Made by a program: the position numbers and the translations under genes
The notes under the pieces: generated by a model
Database searches by the model: none
What the model was told of the DNA's origin: nothing
The model's input: only the letters and a program-made list of their open reading frames with translations
Part shown: positions 1 through 64,000 of the stretch, one piece after another
Layout of the letters: each line of letters begins with the position of its first letter
How positions within the stretch are numbered: the stretch's first letter is position 1
Source of the DNA: Candidatus Methanoperedens nitratireducens
GTDB lineage: Archaea; Halobacteriota; Methanosarcinia; Methanosarcinales; Methanoperedenaceae
DNA: 64,000 nt
NCBI RefSeq assembly: GCF_900196725.1
Contig: NZ_FZMP01000112.1
Span: forward strand, 1-64,000
Reading direction: 5' to 3'

Positions 1-26
1 CCGTCCAATCCGTGTCATCCGTGTTC

Positions 27-212
27 TATTACAATTGGAAATGTAACATCACTACTGAGGGCGATACCTTCGATACATATGTCTGCCATATAGCAAGGGA
101 AACCTTCAAGGGGGCGCTCGGCTACGCTTTCGGGAATAAGGCGGAATTGAATATTAAGCATTTATTAACCCACGGCGATAGTTTTTGCGAGGTGATTGTA
201 CGGATGCCCTGA
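27..212 (+). pseudogene. 3' fragment of a V4R-domain regulator gene
   Basis: The last ~55 codons closely match the C-terminus of the 480-residue regulator at 797-2239: both carry an EG-TFDT-VCH motif, RETFKGA, YAFGN-AEL and the terminal HGD-FCEV-IR. No N-terminal part exists and no start codon fits the homologous segment. Upstream of position 27 the sequence is a dispersed repeat end (ATCCGTGTCATCCGTGTTC-like) that also occurs near 49686-49704. It is best read as a truncated paralogue left by rearrangement or repeat insertion. The 5' part could lie outside the window, but the reading frame is already non-homologous before codon 10. Confidence 0.6.
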
Positions 213-330
213 GGAGTATGTCAATAATGGCAGGAGCCTGGCATCAATTGCAACATAATAGCATATTTTAACGATTAAAGCCATCAATCGGTCTGTTATC
301 GCTTGCCTGAAGATACTTTTTTTTGACTTT

Positions 331-420
331 TTTTTGGCATTTATGCCAATTTTATGCCATTGATTGGCATTATTTGCTGTTCTATGCCATAATATGCTAT
401 TCATTGGCTTATCTTGCTAA
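331..420. promoter_or_regulatory. Helically phased array of 10-bp WTGSYAT repeats (putative operator)
   Basis: Nine consecutive 10-bp units carry a seven-base core close to WTGSYAT, starting at 334, 343, 354, 364, 374, 384, 394, 404 and 414. The core is itself nearly palindromic (TTGGCAT/ATGCCAA), so 334-349 and 354-370 are inverted pairs. Weaker copies sit at 238, 248 and 258. The array ends about 65 bp before the first gene of the operon at 485. One copy per helical turn suggests cooperative binding along one DNA face. The ribbon-helix-helix protein encoded at 797 is the obvious candidate ligand (inference). Confidence 0.6.
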
Positions 421-484
421 ATTTTTGTCAAATATTCTTTTAGCCTTGACATTAGATAGTCTTGACTAAAGAAGGTGGTCAAAT

Positions 485-787
485 ATGAAATATTGGATCA
501 AGTATGTTGCGGCTGCCATTTGTGGGACTATCGCAGGAGCGGCTTATTTCCTTCCCTCCGGGATGTTCCTCGCTTTTGTTGCAGGGTGGCTGTTCCTTAT
601 CCCGGCGGCGGGTATTGCACTTCTTGCCTACGGGCTGCGGGAACATGTGAAAGACAGAAAGAACAGAATCATGGTATCCATCAAACCAAACGAAGCAATG
701 AGGGCGCTGGTTCGCAGGGAAATGGAACTCCAGAGAGAAAAAGAACTGCTGTTAAAAGAACTCAGCAACGGGGTAAAACGGGAGTAG
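485..787 (+). CDS. Small membrane protein, first gene of the V4R-regulator/cytochrome operon
   Basis: A 100-residue protein with two hydrophobic segments at about residues 5-23 and 28-53, separated by a short LPSG turn, followed by a basic, highly charged helical tail (residues 54-100, rich in Arg/Glu/Lys). This looks like a hairpin-anchored protein with a cytoplasmic coiled-coil-like tail. A ribosome-binding site AAGGTGG lies just before the ATG. The regulator gene begins 9 bp downstream, so the two are probably co-transcribed. I recognise no family; it could be a membrane partner of that regulator, which is inference from position only. Confidence 0.7.
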   Translation: MKYWIKYVAAAICGTIAGAAYFLPSGMFLAFVAGWLFLIPAAGIALLAYGLREHVKDRKNRIMVSIKPNEAMRALVRREMELQREKELLLKELSNGVKRE

Positions 788-796
788 TGGGAACCA

Positions 797-2239
797 ATGA
801 TTGTCACTAGGCACATCTCCCTTGATAACGACTGCATTGAAAAGATGGGACCCTATGTTGAAAAACACAACGGCAATTTCAGTGCTGCGATCAGGGAGAT
901 AATCGACCGGGCAGGGAAATACAGTACCCTCAAGAACCTGCAAATAATAGACAATTCACTGTTCAAATGGATGCTGAACGAGACCGACGGGATGCTGGTG
1001 CCCGAAAAAATACTGGATGACCTGATTGATCCCATGCTGATAAATTCAATGCAAAAACTTGAAGAACATCTTAACCGCAGGTTCGGTGAGCTTGAGTGGG
1101 ATATAAACCTCGCCCTGAAATGTGATAACGATACCTATCCCTCTGAAGTATTGATAGAAATAAAAGGCGCTGCCCAAAAAATAAAGTTCGCCGCCCGGAC
1201 GCTTGCCCAGTACCTGGTAAAGAATTCACCCGAGCATGCACCCCTTGAGATTAAATCTGTTTTTAGCTCGGACGGGTGCATAAAAGTCGAGTTATCCAGA
1301 TCGAATAAAAAAGATGCACAGAACAGCCTGATTACTTTTTTTGGCGGGATGAACGAGGTAATAAAAGCCATAAAAAGCCGCCCGGCTTTCTGGAGAGCCG
1401 TAATCAGCGGACATCTTCTGAGCAATTACAATATGGTCACTGTCCACAGGAATTACTTTGAGGACTTACTGGCAGGTAAAGTGCCAATGGGAGAAATAAC
1501 GATAGAGACCCTTGCTAAAAAACCACTGCAAGAGATTCCGCTAAAAGAAATGCTCTCCCTGATAAAGGAAGTTTATGAGGCATCAAGGGTTACGGACAGG
1601 GTAGAGATTGACAGGGAGAACATAATATTATTCCACAATTATAGAAATAAGGATGTAATAGAAAAACTGAAAAAAAGCATTACCACGCTGCTGGAAGCCA
1701 ACGGTCACCTGTACGATGCCAAGTCGACAGCCAATATGATTGTGCTGACACACAGACCTGATGTGGGCATAAAGATCAATGAAATCGTAAGCAATCTCAA
1801 GATCAGCAACAGCAGGGTAGACCAGGACCTGATAATGTTCATGGCTTTCCTGAAAGGGCTGAAAAACATTCCGGACATACCATTATCCCTGACATTTCTT
1901 GGCAGGAGGATGGGCAGGTCCCTGCTGCAGGAGTACGAGAAGGAGAACAATGTCAGGAACTGGGAACTGACAAACTTCCAGAAAGCTCTGGAAATCATCG
2001 ATTCCAAACTCCACAGGGATAGCGAATGGAAACTGGAAGGGAAAAGCCTGCTGTACACGGTCAGGAAATGCAATATCGTTGCCGAGGGGAGCACATTCGA
2101 TACCTGCGTCTGTCATGCCATACGGGAGACTTTCAAAGGGGCAATGAGCTACGCTTTCGGGAACAGTGCGGAACTTGAGATCAAAAAATTGCTATCACAT
2201 GGTGATAATTTTTGTGAGGTGGTAATACGAGTGCCATAG
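797..2239 (+). CDS. RHH-V4R domain transcriptional regulator (MsvR-like sensor domain)
   Basis: A 480-residue protein. Residues 1-45 resemble a ribbon-helix-helix DNA-binding unit: a short beta segment VTRHISL followed by two helices around SAAIREIIDRAG. The middle (about 60-370) is helical and unrecognised. Residues 380-480 match the V4R fold: an RETFKGA helix, GN-AEL, and the diagnostic closing LSHGDNFCEVVIR. The sensor region has a Cys before NI, a CVCH motif and the final FCEV cysteine, candidates for thiol redox or metal sensing. In methanogens the V4R regulator MsvR senses redox state through cysteines but uses an ArsR-type DNA-binding domain, so this domain pairing differs. It precedes genes for a cytochrome/NrfD complex, suggesting control of that respiratory module. 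The domain calls are by eye. Confidence 0.7.
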   Translation: MIVTRHISLDNDCIEKMGPYVEKHNGNFSAAIREIIDRAGKYSTLKNLQIIDNSLFKWMLNETDGMLVPEKILDDLIDPMLINSMQKLEEHLNRRFGELEWDINLALKCDNDTYPSEVLIEIKGAAQKIKFAARTLAQYLVKNSPEHAPLEIKSVFSSDGCIKVELSRSNKKDAQNSLITFFGGMNEVIKAIKSRPAFWRAVISGHLLSNYNMVTVHRNYFEDLLAGKVPMGEITIETLAKKPLQEIPLKEMLSLIKEVYEASRVTDRVEIDRENIILFHNYRNKDVIEKLKKSITTLLEANGHLYDAKSTANMIVLTHRPDVGIKINEIVSNLKISNSRVDQDLIMFMAFLKGLKNIPDIPLSLTFLGRRMGRSLLQEYEKENNVRNWELTNFQKALEIIDSKLHRDSEWKLEGKSLLYTVRKCNIVAEGSTFDTCVCHAIRETFKGAMSYAFGNSAELEIKKLLSHGDNFCEVVIRVP

Positions 2240-2309
2240 AAGTTAATGATAACAGGAGAAGAGATCAAAAAACCGTTGAGCGGGAAAAATACAGGAGGGA
2301 GTGAGTAAG

Positions 2310-3122
2310 ATGAAAACATTGCTTGAAAACATAACATTCGTAAAAGGAGTAGAATATCTTATAGTCGTTGCATTTTGTCTGGGATTTATCGCGTTCTGGA
2401 TACTGGTGCACAACAGGGAGATCGAAGCAAAAAAGATTGTTTCAGTCGCTATCCCGCTTTCCCTGGTCTTCAGCGGAGCTGCTGTTGTACTTGCCACGAA
2501 CGGCAGCCGGGAGCCTGCTGTCAGCACCACCATCCCGGAATCTGCAATCCCGGAGTATTACAGTAACGGCAGCCCTGCCACTTTCGCAGCACATAACCCG
2601 GATAACTGGCTTAATGTCAGTAACCCGGAATATCTCTCAATAACCTACGGACCTGCGGTGAAATTCCACCGGATAATGAGCGATAAAGTAAGTTGCTCAA
2701 CCTGCCATCACAACAGCGGGAACGAGGTCCGTGCATGCAAAGATTGCCACAGTGCTCCGTTTAACCCCCAGAATTCAAGTAAGCCTGGTCTTAAGGCTGC
2801 CTACCATCAGAGGTGCATGGACTGCCATAAGGAGTTATTCAATGGCCCGGAGAGTTGTACCCATTGCCATGATGGAGGGGCTCCCGGCTCCCTGGCGGTT
2901 TCTGCTCCCGACCGTCCCCACGGGCTTACGTGGGAAACCTGTTCCGGATGCCATGCAGATGGAATTCCGGGAGGAGGGCAGGAGGCTAAGATAGTGTACC
3001 ATGACAACTGCCTCCGGTGCCATACAAAAAGCATCGCAGGCGCTGCAGCGGTGCCTGCCGACCATGCAGGACGCGCAAGTAATACATGCCAGGGATGCCA
3101 CAAGCCGTCGGGAGGAGGATAA
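2310..3122 (+). CDS. Membrane-anchored seven-heme c-type cytochrome
   Basis: About 270 residues. Two hydrophobic stretches (roughly residues 10-30 and 42-60) anchor the N-terminus. The exported part holds seven CxxCH heme-attachment motifs between residues ~130 and 265 (CSTCH, CKDCH, CMDCH, CTHCH, CSGCH, CLRCH, CQGCH), with extra His residues available as distal ligands, as in class III-type cytochromes. The ATG at 2310 is preferred over a GTG at 2301 because GGAGGGA (2294-2300) abuts the GTG but sits at normal spacing from the ATG. The iron-sulfur and NrfD genes follow directly, so it is the likely electron-accepting or -donating cytochrome of a quinone:cytochrome oxidoreductase. Confidence 0.85.
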   Translation: MKTLLENITFVKGVEYLIVVAFCLGFIAFWILVHNREIEAKKIVSVAIPLSLVFSGAAVVLATNGSREPAVSTTIPESAIPEYYSNGSPATFAAHNPDNWLNVSNPEYLSITYGPAVKFHRIMSDKVSCSTCHHNSGNEVRACKDCHSAPFNPQNSSKPGLKAAYHQRCMDCHKELFNGPESCTHCHDGGAPGSLAVSAPDRPHGLTWETCSGCHADGIPGGGQEAKIVYHDNCLRCHTKSIAGAAAVPADHAGRASNTCQGCHKPSGGG

Positions 3123-3125
3123 AAT

Positions 3126-4034
3126 ATGGTAACCAGAAGAAATTTCCTGAGGATCGGGGGCTCGCTCATTGCCCTGAGTGTCGCGGGGAATAGCGTAAAA
3201 GCTGCCGAGGATTTTGAGGGCAACCCGGATCGTCTTGGAATGCTCTCGGACATGACAAGGTGCATCGGCTGCCGCCGCTGTGAAGCTGCGTGCAATAAAG
3301 CCAATAAGCTTTCACCTCCGAAAACATCGTTTGAAGATACTTCGGTCTTTGAGGAGAAAAGAAAACCCTATGTGGCTGACGTACAGTCTTACACAGCGGT
3401 CAACCGCTACGAAGTGAATGGGAAAACAGTTTACCGTAAAGTACAGTGCATGCACTGCGATGAGCCGGCATGCGCTTCCGCCTGCCCTGTAGGCGCGCTT
3501 AAGAAATCCCCGGAAGGACCGGTGACCTGGAACGATAAGGTGTGCATCGGATGCAGGTACTGCATCATAGCCTGCCCGTTCTATGTCCCTGCCTTTGAGT
3601 ATTCAAGCGCATTTGATCCGAAAATACAGAAATGTTTCATGTGCTACCAGAACAGGATAACAAAGGGCATTATCCCGGCATGCGCCGAGGCATGCCCTGT
3701 GGAAGCGATCACGTTCGGTAAGAGAAGCGATCTTATCAAGCAGGCATGGCTCCGCATATGGGATAATCCGGATAAGTATATCGACCACATCTATGGTGAA
3801 CATGAGGCAGGTGGAACAGGCTGGCTGTATATCTCAGGTGTTCCTTTCTCTCAGCTTGACTTCCAGATGGATATAGGGACGACATCGTATCCAAAGTACA
3901 CCAAGGATTTCCTGTCTATGGTCAATCTCACCCTTGTTTCATGGCCTGCGCTGCTGGGAGGGTTTTACCTGGCATCCCGCAGGTCGCATACGGCTCATGA
4001 TGAAAAACCAGATGAGGAGGTGGATGAACAATGA
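3126..4034 (+). CDS. Tat-exported HybA-like four-[4Fe-4S] ferredoxin subunit with C-terminal anchor
   Basis: 302 residues. The N-terminus carries a twin-arginine signal (RRNFLRIGG plus hydrophobic stretch). Cysteine groups follow for four [4Fe-4S] clusters: CIGCRRCEAAC (residues 46-56), CMHCDEPACASACP, CIGCRYCIIACP and CFMCYQ...CAEACP, the order seen in HybA/DsrO/TtrB-type electron-transfer subunits. A hydrophobic segment near residues 262-282 provides a C-terminal membrane anchor, as in HybA. It starts 3 bp after the cytochrome gene and overlaps the NrfD gene by 4 bp. Role: transferring electrons between the NrfD-type subunit and the cytochrome on the outer face of the membrane. No catalytic molybdopterin or hydrogenase subunit is nearby. 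Confidence 0.85.
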   Translation: MVTRRNFLRIGGSLIALSVAGNSVKAAEDFEGNPDRLGMLSDMTRCIGCRRCEAACNKANKLSPPKTSFEDTSVFEEKRKPYVADVQSYTAVNRYEVNGKTVYRKVQCMHCDEPACASACPVGALKKSPEGPVTWNDKVCIGCRYCIIACPFYVPAFEYSSAFDPKIQKCFMCYQNRITKGIIPACAEACPVEAITFGKRSDLIKQAWLRIWDNPDKYIDHIYGEHEAGGTGWLYISGVPFSQLDFQMDIGTTSYPKYTKDFLSMVNLTLVSWPALLGGFYLASRRSHTAHDEKPDEEVDEQ

Positions 4035-5314
4035 ACGAATATCCAGGTGAGTATGTAAAAAAACAATATATAGAGAACGAGATAACACCGGGCAGGGAAG
4101 AGACCGGTGCCGAGATAATAAGTAACTGGCTAAGTGAAAAATTCTTCATGGGTCTTACCCCGAAAGAATATCTGAAGACTCTCATCACGCCGTTAAACTT
4201 TGTCGCAGGCATTATTATCGCCGTCGGGATGTTCCTTATATTCCAGCGGTTCCTATTCGGTCTTGAAACAATAACCGAAGCTTCCAACGAGCAGCCGTGG
4301 GGACTTTTCCTGAGCTGGGGGCTCTTTTCCGGCGTGCCTTTCTCAGCGTCGGGATTTATCATAGGAACGGCTGTGTACATCTTCGGGCTCAAGAAATACC
4401 AGCCTATAGTCAAGAATGCCATTTTGCTGGGTTTCCTGGGATACCTGTTCGCCGTGATATTCCTGATGATCGACCTGGGAAGACCATGGAGGATATATTA
4501 TCCGATGTTCATCTCGTTCGGCACAGCCTCGGTCATGTTCCTTGTGGCGTGGCATGTGGCTCTTTACCTCTCGGTCCAGTTCCTTGAGTTCTCACCTTCC
4601 ACACTCGCCTGGCTGGGCTGGAAGAACGTTCGAAAGATAGCCGTGAGCATGACCCTGGCTCTTACTATATTCGGCGTGATGCTTTCCACGCTTCACCAGT
4701 CGGCCCTGAGCGCGATGTTCCTCCTTGCACCGGGAAAGCTTCACCCGCTATGGTACACGTCATATCTGCCGTGGCTGGCTTTCATCTCGTCCATAGGAGG
4801 CGCGATTGCCCTGGTGATCGTGGTAACCAGGCTCACGCAGGTTTTCCTGAATGACAGGGCTGATTCCCACTACCTCTCGAACCTTGACGACATTACAATC
4901 GGTCTTGGCAGGGCGGCGGCTTTCGTCCTGTTCACATACGTCGGGCTGCGCCTGATCAGCGTAATTCACGAGGGCTCATGGAAGTACCTGAATACGCCCT
5001 TTGGCTACTGGTTCCTTGTAGAGATACTTATCCTGGGCATTGTTCCCTTCCTGTTCCTGCATGGGGTCCAGAAGAAGAACGTAAGGCTTGTCCAGTACTC
5101 CGCAGCATTGACTATGCTGGGCATTATTATGAACCGTTTCAATATATCCCTGATAGCCTTTAACTGGAAACTGCCGGAAAGGGGTCTGTTCTTTTGGAAA
5201 GAAGTACTGGTCGTCATGGCTGTTGTGACCATCGAGATATTGGTTTACCGCTGGGTCGTGAACAGGATGCCGGTGCTGAGGCAGCATCCGGACTATATCG
5301 GGGATGAGCACTGA
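4031..5314 (+). CDS. NrfD/HybB-type integral membrane quinone-interacting subunit
   Basis: A 427-residue polytopic protein with roughly ten hydrophobic segments from residue ~55 onwards; the first ~45 residues are hydrophilic. Landmarks of the NrfD/PsrC/HybB family include the SWGLFSGVPFSASGF stretch, a DLGRPWR motif in a loop, and HQSALSAMFLL. These subunits exchange electrons with (mena)quinone and pass them to an iron-sulfur partner, here the HybA-like protein encoded just upstream with ATGA overlap. With the seven-heme cytochrome it forms a Hmc/Qrc/Nrf-like module lacking its own substrate-reducing catalytic subunit. Confidence 0.85.
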   Translation: MNEYPGEYVKKQYIENEITPGREETGAEIISNWLSEKFFMGLTPKEYLKTLITPLNFVAGIIIAVGMFLIFQRFLFGLETITEASNEQPWGLFLSWGLFSGVPFSASGFIIGTAVYIFGLKKYQPIVKNAILLGFLGYLFAVIFLMIDLGRPWRIYYPMFISFGTASVMFLVAWHVALYLSVQFLEFSPSTLAWLGWKNVRKIAVSMTLALTIFGVMLSTLHQSALSAMFLLAPGKLHPLWYTSYLPWLAFISSIGGAIALVIVVTRLTQVFLNDRADSHYLSNLDDITIGLGRAAAFVLFTYVGLRLISVIHEGSWKYLNTPFGYWFLVEILILGIVPFLFLHGVQKKNVRLVQYSAALTMLGIIMNRFNISLIAFNWKLPERGLFFWKEVLVVMAVVTIEILVYRWVVNRMPVLRQHPDYIGDEH

Positions 5315-5315
5315 C

Positions 5316-5420
5316 TGCTGGCCCGGTCAATCCGCCACACACGTATGGCTGCGCCATACGTGGATTCCCATTTTTGAATACTGCTGGCTCGGTCACTACT
5401 CCGCACTGGAAGGTGCGGAG
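5316..5420. repeat. Two tandem repeat units, each ending in a perfect stem-loop
   Basis: Two units begin with the same 15 bases apart from one C/T change (CTGCTGGCYCGGTCA at 5316 and 5381). The first contains a 10-bp perfect inverted repeat, CACGTATGGC (5340-5349) and GCCATACGTG (5353-5362), with a 3-nt loop. The second contains CTCCGCAC (5399-5406) and GTGCGGAG (5413-5420). They start directly after the NrfD stop codon. They could be a transcript-end stabilising structure or a repeat element; only the first is followed by a short T run (ATTTTTGA, 5371). Confidence 0.6.
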
Positions 5421-5525
5421 CATCAGAGTGAGTGCATGAGTATTTCCTATCGTTTATTCGTGGTTTTAGCTTTTGTCAGTAGATGGGGGCACGGGATATG
5501 TATTGGAATAGAAAAGATAGACATC

Positions 5526-5715
5526 TCATATTTCGAAATTCTCAATAGCTTTGCTTATGCCCCAGACTTCGATTATCTTTTCCTCGTTTATTTTTATCAA
5601 AATGCCCGTCATTCGTGATTAGAACTGCGCCTTCCTGAAGACAGGAAACGGCGTTATGATGTCTATTAAATAACTTCTCTTCTGGGAAATACGATTTGTA
5701 GAGGCGCAAAGTTTG
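5526..5715 (-). pseudogene. Relic of a PIN-domain (VapC-like) toxin, C-terminal part
   Basis: Read on the minus strand, one frame encodes an HHNAV...EGAVLITNDGHFDK segment. After a one-base frame change at an A-rich run near 5585 the next frame continues with EEKIIEVWGISKAIENF and a stop at 5526. The pattern (conserved NAV helix, VLITND strand with the final acidic residue, then an IEVW strand) is typical of PIN-domain C-termini. No N-terminal half with the first catalytic Asp was found. The remaining sequence between 5420 and 5800 shows nothing else recognisable. Confidence 0.45.
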
Positions 5716-5791
5716 CAAGTAAGCTATATTATATAAATAATCTCAGCATTTATTGAACAACATACGCAACAGCTTTCCATTCAACCGAAAG

Positions 5792-5823
5792 TTTTAAATT
5801 CATTGATATCATATCTCGATATC
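5792..5823 (+). promoter_or_regulatory. TATA box and GATATC palindrome in front of the PadR-region genes
   Basis: A TTTTAAAT TATA-like box (5793-5800) is followed by two GATATC boxes, 5805-5810 and 5818-5823, separated by 7 bp, forming an inverted pair near the expected transcription start. The first start codon is at 5837, giving a very short leader. A PadR-type regulator is encoded 760 bp downstream and is a plausible ligand (inference). Confidence 0.4.
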
Positions 5824-5836
5824 GGAATTTGATATT

Positions 5837-5944
5837 ATGATTGACAAAGATTTTTTGGAACGAGCTTATAACCCCAGCTCAGAAACCCCTGGCGATTTAT
5901 ACAACCGACTCTTCGGCTGGGAAAAGAAAGAGGAAACTATATGA
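5837..5944 (+). CDS. 35-residue protein translationally coupled to a membrane protein gene
   Basis: The ATG at 5837 opens a 35-codon frame ending in TGA at 5942-5944, overlapping the next gene's ATG (ATGA). The product is polar (begins MIDKDF, ends GWEKKEETI). The first six codons and the preceding GATATT are almost identical to the start of the PadR gene at 6583 (also MIDKDF), so this may be a remnant of a duplicated PadR gene start whose frame was taken over, or a real leader peptide coupling translation. I cannot tell these apart from sequence alone. Confidence 0.45.
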   Translation: MIDKDFLERAYNPSSETPGDLYNRLFGWEKKEETI

Positions 5945-6564
5945 ACCCTTTTTACTACGAACTCATCAATTATGTAATGTGGGCGGTCACTGCTCTCCTT
6001 ATTTTTGTCCGCTACAAAAACCAAAGAGACTACTGGTATCTCTTGATTGGTTGGTCGCTCGTCTTTCCACTCGACTATATATCTGATAAATATAGCCTGT
6101 TTCTTAGATACAATGAGGGCTTTACTATGCTCTTTGATCGCTACCCTTTGTTTCTACTTCCTGCCTTTGGGTGGTTCTTCGCCCTTCCGACAATCCTTTG
6201 CTTGCGCTTTAAGAACAAGATTGATGCTCTACATCTGTGGCGGAGAGTTGGCATTTTGTTTGTAGTCTTTTTGGCTTTGGGCTTTGTAGCAGAGATTGCC
6301 TCCACGTCGTCTGGTTATTATGCTTATTACTGGCCAAGCACGTGGATGATTAACGGAGTCGTGCCCTTGTCTATTCCTATTACTGACTCCATATACCTTG
6401 TAATGCTGTATTTCGGACACAAAGTGGCAATAGAGTATTCGGTAAACAAAAAATGGATATCCGGGTTTCTTATTCACATAGGCACTTACTATGTGGTGTT
6501 TGCACTTGGAATTTTAATAACTTGGCTTTTCGTCTGGGCCCTGGGAATCAAGCCGACATGGTAA
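5941..6564 (+). CDS. Polytopic membrane protein of unknown function
   Basis: 207 residues with about six hydrophobic segments (approximately 9-24, 34-50, 74-92, 103-123, 137-158 and 173-200). Several aromatic-rich loops are present (YYELINYV, GYYAYYWP). The pattern loosely recalls small carotenoid-type or lycopene-cyclase-like membrane proteins, but no motif is strong enough for a name. The start overlaps the stop of the short upstream frame, and a PadR regulator follows 18 bp downstream. Confidence 0.65.
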   Translation: MNPFYYELINYVMWAVTALLIFVRYKNQRDYWYLLIGWSLVFPLDYISDKYSLFLRYNEGFTMLFDRYPLFLLPAFGWFFALPTILCLRFKNKIDALHLWRRVGILFVVFLALGFVAEIASTSSGYYAYYWPSTWMINGVVPLSIPITDSIYLVMLYFGHKVAIEYSVNKKWISGFLIHIGTYYVVFALGILITWLFVWALGIKPTW

Positions 6565-6582
6565 CCATCGTAATCTGATATT

Positions 6583-6885
6583 ATGATAGACAAAGATTTT
6601 TTCCTTGGATTTATAAAAGTCCATATACTTCATCATGCCAGAAAAGAAGAGATTTATGGAGTAGAAATTTTAGATGAATTGAGAAGGCATGGCTATTCCC
6701 TGAGTCCAGGTACGCTGTATCCCACTCTTCATCTGCTGGAAAGAAAGGGTTACTTGAAAAGTAGAAAGGAAACCGTAAATGGGAAGGTAAGGAAATATTA
6801 TGCAATCACGCCAGCAGGTTCAGAAATGCTGGAAAAGTCAAAAATGAAAATTAGAGAACTTGTGGATGAGGTTTTGGGTAGTTAA
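6583..6885 (+). CDS. PadR-family transcriptional regulator
   Basis: A 100-residue winged-helix protein: helix-turn-helix around EEIYGVEILDELRRHGYSLSPGTLYPTLHLLERKGYL, with the PadR hallmark of SPGTLYP before the recognition helix and a wing ending in RKYYAITPAG. The short C-terminal helix serves dimerisation (PadR-s1 type). It sits between an unknown membrane protein and a cation exchanger and probably controls one or both. The upstream GATATT box before the ATG repeats that at 5831. Confidence 0.85.
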   Translation: MIDKDFFLGFIKVHILHHARKEEIYGVEILDELRRHGYSLSPGTLYPTLHLLERKGYLKSRKETVNGKVRKYYAITPAGSEMLEKSKMKIRELVDEVLGS

Positions 6886-6899
6886 GGAGGTTATAAAAA

Positions 6900-7847
6900 A
6901 TGAACACAATTGTATCCATAACACTGTTTGTTGTCGGACTTGGACTGGTCATCTATTTTGCTGAAAAACTTGTCAAGGGAGTTGTTGGAGCATCCATAGG
7001 ATTTGGTATTTCCACATTCCTCATCAGCGTCATCTTTATCGGCTTCGACCCGGAAAATCTTGCTGTTGGGGCTGTAGGCTCTTTTGAGGGAGTAGCAGGA
7101 ATTGCCCTGGGTTCCATCATCGGAGCTGCTATGGTTGCGATTGCCCTTGCATTTGGGATAACAGCAATTGTTGCACCTATGAGGTTTGAGCATGTCCCAA
7201 AGCAGATTCTTGCCGTGCCCATTCTGGCAGTACTTATCTTCTGGATATTAGCCTTTGATGGACAGCTTTCGAGAATGGATGGCGCATTTTTGCTCCTTGG
7301 GTTTGTTCTCTCCATTGTCTATCTTCTGCGGTTAAGTAAAAGAGGGCTTGATATCAAACCTACAGGAGAGGTTGCCGAAACGCTGGAGGAAGCTGAAAAC
7401 TTAAGCAAATGGAAATCTTTTGGGCTTCTTCTTCTATCGCTTGCAGCTATCATCATTGGAAGCGAAATGCTGGTCACAGGTTCTGAGACCATCATTGCAA
7501 GCCTCGGGCTTTCTGATACTGTTTTTGGAATGACTATCCTTGCATTTCTGGTGAGCATCGAGGAGCTTGCAAGAGAGCTTCCAGCAGCGCTGAAAGGAAG
7601 ACCTGAGATCAGCTTTGGGAATGTAGCTGGTTCCATCCTTGCTTTTTTCCTGTTTAATGCCGGGATTATAGCTCTGGTAAATCCTATCACAGTGGATACT
7701 GAGGTCTTGAGGTTCTATCTTCCTCTGTGCTTCGGTACGGTTATTGCGGTCTCGCTTTTTATGATGACCAAGAATATACCACGCTGGGCCGGTGGAATTT
7801 TAGTTGCCCTATATTTGATTTTCGTCATCGGAGGCTTTATCAGGTAG
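6900..7847 (+). CDS. CaCA-superfamily Na+/Ca2+ exchanger-like transporter
   Basis: 315 residues, about ten transmembrane segments arranged as two homologous halves. The alpha-1 region spans roughly residues 35-90 (GFGISTFLISVIFIGFDPENL...ALGSIIGAAM), and alpha-2 lies near 200-255 (GLSDTVFGMTILAFLVSIEELA...SFGNVAGSILA). The usual GTSLPE cores are altered to GFDPEN and LVSIEE, keeping one acidic residue each. This suggests a cation antiporter with altered selectivity. A good GGAGG site precedes the ATG. It is linked to the PadR gene by 15 bp. Confidence 0.8.
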   Translation: MNTIVSITLFVVGLGLVIYFAEKLVKGVVGASIGFGISTFLISVIFIGFDPENLAVGAVGSFEGVAGIALGSIIGAAMVAIALAFGITAIVAPMRFEHVPKQILAVPILAVLIFWILAFDGQLSRMDGAFLLLGFVLSIVYLLRLSKRGLDIKPTGEVAETLEEAENLSKWKSFGLLLLSLAAIIIGSEMLVTGSETIIASLGLSDTVFGMTILAFLVSIEELARELPAALKGRPEISFGNVAGSILAFFLFNAGIIALVNPITVDTEVLRFYLPLCFGTVIAVSLFMMTKNIPRWAGGILVALYLIFVIGGFIR

Positions 7848-7860
7848 GAGTGTTACGGAA

Positions 7861-8253
7861 ATGACAGAAGCAAAATCAACAAAAGTGAAAAGTATAATAC
7901 CCTTTGACCAGCCAATTAAGATTGCTTTATTGTTTTTCCACTTTATCGGTTTCAGTATATGGTATGGAGGTGCAGTTATAGGTGCAGAAGCATCTGCCAC
8001 ATTTCCTGTGATGGCAGTGGTTTCTGGTGTGCTTCTGGTTGTTCGCGAACTCTATAAGGATGGGTTTGTATGGCTTATTGTAACTGAGGGAGCGTTGACC
8101 ATTGTCAAAGTCGCGCTGCTTGTAGTTGCCAGTACACTGATGAGATATGAAGTTCCTATCTTGAGCATAGTAATACTGTGTGGGCTTCTCAGTTCACATC
8201 TTCCTGAAAGAATTAGAGAAAAGCTGATAGTGGGATGGGGCTATTACCAGTAA
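7861..8253 (+). CDS. Membrane protein of unknown function, downstream of CaCA exchanger
   Basis: 130 residues with about four hydrophobic segments (24-40, 45-62, 72-93, 97-112) and an ERIREKL C-terminal tail. It starts 13 bp after the exchanger gene, so it is probably co-expressed with it. The FHFIGFSIWYGGAVIG stretch resembles the HxxWxGG helix of CopD/DUF4149-like membrane proteins, but this is only a weak likeness. Confidence 0.6.
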   Translation: MTEAKSTKVKSIIPFDQPIKIALLFFHFIGFSIWYGGAVIGAEASATFPVMAVVSGVLLVVRELYKDGFVWLIVTEGALTIVKVALLVVASTLMRYEVPILSIVILCGLLSSHLPERIREKLIVGWGYYQ

Positions 8254-8337
8254 TAGAGGCGTGCCCGTATTCAGTTCCACAATTATTATGCTGGTTTTAG
8301 AAAATCCTATGATGCACACTATCCCTATTGCCTTCAG

Positions 8338-8793
8338 TCACAAACCCCGTACATAAGGACGAGGCCTGTATATAGCGTTTTTTGCATGGTGTATATCCTG
8401 AGTTTCAATATACTTGCTTACAACTTCCCACCCATTTCCCACGCTTCCATGAAAACAACTTGGCGCCCAGAGATGGTCTCCGCACCATTCTTTGAGATGA
8501 GGGAAAGCTTCCCGTAATCTCTTGCTCGAAACTCCTTTTATCTTCTTCGCGATATAGCTCAGAGAATATTTTGGAGGATACCGGAAGAAAATATGGACAT
8601 GGTCGGGATTTATGGCAATCTCGATTATTTCGATGCCCATTTCCGCACATGTTTTACAGATAATGCCCTCCGCAATCATTGCGACATCGTCCACCAGTAT
8701 CTTTCCCCTGTACTTGGGAGCGAATACAATGTGATCGGACAATAAAGATACCGTATGTCTGTCGTGGCGGAGTTCTTTATTTTTCGTGTTCAT
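8338..8793 (-). CDS. tnpA: IS200/IS605-family TnpA (Y1 HUH transposase)
   Basis: 151 residues, the usual length for a single-strand transposase of the Y1 family. The HUH metal-binding motif is HVHIFF, and the catalytic tyrosine lies in the C-terminal VSKYIETQ helix; the WAPS-F segment between them is also conserved. All key residues are present, so the gene looks intact. No TnpB gene is adjacent. Confidence 0.9.
   Translation of the reverse strand: MNTKNKELRHDRHTVSLLSDHIVFAPKYRGKILVDDVAMIAEGIICKTCAEMGIEIIEIAINPDHVHIFFRYPPKYSLSYIAKKIKGVSSKRLREAFPHLKEWCGDHLWAPSCFHGSVGNGWEVVSKYIETQDIHHAKNAIYRPRPYVRGL
8338..8793 (-). mobile_element. IS200-like insertion sequence, ends not resolved
   Basis: A lone Y1 transposase gene without accessory gene, typical of IS200 elements, which have subterminal hairpins rather than terminal inverted repeats and leave no target duplication. 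I could not assign either hairpin with confidence, so only the gene extent is given. Confidence 0.55.
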
Positions 8794-9031
8794 TAAAGTC
8801 CAATAATGCCCGCTGAATTAAAACGGCTTGGCAAGCAAAGTGAAAGTATTAATGGAATTGACATAAACTAAACGCAGCATTAGGCGCAAATGGCAAACCG
8901 TCCCGAATGGAAGGGTAGATATATCCTGCGCACTTGGAGGTGTTGCACATCAGCATAACTGCCAACACGAATTGAAACTGTCACGTATTGGCGATACCTT
9001 CATATCTAACCTCCACTTTTAATGTAAAGAG

Positions 9032-9520
9032 ATGACAGGACGCTCAATCGATATAGCACTCACGCAGTCAGAAGCCGGCGGCTGTATGGAATCGGTTTAT
9101 GAAAACGTTTGCACGCTCACAACAGATCCTGAGTTGAGTTTTAATTACGCCACAACGGACGAGCTGAACAACTGGGGATTCTCTGAAGGATGTTTTAGCT
9201 GTTTTTTGCAGGATAAAAAAGACGTGATAATACAGGTCATTACGACATATCACCACAGGGATGGGGCGAACTGCGCATACCAGGCTGATGTGGACTATTT
9301 AAAAAAGAACGATTATGGTAAGTTAATAGAAGCAAAAACATTAGGTGAAGCCTCTGTCCTGTTCGAGAAAAAGCAGAGCGACGGGACAACTTATAATCTG
9401 TTATTTTTTAAAAACAATGTTTTTGCTTCGATCAGCGCTAAATATAAAAAAGAGAAAGCTGATAACGTCCATCATATCATCGGACTTGCCGAAAAAATAG
9501 AAGGAAAGATCGCAGTATAA
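9032..9520 (+). CDS. Hypothetical soluble protein
   Basis: 162 residues, no signal peptide or membrane segment. An internal ATG at 9086 (MESVYENV) could be the true start; the upstream 18 residues are not obviously conserved. It has an alternating beta pattern and four scattered Cys. I recognise no family. It follows the IS200-like element and is flanked by non-coding DNA on both sides, so it may be an accessory or truncated gene. Confidence 0.5.
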   Translation: MTGRSIDIALTQSEAGGCMESVYENVCTLTTDPELSFNYATTDELNNWGFSEGCFSCFLQDKKDVIIQVITTYHHRDGANCAYQADVDYLKKNDYGKLIEAKTLGEASVLFEKKQSDGTTYNLLFFKNNVFASISAKYKKEKADNVHHIIGLAEKIEGKIAV

Positions 9521-9574
9521 TATTTGAGTATATACTGCGTTTGTGCAGATGTGGACCTTAATCAAGTAGCCGGA

Positions 9575-9796
9575 TTATGCGTCTAATTCAGCATCCTGAC
9601 CGATCACAGTACGCTCAGATGTGGCATCGATTAGATCTTCTTTATTGATTTTATTCTTTGCCTCATAGTATTTCTGCTGCCACACACTTATCTGTTCTAT
9701 TGCGAATTTTGCCTTCACATAGGGATTAAGTCTCTGGAACTCTTTATCCACATCGCCTAACAGTATTTTGATTTTGTCTTCATTCTTATCTCCCAT
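9575..9796 (-). CDS. Small charged hypothetical protein, paralogue of 9987-10160
   Basis: 73 residues, charged and helical. Its first ~47 residues align with the 57-residue product encoded at 9987-10160: both have a short polar start with N--KI/RI, then a D-E-L/F-RLNP or KLPP turn, AKFA/AKLAA, and a VW-KY/VWKRKF end. A GGGGGG-containing site lies 8 nt before the ATG. No known family recognised. Confidence 0.55.
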   Translation of the reverse strand: MGDKNEDKIKILLGDVDKEFQRLNPYVKAKFAIEQISVWQQKYYEAKNKINKEDLIDATSERTVIGQDAELDA

Positions 9797-9986
9797 TTTC
9801 TTTGCCCCCCGTACTATCTAAGATTTTAACTTTTGGAAATTATGTCCTCCCCTCCATATCTTAGTATAAACGTAGAGGTCGGGTACAACGTAATTCCCAC
9901 TCCGTCGGTAAGAAGTTGTATTGTTATATGTATATATAAAACCATCGGAATTTTCATTCAGGTTTAAAATATCATATCCTGCCATA

Positions 9987-10160
9987 TCAGCAAAACCTGT
10001 ATTTCAAGTAAACTTTCCTGAATTTCCGCTTCCAGACATTGACCTGATTTGCTGCAAGCTTTGCCCGCTCATTCGGGGGGAGCTTCCTTAACTCTATATC
10101 TATTTCACTTACCAGTGATTCAATCCTATTTTTGTTCACTTTTCCCATCTCCTTCGCCAT
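9987..10160 (-). CDS. Small charged hypothetical protein (57 residues)
   Basis: An open frame of 57 codons; a second ATG at 10148 (MGKVNKN) aligns better with the start of the paralogue at 9575-9796, but AAGGAG directly abuts it, so the start is uncertain. Similarity to the paralogue over its whole length supports both being real genes. The product is basic and helical, with a PPNERAKLAANQV core. Confidence 0.5.
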   Translation of the reverse strand: MAKEMGKVNKNRIESLVSEIDIELRKLPPNERAKLAANQVNVWKRKFRKVYLKYRFC

Positions 10161-10365
10161 CTGTATATTTACCAGGGTTTTTATTTACAGCGGTTCTCTC
10201 CTCTTGTTCGCAACTATAGCTAATGCAAGAGATAAGTAAAACCTAAAATTTTCCCTTTATACCCTGTGAGAAAAACTTATGTTATAATGGTATTTATAAC
10301 CTTCTGTACAATCCGTTTATTTTCAAATAAGCTATAAAATTATTTTACAATTTAGAATGAAGAAT

Positions 10366-10863
10366 TCATATCTCCCACCTGTTATCCACAGGAAAGCACT
10401 CATTGATCCACATAAGTATCCTGTTATTATAGATGATATTGTACTCCCTTGAAAGCACGGGGATATCTCCGAAGAAATCACTGCCGACAATCTCCATTTT
10501 CAGTATATCCCGCCTGGTCTCAAGCTTGTGCTCCCGCAAAATCCTGCCTATCGGGATATCCGCACGCATAAGGTCGCTGCTGACCGCGGGCGGCATTCTT
10601 TTAACAGCCGCAAGGGACTTTGCCAGCACATATGTTGTTCCTTCCGCGTTCAGCGTCACAAGCCTGCTGTTCACTTCATCCCCGGCTTCTATTTCCAGAA
10701 GCCTTGCAATGTCGTGCGTGGCTTTTATGATTTTCTGCTCCAGGGTCACGACTTTAACTTTTTTCCCCGTAAGCAGCTCAAGCAGCAGTGTGACAGAACC
10801 GTCAGTGCCCGCACAGATGCGGAGGCATACGGGAATATCCGGTCTTTTTAGCACATCCCACAA
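10366..10863 (-). CDS. Chorismate-lyase-like (DUF98) protein
   Basis: 165 residues. The pattern fits the UTRA/chorismate-lyase fold of archaeal DUF98 proteins: LLLELLTGKKVKVVTLEQ, a GDEVNSRLVTL strand, MPPAVSSDLMRADIPIGRILREH with the conserved PIGR-L, then ETRRDIL and LSREYNIIYNNR-LM-I-E-FP at the end. Members are proposed to make 4-hydroxybenzoate from chorismate, a precursor of methanopterin-type cofactors. It ends 2 bp after the DUF5611 gene on the same strand, suggesting one operon. Confidence 0.7.
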   Translation of the reverse strand: MWDVLKRPDIPVCLRICAGTDGSVTLLLELLTGKKVKVVTLEQKIIKATHDIARLLEIEAGDEVNSRLVTLNAEGTTYVLAKSLAAVKRMPPAVSSDLMRADIPIGRILREHKLETRRDILKMEIVGSDFFGDIPVLSREYNIIYNNRILMWINECFPVDNRWEI

Positions 10864-10865
10864 AT

Positions 10866-11177
10866 TCAGGCTCCCTGCACGTCTTTTTTGGCTTTTGCAA
10901 GGCGCTCCTTTGCAGTATAGCCTGTCGCCTCTTCAAGAAAAACCCTGTAGCGCCTGTTAGTATCGAGAATAACATCATCAGCAGCGCCTTTGCCGGATTC
11001 AGAATCGACACACATCTTCTTTTTATCGACCCAGACCGCTAACCTTGAAAATGCGCCGTAACTCAGCGTAAGTTTACCGTTCTCTTCTTTCACTTCCGCG
11101 GGAAAATTCTTCTTCAGCACTTCTCCGACTCGAGCAATATCCTGGGAAAACCCTCGCTTAAACGAATACTCCTGAAT
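10866..11177 (-). CDS. DUF5611-like archaeal protein with a probable AUU start
   Basis: The annotated-style start (GTG at 11120) would give 84 residues, but the frame stays open upstream and encodes QEYSFKRGFSQDIARVGE, matching the family's usual N-terminus (an EY-FKRGF motif). No ATG, GTG or TTG exists there: the codon in the expected place (11175-11177) is ATT, preceded by GGTGAT three bases earlier, and TAG closes the frame at 11190-11200. Translation may begin at AUU, or the ATG has been mutated. The core (LSYGA...LAVWVDKK and the RRYRVFLEEATGYTAKERL C-terminus) is intact. Function unknown. Confidence 0.6.
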   Translation of the reverse strand: MQEYSFKRGFSQDIARVGEVLKKNFPAEVKEENGKLTLSYGAFSRLAVWVDKKKMCVDSESGKGAADDVILDTNRRYRVFLEEATGYTAKERLAKAKKDVQGA

Positions 11178-11238
11178 AATATCACCGGCGTACTAAAGGT
11201 CTGGCATAAGATTAAAAGATTACTGAAAAATTACAGGC

Positions 11239-12210
11239 TCAAACAAAATCCGCATCATTATAGACTTTTACCGACTCTACTTTCCCGTCGTACCCATTGA
11301 TCTCCAGAGCCTCGCTTTTACCTCTTATCTCCCATACCGGGATATGGAGCAAATCCATTTCCATGTTTATGTCCTGCGGTTCGGGGGAAAATACCCTGTT
11401 CTCGAACACTATCGTATCCCCTATCATCTCGTTCAGCCTTACCTGCTTTGTGTGTTCCCTGATAACCGCATCCAGAGCCCTGTTCAATGCATCCTTTTTC
11501 TCGACTTTTGGCTGCTTTATCTCATAATTCTGGGTAGGTACAAGCGTATTATCCTGGATATCCTTGTATTTATTGAAGGAATTTACACCTGTGAGCGCAT
11601 TGATATAACCTTCGCCCTCGCCGTTGAGGTCTATAACCCTTGATTTGAACTTCTTCTGGCTTTGGAAAGAATACCTGTAATACCAGACAGGGACGAATTT
11701 TAACTGCTGGTACTTCGGTTTGCCGACCTTGGTTTCAGCAATCGATAAAGAGTCCGCCTTCCCGATGTTGACTGCAACAGAGCGCAGGAATATCCTGATG
11801 GTCTTCTCATACTCTTTTCTTGGCGCTTCTCTGGGAACCTGAGCCAGTGGCATACTTTCTTTTTTAATTGGCTTCTGTTCGCCGGGTTCTTCAAGCGCCC
11901 CTGCCAAGACAGCCCTTCCGACTCTGGATTCAAGCTCACTCTTGTCCCAGAGTATTAACCCCTCTTCAAGAGCCAGAGAGCGGATTTTATCATCAAACGA
12001 TTCTGAGATCTGTATGCCTTTACCCCCGTAACTCTGCACGCTATTTGAGAAATGCCTGATGCTGTTGGCATTGGTGGAAGGCTCATATCTAATGAACAGG
12101 TGCTCCGAATCTTTCTCCGCAAGCAGGTCGCTTATTTCCGACGGATTTATACTGTAACCGTAATACGTGAAGATTTTTCTCAATATATCAATCACTGCTT
12201 GCTTGTTCAT
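11239..12210 (-). CDS. Hypothetical protein, ~323 residues
   Basis: The ATG at 12210 is chosen over the GTG at 12228 because GAGAGGTG lies 8 nt before it. The N-terminal ~110 residues ([17 protein letters not shown]...[20 protein letters not shown]) resemble a restriction-endonuclease-like nucleic-acid-binding fold; a charged linker follows and the C-terminal half is beta-rich with a [13 protein letters not shown] strand and a repeated IPVWEIRG. No signal peptide. No family name can be given. It is divergent from the NrpR-domain gene. Confidence 0.6.
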
Positions 12211-12312
12211 AGGTACTACACCTCTCACCCGACTGAAATACTTTATCCTTTTGAAAAAACCAATGATGATGTCGGTAAGTATTTATCACGTATTGTAATT
12301 ATAAGAATCAAG

Positions 12313-13059
12313 ATGACCGATATAACGTTCATAATCTCAAGGATCGAAAGCATGATGTACGAGGTCACCTTTGACCCTGTTCAACGCAAAGGGAAAATAA
12401 TAGCCAATATATCAATCGTTGATGAGGCTGACTTCAAGAAGGTCCTTAACCTTATCAGGCAGGCCGTACACAGCGGTCTCTCGGTCAGCCCGTACATTAA
12501 AATAATCCGTTCGGGTGAAAAAATCGGGAACCTGAAAATAGAGAAGGGGAAAACAGGCATAGCCACGGCATGCAGCATCACGATAGACGGCGTACTGCTC
12601 AAATCCGGCGTACCCGTCAAACCCAAATTCGGAGGTGTTGTGGAAATCCACGACGGTTCACCGCTGCGGTTTACGGATATTTTAACGTATGAAAGTACGA
12701 CCATCGACCCGCTTGATGTACTGATGTCGCAGGAACTCACCTCAGTAACCGAAATGGTCAATACCGGCTCAGGCAAGATACTGGCGAACCTGCGGGAGGC
12801 TCCCATGGCGGCACGCGACAGGATAGAGCAGGTGCTTGACTCCCTCGTGGAAGCAGGGTTCTCATGCATCCTTGAGGTCGGGGAACCCAACAGCGATATA
12901 CTGGGCATCCAGGTGGGCAGGGATAAACTCGGTATTGCTGTTATCGGAGGCACCAATCCCATGGCTCTTGTGCAGGAGCATGGCATCGATATCAATACGC
13001 AGGAAATGTCGATACTTCTGGATATCGGGGAAATGACACATATAGATGAGGTAAAATAG
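12313..13059 (+). CDS. NrpR-domain (DUF128) protein without DNA-binding domain
   Basis: 248 residues forming a single NrpR effector domain: YEVTFDP near the start, an AGLSVSP-like [12 protein letters not shown], and [16 protein letters not shown] near the C-terminus. NrpR is the 2-oxoglutarate-responsive nitrogen repressor of methanogens. Here no winged helix precedes the domain; upstream in-frame sequence lies over the divergent gene and is non-homologous. A TATA-like AAGTATTTATC about 28 bp before the ATG suggests a leaderless transcript. It may act as an NrpRII-type partner of a DNA-binding NrpR encoded elsewhere. Confidence 0.75.
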
Positions 13060-13068
13060 GTTTAACCT

Positions 13069-14865
13069 TCAGGATTTTACTATCCCGCTTTCCTGTACAA
13101 GCTCCTCTGCCTGTTTTAACATTTCATCCATTATCTTTAATCCCTCTAGCCAGAAACCCGGGTCGTCCAGCCGTATCCCGAAATCTTCAAGCAGCCTCTG
13201 GGGGGACTCACTTCCGCCCGAGGCAAGCAGCTTCATATATCCGGGAACGAAGCTCTTTCCTTCTTCCATGAACATCCTGTAAAGAGAAAGCACAAGCAGT
13301 TCGCCAAATGCGTAGGCATACACATATCCCGGGGCTTCAAGAAAATGGGGGATGTAACTCCACCACGCCCTGTAATTATCCGTAAGGGTGACCGAGTCTG
13401 CGAACATCTCTTTCTGCGTTCCTATCCAGAGTTCTCCGAACCGCTCCCGGGATAGTTCGCCCTTTTCGCGTCTCTCCCTATGGATAGCATCCTCGAACCT
13501 GTTCATGGCTATCTGCCGAAACACAGTGGCGAACATTTCTTCAAGTTTAACGCACAGCAGGCTCAATTTCTCGTCTTTGTCCGCAGCCCTGTCCAGCAGC
13601 GACCTGAACACCAGCATCTCCCCGAACACCGAAGCTGTCTCTGCCGTAACAAGCGGCGTCCGGCTGTTGAAATAACCCTGCTCCTTTCCAGCAAGGTACT
13701 GGTGTATGCCGTGACCCAGCTCATGCGCCACGGTCATAACGTCGCGGTTTTTCCCGGTATAATTGACCATCACATATGGATGTACATCAGGCGTGGAGGG
13801 GTCGCTGAAGGCGCCGCCCCTTTTGCCGGGCATAACAGGGGCATGTATCCACTTTCCGTCAAAGAACAGCCGGGCAATCCCCTCAGCCTGCGGGGAAAAA
13901 TCACCGTAGGCTCTCAGAACTATATCTTTACATTCATCCCAGGGGACGACCATTTCTGCAGATACGGGAAGCGGGGCATATCTATCATAGTCGAATAACT
14001 CGTCCAGCCGGAGTAATGCCTTTTTTAATCTGTAATATCTCCGGGGAATGTCATACCTGCTCCTGACCGCATCCACAAGCGCCTGAACGATTTTATCATC
14101 TATCTCATTATCAAGGTTCATGGAACTTATCCAGTCCGGATACTTCCGCAGGCGGTCCGTAATCATCTTATCCGCCAGGATGGTGTTGAAGATATGCGCA
14201 AGTACATGAAGCTGGGCCGATAATCCATCTGTGAACTCCTCTGAAGCTTTTGTACGCACCTGGCGGTCGGGATTATAGAGGTCTGAAAGCACCTCTTCCT
14301 CTGTCCTGCCTTCTTTTCCGAACTTTGTCTGGGAAAGCAGTTTCTCAAAGAGCTTATTCCAGCTACTTGCCCCGACCGGGGATAATTCAGCCAGAAGTTT
14401 TTCTTCTATTTCCGATAAATGGTGGGGTCGGTATCTTCTCAGTTTTTCCAGGTAATGCCTGTATTTGCTGACCGCAGGAGCTTCAAGAAGCGGCTGTGCA
14501 ATAATATCATCCAGCGACGCCCACTCAAGCTCAAAGAAAAGGAGGTCTCTCTGGAACTGGCTTGCGGTTTCATGGAACTTCTGCAAGAACGCGCTTGAGC
14601 CTGCATCGTTAGCCTGCGTGGCGAAATTGAGATATGCGAACGAGCCGATGCGCGCGGTTCTTCGGGAGATGTCTTCAAGTTCGGTGACTGAGGTGAGAAG
14701 TTCGGTGGGGGAGATGTCTTTTAGCTTTCCGCGGTATTTTGATGAGAACGATGCGACCCGGCTCTTGATGGTTTCTATGTCCTTTTCAATGTTCCCGTCG
14801 TTGATGCCCCTGTAAAGTGGGGTTAAATCCCAGACTATATCTTCACTCCCAAGTTTGGCTGCCAT
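13069..14865 (-). CDS. pepF: Oligoendopeptidase F (M3 family metallopeptidase)
   Basis: 598 residues, the normal size for PepF. The zinc site HELGHGIH lies near residue 381 with the downstream Glu in the TAETASVFGE segment. N-terminal helical domain begins with WDLTPLY, typical of the family. A cytoplasmic enzyme cleaving short peptides. It is convergent with the NrpR-domain gene (9 bp apart). Confidence 0.9.
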   Translation of the reverse strand: MAAKLGSEDIVWDLTPLYRGINDGNIEKDIETIKSRVASFSSKYRGKLKDISPTELLTSVTELEDISRRTARIGSFAYLNFATQANDAGSSAFLQKFHETASQFQRDLLFFELEWASLDDIIAQPLLEAPAVSKYRHYLEKLRRYRPHHLSEIEEKLLAELSPVGASSWNKLFEKLLSQTKFGKEGRTEEEVLSDLYNPDRQVRTKASEEFTDGLSAQLHVLAHIFNTILADKMITDRLRKYPDWISSMNLDNEIDDKIVQALVDAVRSRYDIPRRYYRLKKALLRLDELFDYDRYAPLPVSAEMVVPWDECKDIVLRAYGDFSPQAEGIARLFFDGKWIHAPVMPGKRGGAFSDPSTPDVHPYVMVNYTGKNRDVMTVAHELGHGIHQYLAGKEQGYFNSRTPLVTAETASVFGEMLVFRSLLDRAADKDEKLSLLCVKLEEMFATVFRQIAMNRFEDAIHRERREKGELSRERFGELWIGTQKEMFADSVTLTDNYRAWWSYIPHFLEAPGYVYAYAFGELLVLSLYRMFMEEGKSFVPGYMKLLASGGSESPQRLLEDFGIRLDDPGFWLEGLKIMDEMLKQAEELVQESGIVKS

Positions 14866-14967
14866 ATCTGATGAGTTTAGGTTAGTATCTATTAATGATA
14901 TCTATTTAGTCCGTTAAGCCTTTTTTTAACTATCCTCTATCTGGAAGTATTCTGTTTTAATCTGCCC

Positions 14968-15597
14968 TCACCTATATCCATACTCCCTTTTCGCGCGCAT
15001 CAAATCCCCTATCTTTGTAGAAGTCAGAAGTTCAAAGACTATCCCCACCAGGAACAGGACAAAGAGATAATAAGCCGCAGCCGAAGCGCCTTTACTCAGA
15101 GCAATAGCAGCAGCAACAAGAGGTCCTATGAGCGTCCCGATAACCCCGGATGCGTGCATGAGCGCCCTTGCTTTAGCAGAAGCTTTCAGGTATGAGAAAT
15201 AATCGATCTTCAGCGTTGGCTCAAATTTTGCCGGGCCGTTGAGGTAATAACGCATGAACCTGATACCGAGCAGAGTGCCTGCGAGATAATGCGAGAGAGG
15301 ATGCAGCGTCGTCAGAAGCACAAGGGCGCTGATGTAAAGCATCCAGTCAGAATTTACCAGGAAAGCCAGGACTATGGCAGCAATTGTAAGGGCAAGCTCA
15401 AGCAGGTTCCCGATTGGAACGCTAAGGGTGAAAGAAACTTTTTCCCTGAATCTTTTCTGGCTTATTCCTGCTATTAACCCCAGCAGCTCATCGTCATTTA
15501 TTCTATCTCTTTTCACCTGGTCGATAATACCCATGAACTCTTTTCCGTTATAGTTCTTCCTGAGCTGCTGGAGACGCTCTTTTAATTCTTCGTGCAT
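14968..15597 (-). CDS. Membrane protein, site-2-protease-like with degenerate zinc motif
   Basis: 209 residues: a soluble helical N-terminus (1-60), then four to six membrane segments. The sequence TLHPLSHYLAGTLLG near residue 100 sits where M50/S2P proteases have HExxH-A-----G, but the catalytic Glu is replaced by Pro (HPLSH). The end (TKIGDLMRAKREYG) may correspond to the second metal-ligand motif but is shifted. It would therefore be proteolytically inactive, or a separate membrane family. It overlaps no gene but lies 1 bp from the lipoprotein gene, so the two are probably co-transcribed. Confidence 0.65.
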   Translation of the reverse strand: MHEELKERLQQLRKNYNGKEFMGIIDQVKRDRINDDELLGLIAGISQKRFREKVSFTLSVPIGNLLELALTIAAIVLAFLVNSDWMLYISALVLLTTLHPLSHYLAGTLLGIRFMRYYLNGPAKFEPTLKIDYFSYLKASAKARALMHASGVIGTLIGPLVAAAIALSKGASAAAYYLFVLFLVGIVFELLTSTKIGDLMRAKREYGYR

Positions 15598-15598
15598 A

Positions 15599-16012
15599 TT
15601 ACCTCGTCACGATTATAATAAGGTCTTTACTGTCAAAAACCTTGCCATCATAAATCACCTGTGCTCTCGCATGATATTTTATCTCATCGCCTGCGGCAAG
15701 AGTTCCCCGGACATCCATGAGCCTGAATCCCGAATCCTCGCCAGGGCGCAGGTAGCCGAGATCATAACTTCCGGGAGTGAAATTGAGATAAGGTTTGTCT
15801 GATGAGTTCACGTTGAACCGGACAACAGGATTGATGCCTGAGACACCGGAGTTGTTGACACGTATCTTTACCTGTTTAGCCTCGCCGTTCTTGAGACTGA
15901 TGCTTGAGGGCTCAAGGTCAAGAATCACATCCTTCTTTTCCTGTGTATTTTTTTCAGACAGGCACCCTGCAAAAAGTGCAGATACTACCATAATCGCAAT
16001 AATTATTTTCAT
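15599..16012 (-). CDS. Small lipoprotein with immunoglobulin-like beta domain
   Basis: 137 residues. A lipoprotein signal (hydrophobic MKIIIAIMVVSALFAGC) with the lipobox cysteine at residue 17. The exported part is all-beta, with a pattern (V-L-LEPSSISLKNGEAKQVKIRVNN) typical of NEW3/CARDB-like Ig folds in archaeal surface proteins. Function unknown; its partner gene encodes the S2P-like membrane protein. Confidence 0.7.
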   Translation of the reverse strand: MKIIIAIMVVSALFAGCLSEKNTQEKKDVILDLEPSSISLKNGEAKQVKIRVNNSGVSGINPVVRFNVNSSDKPYLNFTPGSYDLGYLRPGEDSGFRLMDVRGTLAAGDEIKYHARAQVIYDGKVFDSKDLIIIVTR

Positions 16013-16068
16013 ATCAGCAGGGTATTATCATCTTATTATTATTAAAAAGTATTGTTATTCCTGCCTTA

Positions 16069-17055
16069 TCATGGTCTTCTCAGGTGCTCGCAGTTCCCTG
16101 CAACAATCTTTTCAAGCTTCCCCTCGCCTGTCTCCAGTACCAGTGCGCCCTCGCTGTCCACTCCTATCGCTTCACCGTATATCGTCCTTGCCTGGGTCGT
16201 GATCTTCACCCATTCCCCGATGGTCGCGGACATGTTCCTCCACTCTTCGAGTATGGGTGAAAAACCATCTTTCTGGAACTTCAAATAAAGAGACTCGAAT
16301 TCCCCAAGCAACCTCTGAACGAATTCAACGCGGTTTATCTCGCTGCCAAGCTCTTTTTTCAGGGAAGTGGATGTCTCCCTGATCTCTTCAGGGAATGATT
16401 CGGTATCCACATTCGCATCTATACCGATTCCTACAACACAAAAATCTATCAGGTCGATCTCAGCCTCGATCTCGGTTAGAATCCCGCAGACCTTTTTCCC
16501 GTTTATCAATACATCGTTTGGCCACTTTATTTTTGCCGGAAGTCCGTAACTGCGGACTGTCTTTGCGACCGATACCCCTGCAAGGAGCGTTATCCTGGAC
16601 GCGTACAGCGGCTGTATCTTCGGCTTGATGATTATGGAAAGCCATATCCCGCCTTCAGGAGATATCCACTTCCGTCCCATACGTCCGCGCCCGCCTGTCT
16701 GGGATTCTGCAATGACCACGGTCCCCTCCTCGACCGAGCCCGCTATCTCGCGGGCGATGATATTGGTGCTTTTGGTCTCCTTAAAATACTGGATGTCTCT
16801 TCCGATTATTTGGGTCTTAAGCCCTGCCTTAACCGCCGCCGGTGTTAACAGGTCAGGCGTACTGGCAAGCGAATACCCGATATTTGTAGATGATTCGATC
16901 ATATATCCCTCAGCCCTTAATGCCTGGATGTGTTTCCAGACTGCTGCCCTTGAGATCGCAAGTTCATGAGCAAGTTCTTCTCCGGAAACATGTTCACCTT
17001 TTCTTGCGAGCAACTTCCCAAGTATATTATATTTTATTTTATCTCTTATATTCAT
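16069..17055 (-). CDS. birA: Biotin-[acetyl-CoA-carboxylase] ligase with N-terminal HTH (BirA)
   Basis: 328 residues. Residues 1-60 form a winged helix (ELAHELAISRAAVWKHIQALRAEGY) as in bifunctional BirA. The catalytic domain carries GGRGRMGRKW and KWPNDVLI, the biotinyl-AMP-binding signatures, and a C-terminal SH3-like cap. It ligates biotin to a lysine of the carboxylase encoded upstream: the three genes pycB, pycA and birA lie in tandem, birA overlapping pycA by 17 bp. The HTH suggests it also represses biotin-related genes. Confidence 0.93.
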   Translation of the reverse strand: MNIRDKIKYNILGKLLARKGEHVSGEELAHELAISRAAVWKHIQALRAEGYMIESSTNIGYSLASTPDLLTPAAVKAGLKTQIIGRDIQYFKETKSTNIIAREIAGSVEEGTVVIAESQTGGRGRMGRKWISPEGGIWLSIIIKPKIQPLYASRITLLAGVSVAKTVRSYGLPAKIKWPNDVLINGKKVCGILTEIEAEIDLIDFCVVGIGIDANVDTESFPEEIRETSTSLKKELGSEINRVEFVQRLLGEFESLYLKFQKDGFSPILEEWRNMSATIGEWVKITTQARTIYGEAIGVDSEGALVLETGEGKLEKIVAGNCEHLRRP

Positions 17056-18535
17056 TGCGCTCGCCGTCTTTTGCAGTCTGTATGTAAGCCCCGACAGCTG
17101 CAGTTATCGCCGCCACTTTCTTATCCTCCATAGTCAGGGCTGAAGCCAGCGTGGCTCCCTTCTCCTTTTCAGCTTCCACGACTCTCTCGACTTCGGCGAT
17201 GATATTGTGGTCTTCTATGAAATGTGTGGTAAGCTCACCGCGCCTGAAATATTCGTTATTCATAACAGCCTTATGGAAGGGTATGTTGGTTGTCACCCCG
17301 ACAATGATATATTCATACAGAGCGCGTTTCATGCGGGTAATTGCTTCGTTCCTGTCCCTTCCCCAGACCGTGAGCTTTGAGATGAGCGAATCGTAGAAAG
17401 GCGTTATGGTATATCCCGTGTGCACGCCGCTGTCCACACGCACTCCGGGACCTCCGGATGAACGGTATCTTCTGAGCTTCCCTGGCGATGGCGTGAAGTT
17501 ATTCAGCGGGTCCTCGGCGTTCAGGCGGCATTCTATCGCCCATCCTATCTGCCTGATATCTTCCTGCCTGTAACTTAACTCTTCACCCGCAGCAATCCTT
17601 AACTGCTCCTTTGCAAGGTCAACTCCTGTGACGACTTCCGTTATCGGGTGCTCTACCTGGAGACGGGTGTTCATCTCAAGGAAATAGTAGTTCCCTTTTG
17701 AATAAAGGAATTCGATGGTACCTGCATTCGTGTAATCAATAGCTGCGGCAGCCTTTACCGCATCCGAGCCCATTCTTTCCCTTAATTTCGGCGTCATGAC
17801 AGGGGACGGGGATTCTTCGATCAGTTTCTGGTGCCGGCGCTGGATCGAGCATTCACGCTCGCCCACATGGATCACATTACCGAAGGAATCAGCAAGTATC
17901 TGGAACTCGATGTGGCGCGGTTCTTCCAGGTATTTCTCGATGAACACCGTTGCATCCCCGAACGAGGACTTTGCAACCCTCTGTGTGGATTCGATGGTCT
18001 GAACAAGTTCCTCGGTTTTCCGGACTATCTTCATCCCGATACCGCCGCCGCCAGCCGCGGCTTTTATAATCACAGGGTAACCGATTCTCTCTGCGGTTTT
18101 CACGGCTGCATCAAAATCACTTATACCGCCATCGCTTCCGGGAACGACCGGGATCCCGGCGGCAACCATCGCTTTTTTTGCTGTTATCTTGTTGCCCATG
18201 TTCTCGATAGCCCTGCTTGTGGGACCTATGAATGCTACCCCCTCTTTCTCGCACCTTGCTGCAAAATCCTCGTTCTCGGAAAGAAAACCGTATCCCGGAT
18301 GGATGCCTTCTGCGCCGGTTTTATGCGCTACGTCGATTATAGTGTCCATGTTCAGGTAGCTCTGGCTTGCCGGGGCAGGACCGATGGGATATGCCTCATC
18401 AGCATACTTTGCAAAGAGAGCGTTCTTATCGACGTCGCTATATACCGCAACAGTCTTTATGTTAAGCTCCCTGCATGCACGCATGACGCGGATTGCGATT
18501 TCACCGCGGTTTGCTATAAGCACTTTTTTGAACAT
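17039..18535 (-). CDS. pycA: Pyruvate carboxylase subunit A (biotin carboxylase)
   Basis: 498 residues. Biotin carboxylase of the ATP-grasp superfamily: N-terminal KVLIANRGEIAIRVMRA, the glycine-rich AAAGGGGIGMKIV loop, RHIEFQ, and the catalytic EMNTRLQVEHPITE. It carboxylates biotin on PycB with ATP and bicarbonate to feed oxaloacetate synthesis. Two-subunit PYC is typical of methanogens. The gene lies 3 bp after pycB in the same direction, and birA overlaps its end. Confidence 0.93.
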   Translation of the reverse strand: MFKKVLIANRGEIAIRVMRACRELNIKTVAVYSDVDKNALFAKYADEAYPIGPAPASQSYLNMDTIIDVAHKTGAEGIHPGYGFLSENEDFAARCEKEGVAFIGPTSRAIENMGNKITAKKAMVAAGIPVVPGSDGGISDFDAAVKTAERIGYPVIIKAAAGGGGIGMKIVRKTEELVQTIESTQRVAKSSFGDATVFIEKYLEEPRHIEFQILADSFGNVIHVGERECSIQRRHQKLIEESPSPVMTPKLRERMGSDAVKAAAAIDYTNAGTIEFLYSKGNYYFLEMNTRLQVEHPITEVVTGVDLAKEQLRIAAGEELSYRQEDIRQIGWAIECRLNAEDPLNNFTPSPGKLRRYRSSGGPGVRVDSGVHTGYTITPFYDSLISKLTVWGRDRNEAITRMKRALYEYIIVGVTTNIPFHKAVMNNEYFRRGELTTHFIEDHNIIAEVERVVEAEKEKGATLASALTMEDKKVAAITAAVGAYIQTAKDGERNEYKR

Positions 18536-18538
18536 AGA

Positions 18539-20257
18539 TTATCCGATGATTAGTAACGTATCCCCGGCGCTCACTGTACTGCCTTCCTTAACTAGTATCT
18601 CTTTCACAGCACCAGCGTGGGGAGCATGGATATTGTTCTCCATCTTCATCGCTTCAAGTACCATTACAACATCGCCCTTCGCCACCGAATCGCCTTTTTT
18701 GACCTTTACCTTCAAAACCATGCCCTGCATACTTGCAGTAACTGCGCCATCAACAGCCTTTGGTCGTTCAACCACCATCTCCCTGGCGGCTGCGCTTCCC
18801 CCTCCGGCGGATATGATCTTTACATCGAACACATCGCCGTCAACCTCGACCTTGAACTCACTGGGCAGTGCGGAGGCAGCCCTCATGTTGTTCGGTTTTG
18901 GAGCCTCAAGAGCCTCTTCCTTTGCCTCGCCACGCAGGAACTTTGGTGCTATTGCGGGATACAGGGCATAGGTCAGTATATCCTCGGGTTTTTTGACTAT
19001 CCCGAGCGCATACGCTTCTTTTGTGACCTTATCAAGCTCAGGGGGCAGAAGGTCGGCAGGGCGGCAGGTGATCGGCTGCTCGTTGCCCAGGATTTTCGTG
19101 ATTATCTCCTTGCTTATGGGGGCAGGCGTGCGACCGTACAGGCCTTTGACATAATCCTTTACCTCTTTAGGTACGACCTTGTAGCGCTCGCCCATCAGTA
19201 TGTTCAGTACCGCCTGGGTACCCACGATCTGGCTTGTGGGCGTAACAAGCGGGGGATAGCCAAGCTCTTCGCGCACCCTTGGCATCTCAGCAAGTACGTC
19301 GTTATATTTATCAAGGGCGTTCTGCTCTTTTAACTGCGATACCAGGTTTGAGAGCATTCCTCCGGGAATCTGGTATTTTAATACGTTCGTATCTATTCTC
19401 TCCGAAATGGGGTCAAGGATACCGCGATATTTTTCCTTTATATCCTCAAAGTACTTCTTGATCTCCGTAAGCAGGAAAAGGTCAAGACCGGTGTCATAAG
19501 GCGTTCCCTTAAGTGCCGCTACTGTCGTTTCTGTGGGAGGCTGGGATGTACCCCAGGCAAATGGTGAAAAAGCGGTATCCAGGATATTCACGCCTGCCTC
19601 GCATGCAAAAAGGTAGCTCATCGGAGCCATCCCGCTCGTGCAGTGGCTGTGCAGATCGACCGGGATGCTGATCTCTTTTTTCAGGGCTTTTACAAGGTCG
19701 TGGGCGTTCTTCGGTGAGATAAGACCTGCCATGTCTTTTATGCAAAGTGAATCGCATCCCATCCCTTCAAGCTGCTTTGCCATCTTGACGTAGAGCGGAA
19801 TGGGATGGACTGGACTGATGGTGTAGCATACCGTGCCCTGCACATGCGCCCCGACGCGCTTTGCGGTCTTGATTGAAACTTCCATATTCCTTATGTCGTT
19901 CACGGCATCGAATATCCTGAAAATATCAACGCCCGTCTCAGCCGCGTGCTCTACGAACTTTACAACGATATCATCCGAGTAGTGCCTGTACCCCACAAGG
20001 TTCTGCCCGCGAAGCAGCATCTGGAGCGGCGTCTTCTTGACGGCCTTCTTAAGCGCCCGCAGCCTCTCCCAGGGGTCTTCGTTCAGGTAACGTATCGATG
20101 AATCGAATGTCGCCCCGCCCCATACTTCGAGCGAAAAGAATCCCACCTCGTCCATCTTCTCGGCGATGGGAAGCATGTCCCGTGTCCGCATGCGTGTCGC
20201 TACGAGGGACTGGTGGGCATCGCGCAGTGTTGTATCCGTGAGTTTTACTTGAGCCAT
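18539..20257 (-). CDS. pycB: Pyruvate carboxylase subunit B (carboxyltransferase plus biotinyl domain)
   Basis: 572 residues. The N-terminus has the TTLRDAHQSL motif of the carboxyltransferase TIM barrel; PycB/OadA-type conserved helical domain follows, and the C-terminal ~70 residues are a biotinyl domain with the acceptor lysine in EAMKME near residue 537. A low-complexity Ala/Gly linker joins them. It transfers the carboxyl group from biotin to pyruvate to form oxaloacetate. It shares a divergent promoter region (20258-20364) with the aminotransferase gene. Confidence 0.93.
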   Translation of the reverse strand: MAQVKLTDTTLRDAHQSLVATRMRTRDMLPIAEKMDEVGFFSLEVWGGATFDSSIRYLNEDPWERLRALKKAVKKTPLQMLLRGQNLVGYRHYSDDIVVKFVEHAAETGVDIFRIFDAVNDIRNMEVSIKTAKRVGAHVQGTVCYTISPVHPIPLYVKMAKQLEGMGCDSLCIKDMAGLISPKNAHDLVKALKKEISIPVDLHSHCTSGMAPMSYLFACEAGVNILDTAFSPFAWGTSQPPTETTVAALKGTPYDTGLDLFLLTEIKKYFEDIKEKYRGILDPISERIDTNVLKYQIPGGMLSNLVSQLKEQNALDKYNDVLAEMPRVREELGYPPLVTPTSQIVGTQAVLNILMGERYKVVPKEVKDYVKGLYGRTPAPISKEIITKILGNEQPITCRPADLLPPELDKVTKEAYALGIVKKPEDILTYALYPAIAPKFLRGEAKEEALEAPKPNNMRAASALPSEFKVEVDGDVFDVKIISAGGGSAAAREMVVERPKAVDGAVTASMQGMVLKVKVKKGDSVAKGDVVMVLEAMKMENNIHAPHAGAVKEILVKEGSTVSAGDTLLIIG

Positions 20258-20364
20258 GGTTTCTGCGCCCTATTTGGCTCTATTGTTATTTAATTTGTGG
20301 TATTTTTCAGTGCCCTGTTAAAAGGCTCATATCTTATATACCATAAAAACATCTGAAAGCCCGA

Positions 20365-21522
20365 ATGATTATGTACGCCAGCAGGATAACTTCATTACCA
20401 CCATACTTGTTCGCAGCTATCGACAAAGCAAAGCAGGAGGTTATCAAAAAAGGCGCTGATGTTATCAACCTGAGCATCGGCGACCCTGATTTGCCCACTC
20501 CGCCCCATATCGTTGAGGCGATGAAAAGATCGGTCAGTAATCCCGAGAGACACCGTTACCCGTCTTACGAAGGGATGCTGGCTTTCAGGACGGCTGTTGC
20601 CGCCTGGATTAAAAAGACCATGAAAGTAGACCTAAACCCTGAGGACGAGGTTCTTACCCTGATAGGCTCAAAAGAGGGCATAGCCCATATCCCTCTTGCA
20701 TTTTTAAATCCCGGCGAAGTTTCTCTCGTGCCCGACCCTGCGTACCCGGTGTACAACATCGGGACGATACTGGCGGACGGCAAACCCCACAAAATGCCGC
20801 TCCTTGCGGAGAACGATTTTCTTCCCGACCTTGATGCAATACCAGCAAGAGTAGCGGAAAAAGCGAAAATTATGTTTATCAACTATCCCAACAATCCCAC
20901 CTCTGCAACAGCCTCCATAAAGTTCTTTGAAGAGGTGGTGGACTTTGCGAACGAGAATGACGTACTGGTCGTCCATGACAATGCCTATTCGGAGATGACC
21001 TACGATGGCTATAAAGCGCCGAGTTTCCTTAGTGTAAACGGTGCAAAGGAGATAGGAGTCGAGATGCATTCCCTCTCAAAAACATACAATATGACGGGAT
21101 GGCGGATCGGTTATGCAATCGGGAACCGCGATATACTCAGCGGTCTTGGGAAGGTTAAGACCAACGTGGATTCGGGCGCGTTTGAGGCTGTCCAGGAGGC
21201 GGGTATTGCGGCGCTTTACGGTCCCCAGGATTGTGTCCGTGAAATGAACGGCGTATATAAGGAAAGGCGGGATGCCCTGCTGGCAGGGTTAAAAGAATTG
21301 GGATTCGAAGTAAAACCGCCAAAAGCCACTTTCTATGTATGGACTCGTGTTAAAGGGAGCTCGCTTGATTTCTCAAGGATGCTGCTTGAAAAGGCAGGGA
21401 TCGTGGCAACGCCGGGCGTAGGGTTCGGTGAATACGGCGAGGGCTACATAAGGTTCGCCCTGACACAGCCCGTGGACAGGATCAATGAAGCTGTTGAAAG
21501 AATGCGTAAACTTGGGATTTAA
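20365..21522 (+). CDS. dapL: LL-diaminopimelate aminotransferase-like PLP enzyme
   Basis: 385 residues, fold-type I aminotransferase. The PLP lysine is in [23 protein letters not shown] and the DNAYSEM motif match the class I/II family, and [13 protein letters not shown] and RYPSYEG point to the DapL branch used for lysine synthesis in methanogens. Starts ATG at 20365 or 20371. TATA-like CTTATATACC at 20332-20341 places the start close to the first ATG, so the transcript may be leaderless. Confidence 0.8.
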
Positions 21523-21651
21523 AACTTCATGAAAATTCATATTAGATTAATCGAATTCAGAAAAGCCTATTTACGATAAAGTTAAAATCATAAGGGAATA
21601 TGCGTTTGAATAGAAACTCTTTTGTGTGCTTCGGTTATAGGGGGGTAGGTA

Positions 21652-22566
21652 ATGGACATTGAAGAGCTTTTAACAGAGCGCGCAGCACTTGTCGATTCCG
21701 AGCTTCCGGTTCTGCTTGAGAATATTAAACCTCCCGAACTCGGGGCTGCGGTAGCTTACGCCATAGCTTCAAAAGGAAAGCGGATACGCCCGGCTCTTGT
21801 CACGCTGGCAAGCGAGGCTGTGGGCGGAACAGCCAGGGAGGCAAGCTTTGCAGCCGCTTCTATCGAGCTGATACATTCGTCATCCCTGGTGCTTGACGAT
21901 GTGATAGATAAATCAGAAAAAAGACGCGGCAGGGATACTATCCATAAATTGTGGGGTACGGACATGGCACTTCTTACGGTCCAGATTCTTGCCGCCCTGT
22001 CCCTGAAGATAGCGGCGCGCGACCCGAGGCTCATCCATGCCATAGCAGATTCGTTATTCTACATGGGAGAGGGGGAAGCCATGGAACTCGTTGATTTTGC
22101 CAAGGATAAAAAGGGTTATCTTGATCTTGCTTTCCGGAAGACCGGTTCGCTCTTCGGTTCTGCTGCACAGGTCGGCGCGGTCGTAGGCGGGGGAAATGAG
22201 CAGCAGATAAAAGGCTTCACCGGCTTTGGCACCCATATCGGCATTGCATTCCAGATACGCGATGATATCCTGGATTGTATCTCAAGGGAAGAAGACCTCG
22301 GTAAACCGGTTAAAAAAGACCTTTTCATGGGAAGACCATCAATCGTCATCCTTGATGCCTTGAATTCCGGCATCTCGATTGAGCGGATGATGAAATGCAA
22401 CAACGGAGAGCTTATGCATCTTGTTTCGGATTCTATAAGTTACGCGGAAAATACGGCACGGGAAGAATTTGAGCTTGCAAAAGGTCATATTGAGGAGCTT
22501 GATGAAAGCCTTGCAAAAAGAAAACTTATAGAACTGGGCGAGTATATCATCAACCGAAGCAAGTAA
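21652..22566 (+). CDS. Polyprenyl diphosphate synthase (geranylgeranyl-type)
   Basis: 304 residues of the trans-isoprenyl diphosphate synthase family. The first Asp-rich motif is LDDVID-SEKRRG and the second QIRDDILD followed by the conserved GK--KKDL. It makes the C20 or longer chain for archaeal ether lipids, or the tail of a respiratory quinone. Product length cannot be called from sequence here. The radical SAM gene follows with a 2-bp gap. Confidence 0.85.
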   Translation: MDIEELLTERAALVDSELPVLLENIKPPELGAAVAYAIASKGKRIRPALVTLASEAVGGTAREASFAAASIELIHSSSLVLDDVIDKSEKRRGRDTIHKLWGTDMALLTVQILAALSLKIAARDPRLIHAIADSLFYMGEGEAMELVDFAKDKKGYLDLAFRKTGSLFGSAAQVGAVVGGGNEQQIKGFTGFGTHIGIAFQIRDDILDCISREEDLGKPVKKDLFMGRPSIVILDALNSGISIERMMKCNNGELMHLVSDSISYAENTAREEFELAKGHIEELDESLAKRKLIELGEYIINRSK

Positions 22567-22568
22567 CT

Positions 22569-23594
22569 ATGGAAAAGGATAACAGCGGCTCTTTTTTTAA
22601 TTATCTCCCCGAAGGGTGCCGCATGTGCTACAAGGGGGCGAAGATGGTTCTTTTCGTTACCGGGGTGTGCGGAAAGAATTGTTTTTACTGCCCTGTATCT
22701 TATGAGAGGCGCGAGAAAGACGTAATCTTCGCAAACGAGAAACGGGTTAAGAAGGATGATGATATAATTGAAGCAGCACTCTTAATGGATGCTCTTGGAA
22801 CGGGGATAACGGGAGGCGAGCCTCTGCTGTACCCTGACCGCGTCGTGTACTATATAAAACTCCTGAAGAACAGGTTCGGTGAATCCCACCATATCCACCT
22901 GTACACGGCTCTTGCGCCTGGCAGGGAAGTGCTTAAATCGTTAAGGAGCGCAGGGTTGGACGAACTCAGGTTCCATCCGCCTCCTCATCTGTGGGCCAAT
23001 ATCGGTAAGACGCATTACAGGGATTCCATCGTTGAGGCGAATGAACTTGGCATCCGGGTCGGGATCGAGGTTCCTTCCATACAGGCGGATTTCCGTGGTA
23101 TTTTATCATTGCTGGAAGAAGTCGGAGGTTTCCTGAACCTGAACGAGCTTGAATTTTCGGAAACCAATGCTGATGAACTTAAAAAACGCGGCTTCGTGCC
23201 TGTAGATGACGTTTCTTCAGGTGTCAGGGGAAGTAAAGAGGTAGCTGAGTTATTAAATAACAGCAGGCTCCATTTCTGCTCTTCTCTGTTCAAGGATGCG
23301 GTGCAGCTCAGAGAGAGGTTCAAACGCATAGCAAAAAGAACGGCGCGTGATTTTGATGAGATAACCGAGGACGGGACGCTTGTTTACGGCATCATCGAGG
23401 GAGATGGTCTGGACATCCTGAAAGATGCCGGTGTCACGGAAGATATGTACTCCGTCATGGACAGCTCTATTGAGACAGCATGGTGGATAACCGAGGACCT
23501 GGCTGAAGAACTGAAAAGGGCGGGATGCAGGGTGGCGGTAATCGAGCGCTATCCCATGAAAAACGGAATGCCTGTTGAAAAGACCCCTCTTTAG
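22569..23594 (+). CDS. Radical SAM protein, COG2108-like
   Basis: 341 residues. The cluster motif is CGKNCFYCP (CxxxCxxC), preceded by an extra CRMCYKGAK segment; GGEPLL gives the SAM-binding glycine motif. It matches the archaeal group related to pyruvate-formate-lyase activases. Substrate unknown. It is probably co-transcribed with the prenyl synthase gene. Confidence 0.8.
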   Translation: MEKDNSGSFFNYLPEGCRMCYKGAKMVLFVTGVCGKNCFYCPVSYERREKDVIFANEKRVKKDDDIIEAALLMDALGTGITGGEPLLYPDRVVYYIKLLKNRFGESHHIHLYTALAPGREVLKSLRSAGLDELRFHPPPHLWANIGKTHYRDSIVEANELGIRVGIEVPSIQADFRGILSLLEEVGGFLNLNELEFSETNADELKKRGFVPVDDVSSGVRGSKEVAELLNNSRLHFCSSLFKDAVQLRERFKRIAKRTARDFDEITEDGTLVYGIIEGDGLDILKDAGVTEDMYSVMDSSIETAWWITEDLAEELKRAGCRVAVIERYPMKNGMPVEKTPL

Positions 23595-23627
23595 GTATGC
23601 AAAGGTATAAACTCTTAAAATTTAATA

Positions 23628-23951
23628 GTGGAAACGGTGGTCTCGCTGAGTACTGAAGGGAATGAGAAAATAAAAGTGCGCGTAACAAAGTATTTAATGC
23701 GCGATGAAACAGGGATACGTAAGTCTGTTTTGAAACTATTCCTGAACAGTAAGCCGTACACCACACAGGAAATATTTGATTCCCTCGTCAGGGAAGGCTT
23801 TGATGTAAATTACAGGGGCGTCTCGGCTATGGTGGGTTTGATGAACACAAGGCTTGGCATCCTGAGAATAGATGTAAAAGGCGACCATAATGTGTACTCT
23901 CTTAAGTACGAGTATAAGAACGCCGTAAAAATGGTGATGGATAATTACTGA
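23628..23951 (+). CDS. DUF2551-family archaeal protein
   Basis: 107 residues, with GTG as the most likely start. The core (YLMRDETGIRKSVLKLFLNSK-YTTQEIFDSLVREGFDVNYRGVSAMVGLM and GILRIDVKG-HNVYSLK) matches the conserved archaeal family DUF2551; the fold looks winged-helix-like. No operon partner downstream: the fold-back repeat at 23977 follows. Confidence 0.75.
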   Translation: METVVSLSTEGNEKIKVRVTKYLMRDETGIRKSVLKLFLNSKPYTTQEIFDSLVREGFDVNYRGVSAMVGLMNTRLGILRIDVKGDHNVYSLKYEYKNAVKMVMDNY

Positions 23952-23976
23952 AAAATTTTAAAAAGGCTCTCCGTGC

Positions 23977-24123
23977 CTCTGCGTCTGGTATGAAAAACAG
24001 ACACCATTTAAACAACGAACTCGTACGAACTGATACGAACTCACGCAACCGGAGTTCGTATCAGTTCGTACGAGTTCGTTGTTAATGCCTATTTTGTTGT
24101 ACTTTTTCATACCAGGCGCAGAG
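23977..24123. repeat. Nested long inverted repeat with 10-bp CGAACT iterons
   Basis: The inner arms, 24011-24042 and 24052-24083, are perfectly complementary over 32 bp around a 9-nt loop. Each arm holds three CGAACT boxes exactly 10 bp apart. Outer arms 23977-23997 and 24103-24123 pair over 21 bp with one mismatch (CTGGTATGAAAAA and its complement). The outermost bases resemble the widespread CTCTGCG dispersed repeat. It lies between the convergent 3' ends of the DUF2551 and hdrA genes. It could be a bidirectional terminator, a MITE-like element or a protein-binding site. Confidence 0.75.
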
Positions 24124-24144
24124 AACACAGAGAAATATCGGGAT

Positions 24145-26448
24145 TTACTCTTCTGTAACCTCGGCGCTCTCCTCTTTCTTGCCCCTCTTCTCCGCCTTTG
24201 CGCCGGCCTGCGCAGCGAACACGTTCAGGAGGTCTGTCATTTTTTCGTACTGTGCAGTCTCGATGTGCGAATACCGCAGCGGCTTCTTATGTTTTCTTGT
24301 CTCCTTTTTAAGTTTCTTGTAAAGCTCATCCGAGCGCGATGTGAGTTTTTCATCAGTTGTACCCTCGATAAGCATTACTCCTGTGGCTCCGTATTCAAAA
24401 GCTGCATTTACAACATCGGCATCCAGGATATGGATGGACGGCACGCTCACGAACCTGACGAGTGAAGAGTACTGCTTCCGGTTCACGCCTGCAATATCTG
24501 CGGCGGCATAGGCATAAGGGTCGAGGAACACGATAACACCGGGCGCTTCGCCAAGTATTGCCTTAAGCTGCGCCTTCAACTGGTTGCGGGTGTAGTTCCG
24601 TATCTCAATGCCTTTTACCGGGCATGCAGGTACGCATATTCCGCATCCGGTACATGCAAGAGGCGACAGCACAGCTTTGCCGCCATCAAGGTTAAGGGCA
24701 TTATAAGGACAGGCTTTCACGCAATCCCCGCATCCGTTGCATTCCAGGATCATGGGTTTTTCCGGCGGGATGAGGATTATGCCTTTCCCGAGGAACTGCG
24801 AGGCTTTATGCGCCGCGCTTATACCTTCCGTGACTGAATCATGTATATCCTTAGGACCGAGCGCGCATCCTGCGGAAAAGGCTGACTGGTTCAACGTATT
24901 CACCGGGTCAAGTTTTACGTGCTTTTCTTCTACGAACCCGTCATCTCCCAGGGGCACGCCGAGTTTATCCGCAAGTTCTTTTGTTCCTGCGGATGGCACG
25001 AGCGCAGGGCACAGCACTACCATGTCGAATACCTCGCGTCCTTTCATGCCGAGGTTCGTATCCTCGTACTGCACCATGAGCGTGCCATCGGGTTTAGGGA
25101 TTATTTCAGCAATTTTTCCGCGAACGTAGTTCACGCCTTTTTCCTGCGTGTGGTGGTAGAACTCCTCAAACCGCCTTCCCGCAGAACGCATATCGATATA
25201 GAATATCCATGCCTCGGCATCGCCTTTCATCTTCATGACAAGCTGAGCCTGTTTCTGCGAGTAGATGCAGCATACCTTTGAGCAGTATTTCTTTCCTCTT
25301 CCTGTGAAATCCCGGCTTCCGGCGCACAGCACAAAAGCCACACGGTTGGGGAATGAGCCGTCCGCCTTCTGCAGCCTCATGCCGGTCTTGCTCTTTGCCG
25401 AGAGCATCTCTTCGAATTCAATTGCAGTCAGGAGGTTGGGTGCAGGATAGTTGTATTCTTCGATAACCGACAGGTCAAGAGGCTCAAAACCCGTAGCTAT
25501 TGCGACAGCTCCGACAGAGATAGTACTTGTCTCCTCTTTTGCTTCCAGGTTTACGGCATCGCGCGGGCACACTTTCACGCATGCGCCACACTGCTTGCAC
25601 TTGGACATGTCTATCATATATGCCTGCGGGACAGCCTGGGCAAAAGGCAGGAATATTGCGCCTGTGGGGCATTTCCTGGCACATGCGCCGCAGGATATGC
25701 ATTTTTTAACATCTACATAGCGCGGGCTGTGTTTGAGAGTTATGGTGTAATCCCCCGGGCTTCCCTTTACATCCGCAGCCTCTGTCTGTGTAAGCATGGT
25801 GATGTTCGGGTGATTGTGCACCGCTACCATCTTTGGCGTAAGAATACACTGGGAGCAATCCAGCGTCGGGAAGGTCTTGGACAGACCGATCATATGTCCG
25901 CCCAGGAAAGGCGCCTTTTCTATCAGTATCACTTCATGGTTATCAGCCATTTCAAGGGCTGTGGTTATACCTGCTATGCCGCCGCCCACGACCAATGTTT
26001 TATCGACTAGCTTTTTCTCAAGCGGCACAAGCGGCTCTATGGAGCCTATGCGGGCTACTCCACCTTTTATCAGGCATTTGACCTTTGCATCAATGCCGGC
26101 TTTATCATGCACCCAGCTCGCCTGCTCCCGTATGTTCGTTATCTCAAGAAGGTTCGGATTGATACCAGCTTTCTTTGCCATGCTCCTGAAAGTCTCAAGA
26201 TGCAGCTTGGGCGAGCATGAACCTATAACGACCCTATCGATTCTTCCCTTCTCGATGTCGTTCTTGATTCTCTCCTGCCCCTGGCTGCTGCACAGGTAAT
26301 CCTGGATATTGACGATCAGGTTTTTATCCGTTTTCAGCATATCGGCGACAGCCTGGAGGTCTACAACGTCACTTATGTTCCCGCCGCACCTGCACAGGTA
26401 CACGCCGATCTTCTTTGGCTGTACATTCTCAGGTTCTTTCTCTGTCAT
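24145..26448 (-). CDS. hdrA: Heterodisulfide reductase subunit A with cysteine-less MvhD-like C-terminus
   Basis: 767 residues. N-terminal CRCGG module; FAD domain from ~150 (TLVVGGGIAGIT); the Cys pair in LDCSQCILTPKM (198/201); four-Cys ferredoxin motifs CISCGACARKCP (250-260) and CKQCGACVKVCP (284-294), then further motifs CNGCGDCVKACP and CTGCGICVPACP near 577 and 605. Residues ~635-745 align with MvhD (the ADIAG, QY, AFEYGA-GV landmarks), yet all MvhD cysteines are replaced, so this tail cannot bind its [2Fe-2S] cluster. HdrA is the flavin-bifurcating electron hub; hdrC, hdrB, hdrA are in tandem. CoM-S-S-CoB reduction is the family role. Confidence 0.9.
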   Translation of the reverse strand: MTEKEPENVQPKKIGVYLCRCGGNISDVVDLQAVADMLKTDKNLIVNIQDYLCSSQGQERIKNDIEKGRIDRVVIGSCSPKLHLETFRSMAKKAGINPNLLEITNIREQASWVHDKAGIDAKVKCLIKGGVARIGSIEPLVPLEKKLVDKTLVVGGGIAGITTALEMADNHEVILIEKAPFLGGHMIGLSKTFPTLDCSQCILTPKMVAVHNHPNITMLTQTEAADVKGSPGDYTITLKHSPRYVDVKKCISCGACARKCPTGAIFLPFAQAVPQAYMIDMSKCKQCGACVKVCPRDAVNLEAKEETSTISVGAVAIATGFEPLDLSVIEEYNYPAPNLLTAIEFEEMLSAKSKTGMRLQKADGSFPNRVAFVLCAGSRDFTGRGKKYCSKVCCIYSQKQAQLVMKMKGDAEAWIFYIDMRSAGRRFEEFYHHTQEKGVNYVRGKIAEIIPKPDGTLMVQYEDTNLGMKGREVFDMVVLCPALVPSAGTKELADKLGVPLGDDGFVEEKHVKLDPVNTLNQSAFSAGCALGPKDIHDSVTEGISAAHKASQFLGKGIILIPPEKPMILECNGCGDCVKACPYNALNLDGGKAVLSPLACTGCGICVPACPVKGIEIRNYTRNQLKAQLKAILGEAPGVIVFLDPYAYAAADIAGVNRKQYSSLVRFVSVPSIHILDADVVNAAFEYGATGVMLIEGTTDEKLTSRSDELYKKLKKETRKHKKPLRYSHIETAQYEKMTDLLNVFAAQAGAKAEKRGKKEESAEVTEE

Positions 26449-26450
26449 TG

Positions 26451-27293
26451 TTACCTCCCTATCTTAGCAACCAGTTTATCAGCAGGAACGAGATGCTTGT
26501 CCAGTCCCAGTTCTCTGGGACTCATGCCCATGGCAAGACCGATAAGTTGTGTGAAGTAAATAATCGGCATATCATATTTGATATTATATTTTGATTCTAC
26601 TGCTTTCTGTTTGGCATCAAGCTGGAGATGGCACATCGGGCATGTCACTACCATGCAGTCTGCGCCGGATTCCTTTGCCATGGCAAGCAGGTCTTTTGCA
26701 AGGCTCAGAGCTAAATCCTCATTCGTTATGAGAACCGGACCCCCGCAGCATTTCGTTTTATAATAGTATTTTACAGGCTCCGCTCCCAGGGTCGAAATGA
26801 GATTGTCCAGCGATTTAGGATTTTCAGGGCTGTCGAACCTGTTCTCAGGTCTTGTCAGCAGGCAGCCGTAATAGGGTACGGCTTTTATTTTTAACGGCTT
26901 TTTGACACTCTCTGCCAGTTTTGCAAGCCCGTAGTCTTTTACTATGACCTCAAGCAGGTGTTTTGGTTTTGTATTCCCGTCGTATTTATTTTTGAGTTTT
27001 CCATTTATCATATTTTTTAAAGTTGCATCCTCAAGCGCGGTATTGGCGCGCATCAGGTTTGAATAACAAAGGTTGCACGGGGTTGCTATATCAAGCCCAT
27101 TTGCCGAGGCAAGCGTTCTTGCCGAGAGCGCCGCTCGTACGTTCCTGTCGGGTACGTGCAGAGCGCCGCAGCAGTTCCAGTTCTTGACCTCCTCAAGCCC
27201 AATGCCGAGGCGGCGGAATACCGCTTCTACTGACATGCGGTAGTCAATGGCAGTGCCGTGCTGCGCACATCCGGGATAGTATGAGTATTTCAT
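26451..27293 (-). CDS. hdrB: Heterodisulfide reductase subunit B
   Basis: 280 residues with two CCG (cysteine-rich) domains, each having the Cx(n)CCGx(n)CxxC pattern: YYPGC...NWNCCGALH...CNLC and YYGCLL...KCCGGP...CPMC. These bind the noncubane [4Fe-4S] clusters where disulfide reduction occurs. All ligands are present. The gene overlaps hdrC by 4 bp and lies 2 bp before hdrA. Confidence 0.92.
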   Translation of the reverse strand: MKYSYYPGCAQHGTAIDYRMSVEAVFRRLGIGLEEVKNWNCCGALHVPDRNVRAALSARTLASANGLDIATPCNLCYSNLMRANTALEDATLKNMINGKLKNKYDGNTKPKHLLEVIVKDYGLAKLAESVKKPLKIKAVPYYGCLLTRPENRFDSPENPKSLDNLISTLGAEPVKYYYKTKCCGGPVLITNEDLALSLAKDLLAMAKESGADCMVVTCPMCHLQLDAKQKAVESKYNIKYDMPIIYFTQLIGLAMGMSPRELGLDKHLVPADKLVAKIGR

Positions 27294-27883
27294 TTTTCAG
27301 CCTCCCCGCCTGTATCGGCTGCTTTTTCTTCGTTCTTTTCCTCTTCAGTTTTAAAGATGGCATCAAGTTCGCGTGCATCTTCCATCTTATCAGGCATTAG
27401 CGGCAGTTTTCCCCTGGACATAAGCGACAGACCGAAAGGAGCCTGTTTTATCATTCCGGGTTCGGACAGGCTGTATTTTGAGATAAGCAGGAACTCCGAA
27501 GCTCTTCCGCTCTTCTTTATCACATCCGAGAAAATGCTATCAAATTTGGAATTCTTGTTCTTTATGCCCTCGGCTATAGCTATCGGCTTTAACGTCTCCA
27601 TAAGCTCGGTCGGGCGTATCCCCCGCGGGCAGCGTACCGAGCATGAAAAGCAGGTCGTGCATATCCAGATGGTATTGCTGTTCAGCACCTGATGTTTAAG
27701 CCCGAGCTGGACCATGCGCACAAGCTGGCGCGGCGTGTAGTCCATCTCATGGCTAACCGGGCATGAGCCCGCGCATATCCCGCACTGCATGCACGTTGGT
27801 ATTTTCTCGCCGACCGGTGTTTTTAGAACGAGGTCGCGAAAAGCAGTGTCTCTGGTTTCCGGTAGTATTGTTTCTTTTTTCAT
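27290..27883 (-). CDS. hdrC: Heterodisulfide reductase subunit C
   Basis: 197 residues with two [4Fe-4S] motifs, CMQCGICAGSCPVS and CTTCFSCSVRCPRG, the HdrC hallmark; the C-terminal third is a charged, low-complexity tail. It relays electrons between HdrA and HdrB. First gene of the hdrCBA operon. Confidence 0.92.
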   Translation of the reverse strand: MKKETILPETRDTAFRDLVLKTPVGEKIPTCMQCGICAGSCPVSHEMDYTPRQLVRMVQLGLKHQVLNSNTIWICTTCFSCSVRCPRGIRPTELMETLKPIAIAEGIKNKNSKFDSIFSDVIKKSGRASEFLLISKYSLSEPGMIKQAPFGLSLMSRGKLPLMPDKMEDARELDAIFKTEEEKNEEKAADTGGEAEK

Positions 27884-27912
27884 TATTAATCCTGGAGGAA
27901 GGCGTATGAAGA

Positions 27913-27943
27913 TGTCATGTTATATATATCTTATTAGATGACA
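27913..27943 (-). promoter_or_regulatory. hdrCBA promoter: TATA flanked by inverted TGTCAT boxes
   Basis: On the minus strand an AT-rich TATA element (GATATATATAAC) lies about 35-45 bp before hdrC. It is bracketed by TGTCAT at 27913-27918 and ATGACA at 27938-27943, an inverted pair that could be an operator occluding the TATA site. Confidence 0.45.
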
Positions 27944-27997
27944 CTTTACGCCTGTAGATACCCCCGCAATTTTGACAAAACACAATTTTTATCCCGC

Positions 27998-28267
27998 CTA
28001 CTTTTTCATTATAAAAAATTTACTATTGTATTGAGGAGTGAACTCAGGATGTTCCTCTTTCACTGCATCTATTGATTGTAATAATATATCTTCTTTTGTT
28101 GCATCGATTTGGGATTTTTTACCTAAACTGTTCATTCTTAAAGGCTGGTAATACAGTCTTAACATATTTTGCAGAGGGTTGCCCCTCGGTATATGTTCCA
28201 TTTCTTCTTTCACTTGCTCTCTCATTTCTTTAAGTTTGTTTTTCGCCTCTATTATTTTATTGTTCAT
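27998..28267 (-). CDS. Small charged hypothetical protein
   Basis: 89 residues, helical and strongly charged in its first half (EAKNKLKEMREQVKEEME), with no motif I recognise. It is transcribed away from cofC, sharing the intergenic region 28268-28393. An 8-bp inverted pair CATGGTAT/ATACCATG flanks that region's TATA-like sequence. Confidence 0.5.
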   Translation of the reverse strand: MNNKIIEAKNKLKEMREQVKEEMEHIPRGNPLQNMLRLYYQPLRMNSLGKKSQIDATKEDILLQSIDAVKEEHPEFTPQYNSKFFIMKK

Positions 28268-28393
28268 GCAGCGTACGTATGCATGTATGTACTCATGGTA
28301 TATAAATACTTTGGTAGGATTTATCTCATACCATGGCGCACTGGAATGGTCTTTTCCAAAGCTTTTTATCGGTATACCCAGTCTTTTGGAGGT

Positions 28394-29038
28394 ATGAGAG
28401 CCGTCATCCCGTTCAAGAAGGGCAACGCCAAATCGAGGTTAGGAAAGCTTCTCTCTGAAAAAGAACGAGAGGAGCTTGCAATGGCGATGCTCAATGATGT
28501 TGCAGAGGCGCTGCTTGGCTCGGGGTGTTTCGGGGTTATCGACTTATTGACAACTTCGATCATCGAGGTCAAAGGATTAAACACAGTATTGACTGAAAAA
28601 GGACTGAACGAGGCATTGAACGAGTACCTCGGAAAAATGTCCTCGCATTCGATCAATGAACCAGTTCTTATTATAATGGCAGATATTCCGCTTGTTTCGA
28701 TAAAGAACATCAGGGACATTGCGGCATCCGCTACAGATGTTGTGATCGTGCCGGGGAGGATGGGCGGCACCAATGCCTTATTTATTCGCAACCCATCAAG
28801 CTTCCATGTGGATTACTACGGGGCAAGTTTCATAAAGCACAAGGAAATCGCGGCTGGAAGCGGTCTTGAAATTGAGGTCTTTGACTCATTTAATTTAAGT
28901 ACGGATATTGATGAAGTCGCCGATATTACAGAAATCCTGCTTCATGGGAAAGGACATGCGGCACGTTATCTCAAAAAACTTGGGTTCACAGTGGTGGAAG
29001 CAGAAAATGGTGGCAGGGTTGGATTAAAAAAGATATAA
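28394..29038 (+). CDS. cofC: 2-phospho-L-lactate guanylyltransferase
   Basis: 214 residues. MRAVIPFKKGNAKSRLGKLLS at the start is the nucleotidyltransferase signature of CofC; MADIPLVSI and GRMGGTNALFIR follow. It activates the lactyl (or enolpyruvyl) phosphate for F420 synthesis. The ATG at 28394 fits the family length; the upstream in-frame extension is not conserved. Promoter TATA-like CTTTTTATC at 28361-28369 suggests a nearly leaderless mRNA, consistent with GGAGG lying too close to act as a normal site. Confidence 0.85.
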   Translation: MRAVIPFKKGNAKSRLGKLLSEKEREELAMAMLNDVAEALLGSGCFGVIDLLTTSIIEVKGLNTVLTEKGLNEALNEYLGKMSSHSINEPVLIIMADIPLVSIKNIRDIAASATDVVIVPGRMGGTNALFIRNPSSFHVDYYGASFIKHKEIAAGSGLEIEVFDSFNLSTDIDEVADITEILLHGKGHAARYLKKLGFTVVEAENGGRVGLKKI

Positions 29039-29070
29039 ATCTTAAGATTTATACCTGATCGATAACTATA

Positions 29071-29094
29071 TTTGGAGTCACTCCAAATTTGGAG
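29071..29094 (+). promoter_or_regulatory. Double palindrome operator before the DtxR-family gene
   Basis: TTTGGAG-TCA-CTCCAAA (29071-29087) is a perfect inverted repeat, and its right arm pairs again with TTTGGAG at 29088-29094 (CTCCAAATTTGGAG). The site ends 2 bp before the ATG, so the same bases supply GGAG as a ribosome-binding site. A metal-dependent autorepressor site is the likely meaning. Confidence 0.6.
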
Positions 29095-29096
29095 AT

Positions 29097-29531
29097 ATGA
29101 AAGGTATAAATGGACTGGAACTATCCCCGAAAAAGACAGACTATCTCAAATTCATTAAAGAGAAGAAAAAGGTAAAGACTACTGAAATATCCGATAAGTT
29201 CAAAGTCGATCCTTCTACGACGACCAAGATATTGCTTGAACTCGCAAAAACAGATCTGATAACCTATACACCTTATCACGGCTGTTCCCTGACAGAAAAA
29301 GGTATCAAGTACGCAGAATTCTTAAACAGGCGGCATGGACTTATAGTATGCATGCTGGTAGGTATGGGAATGGATGCAAAAACCGCATGCGAGGCTGCCG
29401 GAAGATTTGAATATTTTGTCACGAAAGATGTGGTGGACATACTGTGCAAGAATTTCTCTCATCCTGATCATAGTCCGTGCGGAACCAGGATAAGCCGTGA
29501 TACCTGCTGTTGCTGTCCGGGAGGTCGCTGA
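29097..29531 (+). CDS. DtxR-family metal-dependent regulator, probable zinc repressor
   Basis: 144 residues. N-terminal winged helix (LKFIKEKKKVKTTEISDKFKVDPSTTTKILLELAKTDLI, then a GCSLTEKG wing), followed by a short dimerisation/metal domain with HSPCGTR and a CCCCPGG cysteine cluster close to the end. It lies 1 bp upstream of the zinc-transporter lipoprotein gene and three-gene znu operon, so zinc (or manganese) uptake control is likely. The C-terminal cysteine cluster is unusual for the family. Confidence 0.75.
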   Translation: MKGINGLELSPKKTDYLKFIKEKKKVKTTEISDKFKVDPSTTTKILLELAKTDLITYTPYHGCSLTEKGIKYAEFLNRRHGLIVCMLVGMGMDAKTACEAAGRFEYFVTKDVVDILCKNFSHPDHSPCGTRISRDTCCCCPGGR

Positions 29532-29532
29532 G

Positions 29533-30438
29533 ATGAACTCTGTAAAGTCTGCATTTACTCTTATTTCACTCACTGTGTTGCTTGTGAGCCTAACAGGGTG
29601 CATCGAGCAGCCGAAAACAAGTGAAAAAATCAATGTTGTTACGACTTTCTATCCTCTCTACGAATTTTCCAGTCGCATCGGGGGCGATAAAGCTGATGTC
29701 TCAATTCTTGTTCCGGCAGGAGTCGAGCCCCACGAATGGGATCCAGTTCCAAGGGATATTATTAAAATAGAGTCTGCCGACATATTTATTTATAACGGGG
29801 CAGGCTTTGAGCCGTTTATTGATGAGATAATAAAAAAGATAGAATCCAGGAAATTAATAATTACGGACTCAAGCGAAGGGATCGAGTTAATTAAAGAAGA
29901 CGGGGTGCCAGACCCGCATATCTGGCTTGACCCCACCCTGGCAAAGTATCAGGTGAATGCCATAGAGAAGGCGTTCATCAGGGTAGATCCTCAGAACAAA
30001 GATTATTACAGCAATAATGCGCGTGAGCTTAAGCAGGAGCTTGATGCCCTGGATGAGGAGATATCTAAAGGATTAGCCCCCGCCAAAAAGAAGGTGTTCA
30101 TAACGTCACATAGCGCATTCAGCTACTTTGCAAGAAGGTATAACCTGACGCAAATCGCAATTTCAGGATTATCTTCGGACATAGAGCCCAGCCCTGCAAA
30201 AATAGCCGGGATTGTCAGGCTTGCAAAGGAGAACAACGTGAAATATATCTTTTTTGAAACATTAGCAAATCCGAGGCTGTCCCAGGTTATTGCGAACGAG
30301 GCTGGTGCACGGACACTCGTACTTAACCCGATAGAAGGGCTCTCTGAGGAACAAATAAAACAGGGAGCGAATTACTTTACAATAATGCGAGAAAACCTGA
30401 AAAACCTCAAAATAGCGCTGGAGGCGGAAAATGGATGA
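29533..30438 (+). CDS. znuA: Zinc ABC transporter substrate-binding lipoprotein
   Basis: About 301 residues. A lipobox (SLTGC, residues ~17-21) at the end of the signal peptide. The cluster A-1 fold shows metal-ligand motifs: VEPHEWDP, DPHIWLDP, and HSAFSYFARRY, with a GLSSDIEPSP loop, typical of Zn/Mn-binding ZnuA/TroA. ATG at 29533 is preceded by GGGAGGTC with good spacing. The stop overlaps the ATPase gene by 8 bp. Confidence 0.88.
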   Translation: MNSVKSAFTLISLTVLLVSLTGCIEQPKTSEKINVVTTFYPLYEFSSRIGGDKADVSILVPAGVEPHEWDPVPRDIIKIESADIFIYNGAGFEPFIDEIIKKIESRKLIITDSSEGIELIKEDGVPDPHIWLDPTLAKYQVNAIEKAFIRVDPQNKDYYSNNARELKQELDALDEEISKGLAPAKKKVFITSHSAFSYFARRYNLTQIAISGLSSDIEPSPAKIAGIVRLAKENNVKYIFFETLANPRLSQVIANEAGARTLVLNPIEGLSEEQIKQGANYFTIMRENLKNLKIALEAENG

Positions 30439-31180
30439 AATAATTATTGAGATGACGGACATTAACCTGGAACGGGGCGATACACGCGTTCTTGAGAATA
30501 TCAATCTTGTAATTGAGCGCGGGGAGTTTTTAGGGGTCATAGGTCCTAACGGCGCAGGTAAGACCACGCTGCTGAAAATAATGCTCGGTCTCATCAAACC
30601 TACGAGCGGCACAATAAGGCTTTTTGGTGAGGATATACATGATTTCAGGGACTGGTACAGGATAGGATACATACCCCAGCATGCCCTGAATTTTGATGAG
30701 AACTTCCCGATAAGCGTGCATGAGGTCGTATCGATGGGAAGGTTCGTAAAAAAAGGCATGTTCAAAAAGCTTGGGAAAGAAGACATGAAGACGATCGATG
30801 AGGCGCTGGAAATAGTGGGCATGACCGAATATAAGAATAGAAGGATAGGCGAACTCTCAGGCGGTCAGCAGCAGCGGGTATTCATAGCCCGCGCGCTATC
30901 AAGCCAGCCCGATTTGCTAATTCTGGACGAACCCACGGTAGGTGTCGATATCATCATGCAAAAAGAGTTCTATGATTTCCTGGAGAGATTGAACAAGGAG
31001 AAAAAAATCACACTGGTACTTGCGACCCACGATATCAGCAACATAACCGCCCGTGTCGGAAAAATTGCCTGCATCAACAGGAAGTTGTTCCCTGGATGCC
31101 ATCCTGAAGAGCTTTTTGCCGGGGCTCTTGTTGAGGGCATGAGGTTCGTGCACCATTTACACGGGGATCAGCATGCTTGA
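30431..31180 (+). CDS. znuC: Zinc ABC transporter ATP-binding protein
   Basis: 249 residues with all ABC ATPase motifs: Walker A GPNGAGKTT, Q-loop IPQHA, signature LSGGQQQR, Walker B LLILDEPTVGVD and the H-loop ATHDI. It energises import through ZnuB. Overlaps both neighbours by 8 bp. Confidence 0.92.
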   Translation: MDEIIIEMTDINLERGDTRVLENINLVIERGEFLGVIGPNGAGKTTLLKIMLGLIKPTSGTIRLFGEDIHDFRDWYRIGYIPQHALNFDENFPISVHEVVSMGRFVKKGMFKKLGKEDMKTIDEALEIVGMTEYKNRRIGELSGGQQQRVFIARALSSQPDLLILDEPTVGVDIIMQKEFYDFLERLNKEKKITLVLATHDISNITARVGKIACINRKLFPGCHPEELFAGALVEGMRFVHHLHGDQHA

Positions 31181-31973
31181 GATTTTCCAGTATGGTTTCA
31201 TGCAGCGGGCACTGGTCGCGGGATTAATGATAGCTGTCATATGTTCAGCGATCGGCACTTTTATAGTATTAAAAAGGCTTTCGATGATCGGCGACGGGCT
31301 TGCGCATATTGCCCTGGGAGGAATAGCTATCGGGCTTTTCTTAAATGTATATCCGGTAATATCAGCCCTGATATTTTCGGTATTGAGCGCACTCGGTATC
31401 AACAGCCTGAAGAGAGCCAGGATATATGGCGACCTGGCTATAGCGATATTCTTTTCCGCAGGGCTTGCTGTGGCTGTAGTTATCCTGAGCATTTCAAATG
31501 GCTTCAATGTCGACCTGTTCAGTTATCTGTTCGGCAGCATCCTGACCGTAAATGATACGGATTTGCAAATCATCTTTGGGCTGGGTATACTGGTTTTAGG
31601 GGCTGTGTTTATTTTTTATAAAGAGCTTTTTTATACCACTTTTGATGAGACATCTGCAAGAGCGGGCGGGATCCCCGTGGAGAAATTAAATACCCTGCTC
31701 ATCGTGTTAACCTCGGTGACAGTGGTAGTTTCACTGAAAATAGTCGGTGTCCTGCTCGTCTCTTCCCTGCTCGTAGTCCCGGTTGCTACGAGCCTCCAGG
31801 TTTCCAGGAGTTTCAGGGGAACGATATTATCCTCAATGGTCTTTGCGGTATTTTCAGTGGTATCCGGCCTGATCATCTCCTTTTATTTCAATTTAGCCGC
31901 AGGCGGCGCGATCGTGCTGACCTCTGTTATCGTATTTCTAATAGTGATGATTTATAAAAACAGTGCTGGTTAA
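31173..31973 (+). CDS. znuB: Zinc ABC transporter permease
   Basis: 266 residues, eight or so hydrophobic segments. Conserved family landmarks include the FIVLKRLSMIGDGLAHIALGG segment and a GVLLVSSLLVVPVA stretch in the second half. Partner of the ATPase above. Confidence 0.9.
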   Translation: MLEIFQYGFMQRALVAGLMIAVICSAIGTFIVLKRLSMIGDGLAHIALGGIAIGLFLNVYPVISALIFSVLSALGINSLKRARIYGDLAIAIFFSAGLAVAVVILSISNGFNVDLFSYLFGSILTVNDTDLQIIFGLGILVLGAVFIFYKELFYTTFDETSARAGGIPVEKLNTLLIVLTSVTVVVSLKIVGVLLVSSLLVVPVATSLQVSRSFRGTILSSMVFAVFSVVSGLIISFYFNLAAGGAIVLTSVIVFLIVMIYKNSAG

Positions 31974-32041
31974 ATCCGTTTTAGAAAAGGATAAAGGGCG
32001 CAAAGTATAATATCTCAGATTATAAGGAAGAATAACAAATT

Positions 32042-32938
32042 ATGCAACTTGAAAAACTCAGACACGGCACAGAACTCCTGAAGCGCGGCTTTGCCAGCAT
32101 GCAAAAAGGCGGCGTAATAATGGACGTCACCACTCCGCAGGAAGCGCAGATAGCAGAAAGAGCAGGCGCGGTGGCTGTTATGGCACTCCACGCAGTACCC
32201 GCGGATATCAGGAAAGCAGGCGGGGTCGCAAGAATGGCAGACCCGCAGGTTATAGCAGAGATAATAGACGCAGTAACAATACCTGTCATGGCAAAAGCCA
32301 GGATAGGTCATTTCGTTGAGGCTGAGATCCTTGAAGCGCTCGGCGTGGACATGGTTGACGAGTCCGAGGTGCTCACGCCCGCGGATGAGAGTTTCCATAT
32401 CGATAAGACCGGGTTCACGATACCTTTCGTATGTGGCGCACGCGACCTGGGCGAGGCGCTCAGGCGGATACATGAGGGTGCAGCCATGATACGGACAAAG
32501 GGCGAAGCAGGTACGGGAGATGTGAAAGAGGCAGTCAGGCACATGCGCGCCATCATGGGTGCAATAAGGGAACTGAAAGGCAAAAGTTCTGAGGAACTTA
32601 CAGCGGTAGCACGCAAAATAGAGGCATCGGTTGAGCTTGTGAAAGAAACGGCAGAATTACAGAGGCTTCCCGTAGTGAACTTCGCGGCTGGCGGCATTGC
32701 CACCCCTGCGGATGCTGCGCTGATGATGCGCCTGGGCGCGGACGGGGTTTTTGTAGGTTCGGGGATATTCAAGGCAGAGAATCCTGAAAAAATGGCGTCA
32801 GCAATAGTGGAAGCTGTGAACAATTACGATAATGCAGCGATGCTTGCACAGATCTCAAAAGGGCTCGGCGGGGCTATGAAGGGGATCGATATCAGGAATC
32901 TGACGGAGAAGGAAGTGCTGCAGGCAAGAGGATGGTAG
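32042..32938 (+). CDS. pdxS: Pyridoxal 5'-phosphate synthase subunit PdxS
   Basis: 298 residues, nearly the standard length. Conserved N-terminal [25 protein letters not shown], and [15 protein letters not shown]; the catalytic lysines and the phosphate-binding GEAGTGD and GGIATP segments are present. With PdxT it makes PLP from ribulose-5-phosphate-type sugar, glyceraldehyde-3-phosphate and ammonia. No pdxT lies nearby. Transcribed in the same direction as znuB, 69 bp apart. Confidence 0.93.
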
Positions 32939-33040
32939 GGTAGTTTCATCATGAGTATATACTCGTAATTCAACACTTTCTATAAAGAGCCAGCGCCTCA
33001 TCTTTTATATGCAGTTTCATTATGCCCAGTAGTAATCCAT

Positions 33041-33550
33041 TTATCCCCTCATTGCCATCACTATCTCCGTATACAACTCCGTCGAACACCTCCACCCCAT
33101 GCGTATCATTTCATTCAAACCTGCAAGTGCCTCCTCTTTCGTCACCAGCTTCATTTTCATCATTCTGAGAAGCAGATAGATTGTCCCGTGATGCTCTATC
33201 CCTTCTATTTCAGCCATTCCCCTTGCCTCCTCATCATCCATCAACGCAATGCCATCTAACTCAGAAGCCAGCGCAAGGACATCGGCGTCGCCCTCATGGA
33301 TCTTGGGGTTCTCTCTCAGATGCTCTATGTATCGCTTATTGGCAGGTGTTTTTACTTTGATTGTTCCGCTCTTAATGAGAGCTTCAATCATGAAAATCTC
33401 CGGTCTCCCGCTCTTTTTCCCTTCTTCTACAACCTCCCTGTAAACTGATCTTGTTGTATATTTATCTTCAGAAAAATGCTTTACTTTCTCGATGAGATTC
33501 ACTTTCCCAAGGTAGATCAGCGGCGTTGCATCAAAAATGAGCGGTTTCAT
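33041..33550 (-). CDS. PIN-domain toxin (DUF3368-type)
   Basis: 169 residues. PIN-fold landmarks: FDATPLIYLGK with the first Asp, an internal Glu (YREVVEEGKK), HEGDADVLALA with a central Asp, and ALMDDEEAR. These are the acidic residues of a metal-dependent ribonuclease. It overlaps the antitoxin gene by 4 bp, the normal type II arrangement. Confidence 0.8.
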   Translation of the reverse strand: MKPLIFDATPLIYLGKVNLIEKVKHFSEDKYTTRSVYREVVEEGKKSGRPEIFMIEALIKSGTIKVKTPANKRYIEHLRENPKIHEGDADVLALASELDGIALMDDEEARGMAEIEGIEHHGTIYLLLRMMKMKLVTKEEALAGLNEMIRMGWRCSTELYTEIVMAMRG

Positions 33551-33852
33551 TGCAGCGCCTTTTTAATATCCTTATGTATAAAATTCTCAGATTTGACCCA
33601 GACTATGCCCTTTTCACGCACAAGGTCGGTAAAATCCCACACAGAAAGCCCAGCCATTTCCGAAGCTTTTAAAAAGGAGACTTTTCCTTCTTCCAGGGAT
33701 TTCAGCGCACGCTCCTCCTTCCAGTGCTGCAACCCCTCTGCAAGCAATTTTCTTATCGAAGCTGATTTTTCAAGGGACTCTTCTCTCATAAAAGCCTCAA
33801 GTTCCTTAAAAACATCCTCCGGGATGCGTGCAGAAACGCTTATCTCTGTCAT
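33547..33852 (-). CDS. UPF0175-type antitoxin
   Basis: 101 residues. The N-terminal ISVSARIPEDVFKELEAFMREE-LEKSASIRKLLAEGL looks like a ribbon-helix-helix DNA-binding unit, and the rest (RALKSLEEGKVSFLKASEMAGLSVWDFTDLVREKGI) matches UPF0175. It neutralises the PIN toxin encoded downstream and should bind the palindrome just upstream. Confidence 0.8.
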   Translation of the reverse strand: MTEISVSARIPEDVFKELEAFMREESLEKSASIRKLLAEGLQHWKEERALKSLEEGKVSFLKASEMAGLSVWDFTDLVREKGIVWVKSENFIHKDIKKALQ

Positions 33853-33860
33853 GTCTGTAT

Positions 33861-33877
33861 TGTATGCATTGCATACA
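33861..33877 (-). promoter_or_regulatory. 17-nt perfect palindrome, probable toxin-antitoxin operator
   Basis: TGTATGCATTGCATACA is symmetrical about its central base and lies 9 bp before the antitoxin start, immediately beyond a TATA-like CTTATATG on the minus strand. Autoregulation by the antitoxin is expected. Confidence 0.6.
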
Positions 33878-34034
33878 TATAAGGCTTTTCTTTAAGTCGG
33901 TGTAGCTATTGCGGTGTTTGAATAAGTCAGTTCAAAGACATGCTCCAAAAATTACTGGATATATTCGGCGTGTTGTGCCGGAAATGTATGAAGTATAACA
34001 GGTTTATATTTACTAACCGCTATCTTTTGAAGGA

Positions 34035-35123
34035 ATGTCCAACAATATCTCCAGAATCATCCTCCACATCGACATGGACTACTTCTTCGCCCAGTGCGAG
34101 GAAAGAGAGCACCCTGAAATAAAAGGCAAGCCTGTGGTGATTTGCGTCTATTCCGGGCGCGGCGGCGACAGCGGCGCGGTAAGCACGAGCAATTACGAGG
34201 CGCGAAAGCTGGGAGTAAAAGCGGGAATCCCGATATATCGCGCAAAGAAGCTTGCTCCAGATGCAGTATTCCTGCCCGTCAATATGGAGCTTTACCGCAG
34301 CATCTCTGATGAGGTAATGGAAATCTTGAGGAGTTATTGCGAGAGGTTCGAGCAGGAGAGCGTGGATGAGGCTTTCTGTGAACTCACAGGAAAAGTATCT
34401 GATTTTGACGAAGCTAAACTCCTTGCAGCGCGGATAAAAGACGAGATAAAACAGAGAACAGGATTGACATGTTCAGCCGGGGTAGCGCCGAATAAACTTG
34501 TTGCCAAGATTGCATCGGATTTCCAGAAACCTGACGGGCTGACCGTCGTGAGACCTGATGAGATATTACGGTTCTTATCATCTCTTAAAATCACAGACCT
34601 CATCGGCGTGGGGAAAAAGACAAGTGAAAGACTGAACGAGCTTGGAGTAAAAACCATCGGGGACCTATCAAAACTATCAAAAGATGATCTTATCAGGGAG
34701 TTCGGGCAGGCAAAAGGAGCATGGCTAAAGCAGGCATCGCAGGGGATAGACGATTCACAGGTGGAGGAGCGCGAAGGCACAGAGCAGATAGGGCGGATAA
34801 TCACATTGAAAGAAAATACAAGGGAACTGAAGGTCATACTTGATGCAGTCGATAAGCTTTCAGAGGACGTGTACAGAAAACTGGAAACCCGGAAACTCAG
34901 TTTCAAATCCGTTTCATTTATCGCTATCTCCACCGATCTTAAAACCCGTACCAAAAGCCGCACTCTGGGCGCGCCTGCAAAGGACTTTGAGACCCTAAAG
35001 TCAACGGCGCATGAGCTTGCAAAAGCCTTTCTCAATGAGCATCATTTTCTCCTTAGAAGAGTAGGGGTAAGGGTGGCTAACCTGGCGGGGGAAAAGGAAC
35101 AGAAAACGCTCGGTGAATTCTAA
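34035..35123 (+). CDS. dinB: Y-family DNA polymerase IV
   Basis: 362 residues. HIDMDYFFAQCEER gives the first catalytic aspartates, YEARKLGVKAGIP the steric-gate surroundings, and QESVDEAF the second acidic site; the helix-hairpin-helix thumb (DLIGVGKKTSERLNELGVKTIGDL) and little-finger domain complete the protein. It performs translesion synthesis. No operon partner. Confidence 0.93.
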   Translation: MSNNISRIILHIDMDYFFAQCEEREHPEIKGKPVVICVYSGRGGDSGAVSTSNYEARKLGVKAGIPIYRAKKLAPDAVFLPVNMELYRSISDEVMEILRSYCERFEQESVDEAFCELTGKVSDFDEAKLLAARIKDEIKQRTGLTCSAGVAPNKLVAKIASDFQKPDGLTVVRPDEILRFLSSLKITDLIGVGKKTSERLNELGVKTIGDLSKLSKDDLIREFGQAKGAWLKQASQGIDDSQVEEREGTEQIGRIITLKENTRELKVILDAVDKLSEDVYRKLETRKLSFKSVSFIAISTDLKTRTKSRTLGAPAKDFETLKSTAHELAKAFLNEHHFLLRRVGVRVANLAGEKEQKTLGEF

Positions 35124-35134
35124 ATGTCATAACA

Positions 35135-35154
35135 ATATTCATATATTAGAATAT
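35135..35154 (+). promoter_or_regulatory. ATATTC-N8-GAATAT palindrome (operator, island copy 1)
   Basis: ATATTC at 35135-35140 and GAATAT at 35149-35154, spaced by eight bases. The same 6-8-6 arrangement occurs at 37831-37850, also in front of a gene. It lies about 15 bp before the ATG of the DUF5714 gene. An ArsR-type repressor is encoded within the island. Confidence 0.55.
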
Positions 35155-35168
35155 CTATTAAGTTGAAT

Positions 35169-35888
35169 ATGGATAGCATCAAAAAAACAGAAAACTGTAT
35201 GATATGCGGAGGGGAGCTGGCATACCTGACAAAAGCCATCCCTGTTAAATGCACGTACTGCGGGAAAGAGGAATCAGCCAGCATTCACTGCCCTGCAGGC
35301 CACTACGTATGCAACGAGTGCCATGCGAGCGATTCATTAAATGTCATCACCCAGTTCTGCCTGTCATCGGGCTCAAAAAACCCGCTTGAGATGGCAGGAA
35401 CGATAATGAAGCACCCGACCATGCCCATGCACGGTCCAGAGCACCATGCCATGATAGCGGCAGTTCTGGTTACTGCCTATAAAAATCTCACAGGCAAAGC
35501 GAGCGATGAGGACATCAAAGAAGCTATACGGCGCGGCGCGACCGTGCCCGGAGGCTACTGCGGTCTTTACGGCACGGACGCCGCAGCTATAGCAACGGGC
35601 ATAGCACTTAGCATAATACTGAAATCAAGCCCTCTGACCGATCATGAGAGGCGGACAGCGAATATGATGACCTCAAGGGCGCTTGTAGCCATTGCGAGCA
35701 ACAGAGGGGTAAGGTGCTGCAAGCGGAGTACGTTTGCGTCAATCGAGGCGGCGATACAGTACTTCAGGGAGGTACTCAGCGTAGAAATGGAGCATATTCC
35801 TGAATCGAAACTAAAATGCGAGCATAGTCACAGGAATAAACAGTGCTCCTATGCGGAATGCAGGTATCATGCCGGAAAGACGGAGTAA
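35169..35888 (+). CDS. DUF5714-domain zinc-ribbon protein
   Basis: About 239 residues. N-terminal cysteine motifs CMICGGEL, CTYCGKEE and HCPAGHYVCNECH indicate one or two zinc ribbons. The rest (MPMHGPEHHAMIAAVLVTAYKN, a VPGGYCGLYGTDAAA-ATGIALS segment and the NRGVRCCKR motif) matches DUF5714. The ATG at 35169 is used instead of a TTG six bases upstream. Members are often near methyltransferases, as here (37181). Confidence 0.8.
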   Translation: MDSIKKTENCMICGGELAYLTKAIPVKCTYCGKEESASIHCPAGHYVCNECHASDSLNVITQFCLSSGSKNPLEMAGTIMKHPTMPMHGPEHHAMIAAVLVTAYKNLTGKASDEDIKEAIRRGATVPGGYCGLYGTDAAAIATGIALSIILKSSPLTDHERRTANMMTSRALVAIASNRGVRCCKRSTFASIEAAIQYFREVLSVEMEHIPESKLKCEHSHRNKQCSYAECRYHAGKTE

Positions 35889-35987
35889 TCATGGATAATA
35901 AAGATTCAACATGCCAGCAGTAAAAAAGATATAATCTCAGTTAACCTAATTATATACTAAATCAATTGTTATTAGTGGAGGTCAATT

Positions 35988-36221
35988 ATGCAATATGGAA
36001 TGATGGACGGTTATGGTATGGGCTACGGAATATGGGGAATTTTGGGGCTGATATTCTGGATACTGGTAATCATAGGGTTAGTGCTGCTTATCAAATATCT
36101 GTGGGAAGGCGTGGGAACGAAGAGAGAACAGGAGTCAGCGCTTGAAATCTTGAAGAGAAGATATGCCAGAGGAGATATAAGTAAAGAAGAATTCGAAGAG
36201 AAAAAGAAAGACCTGTTATGA
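35988..36221 (+). CDS. Small SHOCT-domain membrane protein
   Basis: 77 residues: a Met/Gly-rich N-terminus, one transmembrane helix (about 18-40) and a C-terminal SHOCT helix pair (ESALEILKRRYARGDISKEEFEEKK). Such proteins are short oligomerisation modules. A second family member lies at 37886. GGAGGT precedes the ATG by 8 bp. Confidence 0.75.
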   Translation: MQYGMMDGYGMGYGIWGILGLIFWILVIIGLVLLIKYLWEGVGTKREQESALEILKRRYARGDISKEEFEEKKKDLL

Positions 36222-36263
36222 AAAAATAGTATGGGGGGTTCGAAATGAACCGGGAGATAAGAT

Positions 36264-36998
36264 ATGGATAAGAAAACTCTTGCTTTGTTAGCTATTGTAT
36301 TGATTGTTGTAGGTATCGCTGGATTGGCTCTCAGCTCCGTTTACTCTCTTTTCACGGGATATTCGCCGCAATGGGGAGGCTATGGAGGGATGGGTCATGG
36401 AGGTATGATGGGCGGTGGAATGATGGGAGGAGGCATGATGGGTGGCCCAAGTGGTATGATGGGATATATGATGCAAATGATGGGCGGGAATATGCTTGTG
36501 AGTGGCGGCATCCCATATAATCCAAATGGAAGCATGGTCAGCCTGGAACAAGCCGGGGAAATCGCAAAGAGATATCTTGCCGTCCAGAATAATCCTGATC
36601 TGGAGCTTGCTGATTTGGAAGAATGGGAATTCAACTTCTATGTTGAATATAAAGAGAAAAGCACAGGAACCAAAGCATTCCAGATGCTAATAGATAAGTA
36701 TAGTGGTATTATTTCTCCTGAGATGGGCCCTAATATGATGTGGAACACAAAATATGGTATGATGGGTACACAGCCAGGAGCTATGACCCTGACAAAAGAG
36801 CAGGCAACGGCATCTGCCCAGCAATTTCTGGCTTCTCGACTTTCCGGCACGAAAGCAGAAGATAGTGGAGCATTTTATGGCTACTATCACTTTGATGTGA
36901 AGAAGAATAATCAAATGTACGGCATGCTGGATGTAAATGGTTTCTCAGGACAGGTATGGTATCATACCTGGCATGGGAATTTCATTCGAGAGGAATAG
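36264..36998 (+). CDS. Met/Gly-rich membrane-anchored protein with PepSY-like domain
   Basis: 244 residues. A transmembrane segment (about 5-30) is followed by a Gly-Met-His tract at ~38-66 (repeated GGMM and GHGGMM blocks) suited to binding copper or other soft metal ions. The C-terminal ~160 residues have two PepSY-like repeats: SLEQAGEIAKRYLAVQ and TKEQATASAQQFLASR, each followed by a beta-rich half. Likely a periplasmic-facing metal-handling protein. It follows the SHOCT gene in the same direction. Confidence 0.65.
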   Translation: MDKKTLALLAIVLIVVGIAGLALSSVYSLFTGYSPQWGGYGGMGHGGMMGGGMMGGGMMGGPSGMMGYMMQMMGGNMLVSGGIPYNPNGSMVSLEQAGEIAKRYLAVQNNPDLELADLEEWEFNFYVEYKEKSTGTKAFQMLIDKYSGIISPEMGPNMMWNTKYGMMGTQPGAMTLTKEQATASAQQFLASRLSGTKAEDSGAFYGYYHFDVKKNNQMYGMLDVNGFSGQVWYHTWHGNFIREE

Positions 36999-37180
36999 GA
37001 AGTCGTTAAGATTGCACAATACAGATTGAAAAAATTAACATTAACGGCACTGAGAGTATTTGTAGAAATCAAATATCTTGGATATATGGCAACAGCAAGG
37101 AATTAAAACATATAGTGCTCTTGAAAGCGATTTGACAAAGTTCGTACTTCTTTTATTCCCATATTTCAAGGATAGAAACC

Positions 37181-37804
37181 ATGACCATAAATAGCGCTAA
37201 AATATTTGATAGAAATTGGAAAAAGTATGAAGCGTGGTTTGAGAAGCATAGGACTACTTATTTCTCAGAGCTTAAAGCCTTAAAAAAAGTTATACCTGAG
37301 GGTTTTGGTCTGGAGGTTGGTGTGGGAAGCGGAAGGTTTGCTCAACCCCTTGGTGTTAAAATAGGCATTGATCCCTCAAAAAACATGCTGAAGCTTGCAA
37401 GAGAGCGTGGTATTCAAGTAATCCAAGGGGTTGGTGAAAATCTGCCATTTAAAGATAATACCTTTGATTTTGTTCTCGTAGTGGTTACTCTTTGTTTTGT
37501 GGAAAATCCAGTAAATGTCCTGAGCGAGGCTCGCAGGGTTTTAAAAAGGGGCGGCAGACTGATCGTTGGGGAAATCAATAAAGATAGCCAGTTAGGGCGA
37601 TTCTATGAGGCAAAAAGAAAGAAAAGTGAGTTTTACAAATTGGCTACTTTTTATTCAGGTAACGAAATTATCGATATTCTGCGCAGTATTGGAATAAAAT
37701 ACGTTGAATCGTATCAGATCCCCCTGCAACCACACGAAATAGAGGAAAAGACAAAAGGAGCGGATAAAGGCGGATTCGTTGTAATAGCAGGTGTGAAGGA
37801 ATGA
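37181..37804 (+). CDS. Class I SAM-dependent methyltransferase
   Basis: 207 residues. Motif I is LEVGVGSGRFAQPL; DPSKNMLKLARERG and a VLVVVTLCFV strand follow, typical of Methyltransf_11-type enzymes. Substrate unknown; the upstream DUF5714 gene and later ICMT-type gene suggest a shared modification or metal-stress context. The ATG starts about 30 bp after a short low-complexity stretch. Confidence 0.8.
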   Translation: MTINSAKIFDRNWKKYEAWFEKHRTTYFSELKALKKVIPEGFGLEVGVGSGRFAQPLGVKIGIDPSKNMLKLARERGIQVIQGVGENLPFKDNTFDFVLVVVTLCFVENPVNVLSEARRVLKRGGRLIVGEINKDSQLGRFYEAKRKKSEFYKLATFYSGNEIIDILRSIGIKYVESYQIPLQPHEIEEKTKGADKGGFVVIAGVKE

Positions 37805-37814
37805 CGACAAAGGA

Positions 37815-37850
37815 ACATTCATATATACGAATATTCATAATTTAGAATAT
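37815..37850 (+). promoter_or_regulatory. Overlapping 6-8-6 palindromes (operator, island copy 2)
   Basis: ACATTC-N8-GAATAT (37815-37834) and ATATTC-N8-GAATAT (37831-37850) overlap by four bases. The second has the same arms as the site at 35135, 6-8-6 in both. It sits about 35 bp before the second SHOCT gene. Confidence 0.55.
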
Positions 37851-37885
37851 AGTTTAGAATCCAAAATTGAAGAGATTGATAAAAA

Positions 37886-38182
37886 ATGAGCAACAAAGAT
37901 TCAACGCTGTGGATAACTATTGCGCTACTTATGGTAGTAATCGTGTTATTCGGAGGCGGAATGATAGGCGGAATGATGGGTTCTGGCATGGGCTTTGGAG
38001 CAATCATAATGGTGTTATTCTGGGGAGCAATAATCTGGCTTGTGATTTCACTTATAAATGCTGGAACACAAAAATCACAAGAAACGCCTGAGTCCGCGCT
38101 TGCTATCCTGAAAAAGAGATACGCCAGGGGCGAAATAACAAAAGAGCAGTACCTTGAGATGGAAAAAGAACTGACGGAGTAA
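37886..38182 (+). CDS. SHOCT-domain membrane protein
   Basis: 98 residues. Two hydrophobic helices (10-30 and 34-58, Gly/Met-rich), then the SHOCT motif ESALAILKKRYARGEITKEQY at the end. Near-identical in its C-terminus to the 77-residue protein at 35988. Co-transcribed with the ICMT-type gene 2 bp downstream. Confidence 0.75.
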   Translation: MSNKDSTLWITIALLMVVIVLFGGGMIGGMMGSGMGFGAIIMVLFWGAIIWLVISLINAGTQKSQETPESALAILKKRYARGEITKEQYLEMEKELTE

Positions 38183-38184
38183 AC

Positions 38185-38805
38185 ATGGTCTGGTACGGGA
38201 ACTGGGCGGCTGTTATTGCAAGCATTTTATTCTTCACATTTTTTGCCGTGGGATTTGCTTACGCTCCGAGAAAGCGCGACTGGAAAACGCTTGGAATATA
38301 TGAGGCTTTCATGGTCGCCCTGTTTACAGAGATGTTCGGCTTTCCCCTTACGATTTTCTTTCTATCCTCTATCCTTGGCATCTCGATACAGCCCACAGGC
38401 GAAACCGGTCATCTGATAGCAGTTGCACTAGACCGTCTTGGAATACTGGAACTTGATAAAGGGGTATTTCTGGTGATGGCGGTAAGCTCGATAATGATTC
38501 TGACAGGGCTTGCCCTGATCGTGCTGGGATGGAGGAAAATACATAAAGCTACAGGGCTGGTGAAGGACGGCATCTACAGATATTCCCGCCACCCGCAGTA
38601 CCTGGGCATTTTACTGATCACTTCTGCATTCATCATCCAGTGGCCCACTATACTTACAGTGATAATGTGGCCCATCCTGTTGATCATGTATATTCGGCTT
38701 GCAAAGAAAGAGGAAAAAGAGATGGAAGAAAAATTTGGTGAAGAGTATCTGAAATATAAAGAAGAAACCGCAATGCTCATTAAAATCTTTAATGTTAAAA
38801 TATGA
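38185..38805 (+). CDS. Isoprenylcysteine carboxyl methyltransferase-like membrane protein
   Basis: 206 residues, about five transmembrane segments. The conserved C-terminal motif RHPQYLG-------E-EE and FGEEYLKYKEE fits ICMT/PEMT-type integral membrane methyltransferases. Its substrate is not known. It begins 2 bp after the SHOCT gene. Confidence 0.8.
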   Translation: MVWYGNWAAVIASILFFTFFAVGFAYAPRKRDWKTLGIYEAFMVALFTEMFGFPLTIFFLSSILGISIQPTGETGHLIAVALDRLGILELDKGVFLVMAVSSIMILTGLALIVLGWRKIHKATGLVKDGIYRYSRHPQYLGILLITSAFIIQWPTILTVIMWPILLIMYIRLAKKEEKEMEEKFGEEYLKYKEETAMLIKIFNVKI

Positions 38806-38820
38806 ACTGGAGTATATAAA

Positions 38821-39141
38821 ATGGACAAGAAAATTTTTGAAATGCATGCAGAGATATGTAAGGTCTTTACAAATCCCAAAAGACTGGAAATAATAAGCCT
38901 TCTCAGAGATGGAGAGAAAACAGTGAACGAGCTGACCGAACTGGCTGGTGTGCCGCAGGCAAACGTCTCACAGCATCTCACAGTCTTGAGACAGAATAAC
39001 GTTGTTACCACAAGAAGGGACGGAGCAAATATTTACTACAAAATCGCAAACCTGAAAATAATGCAGGCATGCGATTTGATGAGAGAAGTTCTTCTGGAAC
39101 AATTAAAAGAGAATGAAAAGTTAGTAAAGAGGATGCTATGA
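38821..39141 (+). CDS. ArsR-family transcriptional regulator
   Basis: 106 residues. Winged helix with the ArsR signature (LVTGR-like): ICKVFTNPKRLEIISLLRDGEKTVNELTELAGVPQANVSQHLTVLRQNNVV followed by a RDGANIYYKI wing. No ELCVCDL-type metal motif is visible, so it may not sense metals in the classical site; one Cys lies in the C-terminal helix (QACDLM). It overlaps the DsrE gene by 4 bp. A likely ligand for the 6-8-6 palindromes nearby (inference). Confidence 0.85.
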   Translation: MDKKIFEMHAEICKVFTNPKRLEIISLLRDGEKTVNELTELAGVPQANVSQHLTVLRQNNVVTTRRDGANIYYKIANLKIMQACDLMREVLLEQLKENEKLVKRML

Positions 39142-39461
39142 AAATTGGAATAATAATAAACACTAACGAACCAGAAACTGTGTGGAATGCATTTAGATTC
39201 GGCACCACTTCTTTACTAATGGAGCACGAGGTAAAAGTATTTCTTCTGGGTAAAGGCGTCGAGAGTGAAAATATTCAGGATGAAAAATTCAATGTTCAGG
39301 AACAGATAGGACTGTTTGTAGAGCATAAAGGTCAGATTTTTGCATGCGGAACCTGCCTGAAACTAAGGCAGATGAAGGGGAGCGAGGTTTGCCCTATCTC
39401 TACTATGCATGATATGCTCCATATAGTCGAAGAATCGGATAGGATTTTAGTATTTGGTTAA
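39138..39461 (+). CDS. DsrE/DsrF-like sulfur relay protein
   Basis: 107 residues of the DsrE/F fold (IGIIINTNEPETVWNAFRFGTTSL), with the key cysteines in ACGTCLKLR and EVCPIS. Handles persulfide or thiol transfer. Overlaps arsR by 4 bp and lies 12 bp before the OsmC gene, implying one operon. Confidence 0.8.
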   Translation: MKIGIIINTNEPETVWNAFRFGTTSLLMEHEVKVFLLGKGVESENIQDEKFNVQEQIGLFVEHKGQIFACGTCLKLRQMKGSEVCPISTMHDMLHIVEESDRILVFG

Positions 39462-39473
39462 AAAGGTGAAAAA

Positions 39474-40001
39474 ATGATAGTAAACAGAGTAGATGTAGAC
39501 AAATTCAAGGAAACAGTTGAAAAAGCAAGAAAAGACCCTGCCAATGGCAAGAAAACAATGGAAATTGAAGGTGAATGGAGGATCGGTAAAACCGGTCCCC
39601 AGTTTGAATCAAAGATAAAAACAGAAAAAGGAGGCGAGATCGCCATTCAATCTGATGAGACACTGATTCTGGGTGGCGGCGGCACGGCCCCTAACCCTGT
39701 TCAGTACTGCATTTATGGTTTAATAGCCTGCTATGCAGCAACCTTTGCAAAATGGGCTGCTGTGGAAGGAATTGTACTTAAAAGCTTTAAGATAAAGGCT
39801 ACTTCGAACATGGATCTGACAAGGGCATTTGGTGTCACTCAAAACCCTATATTAGAGCATCTCAAATGGGAAATGATAGTGGATACAGATGCAAATATGG
39901 AAAAGTTAAATAGACTGAATGAAATCGCCAAGGAGAGGTGCCCTGGCTATTATTGCGTAACTCATCAGATATTTCCTGAAATTAAAATAATAAAGCAATA
40001 A
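39474..40001 (+). CDS. OsmC/Ohr-family thiol peroxidase-like protein
   Basis: 175 residues. Catalytic cysteine in PVQYCIYGLIACYAATF and the second Cys in RCPGYYCVTHQ, the OsmC/Ohr pair. It reduces organic hydroperoxides or related thiol stress. Together with DsrE and ArsR it gives the island a thiol-stress character. Confidence 0.82.
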   Translation: MIVNRVDVDKFKETVEKARKDPANGKKTMEIEGEWRIGKTGPQFESKIKTEKGGEIAIQSDETLILGGGGTAPNPVQYCIYGLIACYAATFAKWAAVEGIVLKSFKIKATSNMDLTRAFGVTQNPILEHLKWEMIVDTDANMEKLNRLNEIAKERCPGYYCVTHQIFPEIKIIKQ

Positions 40002-40041
40002 CAAATGGTAGAGGATGGCATTTTTCTGAGGGGTTTTTTAG

Positions 40042-41001
40042 TTGAAAAACAGTATTAAAACGGAAATTCTGCAAACTGCCAGTAAGATTTTAGAAATAAA
40101 CATGGGCGCAAAGCCCGGGGAATCATTACTCGTAGTAACAGATACCGCAGTTTCAGCATTAATAGCTCAAGCCTTTTTTGATGCAGCCTCCAATATCGGG
40201 TGTGAGGCAATGCTGGTCAATATGCTCCCACGCGCCCATTCGGGTAAAGAGCCGCCCGGAGCAATCGCGGTGGCGACGAGGAATGTTGATGTTGTGATCG
40301 CGCCGACCAGTAAATCTCTCTCACATACGCAGGCACGTACGAAATGCGGCTGCGGTGGAGCGCGTATGGCCACAATGCCTGGAATAACAGAAGAGATGAT
40401 GGCCAGTGGGGGGATTACTGCTGACTACAAAAAAGTAAGCAAGCTTGTTCTGGACACGCGTTCCATTCTCAGTTCAGCAAAAGAAATCAGAGTGACCACG
40501 AATCTTGGGACAGACGTTGCTTTTGAAGTCAGTGGATGCAAGTGGAAAGCTGATACCGGCTTATGCTGCGCTCCAGGATGCTGTATAAATCTTCCTGCCG
40601 GCGAGGTATATGTTGCACCGAAAAATGCAGAGGGAAAAATCGTGGTGGATGGAACCATAAGCGAACTTGGGCTTCTTAGCTCTCCGATAGAGATAACAGT
40701 GGAAAACAGGTACATCAGTGAAATAATGGGAGAACGAGCGGATGAGCTTATAACATTGCTTGATAGTGTCGGGAAATTGGCTTATAATATAGCAGAACTC
40801 GGTTTTGGGCTTAATCCCGATGCAAGAATGATTGGAAATTCCCTTGAGGATGAAAAAACTGGAGGAACAATACACGTCGGGCTGGGTGACAGCAGCACCA
40901 TCGGCGGCGATGTTATGGCCGGGATTCATCTGGATGCTATTATAACAAAACCGAGGATATTTGTAGACGGCAGAGAATTAAAGCCTGATATCTCTCAATA
41001 A
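40042..41001 (+). CDS. M29-family aminopeptidase-like protein
   Basis: 319 residues. GAKPGESLLVVTD near the start and the HVGLGDSSTIGG-V-AGIHLD near the C-terminus match the M29/leucyl-aminopeptidase and NicX-type fold. It starts with TTG at 40042 after GAGGGG; an ATG lies 60 bp further on. The cysteine-rich CGCGGARM and CCAPGCC segments are unusual. It overlaps the convergent HxlR gene by 24 bp. Confidence 0.7.
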   Translation: MKNSIKTEILQTASKILEINMGAKPGESLLVVTDTAVSALIAQAFFDAASNIGCEAMLVNMLPRAHSGKEPPGAIAVATRNVDVVIAPTSKSLSHTQARTKCGCGGARMATMPGITEEMMASGGITADYKKVSKLVLDTRSILSSAKEIRVTTNLGTDVAFEVSGCKWKADTGLCCAPGCCINLPAGEVYVAPKNAEGKIVVDGTISELGLLSSPIEITVENRYISEIMGERADELITLLDSVGKLAYNIAELGFGLNPDARMIGNSLEDEKTGGTIHVGLGDSSTIGGDVMAGIHLDAIITKPRIFVDGRELKPDISQ

Positions 41002-41328
41002 TGCCCATTTCATCAAAGGTATTATAGCGTTTCTCAGTTCTACTCCATCTTTTGTTAGTGAGTACTCCACCCTTGGAGGTATCTCAGCAAATGCCTCTCT
41101 TTTGATTATGTTCACATCCTCCAGTTCTCTAAGCCTGTCTGCTAATGTTTTTGGGCTTATACCATCCAGCTTTTTTTCAAGTTCATTATAGCGCAGCCTC
41201 CGGTTATTCCCTATGGCGCTGATAATCAATAAAGCCCATTTTTTACTCAGGACGCCCATAATGCCTTCAATGGAACACAGGCATATATCATCCTCGTATG
41301 CGGCACATTTCCTGCTTCCTTTTTGCAT
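40978..41328 (-). CDS. HxlR-family transcriptional regulator
   Basis: 116 residues. HxlR winged helix: SIEGIMGVLSKKWALLIISAIGNNRRLRYNELEKKLDGISPKTLADRLRELEDVNII, then RVEYSLTKDG. Cysteines in the N-terminal CAAYEDDICLC could sense redox or aldehydes, as in several HxlR proteins. Convergent with the M29 gene and divergent from the small CxxC gene. Confidence 0.85.
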   Translation of the reverse strand: MQKGSRKCAAYEDDICLCSIEGIMGVLSKKWALLIISAIGNNRRLRYNELEKKLDGISPKTLADRLRELEDVNIIKREAFAEIPPRVEYSLTKDGVELRNAIIPLMKWALLRDIRL

Positions 41329-41361
41329 AATTACTTCCTTTTTCGATAGCAGCTATTCAAC

Positions 41362-41381
41362 TTTAAACTTTGTAGTTTAAA
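41362..41381. promoter_or_regulatory. 8-4-8 inverted repeat between HxlR and small CxxC genes
   Basis: TTTAAACT (41362-41369) and AGTTTAAA (41374-41381) are perfect arms around TTGT. The site lies between the divergent HxlR gene and the small gene at 41428. A second, weaker inverted pair ATACTT/AAGTA sits at 41381-41400. The HxlR protein is the obvious candidate. Confidence 0.55.
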
Positions 41382-41427
41382 TACTTTACTAACTGAAGTA
41401 AGTATAAAGATAAAAGGAGGTGATAAA

Positions 41428-41547
41428 ATGTGCCAGTGGTGCATCCCGATTAACAAAAATAAGGAGACGCAGTTGCCATACCCTAAAGGGAATAAAAAAG
41501 AGGAGAACGAGGGAAAAGAGCAAGAAAATATCCTGAACAGAATCTGA
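41428..41547 (+). CDS. 39-residue CxxC small protein
   Basis: ATG at 41428 opens 39 codons to TGA at 41545. An excellent GGAGGTGAT site precedes it at 5-bp spacing. The product begins MCQWCIPINK (a CxxC motif) and continues as a very charged Lys/Glu tail. Too short for domain assignment. A hairpin terminator follows. It is likely a redox or metal-binding small protein controlled by the adjacent HxlR regulator. Confidence 0.65.
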   Translation: MCQWCIPINKNKETQLPYPKGNKKEENEGKEQENILNRI

Positions 41548-41554
41548 AATCCGA

Positions 41555-41586
41555 CCCCTGCAAGACGCAGGGGGGGGTAATTTTTT
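41555..41586 (+). terminator. GC-rich hairpin followed by a T tract
   Basis: CCCCTGC (41555-41561), loop AAGAC, and GCAGGGG (41567-41573) form a 7-bp stem. A short TTTTTT run ends at 41586. It lies right after the 39-residue protein gene, and would fit transcription termination there. Confidence 0.5.
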
Positions 41587-41607
41587 CATGCAAAAGAGGT
41601 GATAAAA

Positions 41608-41802
41608 ATGGAGATAACAAACATCATTATTCTCTGGCTGCATTATCTGGCAACCGTAGTATGGATTGGCGGGATGGCTTTCAACATAATGGTACTCCGC
41701 CCTTCGATGACAGTAATTGAGCAGAACGAGCGATTGAAGATAAGTGATATGGTTCGGATAGTAATGGAAAAAATCGTCAGCAACGGGAAGAGAAGCCCCT
41801 GA
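41608..41802 (+). pseudogene. Truncated CopD-like membrane protein gene
   Basis: 64 codons with a very good ribosome-binding site (GAGGTGAT, 41595-41602) and start ATG at 41608. The N-terminal helix (HYLATVVWIGGMAFNIMVLRPS) is the signature first helix of CopD/DUF4149-like four-helix membrane proteins, but the frame stops right after the next amphipathic segment and no continuation was seen in other frames. It is thus a remnant or a real single-helix derivative. Confidence 0.45.
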
Positions 41803-41893
41803 TGAATCTTCCCCTACCGCTGCCGATTTTACCAGGTTTTAATATTTAAGCTCTGACTGCCTCTACTTTCGCCTGTAGCCGGGGCAAAAGGTA

Positions 41894-44800
41894 TCACGAC
41901 AGATTGCTTATCGGTCTGTTCATGAAATTATTATTTGTGGAATTCTCACCTTCTGCAATATTGATGGCCTTAACAGTAGCGCTGGTGGGTACGAAACCAT
42001 CCTTTAGCGTTTCCATGAGGATATAACTCCCTGCTGTTAGATTTTCGAAACTGTAAAACCCGTTTGTATCCGTGGTAGTTTCTTTATTCATTCCAACAGT
42101 TTCTGCTCCGGTCCCGATCAGCTTGATGTTCCAGTTCTCTATGCCCATTTCTCCAGGATCCCATACACTGTTTCCATTTGTATCATTTACCTTGAAGCCT
42201 GAGATGCTGCCGGCTGCAGGTGTTGGAGTTGGCGATGGTGTTGGCGATGGTGTTGGTGTCACTGTGACTTGATTTAGGAAGTTCACATTCGTTACATCCT
42301 TATTTTCGACGGTTATCACCCTGGATGTGGAGTTGGTAGGAGTATATCCTGCTCTTATTTCCTCAGTTACATTATAGGCACCCGGGGTAAGGTTCGTGAA
42401 CTGGTAGAAGCCTGAAGCATTGGTCGATGTACTGTTTATTTGTGTGCCTGTGTAATCCAGAAGCATGATATTCCAGTTCTCTATACCCGTTTCTCCAGGC
42501 TCCCATACACTGTTGCCATTTGTGTCATTTACCTTGAAGCCTGAGATGCTGCCAGCCTTGGGTGTTGGAGTTGGCGTCGGAGTCGGAGTCGGAGTAGCTG
42601 TTGCAGTTACTGTTGGTGTCGCTGTTGCAGTTACTGTTGGTGTCGCTGTTGCAGTTACTGTTGGTGTCGCTGTTGCAGTTACTGTTGGTGTCACTGGCGT
42701 ATTTGTGAAGTTTATGTTCGTGATGTCCTGACCGGCTATGGTAACATTCTGAGAAATCGAGCCATTGGGAGTAAACCCTGCTCTTGTCTCCTCGACCACA
42801 ATATAGGTGCCGTTTACCAGGTTCGGTATCAGGTAGTAGCCTGTCGTATCAGTTGTGGTATTGGATACCGGAATGCCTGTTGTGGCATTCTCAGCCGAAA
42901 TTAGCCAGCCCTGAATGCCATCACCTGTAGTGCTGTTTATCTTGAATCCCGATATGTTGAATGTCATCACCGGCGTCTCGCCCTGCCCGAGGGATGCATT
43001 GGCTTCTTCTGCAAGCCTCGCTGAATCATTGAGCAGATTAATCGCCTTTTGCGGATCATGCACGCCCCAGCTCCGGTCGTTCCTTACCTGGTAAAGTTTA
43101 AAGAACGCCTCTGCAAGCTTATTTCCGCTCAGGTTCTTCTCGCCTGTGGAGGCATTATATATGTTCCAGGCGTTCTCAACCGTATCATTGGTAGCATTCC
43201 ATTTTGTCTGGATCTCTGTCTGGATGCTCATGATCTTATTGCTGATAGTGCCGGTCTGGGACCCCTCTGCATGGCAGCCTGAGCATGCTGTACCATTCCA
43301 TGAGCCGTCGCTCTGCAGTCCTGTTACATTAACCTTGAAAGTATGCCCTGTTACTTTTTGACTGTCAGGCAGCACAGGCTCTGTAGTATTCGCTGGATCA
43401 ATCTGCTTGATATACATATGGCATGAAGCACACTCGAACTTCAGGTTCGATTCCTTGAAGGAACCAAGGAACATCTCTTTTTGAGTCGAGATATGCGGCA
43501 CTACAGCGCCGTGCGGTCCGCGTCCTGTCCAGCCGGGTACTGAAGTATCCGGTCTGTTTTCATGGCAGTTAGTGCACAATCCTGTTGTCGTCGCTTCCAT
43601 GGTATAGTTAGCCCGATAACCGAACGGTCTGGGTAATGCATCCCGATCGTACCATGCATAGGGTTTTTGCGTTCCGAACGCCTGTTCTGTCCTGGTAAGC
43701 CAGTCTCCCATGTCGTGGATATTATGACAGATAGCGCAGGTAACGCCCTTGTAGTCTTCAGGCGCTATAGTCGTTGTCTCGTTCTGAGGATCCCAGTTAA
43801 TCGGCGAGTGGCATCTGGCACACCTTGAAGTATTTTCCGGAGAGCCTTCCTCCACAAAATCAGTATTATTATGGCGGCTTGCCTTCCACTCCTTGACCAC
43901 AGGAACTACTGAGAACCTGCTGTGGTTCAAATTCTGATCGCTTGTAACATGGCATGCTGTTCCGCGCGAGCACGTAGCACTTGGGAAGTTATTTTCATCC
44001 TTTACGTTGAAGGAATGGTTCTTCTGAGCGCCTGCCATGTGGCACTCGATGCATGTGGCCGGTTGTAGCCCAAGCCCTGGATAATTCTTTCTGGCATGGG
44101 AAAGGTTAACCTCGCCTATGTGGCCCAATCCGTGGTTATAGTGGCAGTTAGAGCAGAGCACTTCAGATATAGGACCGGTCACGTTGATCGGCCCGGGATA
44201 GCTCTCGTCCCTGTCGTATATCAGCGCGGGTGTCCTGAGCGTATCATAGATATCTTTACCTGCTTCCCTGCTGGCACTTGAGTTAAATAAACTATTCTTT
44301 GCATCTTTTACATCCGCCATCTTAGTTGCATTGAAACCTCCCGGAGAGAGCAGCTCCCTGTACTGATCATCAGACGTATTGTGAGGATTGTGGCAGCTTG
44401 CACACACCACATTGATAGCGGTCTCACCAGTCACAGTCCTGTTTTTAGCATAATCGAACGGCGAATGGCATTTCAGGCATTCTGCTGGTGCTTCAAGAGG
44501 CGGCGAATGAGCGCTTGATAGCCATGTGCCCTGCCTCGTTGATCCGTTATGGCACTGCAGGCATACCTGCTCGGAAACGTTAGCCTCTACCTGGTGCCCA
44601 TTGCCTGCCGGTCCGTGGCATTCCTCACATGCAATACCAGGCTCACTCCATGTCCCTACTATACCGGGTAATCCGCTCTGGTTCCCGGAAGCGTTATAAC
44701 CTGTAGTATGGCAGCTTCCGCATGTGTATTGCCTGGGGCCGTAATCTGCAAAAGTCTGGTTCTCTGCGAAGTACCTCTTGAACAGATATCCTGATTCATT

Positions 44801-45385
44801 CAGGTATCTCAGTTCCGGCTTGCCCACTATTACATAGGTCATATTCTCCCAGCCGGAACCCGGCGGGGTCGGGAGACCCATTGACTGAGCGGTGTTGTTA
44901 CTTGTCAGCATGACACGATGCATCGTTCCCGTCCAGTTATCGTACTTTTGCTTGTGGCAGTTCTCGCATGTATTAGATTTCAGGTACGTTGGTGGGCCTG
45001 TAAGTAGATTGAAGTTACTTCCATTGACGTCCACATGGCAGTTGTAGCAAGCAGGCGGACCAAGATTTGCTGATGCAAGCGTGGTATCATTGTACCTGTG
45101 GCTGCTGCTGTAATTTTGGCCTGTAGATGTTAAATTTAAATCAGTAGTCGGTGGAGCTACATGACATTCAGTGCAACTATCAGTCGTTGTCGGCACTGCT
45201 GTGCCATCAAATCTGTGGATATCTTTGAAATAACTGCCGGTCGCTGTCAAATTTACAGGTTGTGTAAACGTTACATGGCAAAATCCACAATTCCCGTCAT
45301 ATACACTTCTTGAGCTTCCTGTTCCTGCCAGCGCCAGCAGTATTATTAATATTCCCAGTCCTATTATAATCTGTTCTCTTCTCAT
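41894..45385 (-). CDS. Large multiheme c-type cytochrome with Cna-B/SdrD-like C-terminal repeats
   Basis: 1163 residues. A signal peptide (REQIIIGLGILIILLALAG) is followed by 16 canonical CxxCH heme motifs between residues ~33 and 702. A 17th motif at residues 472-479 is CSRGTACH, a CX5CH spacing. From ~807 three Ig-like SdrD/Cna-B repeats occur (ISGFK--ST/NDTNG-... E/ENW), joined by long Thr/Pro linkers rich in PTVTATATP and TPTPTPTP. No C-terminal membrane anchor is visible. This looks like a surface or extracellular electron conduit. A TATA-like TTTTTTATAAAC lies upstream of the start (about 45447-45458). Confidence 0.87.
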   Translation of the reverse strand: MRREQIIIGLGILIILLALAGTGSSRSVYDGNCGFCHVTFTQPVNLTATGSYFKDIHRFDGTAVPTTTDSCTECHVAPPTTDLNLTSTGQNYSSSHRYNDTTLASANLGPPACYNCHVDVNGSNFNLLTGPPTYLKSNTCENCHKQKYDNWTGTMHRVMLTSNNTAQSMGLPTPPGSGWENMTYVIVGKPELRYLNESGYLFKRYFAENQTFADYGPRQYTCGSCHTTGYNASGNQSGLPGIVGTWSEPGIACEECHGPAGNGHQVEANVSEQVCLQCHNGSTRQGTWLSSAHSPPLEAPAECLKCHSPFDYAKNRTVTGETAINVVCASCHNPHNTSDDQYRELLSPGGFNATKMADVKDAKNSLFNSSASREAGKDIYDTLRTPALIYDRDESYPGPINVTGPISEVLCSNCHYNHGLGHIGEVNLSHARKNYPGLGLQPATCIECHMAGAQKNHSFNVKDENNFPSATCSRGTACHVTSDQNLNHSRFSVVPVVKEWKASRHNNTDFVEEGSPENTSRCARCHSPINWDPQNETTTIAPEDYKGVTCAICHNIHDMGDWLTRTEQAFGTQKPYAWYDRDALPRPFGYRANYTMEATTTGLCTNCHENRPDTSVPGWTGRGPHGAVVPHISTQKEMFLGSFKESNLKFECASCHMYIKQIDPANTTEPVLPDSQKVTGHTFKVNVTGLQSDGSWNGTACSGCHAEGSQTGTISNKIMSIQTEIQTKWNATNDTVENAWNIYNASTGEKNLSGNKLAEAFFKLYQVRNDRSWGVHDPQKAINLLNDSARLAEEANASLGQGETPVMTFNISGFKINSTTGDGIQGWLISAENATTGIPVSNTTTDTTGYYLIPNLVNGTYIVVEETRAGFTPNGSISQNVTIAGQDITNINFTNTPVTPTVTATATPTVTATATPTVTATATPTVTATATPTPTPTPTPTPKAGSISGFKVNDTNGNSVWEPGETGIENWNIMLLDYTGTQINSTSTNASGFYQFTNLTPGAYNVTEEIRAGYTPTNSTSRVITVENKDVTNVNFLNQVTVTPTPSPTPSPTPTPAAGSISGFKVNDTNGNSVWDPGEMGIENWNIKLIGTGAETVGMNKETTTDTNGFYSFENLTAGSYILMETLKDGFVPTSATVKAINIAEGENSTNNNFMNRPISNLS
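42597..42692 (-). repeat. 24-bp minisatellite in the cytochrome linker
   Basis: Four perfect 24-bp copies in direct orientation (starting 42597, 42621, 42645, 42669). On the coding strand each encodes one TPTVTATA linker unit. Expansion or contraction would change linker length between Ig-like repeats without frame shift. Confidence 0.85.
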
Positions 45386-45583
45386 AATTTTCCCCCGTAT
45401 TCTCTTTTGAGACCGTTGCAGTTTCGTGCTATTGGCTATCCTGATTGTTTATAAAAAAATTTAAAATGCAGAAATTCCGCTTAACATCAATACACAAGCT
45501 GCAACGCCCCCCTGAATAATAGTTGGTTTTTGTAATAATAAGGCTTATGGAAGCAAGCTTCCACAACCTTAATTAACCAAGTA

Positions 45584-45612
45584 AATTATATAAGTGTTGC
45601 ACTACATGGGTG
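45584..45612 (+). promoter_or_regulatory. purP promoter: TATA box and overlapping inverted repeat
   Basis: AAATTATATAAG (45584-45595) is a good archaeal TATA box about 25-30 bp before the ATG at 45617. An imperfect inverted repeat GTTGCACTAC/GTGCACAA spans 45597-45617, so the binding site lies over the transcription start. The transcript is nearly leaderless. Confidence 0.5.
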
Positions 45613-45616
45613 CACA

Positions 45617-46687
45617 ATGGTCAAAACGAAGGAGATACTTGACATTTTAGAGAATTATGATAAAGACAACATAGCCATAGCCACGGTCTGCTCGCACAGC
45701 AGCCTGCAGATATTCGACGGCGCACGAAAAGAGGGATTCAGGACCATCGGTATTTGCATGGGCGCGCCTCCGAAGTTCTACGACGCTTTCCCGAAAGCAA
45801 AGCCTGATGAATTTTTCGTCGTAAAAGATTACAAAGAGATCCTGTCAAAAGCCGATGAACTTGCAGCAAAAAACGCCCTAATAATCCCCCACGGCTCTTT
45901 TGTGGAATACCTGGGTGCGGAGAATTTCCAGAAGCTGCGCCTCCCCACGTACGGCAACCGCAGGGTGCTTGAATGGGAATCAGACCGGGATATGAGCCGT
46001 AAGTGGCTTGAATCCGCGGGAATAAAAATGCCGAAGCAGATAAAGAATCCTGAGGATATCGACTCACCCATGATGGTGAAATATTACGGGGCAAAAGGCG
46101 GCATGGGTTTCTTTGTGGTTAAGAATTACTCGGATTTCAGGAAAAGGATCAATCCTGCCGAGAAATACACGATACAGGAATTTGTCCTGGGGACCCGTTA
46201 TTACATGCATTACTTTTATTCACCAATAAAATCGGACGGTTATAAATTGAGCAGGGGCACGCTTGAACTCCTGGGCATAGACAGGCGCGTGGAATCAAAT
46301 GCCGATGAGATATTCAGGATAGGTTCGCCTACGGAGCTTGCTGAGGCCGGGATATATCCCACCTTCGTGGTAACAGGCAACCTGCCTCTTATGATCAGGG
46401 AATCTCTCCTTCCCAGGATATTTGAGATGGGTGAGCAGGTGGTTGAAAAATCGCTTGAATTGTTCGGGGGCATGATCGGTCCGTTCTGCCTTGAAACGGT
46501 AGTGACCGATTCACTTGAGTTAAAGGTTTTTGAGATTTCAGCGCGCATCGTAGCCGGAACGAACCTGTTCATTTCAGGCTCACCGTATTCTGATCTTGTG
46601 GATGAAAAGCTCTCCATGGGACGGCGTATCGCCCGCGAGATCAGGATGGCGCGGGATATGGATATACTTCCAGAGGTGATATCGTGA
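45617..46687 (+). CDS. purP: 5-formaminoimidazole-4-carboxamide ribonucleotide synthetase PurP
   Basis: 356 residues, the ATP-grasp enzyme that formylates AICAR with formate in archaeal purine synthesis. Landmarks: ATVCSHSSLQIFDGARKEGF near the start, IIPHGSFVEYLG, a KYYGAKGGMGFF glycine loop, QEFVLGTRYYMHYFYS, and a RESLLPRIFEMGE segment. The stop codon lies just before the FAD dehydrogenase gene. Confidence 0.92.
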   Translation: MVKTKEILDILENYDKDNIAIATVCSHSSLQIFDGARKEGFRTIGICMGAPPKFYDAFPKAKPDEFFVVKDYKEILSKADELAAKNALIIPHGSFVEYLGAENFQKLRLPTYGNRRVLEWESDRDMSRKWLESAGIKMPKQIKNPEDIDSPMMVKYYGAKGGMGFFVVKNYSDFRKRINPAEKYTIQEFVLGTRYYMHYFYSPIKSDGYKLSRGTLELLGIDRRVESNADEIFRIGSPTELAEAGIYPTFVVTGNLPLMIRESLLPRIFEMGEQVVEKSLELFGGMIGPFCLETVVTDSLELKVFEISARIVAGTNLFISGSPYSDLVDEKLSMGRRIAREIRMARDMDILPEVIS

Positions 46688-46718
46688 AACCGCAAAAAAT
46701 GAATATGACGTCCTGATC

Positions 46719-48074
46719 GTGGGTGCCGGGCCTGCGGGCATGTTCGCAGCAGATGAACTTGCAGGAAGGAAGAGTGTACTCGTCATAGACCAGGGGAGAG
46801 ATATAGATGAGCGCGAATGCAAGATGAAGCGCCGGGGAATCTGTACTCACTGCGACCCGTGCGATATTATGTGCGGCGTCGGCGGGGCAGGGACTTACTC
46901 CGATGGTACGCTGAACCTTCGCCCCGACATAGGGGGTGACCTTGCCGAGCAAACCGGAGACCCCGAGTATGCCTGGGAACTGGTCGATCATGTGGATAAG
47001 GTTTTTGTTAGATACGGCGCGCCTGAACAACTATACATTCCCAGGGGTGATAAGGTCGAAGAGTTAAAACGCAGCGCTGCGGCTTTCGGAGCAAGATTCA
47101 TTGAAATTACCCAGAGGCACATGGGGTCTGATAATGCACCGAAAGTTATCGGTAATTTTGAGAAGGACCTCAAAGACAGGGGTATTGAATTCCTGCTTGA
47201 TACAAAGGTAGATGACCTGGTCATCGAAAACGGCGTCTGCACGGGAGTAATACTAAAAGACGGTGACCGCATCAGCTCCGGTTTCACGATAATCGCTCCC
47301 GGAAGGGTAGGTGCTACATGGGTGGATGAAATCGTAAAAAAGCATAAGATAAGTGCAAAATATGCACCAATCGATGTGGGTGTGAGAGTAGAAGTCCCGG
47401 CGATTATCATGGATCCGATTACAAAGATCAACCGCGATCCGAAGTTCCATATCCAGACAAAGACCTACGATGATTTTGTCAGGACATTCTGTACCAACGA
47501 GCATGGCTTTGTCGTTAAGGAAGAGTACGAGGGTTTCATAGCCACAAACGGGCATTCCCTGAGGAATTTGCAATCCGAAAACACGAATTTTGCCTTTCTC
47601 GTAAGGATAGAACTCACGGAGCCCATGGAGAACACCGTGCGCTACGGCAGGTCGATCGCGAAGCTTGCCACCACCATCGGCGGAGGGAAACCGGTACTCC
47701 AGCGGATGGGCGACCTGCGAAGAGGAAGGCGCAGTACCGAAGAGAGGCTCAAGAAGAATTCGGTGATCAATACACTGAAGGACGTTACACCGGGTGATAT
47801 TTCAATGGCTCTTCCGCACCGCATTGTTACAGATATAAAGGAAGGGCTTGAGGTCCTGAATGAGATAATTCCGGGGGTGGCGTCTGATTCCACGCTCCTG
47901 TATGCGCCTGAGGTCAAGTTCTATTCTATGCAAGTCTTAGTTAACAGGAACATGGAGACCTCGGTCGGGAACCTGTTCGCTGCGGGTGATGGCGCGGGTT
48001 TGTCGAGGGATATCGTGAACGCGGCGGCGACAGGAGTGATTGCGGCGAGGGGTATATTGAAGAAAGAGGGATGA
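46719..48074 (+). CDS. FAD-dependent dehydrogenase with apparent 5' frameshift
   Basis: About 451 residues from GTG 46719, but this start removes the first beta strand of the Rossmann fold. The missing YDVLIVGAG is coded just upstream (46704-46730) in the same frame without any ATG, GTG or TTG. A GTG at 46684 with a perfect GAGGTGAT site starts one frame away, and merging the frames needs one extra A in the A6 run at 46694-46699. So the true start is probably 46684. The protein matches the COG2509 group (NLRPDIGG, a CDPCDIMCGVGGAGTYSDG segment and a C-terminal GNLFAAGDGAG). Function unknown. Confidence 0.75.
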   Translation: MGAGPAGMFAADELAGRKSVLVIDQGRDIDERECKMKRRGICTHCDPCDIMCGVGGAGTYSDGTLNLRPDIGGDLAEQTGDPEYAWELVDHVDKVFVRYGAPEQLYIPRGDKVEELKRSAAAFGARFIEITQRHMGSDNAPKVIGNFEKDLKDRGIEFLLDTKVDDLVIENGVCTGVILKDGDRISSGFTIIAPGRVGATWVDEIVKKHKISAKYAPIDVGVRVEVPAIIMDPITKINRDPKFHIQTKTYDDFVRTFCTNEHGFVVKEEYEGFIATNGHSLRNLQSENTNFAFLVRIELTEPMENTVRYGRSIAKLATTIGGGKPVLQRMGDLRRGRRSTEERLKKNSVINTLKDVTPGDISMALPHRIVTDIKEGLEVLNEIIPGVASDSTLLYAPEVKFYSMQVLVNRNMETSVGNLFAAGDGAGLSRDIVNAAATGVIAARGILKKEG

Positions 48075-48128
48075 ATGCTCAACGGTTAAGGAAGATATAC
48101 TCTGGTTTATTATGCTTATTGAGAGCAA

Positions 48129-48168
48129 TATAACAAGATTGTTATATAACAAAACTGTTATATAACAA
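48129..48168 (+). promoter_or_regulatory. Three TATAACAA repeats before the CitG-family gene
   Basis: TATAACAA occurs at 48129-48136, 48144-48151 and 48161-48168, about 15-17 bp apart. Two of the copies lie in perfect GTTATATAAC palindromes (48141-48150 and 48157-48166). The last ends eight bases before the ATG at 48176. Either TATA/operator duplication or a repressor site. Confidence 0.45.
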
Positions 48169-48175
48169 ATATATT

Positions 48176-49039
48176 ATGTCCCCATCCCACATTGCCCGCT
48201 GCACCCAACTTGCCATGCTGCTTGAAGTCTCAGCCACACCCAAGCCCGGCAACATCGACAGAGACCATAACTACACAGACACCCGATTCGAGCATTTCCT
48301 CGCAAGCGCCGTGGGCGTATATCCGGTGCTGGAAAAGGCGGCGCACTCAAAATCCGGCATCGGCGCGCTCATCCATGAAGCCGTAAAGAAAAGCACGCTA
48401 TGGCAGAAAGGTGGCAATACGCATTTCGGTGCGTTTATATTGCTCATCCCGCTTGTGATGGCTGCAGGTAAGTGTGAAAATGAAACATGCCTGAAAGCGC
48501 AGGTCCAAAATGTTGTAAAAGAAACGACAGTAGAGGATGCAATCGAGTTTTACAGGGCTTTCTCCGAAGCCAGAGTAAAAGTTAAAACTGTGGATGACCT
48601 CGCTCTCGGTGATGCTGCCTCCATTGATAAAATACGGGCGCAGGGTTTGACCCTTTTTAACATGATGGAAATTTCCAGCAGTTATGACATGTTAGCGAAT
48701 GAATGGGTAAATGGTTTCCAAAAAACTTTTGAATGTTCCGGGTCGATAAGGAATAAAATCAAAAACCATGGCATTAATGATGCAGTTGTTCTTACATTTA
48801 TGGAGCTTTTATCCAGCAATAAGGATACTTTTATCCAGACAAAGTTCGACAGCAAAAAAGCAGAACAGGTCTCCATGCGCGCCAGGGAGATATTGCAAAA
48901 AGCTGACATGGGCGATATAAGGGATGAAATTCACTCTTTTGATAATGAGCTGTTAAAGGAAGGTATCAACCCCGGCTCAACTGCAGATATAATTATTGCA
49001 GGATTATTTGTTGCGCTTTTTGAGGGGATGAGATTTTGA
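48176..49039 (+). CDS. Triphosphoribosyl-dephospho-CoA synthase-family protein (CitG/MdcB-like)
   Basis: 287 residues. The motif CTQLAMLLEVSATPKPGNIDR at the start and KGGNTHFGAFILLIPLVMAAG match the CitG family. Bacterial CitG makes the prosthetic group of citrate lyase; archaeal homologues beside DUF447 have been linked to cofactor (methanopterin-type) metabolism, but the substrate is unproven. Overlaps the DUF447 gene by 4 bp. Confidence 0.8.
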   Translation: MSPSHIARCTQLAMLLEVSATPKPGNIDRDHNYTDTRFEHFLASAVGVYPVLEKAAHSKSGIGALIHEAVKKSTLWQKGGNTHFGAFILLIPLVMAAGKCENETCLKAQVQNVVKETTVEDAIEFYRAFSEARVKVKTVDDLALGDAASIDKIRAQGLTLFNMMEISSSYDMLANEWVNGFQKTFECSGSIRNKIKNHGINDAVVLTFMELLSSNKDTFIQTKFDSKKAEQVSMRAREILQKADMGDIRDEIHSFDNELLKEGINPGSTADIIIAGLFVALFEGMRF

Positions 49040-49611
49040 TTGATATTGAAGAATATGGGATACATGAAGGAATATCCGAGATAATCCTTACAACCATCTC
49101 GCCCGGTGGGGTGCCCAATGCAGCACCGATGGGTTTACACAGGAAGGATGGAAGGCTCTTTGCCAGGATTTATAACTCAAAGACATTAGATAATATACTT
49201 AGCAAGCCCATCGCTGCGGCGAATATAGTGGATGACCCGGTTTTGTTCGTGCAGTCCGCGCTCTCCGACATTGAATCTGAAAGATTTGAATTGGTTGATA
49301 GTTTTCCTTTGCTAAAAGATACGCTGGGCTGGATTATATTTGATTGTACCTGCAAAAAAGGTGAGAATATTTCAGTTGTTGAGCTATCGCCTGTAAAGGG
49401 GAAAATAACCGCACGAAAACTTCAGCCAATAAATCGCGGTTTCAACGCTGTTATAGAGGCTGCGATCCATGCCACAAGATATGTGGTCTTGAAAGAGCAA
49501 AAATATTTTGATTGTATCGAATATTACAATTCCATCGTCAAAAAATGCGGCGGGGAGCGAGAAAAGAATGCAATGAGATTACTATACGAGTTTATAGGAA
49601 TTCAAAAATAA
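49036..49611 (+). CDS. DUF447-family protein (FMN-binding split-barrel-like)
   Basis: 191 residues. EISEIILTTISPGGVPNAAPMGLHRKDG at the start is the DUF447 signature; it resembles flavin-reductase-type split barrels. The stop codon is followed by a repeat and then the 3' end of secY. Coupled with the CitG-family gene by a 4-bp overlap. Confidence 0.8.
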   Translation: MIDIEEYGIHEGISEIILTTISPGGVPNAAPMGLHRKDGRLFARIYNSKTLDNILSKPIAAANIVDDPVLFVQSALSDIESERFELVDSFPLLKDTLGWIIFDCTCKKGENISVVELSPVKGKITARKLQPINRGFNAVIEAAIHATRYVVLKEQKYFDCIEYYNSIVKKCGGEREKNAMRLLYEFIGIQK

Positions 49612-49621
49612 AGTTATAGCA

Positions 49622-49704
49622 GAACACAGGACGCACAGATAACGTAGATTTTCACAGATGGCAAAAATCCGTGCGCATCCGTCGGATCTGTGTCATCCGT
49701 GTTC
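49622..49704. repeat. Dispersed fold-back repeat between DUF447 and secY
   Basis: GAACAC (49622-49627) pairs with GTGTTC (49699-49704), and ACAGAT with ATCTGTG inside. The right end, ATCTGTGTCATCCGTGTTC, is nearly identical to 8-26 at the start of the window. It is a member of a small dispersed repeat family between convergent genes. Confidence 0.55.
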
Positions 49705-49728
49705 CTTTTCCTATCCTGCCTATCTATA

Positions 49729-51213
49729 CTATTCCTTCCCGAAGAAGCTCCTCATCATCGGATGCATCTCCATCATCTGCTGGCTGGCGATATCCTCGTA
49801 CAGCCTGTACATGATGCTTACGGTCAGCAGCAATCCTGTTCCGCCCGCGCCTCCCAGTGTGCCTAGAAGGCTGGCTATGAGCGTGAGAACTCCTATGAAC
49901 GCGCCCCCGATCACAGTTACCTTGGGGATGTACCGCTGCATCACGCGCTCAAGCGTTCCGCTGCTTCTTCTGTAGCCGGGTATCTGCATACCTGACTTCT
50001 GTATCTTTTCTGCCACGCTCTTTGCACCCATGCCCGTGGTCTCTATCCAGAACAGGGCGAATACTATTCCGCCGAATATGAGCATCGCAGCATCAACCAG
50101 TACGTGAAGCCCTATCTGCCATACAGGAGGCTCCGGCATTCCAAGGCTTGTGAACCTCGACGATACGAGAGAGGGTATCCAGTCGTTCGGGCTGTTAATC
50201 GGGGCAAGATAGTACATAAGACCGTTCACAGGCGTAGCCTCCTTATATTCTCCTAATACCGTAATGCCCCTGCTTGAAAGTATAAGTCCGAGCAGCTGGA
50301 TATTCGCCTGCAGCGCCCGCACCAGGATCATGGGCAGGACGCTTGCGTATATCAGCTTCACGGGGAACCTGCCCCGCGCGCCCCTTACGGCAGCATGGGC
50401 AAGTGGTATTTCGATACGTGTGCTTTCCACATACACTACCATGAGGTATATTATAATTGTACTTATAAGCGCCAGGATGCCGCCCTGCACAAGTAAAAAG
50501 AGCATTCCCTGACCTGAAAGGATATAATCAAGCCCGATATTGGATGACGGGCTGGCAATATATATCCACTTGGGGATAAGCCCTATAGGGAACCCGGTCT
50601 CATCCAGTTTCCAGTTGAATATGCCGGTAACTATCTGCTGCGACACACCCGCGATAATGAACAATCCCACACCTGAGCCTATGCCCCATTTGGAGACGAC
50701 TTCATCCATGTACAGGATAAGAACGCCTCCGATGAATATCTGGATGAACAGTAATAAGGTCATAAAACTCACGCTTACGCCAAGCTGCGCCGCAAGCCCG
50801 GCATCAGGTCTCATATATCCGCCCAGTATCTGCGGCAGTGCTTCAACAGCTACCATTATGAACACAAGAAGCTTCTGCAGCCCCTGGAATATGGCCTGCT
50901 GATGCGGGTCGCTGAGATCCATCTTGATGACGTTCGCTCCCACAAGTAACTGCAGCACTATTGAAGCTGTCACGATCGGTCCTATGCCCAGTACCATCAG
51001 TGAGCCGGATGCGCCGGCAAAGAAGGCACGATACAGTTCAAAAAGGTCAATAGAGCTTTTATCCAGCCCGAACAAAGGTATGTTCGCAAGAGCAAAATAC
51101 AGGACAAGGATAGCTAATGTCCATCCTAACTTCTTCTTGAAATGGACATGACCTTCAGGGCGCTTTACCGCTGGCAGCCTGTTCAGCAGGGGTGCAAGAC
51201 TTTCAAATGCCAT
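49729..51213 (-). CDS. secY: Preprotein translocase subunit SecY
   Basis: 494 residues, ten transmembrane segments, the archaeal SecY pore subunit: plug helix region after FALANIPLFGL, IVLQLLVGANVIKMDLSD, and the loop LVSSRFT. Last gene of the ribosomal cluster, as usual in archaea. It follows L15 by 4 bp. Confidence 0.95.
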   Translation of the reverse strand: MAFESLAPLLNRLPAVKRPEGHVHFKKKLGWTLAILVLYFALANIPLFGLDKSSIDLFELYRAFFAGASGSLMVLGIGPIVTASIVLQLLVGANVIKMDLSDPHQQAIFQGLQKLLVFIMVAVEALPQILGGYMRPDAGLAAQLGVSVSFMTLLLFIQIFIGGVLILYMDEVVSKWGIGSGVGLFIIAGVSQQIVTGIFNWKLDETGFPIGLIPKWIYIASPSSNIGLDYILSGQGMLFLLVQGGILALISTIIIYLMVVYVESTRIEIPLAHAAVRGARGRFPVKLIYASVLPMILVRALQANIQLLGLILSSRGITVLGEYKEATPVNGLMYYLAPINSPNDWIPSLVSSRFTSLGMPEPPVWQIGLHVLVDAAMLIFGGIVFALFWIETTGMGAKSVAEKIQKSGMQIPGYRRSSGTLERVMQRYIPKVTVIGGAFIGVLTLIASLLGTLGGAGGTGLLLTVSIMYRLYEDIASQQMMEMHPMMRSFFGKE

Positions 51214-51217
51214 ATTT

Positions 51218-51688
51218 TTACTCGGGTTTGGGCGTTTCTGTAGTCTCTGCAGCTTCTTCTGCCGGTTCTACTGCTTTCCCTTTGGCTTCATCGATCTTCT
51301 GCTTCGCTGTAGATGAGAATTCACTCGCTGTGATAAAAAGGGGTTTTGTAACTTTTCCGCTGCCGAGCACCTTTTCGATGCCGAGGTTTGCAAGATCGAT
51401 ATGGAATGCATCTCCTTTCATCTCTGCAACACCGTCTGCCACCAGTTGTTCGATGGCTTCATCGATTTCACCCACGTTGACAATGGTGCAGTCGTCCACT
51501 ATAGCCAGAGGTCTTTTAAAGCCGTGTTTCCCGAAGAGAAGACCGCGCTGCATCGACCTGACAAAGTGATGCTTGCATGTCCCTGCGTTCCCGCGTCCGC
51601 CGCGGCTTCCTCCGCCCCGCCGGTTCTTATGGGTGCCGTTGCCGAATGTTCTCTTTCCCCTGAACTTTTTTATTTTTTGTTTTGCCAT
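51218..51688 (-). CDS. rpl15: Ribosomal protein L15 (uL15)
   Basis: 156 residues. Basic glycine-rich N-terminus ([28 protein letters not shown]) and a long alanine-rich tail. Large-subunit protein. Sits between L30 and SecY. Confidence 0.93.
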
Positions 51689-51693
51689 GATTG

Positions 51694-52155
51694 TTACCTC
51701 ATCTTGTTCAGAAGCGAATTTATTTCAGTGCCGTGGTTTCCCAGGTCCCCTCCTTCCAGGAAGGTCCTCTTGGTACCCCGCAGACCTTTTCTTGCAGGAT
51801 GCAGCCTGAATACCGGTTTCAGTTTTGGAACTTCGGTTATCGAGGCTTTTCCTTCACAGACAGCCTTAGCAAATTCTTCAAACGATTTGAACTTTGTGTT
51901 TTCTTTCAGGTATTCTTCAGTCAGGGCTTTCCTGCCTTCAAGCTTTCCCCTGTTCTTCAGCATCTCTGCAAGGGTTTCAGGATTAACTGTACCCCATGCT
52001 ATGTAATCTTTTGCTTTGTGGATCATGCCCTGGTAATTTGGCGTTTCCGGAATGAGCACACAGTGGTTTATCCTGTCAAGGCGCAGCATACTGAGCGTAT
52101 CCCTGATATCCTGCCGCGTCTTCACGCCTCCCCTGAGGCGAACTGCTGCGTACAT
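51694..52155 (-). CDS. rpl30: Ribosomal protein L30 (uL30)
   Basis: 153 residues, the long archaeal/eukaryotic form. [35 protein letters not shown] at the start matches L30/L7. Confidence 0.93.
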
Positions 52156-52779
52156 TTATTTCACCTTCATAGTAGTAGTTTTCATAAGCGCATTATAGGT
52201 GGCTTTTGCAAAGTTGAGGGTAGTTCTTGTCTCACCCTCTGCTCTTGCCCATACATCCTTTATACCTGCAATCTCAAGCACCTTCCTGGCGGTTCCGCCT
52301 GAAGCCAGCCCGAGCCCGCGCGGAGCAGGTTTAAGCTCTACCTTTACGCTTCCGGCTTTACCCTCTACCCCGAATGGAACAGTATGTCCGAGACCGCAGC
52401 CGCATTCCCACGAGCCGCATCCTCTTTTAATACCTATGATGTTCATCTTGGCATTATCTATTGCTTTCCTTATCGCGATACCTACCTGGACGTCCTTGCC
52501 CTCTCCCAGGCCTAAAAAGCCATCTCCGTTGCCGACTATCACAGTGGCTCTGAATTTCACTCTTCTTCCTGAGTCCGTCATTCTCTGGACCATGTTTATA
52601 TCCAGGACCTCATCCCGTATATCCGGGAGCAGGGCATCGACGATTTGGGCTTCTCTGATGGGCAGCCCTGATTCAACAGCTTCGCCCATGGTTGTTACCT
52701 GCCCTTCCTTGACCAGCTTGCCCAGTCTTGTTTGTGGCATCCATTCTACTTTTTCTTCTTGGAATTCTCTATCTCTCAT
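52156..52779 (-). CDS. rps5: Ribosomal protein S5 (uS5)
   Basis: 207 residues. Archaeal extension, then the [42 protein letters not shown]-binding core and the [16 protein letters not shown] segment. Good GGTGAT site before ATG. Confidence 0.95.
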
Positions 52780-52783
52780 GTTA

Positions 52784-53302
52784 TCACCTGAACTCGCCCT
52801 GGATCTTTTGCTTTGCCGCCTCGAATTGCTCTGATACGCTGGTCTTTCTGTATTTATCTATATGTTTGCCTGTGATCCTGTCTTCTTTTGGCAGTATCTC
52901 CGGGTCGTGAGGTATTTCAAGCCCGGCATCTACTGCTCCTTTTAAAGCAGCGTATATTCGCCCGCCATTAGTTGAATGATACAATCCCATGTCAAGGATC
53001 GCCTCAGCCTGTCCTATTTTCCTGGCGCGGTATCCAAGTAACAGCCCCGTAAGGTAAGCCGATGGGAGATTTCCCGTCCCGCCTGTGTACCCGTATTTCT
53101 TCAGGTCAGCAGTATTCGCGGAGGCTATTGTCACATCTCCTTTTGCTTCAGGCTTTACTAGCTGTATGATCGTGTGCTTCAGGCTTTTCCTGACAACGAG
53201 CCTGGGTATTTTTGATATAAGCAGTTGCTTTCTTGCCCTGTAATCCGTTCTACCCATTCTTGCCCGCCTGAACTGCACCCTGTATCTTGCACCTGTCGCC
53301 AT
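52784..53302 (-). CDS. rpl18: Ribosomal protein L18 (uL18)
   Basis: 172 residues. [31 protein letters not shown] start and an [25 protein letters not shown] core typical of archaeal L18/eukaryotic L5. Confidence 0.94.
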
Positions 53303-53304
53303 GG

Positions 53305-53754
53305 TTATGCCTCCTTGCCCAGTTGCTCTATATGGGACTTAAGATGCGCACGGCTTCGATATTCTCCGCCTTTGGCTTTAACGTATAATTTCCTGTATGT
53401 CGATGCATCAATAGTCTTGTTCTCTCGCAGTTCTCTGAGCATGCTTCTTAAGGCGCGTATTTTTTTCATCCACATCTCTTTCTTGGGTCTGCGCGCGCCT
53501 TTTGCGCCGCTCCTTGAGCCGTGGCCTTTCCTGTGCCCATAAGCGCGTGCCTCATGGAGTTTGCGCGCTCTTGCTCGGCTTACTCCTTTGACCGGGTTTT
53601 TACTGACCTTGCCTTCCTCGATCAGTTTGCGGATATCTTCCCGCGTCAAAGCTGCTGCTATATCCTTGGAAGCCTCCGGGTCAAGCCATACCCGGTTCAC
53701 TCCTATATCCATTACTTCCGCAGCCATTCTTCTCTGGTTTGCCAGGTCTGTCAT
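53305..53754 (-). CDS. rpl19e: Ribosomal protein L19e (eL19)
   Basis: 149 residues, archaeal/eukaryote-specific. [25 protein letters not shown] start and a basic [27 protein letters not shown] stretch. Confidence 0.95.
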
Positions 53755-53755
53755 T

Positions 53756-54400
53756 TTACTCTTCCCTCCTTGTCGGGTTAAGTATCTTCAATCCAAGCTC
53801 TGCCGCTTTTGCTTCTATCAGGCTGCGCTTCCTTGACCCCACTGTATGGGCTATCCTTGCTGCCTGCCTGTCGTTCTTCAGGGATTCAAGGTCTTTCGGA
53901 TTTTTCACAATAACCTCTTCGCATCCTGAGGGATGAAGTCCCCTGACAAGCGCAGGACTGCCGTAGCCAGCCTCGACGCGCGGGCATTTTCCTTTGAGAT
54001 GATACCTTGTCTTATTGTGAATGCCATCTGGTCTTTTCCAGCGGTCTTCAAGCTTCTTTTTCTTGTGGGAATCCGTCTGCAGGAATGTCGGTTTCCTGCT
54101 TTTCTGAATTGTCCTGACATTCAGAAGCCGCTTTGTTTCATTATCAAGAGCTATAGTGATCGGCTGGGCTTCAACTTTCTCTTCCTCTGCCGGCTTTTCT
54201 TCCTCAACAACCATCTCATCGGCAGATTCCTTGATCTTCTTTGCGAGCTTATCGCCTATTCCTTTGACTTTCGCGATTTCATCGACACTTGCTTTTTTTA
54301 TCGAATCTACGGTTTTGAACCCTGTATCATAAAGTAGTTTCGCCTTTGATGTGCCGATGCCGCCCAGTTTTGTAAGCTGATCGATTTCATTATCTTCCAT
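53756..54400 (-). CDS. rpl32e: Ribosomal protein L32e (eL32) with N-terminal helix-hairpin-helix extension
   Basis: About 214 residues. Residues ~5-60 hold two helix-hairpin-helix motifs ([24 protein letters not shown]), a Glu-rich linker follows, and the last ~125 residues are eL32 ([29 protein letters not shown]). The HhH extension is known in some archaeal L32e proteins. ATG at 54400 preferred over GTG 54409 because GGTGA lies 5 bp before it. Confidence 0.9.
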
Positions 54401-54405
54401 GTTTT

Positions 54406-54936
54406 TCACCGCCCTGACCGTTCGACAAGATAAACCCCATCCTGGAACACCCTGGGATCGAATCTTCTTATTTTGGTGGCCTGCTGGATGTTGGCTGCTG
54501 TCTGTCCTACATCCTCTTTGTTTATTCCGTTGACGATTACCTGGTCTCCTTTTATCGTGACCTTGGTATTACCCAGGATATTGGCTTTTCTTGATTTCTT
54601 TTCACCAAGGAAGTTGCCTATTAACAAACTGTTCCCTTCAGCCTTCAACTGGATAGGAAAATGTGAATAAACCATTTTCATTTTATACTCGTATCCCTTA
54701 GTTATGCCGGTAATCATATTTTTCAAATGGGACTCAAATGTACCCAGCATAGCAAGCTGTTCTTTTCTCTGGTCCCCGGATTCTACAACAAGCTGCGAAT
54801 CAGTCTTTTTAATCGTGATCCCCGGATACCACAGCTCTCTCTGGAGCGATCCGAGGGGACCCGTCACCGTCACTTTTATATGGTCGATAGCGACGTTAAC
54901 GCCTTCGGGGATTTCTACTGTTCTTTTCGTTTCCAT
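54406..54936 (-). CDS. rpl6: Ribosomal protein L6 (uL6)
   Basis: About 176 residues from ATG 54936 (AGGTGA site before it; the frame opens at 54945). VEIPEGVNVAIDHIKVTVTGPLGSL and RKANILGNTKVTIKGDQVIVNGINKEDVGQTAANIQQAT identify it. Its TGA overlaps the ribosome-binding site of L32e. Confidence 0.94.
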   Translation of the reverse strand: METKRTVEIPEGVNVAIDHIKVTVTGPLGSLQRELWYPGITIKKTDSQLVVESGDQRKEQLAMLGTFESHLKNMITGITKGYEYKMKMVYSHFPIQLKAEGNSLLIGNFLGEKKSRKANILGNTKVTIKGDQVIVNGINKEDVGQTAANIQQATKIRRFDPRVFQDGVYLVERSGR

Positions 54937-54945
54937 GATATTCAC

Positions 54946-55335
54946 CTAATAAACGTATGCGAGTAACTGTCCGCCGATGCCGTTCTCTCTGGCTTCGGAA
55001 TGGGTCATCACGCCGTCCGGAGTGGTCAGGATAATCGAGCCAAAGCCCCTGGCTGGCAGGAATCGCTTTTCCCATTTCTCGAATTCAGTGTTCCTGACAG
55101 CATGCCGTGGTCTGATTACTCCGCACCTGTTGATATTTCCTTTAAGCTGTACCTTGAACAAACCGGATTTTCCGTCGTCTATGAATTCGAAATCTCCGAT
55201 GTATTCTTTATCCTTCATGACTTTAAGCACGCTTCCTATAAGTTTTGAAGCAGGGCTGATAGTACAATCCGGTTTGCCTACATCTTCCGCATTTTTTATT
55301 ATTGATAATGCATCTGCTAATGGATCTAATAACAT
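54946..55335 (-). CDS. rps8: Ribosomal protein S8 (uS8)
   Basis: 129 residues from ATG 55335 (GGTGAT site, spacing 4). [21 protein letters not shown] start, and the [39 protein letters not shown]-terminus are typical. Its stop TAG overlaps the ribosome-binding site of L6. Confidence 0.94.
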
Positions 55336-55344
55336 TGAAATCAC

Positions 55345-55497
55345 CTAAGTATATTTTTCAAAACCCATGTTATATGCAATTTCACGGAAGCACTGCCTGC
55401 AAAGGTATATGTCGTACTTTCGAACAAGCCCCTGCTTTCTGCCGCAGCGTTTACAAACGTTTGCGCCTCTTCCGAATCTTTTCTTACTTCTTTCCAT
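55345..55497 (-). CDS. rps14: Ribosomal protein S14, zinc-binding type (uS14)
   Basis: 50 residues, too short to be seen easily. Two CxxC pairs (CKRCGRKQG and CRQCFRE) form the zinc ribbon; KRFGRGAN and REIAYNMGF are conserved. ATG at 55497, TAG at 55345; the stop lies in the ribosome-binding site of S8. Confidence 0.9.
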
Positions 55498-56004
55498 CTA
55501 AACTACCTCCACGCTGTACTTGCTTTTTACAAAAGAAATTGCATCTTCTTTTGTTAACCTGTGGTTTTGCGGTATTTTATGCTGCTCGATCTTCCGCCTG
55601 CTAATCCTGTATCCCGCTCTTTTCAGAGCCACGTTAACATCCATTCCGAAAATCCCTATCGATGGATCGTATTTCATTCCCGGGAAATCGGTATGTTCTT
55701 CGATCCCGAATGAAAAATTGCCACTTTTATCGAACTGGGATGCGTTCAGCTTGTTTTCGAGTATATTCAACGCGGTCTTGAGGAATTCATTAGCGCGCTT
55801 ACCCCGCAATGTTACTTTGCAGCCGATAGGCTCTTTTTTCTTTATAGAGAATGCGGGTATGGTCTTCCTGGCGTTTGCACGTACAGATTTCTGTTTGACA
55901 ATCGTCTCAAGCAGCTTCTCTGCGGTCGTCAACCTCTCGCCACTTTCTCCTGTGCCGATATGGACTGTGATTTTTTCAATAGAAGGTGTTCTCATCGTAT
56001 TCAT
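55498..56004 (-). CDS. rpl5: Ribosomal protein L5 (uL5)
   Basis: 168 residues. [17 protein letters not shown] start, [22 protein letters not shown] and [19 protein letters not shown] core. Two ATGs at 56004 and 55995; the first is spaced correctly from GGTGAT. Confidence 0.94.
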
Positions 56005-56697
56005 CTAAATCACCTTGATATCCGGTGCTGATTCACCGATGACGAATACATAATTTTCAATGGTCTCGAATTCCTTTTCGTTGGAAAGTGCGACCATGTT
56101 CGTTCCCGAACCCCTGACCTTGCGGATCTGTTTTATCTTGGCGAGTTCTCCTGAATGCTCGCCTCCCACAACCATAGCGAGATTGCCGGGTTTGTAGGGT
56201 ATATGTTTGGCGATCTTCCGGTCAGGCAGTGATAGTAAGACCGTATCAAAAGTCTTGTAATCATTGGATGCAAGGATGTTCGTCCCATCGTGCAGGTTAA
56301 GCTGCACAGCGCCCCCCCTCACAATGGTCTTATTATTGATTCTGCACAACTTGGATGCGCCCGGGTCTTCTTTATACAGTTTGAACCTGTTGCTGGCGTC
56401 CAGCAAAACGCGGTAATACTCATTAAGCGCAGGGAACGAAACTATGTCGAAGAGACCTGCTATATATTTATAGTCCTTTCTGGCTATGCCGTCAACGAAA
56501 ACATTCCCTTCGTTAATTATCTTCTTGGCTTCCCGTGCATTGCTCGCAAGTTTAAGTAAATCCCTGATTACTATAAGTAATGGTATTCCGGTCTCCATGG
56601 AATGATGCCCGGCATTGCCTCCGACTACCCACGCATGGGTCTTTCTTGTGACCGGCCATGATGTCGGAGCTGCTACTCTTTTCTGATGTCTTCCCAT
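56005..56697 (-). CDS. rps4e: Ribosomal protein S4e (eS4)
   Basis: 230 residues, archaeal/eukaryotic family: MGRHQKRVAAPTSWPVTRKTHAWVV start, an S4-like domain (REAKKIINEGNVFVDGIARKDYK) and KOW-like end. Confidence 0.95.
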   Translation of the reverse strand: MGRHQKRVAAPTSWPVTRKTHAWVVGGNAGHHSMETGIPLLIVIRDLLKLASNAREAKKIINEGNVFVDGIARKDYKYIAGLFDIVSFPALNEYYRVLLDASNRFKLYKEDPGASKLCRINNKTIVRGGAVQLNLHDGTNILASNDYKTFDTVLLSLPDRKIAKHIPYKPGNLAMVVGGEHSGELAKIKQIRKVRGSGTNMVALSNEKEFETIENYVFVIGESAPDIKVI

Positions 56698-57039
56698 TTA
56701 ATCACCTGTGCGCTTTTCATCTTTGAGTTCTAATTTGGTTATCATTACATTTGACGGGTGGACAGGTCTTGGTACTTCGGTACCATCTGCTTTCGTTACT
56801 GTTACACCGTCGATGTTGATCGCTGTTTTTTTAAGATCGACCACAGCTACCTTCCCTTCCGTGCCTTTGTGGTCCCCGCGAAGTACTTTTACGGTATCGC
56901 CTACCCGTACCGGCAGGCTCTTTACCTTGTGTTCTTCCCTGAGTTCGCTGCTCAGCATGGAGCCCATGAATTTATGCTTTATGTGGAGCGGTGCCTGATA
57001 CCTGGATTTTCTCTGTTTTCTTGGTTGAGATGATGTCAT
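56698..57039 (-). CDS. rpl24: Ribosomal protein L24 (uL24)
   Basis: 113 residues. [26 protein letters not shown] start and KOW motif [21 protein letters not shown]. Ends in the ribosome-binding site of S4e. Confidence 0.94.
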
Positions 57040-57046
57040 AATCCAC

Positions 57047-57445
57047 CTACACTATAATCGAGGCTGCGGATGCTATTTTTGTGTATCTCTCCGCTGCTTC
57101 CCTGGCGACAGGTCCTTTCACTTCAGTGCCTTTCGGGACACCTTCATCATCCACTATCACGCAGGCATTGTCCTCGAAAGAGACGCGCAAGCCGTCAGGT
57201 CTCCTGAATTCTTTCTTCTGGCGTATTACAACCGCCTTGAATACCTGTTTTCTCATTTCAGGGGAGCCTTTCTTGACACTTACGATAAGGGTATCTCCTA
57301 CACCGCCTCTGGGGTGTCTGTTCTTCACACCGCGGTATTTTAATACTGAAATAACTTCAACAACACGCGCACCGGTATTATCCGCACATTCCAATCTGGC
57401 CGCTGTGTTTATCGATCGCGGAATCTTAGCTTTCATCCCCCTCAT
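57047..57445 (-). CDS. rpl14: Ribosomal protein L14 (uL14)
   Basis: 132 residues from ATG 57445 (an in-frame extension to 57496 lies over the S17 gene and is not conserved). [29 protein letters not shown] and [20 protein letters not shown] are diagnostic. Overlaps S17 by 4 bp. Confidence 0.95.
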
Positions 57446-57765
57446 TTTGCCACCTCTATCACAACGTATGCTTTGGTCTTGCTGAGCGGTCTGCATTCTG
57501 CAACTGTCACATTATCGCCCTCTTTTGCATTGATGCAGGGGGGATTGTGGGCATGTACTTTTGTTTTCCTCTTCTCGTACCGCTCGTATTTTGCAATCTT
57601 TTTCTCAAACGTTCTCTGCACGACCACTGTCTTATCCATTTTATCGCTCACAACGACTCCACTGAGTACCTGTCCCCTTACGGGCAGTACCCCGTGGAAT
57701 GGACAGTTTGGATCTGTGCATTCTTTTGTTGGTGGCTGAACATCCAGCCCGATATCACGTGCCAT
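57442..57765 (-). CDS. rps17: Ribosomal protein S17 (uS17)
   Basis: 107 residues from ATG 57765 (GAGGT spaced seven bases). [24 protein letters not shown] start and [29 protein letters not shown] core. Confidence 0.94.
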
Positions 57766-57776
57766 TATCATTACCT

Positions 57777-58088
57777 CTATTTTCTGAATTTCTTTTTGAA
57801 CTTTGTCTGGATTCGGTTTTCGGGTTGCGAGAGCAATAATCTTCCATCGACTTTTATTTTTAACGGTAAGTAACGTTTACCGTTAAACGATGGAATTGTG
57901 AATATAAAAGATGAGCAGGATTTCGGAATCTTCTTCTCCTGCGCATCAGTTTCTACTGTCAATATATTTTTAGTTTCATCAACTATCCGTCCCTCTATTC
58001 CGACAAGGGAGCTGTTCGTGCTGTCCACTACTTTTGTATCAATGCCGATGAGTTCATGGTGGATGATATTGTGTGGTGACAGCTTCAT
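57777..58088 (-). CDS. rnp1: Ribonuclease P protein component 1 (Rnp1/Rpp29)
   Basis: 103 residues. The Rpp29 Sm-like fold: [44 protein letters not shown]. Archaeal ribosomal clusters often carry it between L29 and S17, as here. It overlaps L29 by 4 bp. Confidence 0.9.
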
Positions 58089-58288
58089 TCCTCTTTTATC
58101 TCCGTCTGGATTGTTTTTATTCTGGCGATCGTCCTTCTTATCTCTCTTATCCTGCCAGGATTCTCAGGAGCGCCGCCTGCCGAAGAAATAGCACGCTCAC
58201 GGATCAGCTCAAGTTTGAGTTTGTCAAGTTCCTCCTGCCTCTCGGTAGGGTTCATATTCCTGACTTCATCAACACGCAGTATTGCCAT
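58085..58288 (-). CDS. rpl29: Ribosomal protein L29 (uL29)
   Basis: 67 residues. [26 protein letters not shown] is the typical helical core. Overlaps Rnp1 by 4 bp and shares a base with S3. Confidence 0.92.
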
Positions 58289-59187
58289 CAGCTTTCCTCC
58301 TTTTTATGCACGCGTGATGCCGGATGCCAGTAATCGTATCCTGCATGTTTGTGCTCGACCACATCGCCGTGCGTCCGTTCTTCGATTTCGCCGGTATGGC
58401 CTTCAGACTCAGCAGCCTGTGATTGGGTTTCCGGCAGAGGAGTAACAGCCTCAGGTTCGACTTCCACGGATGCCACAGGCTCCTGGATCTCAGGTTTTGC
58501 CTGCACGGGTGCCGCTGTTCTGGCTTCTGCGGGTGCTTTTACAAGCTCCCCGATTCCTTCCTTTTTAACTTCCCTGGCTGCTTCGGGGGCTGCAACCTCC
58601 ACAGTCTTGAACCTGCCCGGAAGTTTAATGCTCGGGGGAACTATCCGCACACGGCATCCGATGATACCTAATTTTTTGATAGCAATGGCGAACCCCTTAT
58701 CCACGAGTTCCATTGCAGGGTTGCCTGCGTGGAGCATATTGCCTGCGACGAACTTCTCTGTCCTCTTCCTCGGACCTGTCAGTTTGCCTGCGATATCGAT
58801 CTCGCATCCGAGCGCGCCTGACTCCATTATCCTGCGAAGCATGTTATGGCCTGCCTTCCTGAAATAAAGCCCGCGCTCTATCGCAGCAGCAAGCCGTGAA
58901 GCCATCATCTGCGCGTTCAGCTCGGGGACCTTTACTTCCTGGACATCTATCTGCGGATTATCAATGCGGAATATTACTTCAAGGTCATGGGTAAGCTTAT
59001 GTATGGTCTTTCCGCCTTTTCCGATTATCATGCCGGGTTTTTCTGCAAATATCGTGACCTGCGTGCCCATCGGCGTCCTGTTAATACTCATGCCGCCGTA
59101 GCCTGCCCGCTCAAGCTGTTTACCGAAATACTCAGCCATCTGCGCCTTATCAAGGCCGTTCTTGACGAATTTCCTTTCTACTCCCAT
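58288..59187 (-). CDS. rps3: Ribosomal protein S3 (uS3) with long acidic C-terminal tail
   Basis: 299 residues. KH domain ([22 protein letters not shown]) and the conserved [21 protein letters not shown] segment. About 90 residues of Pro/Glu/Ala-rich tail follow, ending [12 protein letters not shown], longer than in many archaeal S3 proteins. Confidence 0.94.
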
Positions 59188-59633
59188 TATTGCGCCTCCA
59201 GTATCATCTCAACACTGACGGTTTCATGGTTTTTCGGTGTGGTCCTTCCCTGTGCTCTTGGAAATATGCCCCTGAAAGTATGACCGGTTTTTGTAGTGAT
59301 ATGCGAGATTCTCAGGTTATCGGAATCAAGCCCTTTATACCTGGCGTTATTCTCGGCATTCTTCAATACCCTGAGAAAGTCCCTGGCGGCTTTCTGCGGA
59401 TATCTCCCGGTACACATACCCTTCCTGTGCGGGATATTTCTTTTGTACCTCTTATAAGGCACAGCCTGCTTCAGCACAGAGACATCCTCAAGTAATTCCC
59501 GTGCATCATCAACCTTCATGCCTTTTATTGTTGAGCATATCTCATGGGCATGTTTTCTTGATATGTGAAGCTCTTTTCCAATGGACTTTGACGTTTTTTC
59601 GGGATCGGGTTCAATAGAGTAATTTAATTTCAT
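59187..59633 (-). CDS. rpl22: Ribosomal protein L22 (uL22)
   Basis: About 148 residues from ATG 59633 (GTGAT six bases before). KELHISRKHAHEICSTIKGM start, and the IFPRAQGRTTPK loop that lines the exit tunnel. Confidence 0.93.
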   Translation of the reverse strand: MKLNYSIEPDPEKTSKSIGKELHISRKHAHEICSTIKGMKVDDARELLEDVSVLKQAVPYKRYKRNIPHRKGMCTGRYPQKAARDFLRVLKNAENNARYKGLDSDNLRISHITTKTGHTFRGIFPRAQGRTTPKNHETVSVEMILEAQ

Positions 59634-59638
59634 GTGCA

Positions 59639-60052
59639 TCACTTCAATGGGATGAATTTACTTGATCGTGTAGCTCCTACGCCTGCCGCGCCGTGAGAAA
59701 CTTTCTTGCGCGTCAAAACGAATTCTCCAAAATAATGACCCAGCATCTCGGGTATCAGCTCTACGGGAGTGAATTCCTTACCGCTATGGATGCTGACCTT
59801 CATCCCTATCATCTCGGGGAGCACTATCATATCCCGCAGGTGCGTCCTGATATTCGGGTCTTTTATCTTGATTTTATGTAATAATTTCTTATGTTCTTCG
59901 GAAAATCCACGCTGTATGGTGCGGCGCTGCCTTGAAGGCACAAGCGTTGCAAACTCCTCAATGCTTAACTTTTTGAGGTCTTCCAGTGTCTTCCCGCGGT
60001 ATGTGAATTCTCCTTTCCTTTTAGGTAATTTTGATAATATTTTCTTTGCCAT
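59639..60052 (-). CDS. rps19: Ribosomal protein S19 (uS19)
   Basis: 137 residues. [26 protein letters not shown] and [21 protein letters not shown] identify it. Confidence 0.94.
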
Positions 60053-60055
60053 GAC

Positions 60056-60769
60056 TTACCTCCTTCCCGTCCTTCTTGCGGCAATAGAGCCGACCTTCCT
60101 GCCTGGTGGTGTACCCCGGGCAACGGTCTTGGGTCTGCCGGGATGCTGCTGTCCGCCGCCTCCGAAGGGGTGGTCAACGACATTCATAGCCACACCTCTG
60201 ACTTTGGGCCATTTTGTTGCCCTCACTTTCATCCTGTGGAATTTTTTACCTGCTTTAACGAAGGGTTTCTCTGTGCGCCCGCCTCCCGCGACTACCCCTA
60301 TAATAGCCCTGCACTTCGGGTTGAGCCATTTCATTTCACCGCTTGGGAGCTGGACAACGGTCTTCCCCACATCATGCGCTATAAGGATCCCGTACATCCC
60401 TGAGGCTCTTGCGAACTTTCCACCGTCTCCGGGCTGCGATTCTATGTTGCATACGGGTACGCCTTCGGGTATCTCGGCAAGCACCAGCGTGTTACCTGGT
60501 TCTACAGGAACTGAGATACCGCACTGGATGGTCTGGTCAACCTGCACGCCTTCGGGGATCAGCACAAGCCGTTCTTCCCCGTTGCTGAAAGAGACGCGGG
60601 CTATCGGAGCCGACCGTGCCGTATCATGGATGATCTCAAGTATTTTCCCGTTGACTACTACTCCTTCCTCTACCTTAAGATGCTCAAGATTTGCCTTAAA
60701 TTTATGAGAGGGGGCTTTATATGTCGGAGAACCTTTTCCCCTGCTCTGAGAACGAATTCTATGTCCCAT
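60056..60769 (-). CDS. rpl2: Ribosomal protein L2 (uL2)
   Basis: 237 residues. GHRIRSQSRGKGSPTYKAPSH start; KFARASGMYGILIAHDVGKTVV; C-terminal RGVAMNVVDHPFGGGGQQHPGRP with the peptidyl-transferase-centre residues. Confidence 0.96.
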   Translation of the reverse strand: MGHRIRSQSRGKGSPTYKAPSHKFKANLEHLKVEEGVVVNGKILEIIHDTARSAPIARVSFSNGEERLVLIPEGVQVDQTIQCGISVPVEPGNTLVLAEIPEGVPVCNIESQPGDGGKFARASGMYGILIAHDVGKTVVQLPSGEMKWLNPKCRAIIGVVAGGGRTEKPFVKAGKKFHRMKVRATKWPKVRGVAMNVVDHPFGGGGQQHPGRPKTVARGTPPGRKVGSIAARRTGRR

Positions 60770-60778
60770 ATTATCACC

Positions 60779-61024
60779 TTAAAATATCCCAAGCCTGGAG
60801 GCGAGTTCTGTCGCAGCGTTCGGCTCTTCGAATACCACGATGGCTTTCTTCTTTCCTTTGGGCGTCAGCATCATATTAACGCTTAGCACCTTCACTTTAT
60901 AGAGCGCCTCAAGCTCTTTTTTCACCTTGTCTTTAGTATCGTTGACATCAACTATGAACTGAAGAGTGTTATTCTGCTCAGCCATGAGTGTTGCTTTTTC
61001 TGTTACGTACGGATGCTGGATCAT
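60779..61024 (-). CDS. rpl23: Ribosomal protein L23 (uL23)
   Basis: 81 residues. [21 protein letters not shown] start and [17 protein letters not shown]. Overlaps L4 by 4 bp. Confidence 0.94.
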
Positions 61025-61773
61025 TGCATTGCCTCCTCGAGTTTTGCAACTGCGGATTCCGTATATATCGTCAGGCGTCCTGCTGATGCTCCCGGGGCTA
61101 ACAATTCTGCGCTAAGCTTATCGGGAGTAACTATTTCCACTCCCGCGAGGTTTCGCGCCGCTTTAACTATCCCCTTATCTTCAACCGTGACAATCAGAAT
61201 GCTCTTGGCCTTCTTATATTTCCTGCCGCGGAGTTTGCCTTTCCCTGCGCGGATCGTCTTATCTTTCGCCCTTTCCACATCATCCCATACGCGGACTGCT
61301 TCCATGAAAGCCTTAACATCCTTTGTCTTTGTAAGGGCTGAAAGTTCATCCGCAGCGACTAGTGGCAACTGGGCAGAGAACTGGTGTCCTCTTTTCTTTA
61401 CAAGCTGTTCATTGCCAGTAGCAGCGATCGCTGATTTAATGGCTTTGTTGCGCTCCTTGTCATTGATCTTCTCGCTCCTGTCGGTCTCAGGTTTCGGGGG
61501 ATGCGCTTCCCTGCCTTTTACTGCCTGGGGTATCCTTGCTGATTTGCTGCTGTTCTTGAGCCTTGCTACTCTTGATACGCCGCGTCCCGGTCCCCAGCCT
61601 TCGGCTGATGTTCTCATGCCTGCGTACATATGCGGACCATACGGCTGCTGGCGGTTCGCCTGTGATGCAAGTACAGCCCTCTTGATCAGGTCAGGGCGGA
61701 AAGGCTCATCAAAGAGCGCCGATGTTATCTTTTTTGTAGAATTTCCTGATAAGTCTATTATATTTACTTCCAT
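61021..61773 (-). CDS. rpl4: Ribosomal protein L4 (uL4)
   Basis: About 250 residues from ATG 61773 (GGTGATT before it). [38 protein letters not shown] start, then the extended tunnel loop [14 protein letters not shown]. Confidence 0.94.
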
Positions 61774-61778
61774 TGGAA

Positions 61779-62786
61779 TCACCCTTGTTTTGACTCTTGG
61801 CTTAAATACGTTATCTCCGGAACTGGCATTTGTTTCGCTGATCTGATAGCAGGGCGCAGCCGGATAAGTCTCTTAACAGGACCTGGCACGCTGCCCTTGA
61901 TAATTATATAATCATTCCTGACAATACCGTAATTTAAAAATCCACCTTCAGGGGTCACCGTCTTGCCATCCTTGCCTATCTGCATGACCCTCTTGTTGAA
62001 CTCAGTTCTCTGGTGGTAGCCTGTCTGGCCAAGCTGTGGGACTCTCCAGCTCACGTGTGCTGGATGCCACGCACCGAGAGTGCCTATCTCACGAACGCTC
62101 CCTGCCCTTGAGTGTTTGGACTTCTGTAGCTGTATGCCCCAGCGCTTCACCGGTCCCTGCAACCCTTTACCAATGGTTATTGCAAGAATATCGATAATAT
62201 CCCCGCTGTTGAACACATCGCCTATACTGATGGATTTTCCAAGAAGGTTCTTCGCATACTCAAAGCGCGCCTTTAATTCAGTGCCTCCGATGTTATTCTC
62301 CATTATTTCAGGTTTTTTCTTGGGTATGCCCGTCACTTTTTCAGGTAACGTATACATTATAACTCTCAAATCCCTTGCAATGCCGTCCTTGATGAGCTGC
62401 TCGATCTTCGTAAGCGCTGCCGGCAGGTCATGTTTCTTTGGTACCACAATTGCACGGTTGAGTTCTTTATCAAACTCGGTCGTCCACGCTTCGGCTATTG
62501 CATGTGCCCCGTTCGTTGTACTGTTGTAAACCCTGATGCCCGCGACCTTCATAGGTGGAGCTTCCAGGATTGTAACAGGTACTGAGACTTCCATCCCTGA
62601 GGTCAGGCTGTTGGGCACATCGTCGGTCATGACTACGTGTGTCATACCGGCTTTGTAGCCTGCAAAACCCAATAGCTTAGGCTCTTTCTTCGTAGGCCAT
62701 GATCTCACCCGCGGGATTTCGCTTCTTGCTCTTACTCGCGGGCTATATGCAATAGACCCGCGCCTTGGTCTGTGAGGATGTGACAT
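61779..62786 (-). CDS. rpl3: Ribosomal protein L3 (uL3)
   Basis: 335 residues, first gene of the cluster. [19 protein letters not shown] start and the [38 protein letters not shown] loop near the peptidyl-transferase centre. AAGGAG lies eight bases before the ATG; the leader starts with a hairpin (62811-62832). Confidence 0.95.
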
Positions 62787-62810
62787 TTTCTTTCTCCTTG
62801 ATATCCTTGA

Positions 62811-62832
62811 AGACCCCGCATTTACGGGGTCT
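62811..62832 (-). promoter_or_regulatory. 5'-terminal stem-loop of the ribosomal-protein mRNA leader
   Basis: AGACCCCG (62811-62818) and CGGGGTCT (62825-62832) form a perfect 8-bp stem with a 6-nt loop. It lies 24 bp before the L3 ATG and, given the TATA box at 62850-62862, would occupy the extreme 5' end of the transcript. No T run follows, so it is not a simple terminator. Confidence 0.6.
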
Positions 62833-62849
62833 GATGAACACTAATACGG

Positions 62850-62862
62850 AGGTTTTTATACA
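62850..62862 (-). promoter_or_regulatory. TATA box of the ribosomal-protein operon
   Basis: On the minus strand CTTGTATAAAAACC is a good archaeal TATA element; with typical spacing the transcription start falls near 62832-62835, immediately before the hairpin. Confidence 0.55.
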
Positions 62863-63085
62863 AGTTGCGAACTTCGATGAACTTCTGTACTGTTCTTTTT
62901 AGACAGGTTCAGGTGTTCGCAGATAGGTCATCACAAATAGACTTTGACTTACATGCACTGGCGGGCATACGATAACCGCATTGGCCCTGCACTTCATCAA
63001 ATCCGACTTTGATCGACTTCAACTTGCGTTATATTAACGCTTCGTACTTTGCACTTTAAAAGAGGAGGAAGTATATAAACGCTTT
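62863..63085. other. Intergenic region without recognised gene
   Basis: About 220 bp with no open frame worth reporting, no tRNA-like fold, and one TATA-like GTATATAAAC at 63071-63080 that could drive transcription in either direction. It precedes the fold-back repeats. Confidence 0.4.
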
Positions 63086-63256
63086 GGAGCGCTCGAGACC
63101 ATCCGCTAATTCCAATTTCTCAACTACATATCTTTTTTCGGAGTTGAAAATCAGCCAATAGACAGGATTGACAGGATTGACAGGATAAATTTTTTAAATC
63201 TCAATCCTGTTAATCCTGTTATCCTGTCAAATTAGCGGATGGTCTCGGAGCGCTCG
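63086..63256. repeat. Nested fold-back repeat with CAGGAT iterons
   Basis: GAGACCATCCGCTAATT (63095-63111) and its exact complement (63230-63246) form 17-bp outer arms, both flanked outside by the palindromic GAGCGCTC (GGAGCGCTCG at 63086 and 63247). Inside, GACAGGAT-type direct repeats (63161-63186) pair with CAATCCTGTTAATCCTGTTATCCTGTC-like sequence (63202-63228). The CAGGATT repeat is a well-known dispersed type in prokaryotic genomes. Confidence 0.7.
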
Positions 63257-63544
63257 GCTGTAGGACACTATGGCGTCAAAATGCCGTCTGAGTAATTTTT
63301 AGGTTTTGAACAAATCAACTCTATGAAATCGCCTCTCCAGATGCGTAATTTTCGTCATTTTTATCCACACATAACCCTTGATTCATAGTGTAAAATCTAG
63401 TGTAACATATTACACTATAATATTCATCAAAAAATCAAGTAACGGTGTAAAATTCACTATGCATAGGTCGAGAATCATTGGGTCAAAGGAAATTTCTCTA
63501 TGGTAAGGACAGACGCTATAATGACGCCATAGTGTCCCACAGCC
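63256..63544. repeat. Second fold-back element, MITE-like, with TAGTGTAA boxes
   Basis: 22-bp terminal inverted repeats, 63256-63277 and 63523-63544, differ at one position. The ~245-bp interior is AT-rich and non-coding. It contains TAGTGTAA at 63386 and 63398, the latter pairing with TTACACTA (63410-63417) around a 4-nt loop, and a third related site near 63445. It adjoins the first fold-back element exactly at 63256. Confidence 0.65.
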
Positions 63545-63669
63545 GCACATTCCGGCAGATTTATATACTATGAAATTCTTGAGGTGCTACTGTGGGCAGG
63601 TAAACTTCTTTTTTAATACACTAACCCCCACTCCCCAACCTGCCTATCTTATTATTAATCGGTTGTTTT

Positions 63670-64000
63670 TCAAAGGCTTTTCAGAAACTTTAAACTGGCC
63701 GCCCCTTCCTCTATAGTTCTTGCCTCTGTCACAGCTCTCCCCTTATACCCGTCCAGTTTCCTTACAACCTTTTTCCAGTTCACATTACCCTTGCCAAGCT
63801 GGAGATGTTCATCGCTCTTCCCCATGTTATCATGAATATGTATGTGGATTACCTTGCTTAGATCGCTCAGGAACCCATCGACATTTCCGTTCGTGTTCGC
63901 ATGACCCACATCAAGCGTAAGCCCTACATTCTCTCGCTCCAGCGATTCGATCATCCCCAGGATTTCACCCGGCTGTTTTCCAAGGATGAATTGCATGTTG
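63670..64000 (-). CDS. Sugar phosphate isomerase/epimerase-like TIM-barrel protein (partial)
   Basis: The C-terminal ~110 residues of a protein that continues past the window end; the frame is open at 64000 and there is no start. VGLTLDVGHAN, HIHIHDN----DEHLQLGKGNVNW are the metal-binding and barrel-strand motifs of the xylose-isomerase-like/AP-endonuclease 2 family. Convergent context: the fold-back repeats lie downstream of its stop codon. Confidence 0.75.
   Translation of the reverse strand, partial: NMQFILGKQPGEILGMIESLERENVGLTLDVGHANTNGNVDGFLSDLSKVIHIHIHDNMGKSDEHLQLGKGNVNWKKVVRKLDGYKGRAVTEARTIEEGAASLKFLKSL

Follow-up and report, generated by a model that had tools for sequence, protein, structure and literature searches.

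A helically phased array of TGNCA boxes precedes a respiratory operon in Methanoperedens and is a probable operator of its RHH-V4R regulator

Results and Discussion

The promoter of a respiratory operon in Candidatus Methanoperedens nitratireducens carries an array of short, self-complementary boxes placed one per helical turn. The array is conserved in the family and lies next to a gene for an RHH-V4R regulator almost without exception; these two features of the sequence make it very probable that the array serves the regulator itself as a multi-site control switch. The features discussed here lie near the start of the stretch that was analysed, which comprises 64,000 nucleotides and is referred to as the window:

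18..212, + strand, 3' end of a tandem regulator paralogue (found with tblastn; 67% identical over 64 aa; the contig begins inside the gene)
335..419, no strand, upstream phased array of nine TGNCA-type boxes, one per helical turn, register conserved
426..430, no strand, phased box TGTCA, just upstream of or overlapping the BRE-TATA region, 11 bp after 415
431..442, + strand, putative TATA-like core promoter element AATATTCTTTTA, AT-rich, assigned from orthologue conservation and distance to the start codon
447..451, no strand, promoter-proximal box TGACA (TTGNCAT), 21 bp or two turns past 426
485..787, + strand, small membrane protein of 100 aa, with an N-terminal hydrophobic region that fits two TM segments and a charged C-terminus
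797..2239, + strand, RHH-V4R regulator of 480 aa, with a predicted N-terminal ribbon-helix-helix and a predicted C-terminal V4R/Bet3-like domain
2301..3122, + strand, multihaem cytochrome c, class III/c7-like, with an N-terminal HmcD-like segment
3126..4034, + strand, Tat-type 4Fe-4S protein, HmcB-like (384 bits, curated cut-off 420)
4031..5314, + strand, NrfD-family quinone-interacting membrane subunit, HmcC-like (416 bits, cut-off 550)

A Phased Array of Self-Complementary Boxes

The array lies beyond chance expectation, and its unit is the self-complementary pentamer TGNCA, extended to WTGNCAW. The nine TGNNN pentamers start at positions 335, 344, 355, 365, 375, 385, 395, 405 and 415, and each core is TGNCA or one or two changes away from it, the exact boxes lying mostly upstream (335-389) and the less exact ones at 395-419, closer to the promoter. 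As TGNCA is its own reverse complement, each box is two-fold symmetric and the array has no strand. A preliminary description of the sequence had listed nine WTGSYAT cores, with coordinates that begin at the preceding W, and had placed eight of them in strict 10-bp register; all nine are present and the register was borne out, the box at 344 being 1 bp off. The repeat unit proposed there is real, although WTGNCAW, being self-complementary, describes it better, and the list of sites had overlooked two further in-phase boxes at 426 and 447. The weaker copies placed at 238, 248 and 258 did not hold up: they do not share the phase of the array, and a phased score taken from 219, over a stretch that contains them, is 23, within the maxima of shuffled windows.

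Counting TGNCA matches at nine positions with strict 10-bp spacing gave the array a phased score of 28 out of 36. When the intergenic region was shuffled 5000 times with dinucleotides preserved, every shuffle fell short of this score (maximum 24), and the top phased score across 200 shuffled 64-kb windows was 25. Within the organism's own 3.5-Mb genome, five phased TGNCA boxes at up to 3 mismatches occur only at the array; four phased boxes at up to 2 mismatches were not found elsewhere in it, and this pattern revealed no wider regulon there. A tandem-repeat artefact was considered and rejected, because TRF did not report 331-420 as a tandem array and marked just a short 11-bp repeat at 315-336; the array is therefore a phased motif and not a slipped repeat. 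No Rfam RNA families were found within positions 1-6000.

The Series of Boxes Extends through the Core Promoter

Beyond the nine upstream boxes, the series that begins at 335 runs on through the core promoter, where the boxes at 426 and 447 bracket a TATA-like region. The AT-rich element AATATTCTTTTA fills the one turn that the array skips, and by its position and conservation this element (431-442) is the likely TATA region. Further on, the start codon at 485 is preceded by a Shine-Dalgarno-like AGGTGG at 473-478. The box at 426 reads TGNYA in 13 of the 15 non-redundant orthologues, while the box at 447 is the most conserved site of all (15/15) and its type is the only one retained by most paralogues of the small gene outside the operon. 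Small genes of the 485-787 type occur in 29 of 31 genomes, often in several copies. We rejected the idea that the promoter-proximal sequence is a general promoter element, as TTTTAN3TTGNCATTN2ATA occurs exactly only twice in the genome, both times before this type of operon, and looser matches to it in the genome were no commoner than those of a reversed control.

The Register Is Conserved across Orthologous Promoters

Arrays in the same register precede the orthologous operon, taken as the 2-TM protein, the RHH-V4R regulator and the HmcABC-like cytochrome/FeS/NrfD genes, in at least 17 further non-redundant loci from two genera. According to the preliminary description an operator ought to recur upstream of orthologous operons, and it does so in the same register, including in the second genus of the family (G064), which has both the operon and the array. 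We aligned 19 orthologous promoters, 15 of them non-redundant, without gaps and anchored on the 447 box. Over the array part the orthologues share a mean identity of about 52%. The linkers drift while the box positions stay, and information content is highest at a period of 10.0-10.25 bp (reached by 7 of 2000 permutations). When the window set the register and was itself left out, 16 of the 17 non-redundant arrays had the best of their ten possible phases at 0 or +1. Five arrays (L024, L029, L048, L055 and L099) have the block moved by +1 as a unit relative to the promoter box, with its internal spacing intact. Orthologues share ancestry and such counts overstate their independence; for this reason we used the linker columns and the promoters of paralogues as controls. 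With three or more short boxes at constant spacing and in a conserved register, the array has the layout expected of a phased RHH operator array.

The same alignment bears on a DNA-shape or archaeal-histone positioning signal (WW/SS at 10 bp) in place of a specific operator. Methanosarcinales possess histones, and the alternation of GC-rich cores with AT-rich spacers at 10 bp is the classical nucleosome-positioning pattern. However, the cores are base-specific (TG..CA): position 2 of the box is G in 65% and C in 7% of cases, and position 4 is C in 57% and G in 6%, a preference that a simple WW/SS nucleosome or curvature signal would not be expected to show. Single bases are moreover conserved across sequences that are 52% identical, and the array is confined to this operon, so that we regard a positioning signal as very improbable.

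The Long Array Is Linked to the Regulator-Encoding Operon

A blind scan for five phased TGNCA boxes matched 13 of 31 Methanoperedens genomes, and all but two of the places inspected precede the pair formed by the small-protein gene and the regulator gene. One exception (L051, in G013) is a small gene with a short array and without an adjoining regulator gene. A match on contig C249 of G007, with 3 mismatches and between unrelated genes, was rejected as a true array; it is probably due to chance, since the reversed-pattern control also yields three places in the 31 genomes.

Promoter classes differ strongly in their phased scores. A score at p<=0.05 was obtained for all 23 operon promoters scored, for 2 of 14 promoters of other small genes, for 7 of 12 promoters of upstream-sister regulators and for none of 12 promoters of stand-alone regulator paralogues, setting the operon promoters apart from the other classes (Fisher, 8e-10). 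The distribution of a single TTGNCAY close to the start differs from this: it is present in 22/23 operon, 13/14 other small-gene, 9/12 upstream-sister and 0/12 stand-alone regulator promoters. This comparison indicates that the promoter-proximal box is the shared core and the long array an elaboration of it that goes with the promoter from which the regulator and the respiratory genes are expressed. The upstream-sister promoters bear partial arrays together with the same core box. A full-length sister regulator precedes the array in relatives (L013-L017, L021, L024, L025, L029, L032, L035 and L041), and in L017, L025, L029, L035 and L041 the end of a third regulator copy is visible too.

The regulator family itself extends to other families of the order (93/150 genomes), and TGNCA arrays were not found upstream of these distant regulators. 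Nine stand-alone RHH-V4R paralogues (L026, L028, L030, L033, L034, L036, L038, L039 and L040) have a different, GCAAAATATATACG-like promoter, with AAAACGGGG-like repeats 8-9 bp apart in the leader that perhaps represent another type of operator. In the organism's own genome, a further regulator paralogue (G000:C97:8570-10005; L004, L005) is interrupted by in-frame stops.

The case for an RHH-V4R binder draws mostly on this linkage, and the boxes could in principle serve a different transcription factor, for example one of the Lrp/AsnC type or another dimeric regulator. Lrp-family proteins likewise use helically phased sites, and the array in G013 stands without an adjoining regulator gene. Against such a factor, the array tracks the regulator-encoding operon over 31 genomes, is detectable nowhere else in its own genome, and appears in partial form, with the same core box, before sister regulators; in addition, the 10-bp spacing of the pentamers suits RHH dimers. 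We therefore consider a binder of another kind quite unlikely.

The Regulator Combines RHH-Like and V4R-Like Domains

The preliminary description had named an RHH-V4R regulator in the downstream operon, and our results agree with both parts of this assignment. In the AF2 model of the N-terminus, residues 1-10 are extended and are followed by helices at 11-23 and 28-40/46, which is the arrangement of the ~45-residue beta-alpha-alpha domain of MetJ/Arc/CopG regulators. A Foldseek search with this model returned SvtR and CopG first and then other RHH folds, at TM scores of 0.5-0.6 and an E value of about 1.4, a low significance that is expected of only 49 residues. The family RHH_1 was matched with a best E of 0.0017 in one family member, hhalign against a five-member RHH set gave P=0.002 at a probability of 13%, and no relevant Pfam family was assigned to the regulator of the window itself. 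Each of these results is weak, but they are concordant and consistent with an RHH fold at the N-terminus.

For the full model, Foldseek matched Bet3/TRAPPC3 (E=5e-4, prob 1.0), the MopR sensor (5kbg) and H-NOX, and family members gave weak profile matches to PF02830 (E=0.23) and TRAPP. We read the full-model matches as membership of the V4R superfamily, the modelled C-terminus having the V4R/Bet3 alpha-beta fold. The model also displays an H-EE-H-EE pattern three times, and three tandem V4R repeats were considered and rejected, as profile comparison of the thirds detected no similarity between them. All 31 closer regulators in the alignment have Cys425, Cys439 and Cys473, as does every Methanoperedenaceae member that was compared, and only a distant paralogue (L007) lacks them; the three cysteines may form a redox or metal site.

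Residues 6-8 (H-I-S) are conserved throughout the family, with I7 and S8 invariant and H6 at 90% or more. The candidate DNA-contact residues, proposed by analogy with CopG (T4, H6 and S8), are much alike in paralogues without TGNCA boxes at their own promoters, so that covariation cannot match the protein to its site.

A Proposed Mechanism of Autoregulation

We consider it probable, on balance, that 331-452 is a multi-site operator to which regulators of the RHH-V4R family (797-2239, 18-212) bind cooperatively, repressing their own operon. This agrees with the preliminary description, which had suggested an autoregulatory, filament-like operator for a respiratory operon. Of the two parts of this proposal, binding of the array by the RHH-V4R family has a strong likelihood, and, given binding, repression is likely to be the main effect. 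RHH dimers insert a beta-ribbon into the major groove and are commonly in contact when they occupy adjacent sites. Each WTGNCAW box would take one dimer of the RHH-V4R protein or its tandem sister, with two beta-strands entering the major groove; because a spacing of 10 bp brings successive dimers to one face of the helix, contact and cooperative binding would be possible, and dimers in contact along that face would make up a short protein filament. Nucleation would take place on the strong boxes upstream (335-389), from which the filament would extend across the weaker ones at 395-419 and 426, past the TATA-like element, to TTGNCAT at 447. When complete, it would exclude TBP/TFB and shut the operon that encodes the small membrane protein, the regulator itself and the Hmc-like complex. 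The signal would probably enter through the V4R domain and its three conserved cysteines, and redox state, a metal or a small ligand is our guess at the signal.

Several known systems share parts of this design. The met boxes of MetJ and the heptads of omega (pSM19035) are tandem short boxes that each take one RHH dimer cooperatively, and the met box is self-complementary, as is TGNCA. Their spacing is 8 bp and 7 bp, respectively, so that successive dimers wind around the DNA, in contrast to the 10-bp spacing on one face here; the additional domain of these proteins also differs from V4R. In ParR-parC of type II plasmid partition, RHH dimers likewise sit at their own promoter, on arrays with a repeat of 10-11 bp (PMC5016525). 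That system has a centromere function with the ParM motor, whereas the present locus has neither a motor protein nor a plasmid context.

MsvR of methanogens is a redox-sensitive autorepressor with a three-cysteine V4R domain, whose boxes overlap BRE, TATA and TSS and block TBP/TFB (PMC3729527). The regulator of the window resembles it in having a V4R sensor domain with three conserved cysteines, although their spacing differs (C206/C232/C240 in MsvR, C425/C439/C473 here). MsvR has an HTH-type domain and two or three boxes without a phased array; as the DNA-binding domain here is RHH-like, we do not classify the regulator as an MsvR.

The closest parallel is with archaeal RHH proteins that bind with high affinity away from the promoter and spread over degenerate sites to BRE/TATA, excluding the preinitiation complex (PMC5569661). 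AvtR and SvtR, from archaeal filamentous viruses, share the RHH fold, autoregulation and distal sites that spread to BRE/TATA, features predicted for the present system, and SvtR is the best Foldseek match of the regulator's N-terminal domain. By analogy, the anatomy of the array fits this published spreading model. AvtR and SvtR differ in being small viral proteins without a sensor domain, in contrast to a cellular RHH-V4R protein of 480 aa with a respiratory operon, and their sites are imperfect inverted repeats; no strict array of ten or more 10-bp boxes has been described for them.

AvtR protects ~100 nt and activates at low but represses at high concentration (PMC5569661), which raises the alternative of a dual switch, in which one and the same regulator acts as an activator while its occupancy is limited to 335-419 and as a repressor once it reaches 426 and 447. 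The main array stops just upstream of BRE/TATA, a usual position of an archaeal activator, and the box matches weaken closer to the promoter; on this reading, paralogous promoters that have a single promoter-proximal box would undergo repression but no activation. Activators, too, can use arrays placed upstream of a TATA box, which we have counted against a purely repressive operator. Against a dual switch, it is the promoter-proximal box that nearly all paralogues have kept, as would fit repression. We thus view a dual switch as unlikely and prefer repression by spreading.

Each element of the system has a precedent, and as far as the open-access literature shows, their combination is undescribed: a cellular RHH-V4R regulator, eleven one-per-turn boxes running through an archaeal core promoter, and a respiratory operon. 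The genomes of Methanoperedens archaea contain genes for several electron-exit complexes that serve methane oxidation, and in the open-access literature we found no paper that names a regulator of the choice between them, nor one on such a regulator in Methanoperedens. The array thus supplies a defined DNA target together with a defined candidate family of regulators. As paralogous promoters carry one, few or ten-plus boxes, they also offer a ready-made series in which the dependence of cooperativity on site number and helical phase could be tested. A tentative and rather doubtful extension is that the system represents an undescribed archaeal class, in which an RHH-V4R protein that senses redox state or metals through its three cysteines polymerises through the TATA region, one box per turn, and sets a sharp redox threshold for one among several competing electron-exit complexes of methane-oxidising archaea; paralogous promoters with one box would then respond gradually.

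Operon Genes and Neighbouring Sequences

The preliminary description had called the downstream operon respiratory, and its genes do resemble those of an HmcABC-type menaquinone:cytochrome c complex. The HmcB and HmcC matches lie below the curated cut-offs, so the genes are only Hmc-like. NrfD/FeS/cytochrome clusters in Methanoperedenaceae have been described as menaquinone:cytochrome c oxidoreductases (PMC7327174; PMC7082337). No Pfam or NCBIfam family was found for the small membrane protein at 485-787.

A short contig of the organism's own genome (G000:C211; L002/L003/L006) carries the same operon with a broken regulator frame, and its promoter differs very little from the one in Methanoperedens sp. 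BLZ2 (L041); this copy probably reflects a strain mixture or bin contamination (5.18%). Further along the window, a small ORF at 6583-6885, adjoining membrane-protein genes, has by eye the look of a PadR-type winged-helix regulator, and an ORF at 8338-8793 on the minus strand resembles an IS200/IS605-type HUH transposase, with a NPDHVHIFFRYPP motif read by eye. A 24-bp tandem repeat of 4.2 copies with 98% matches lies at 42597-42696.
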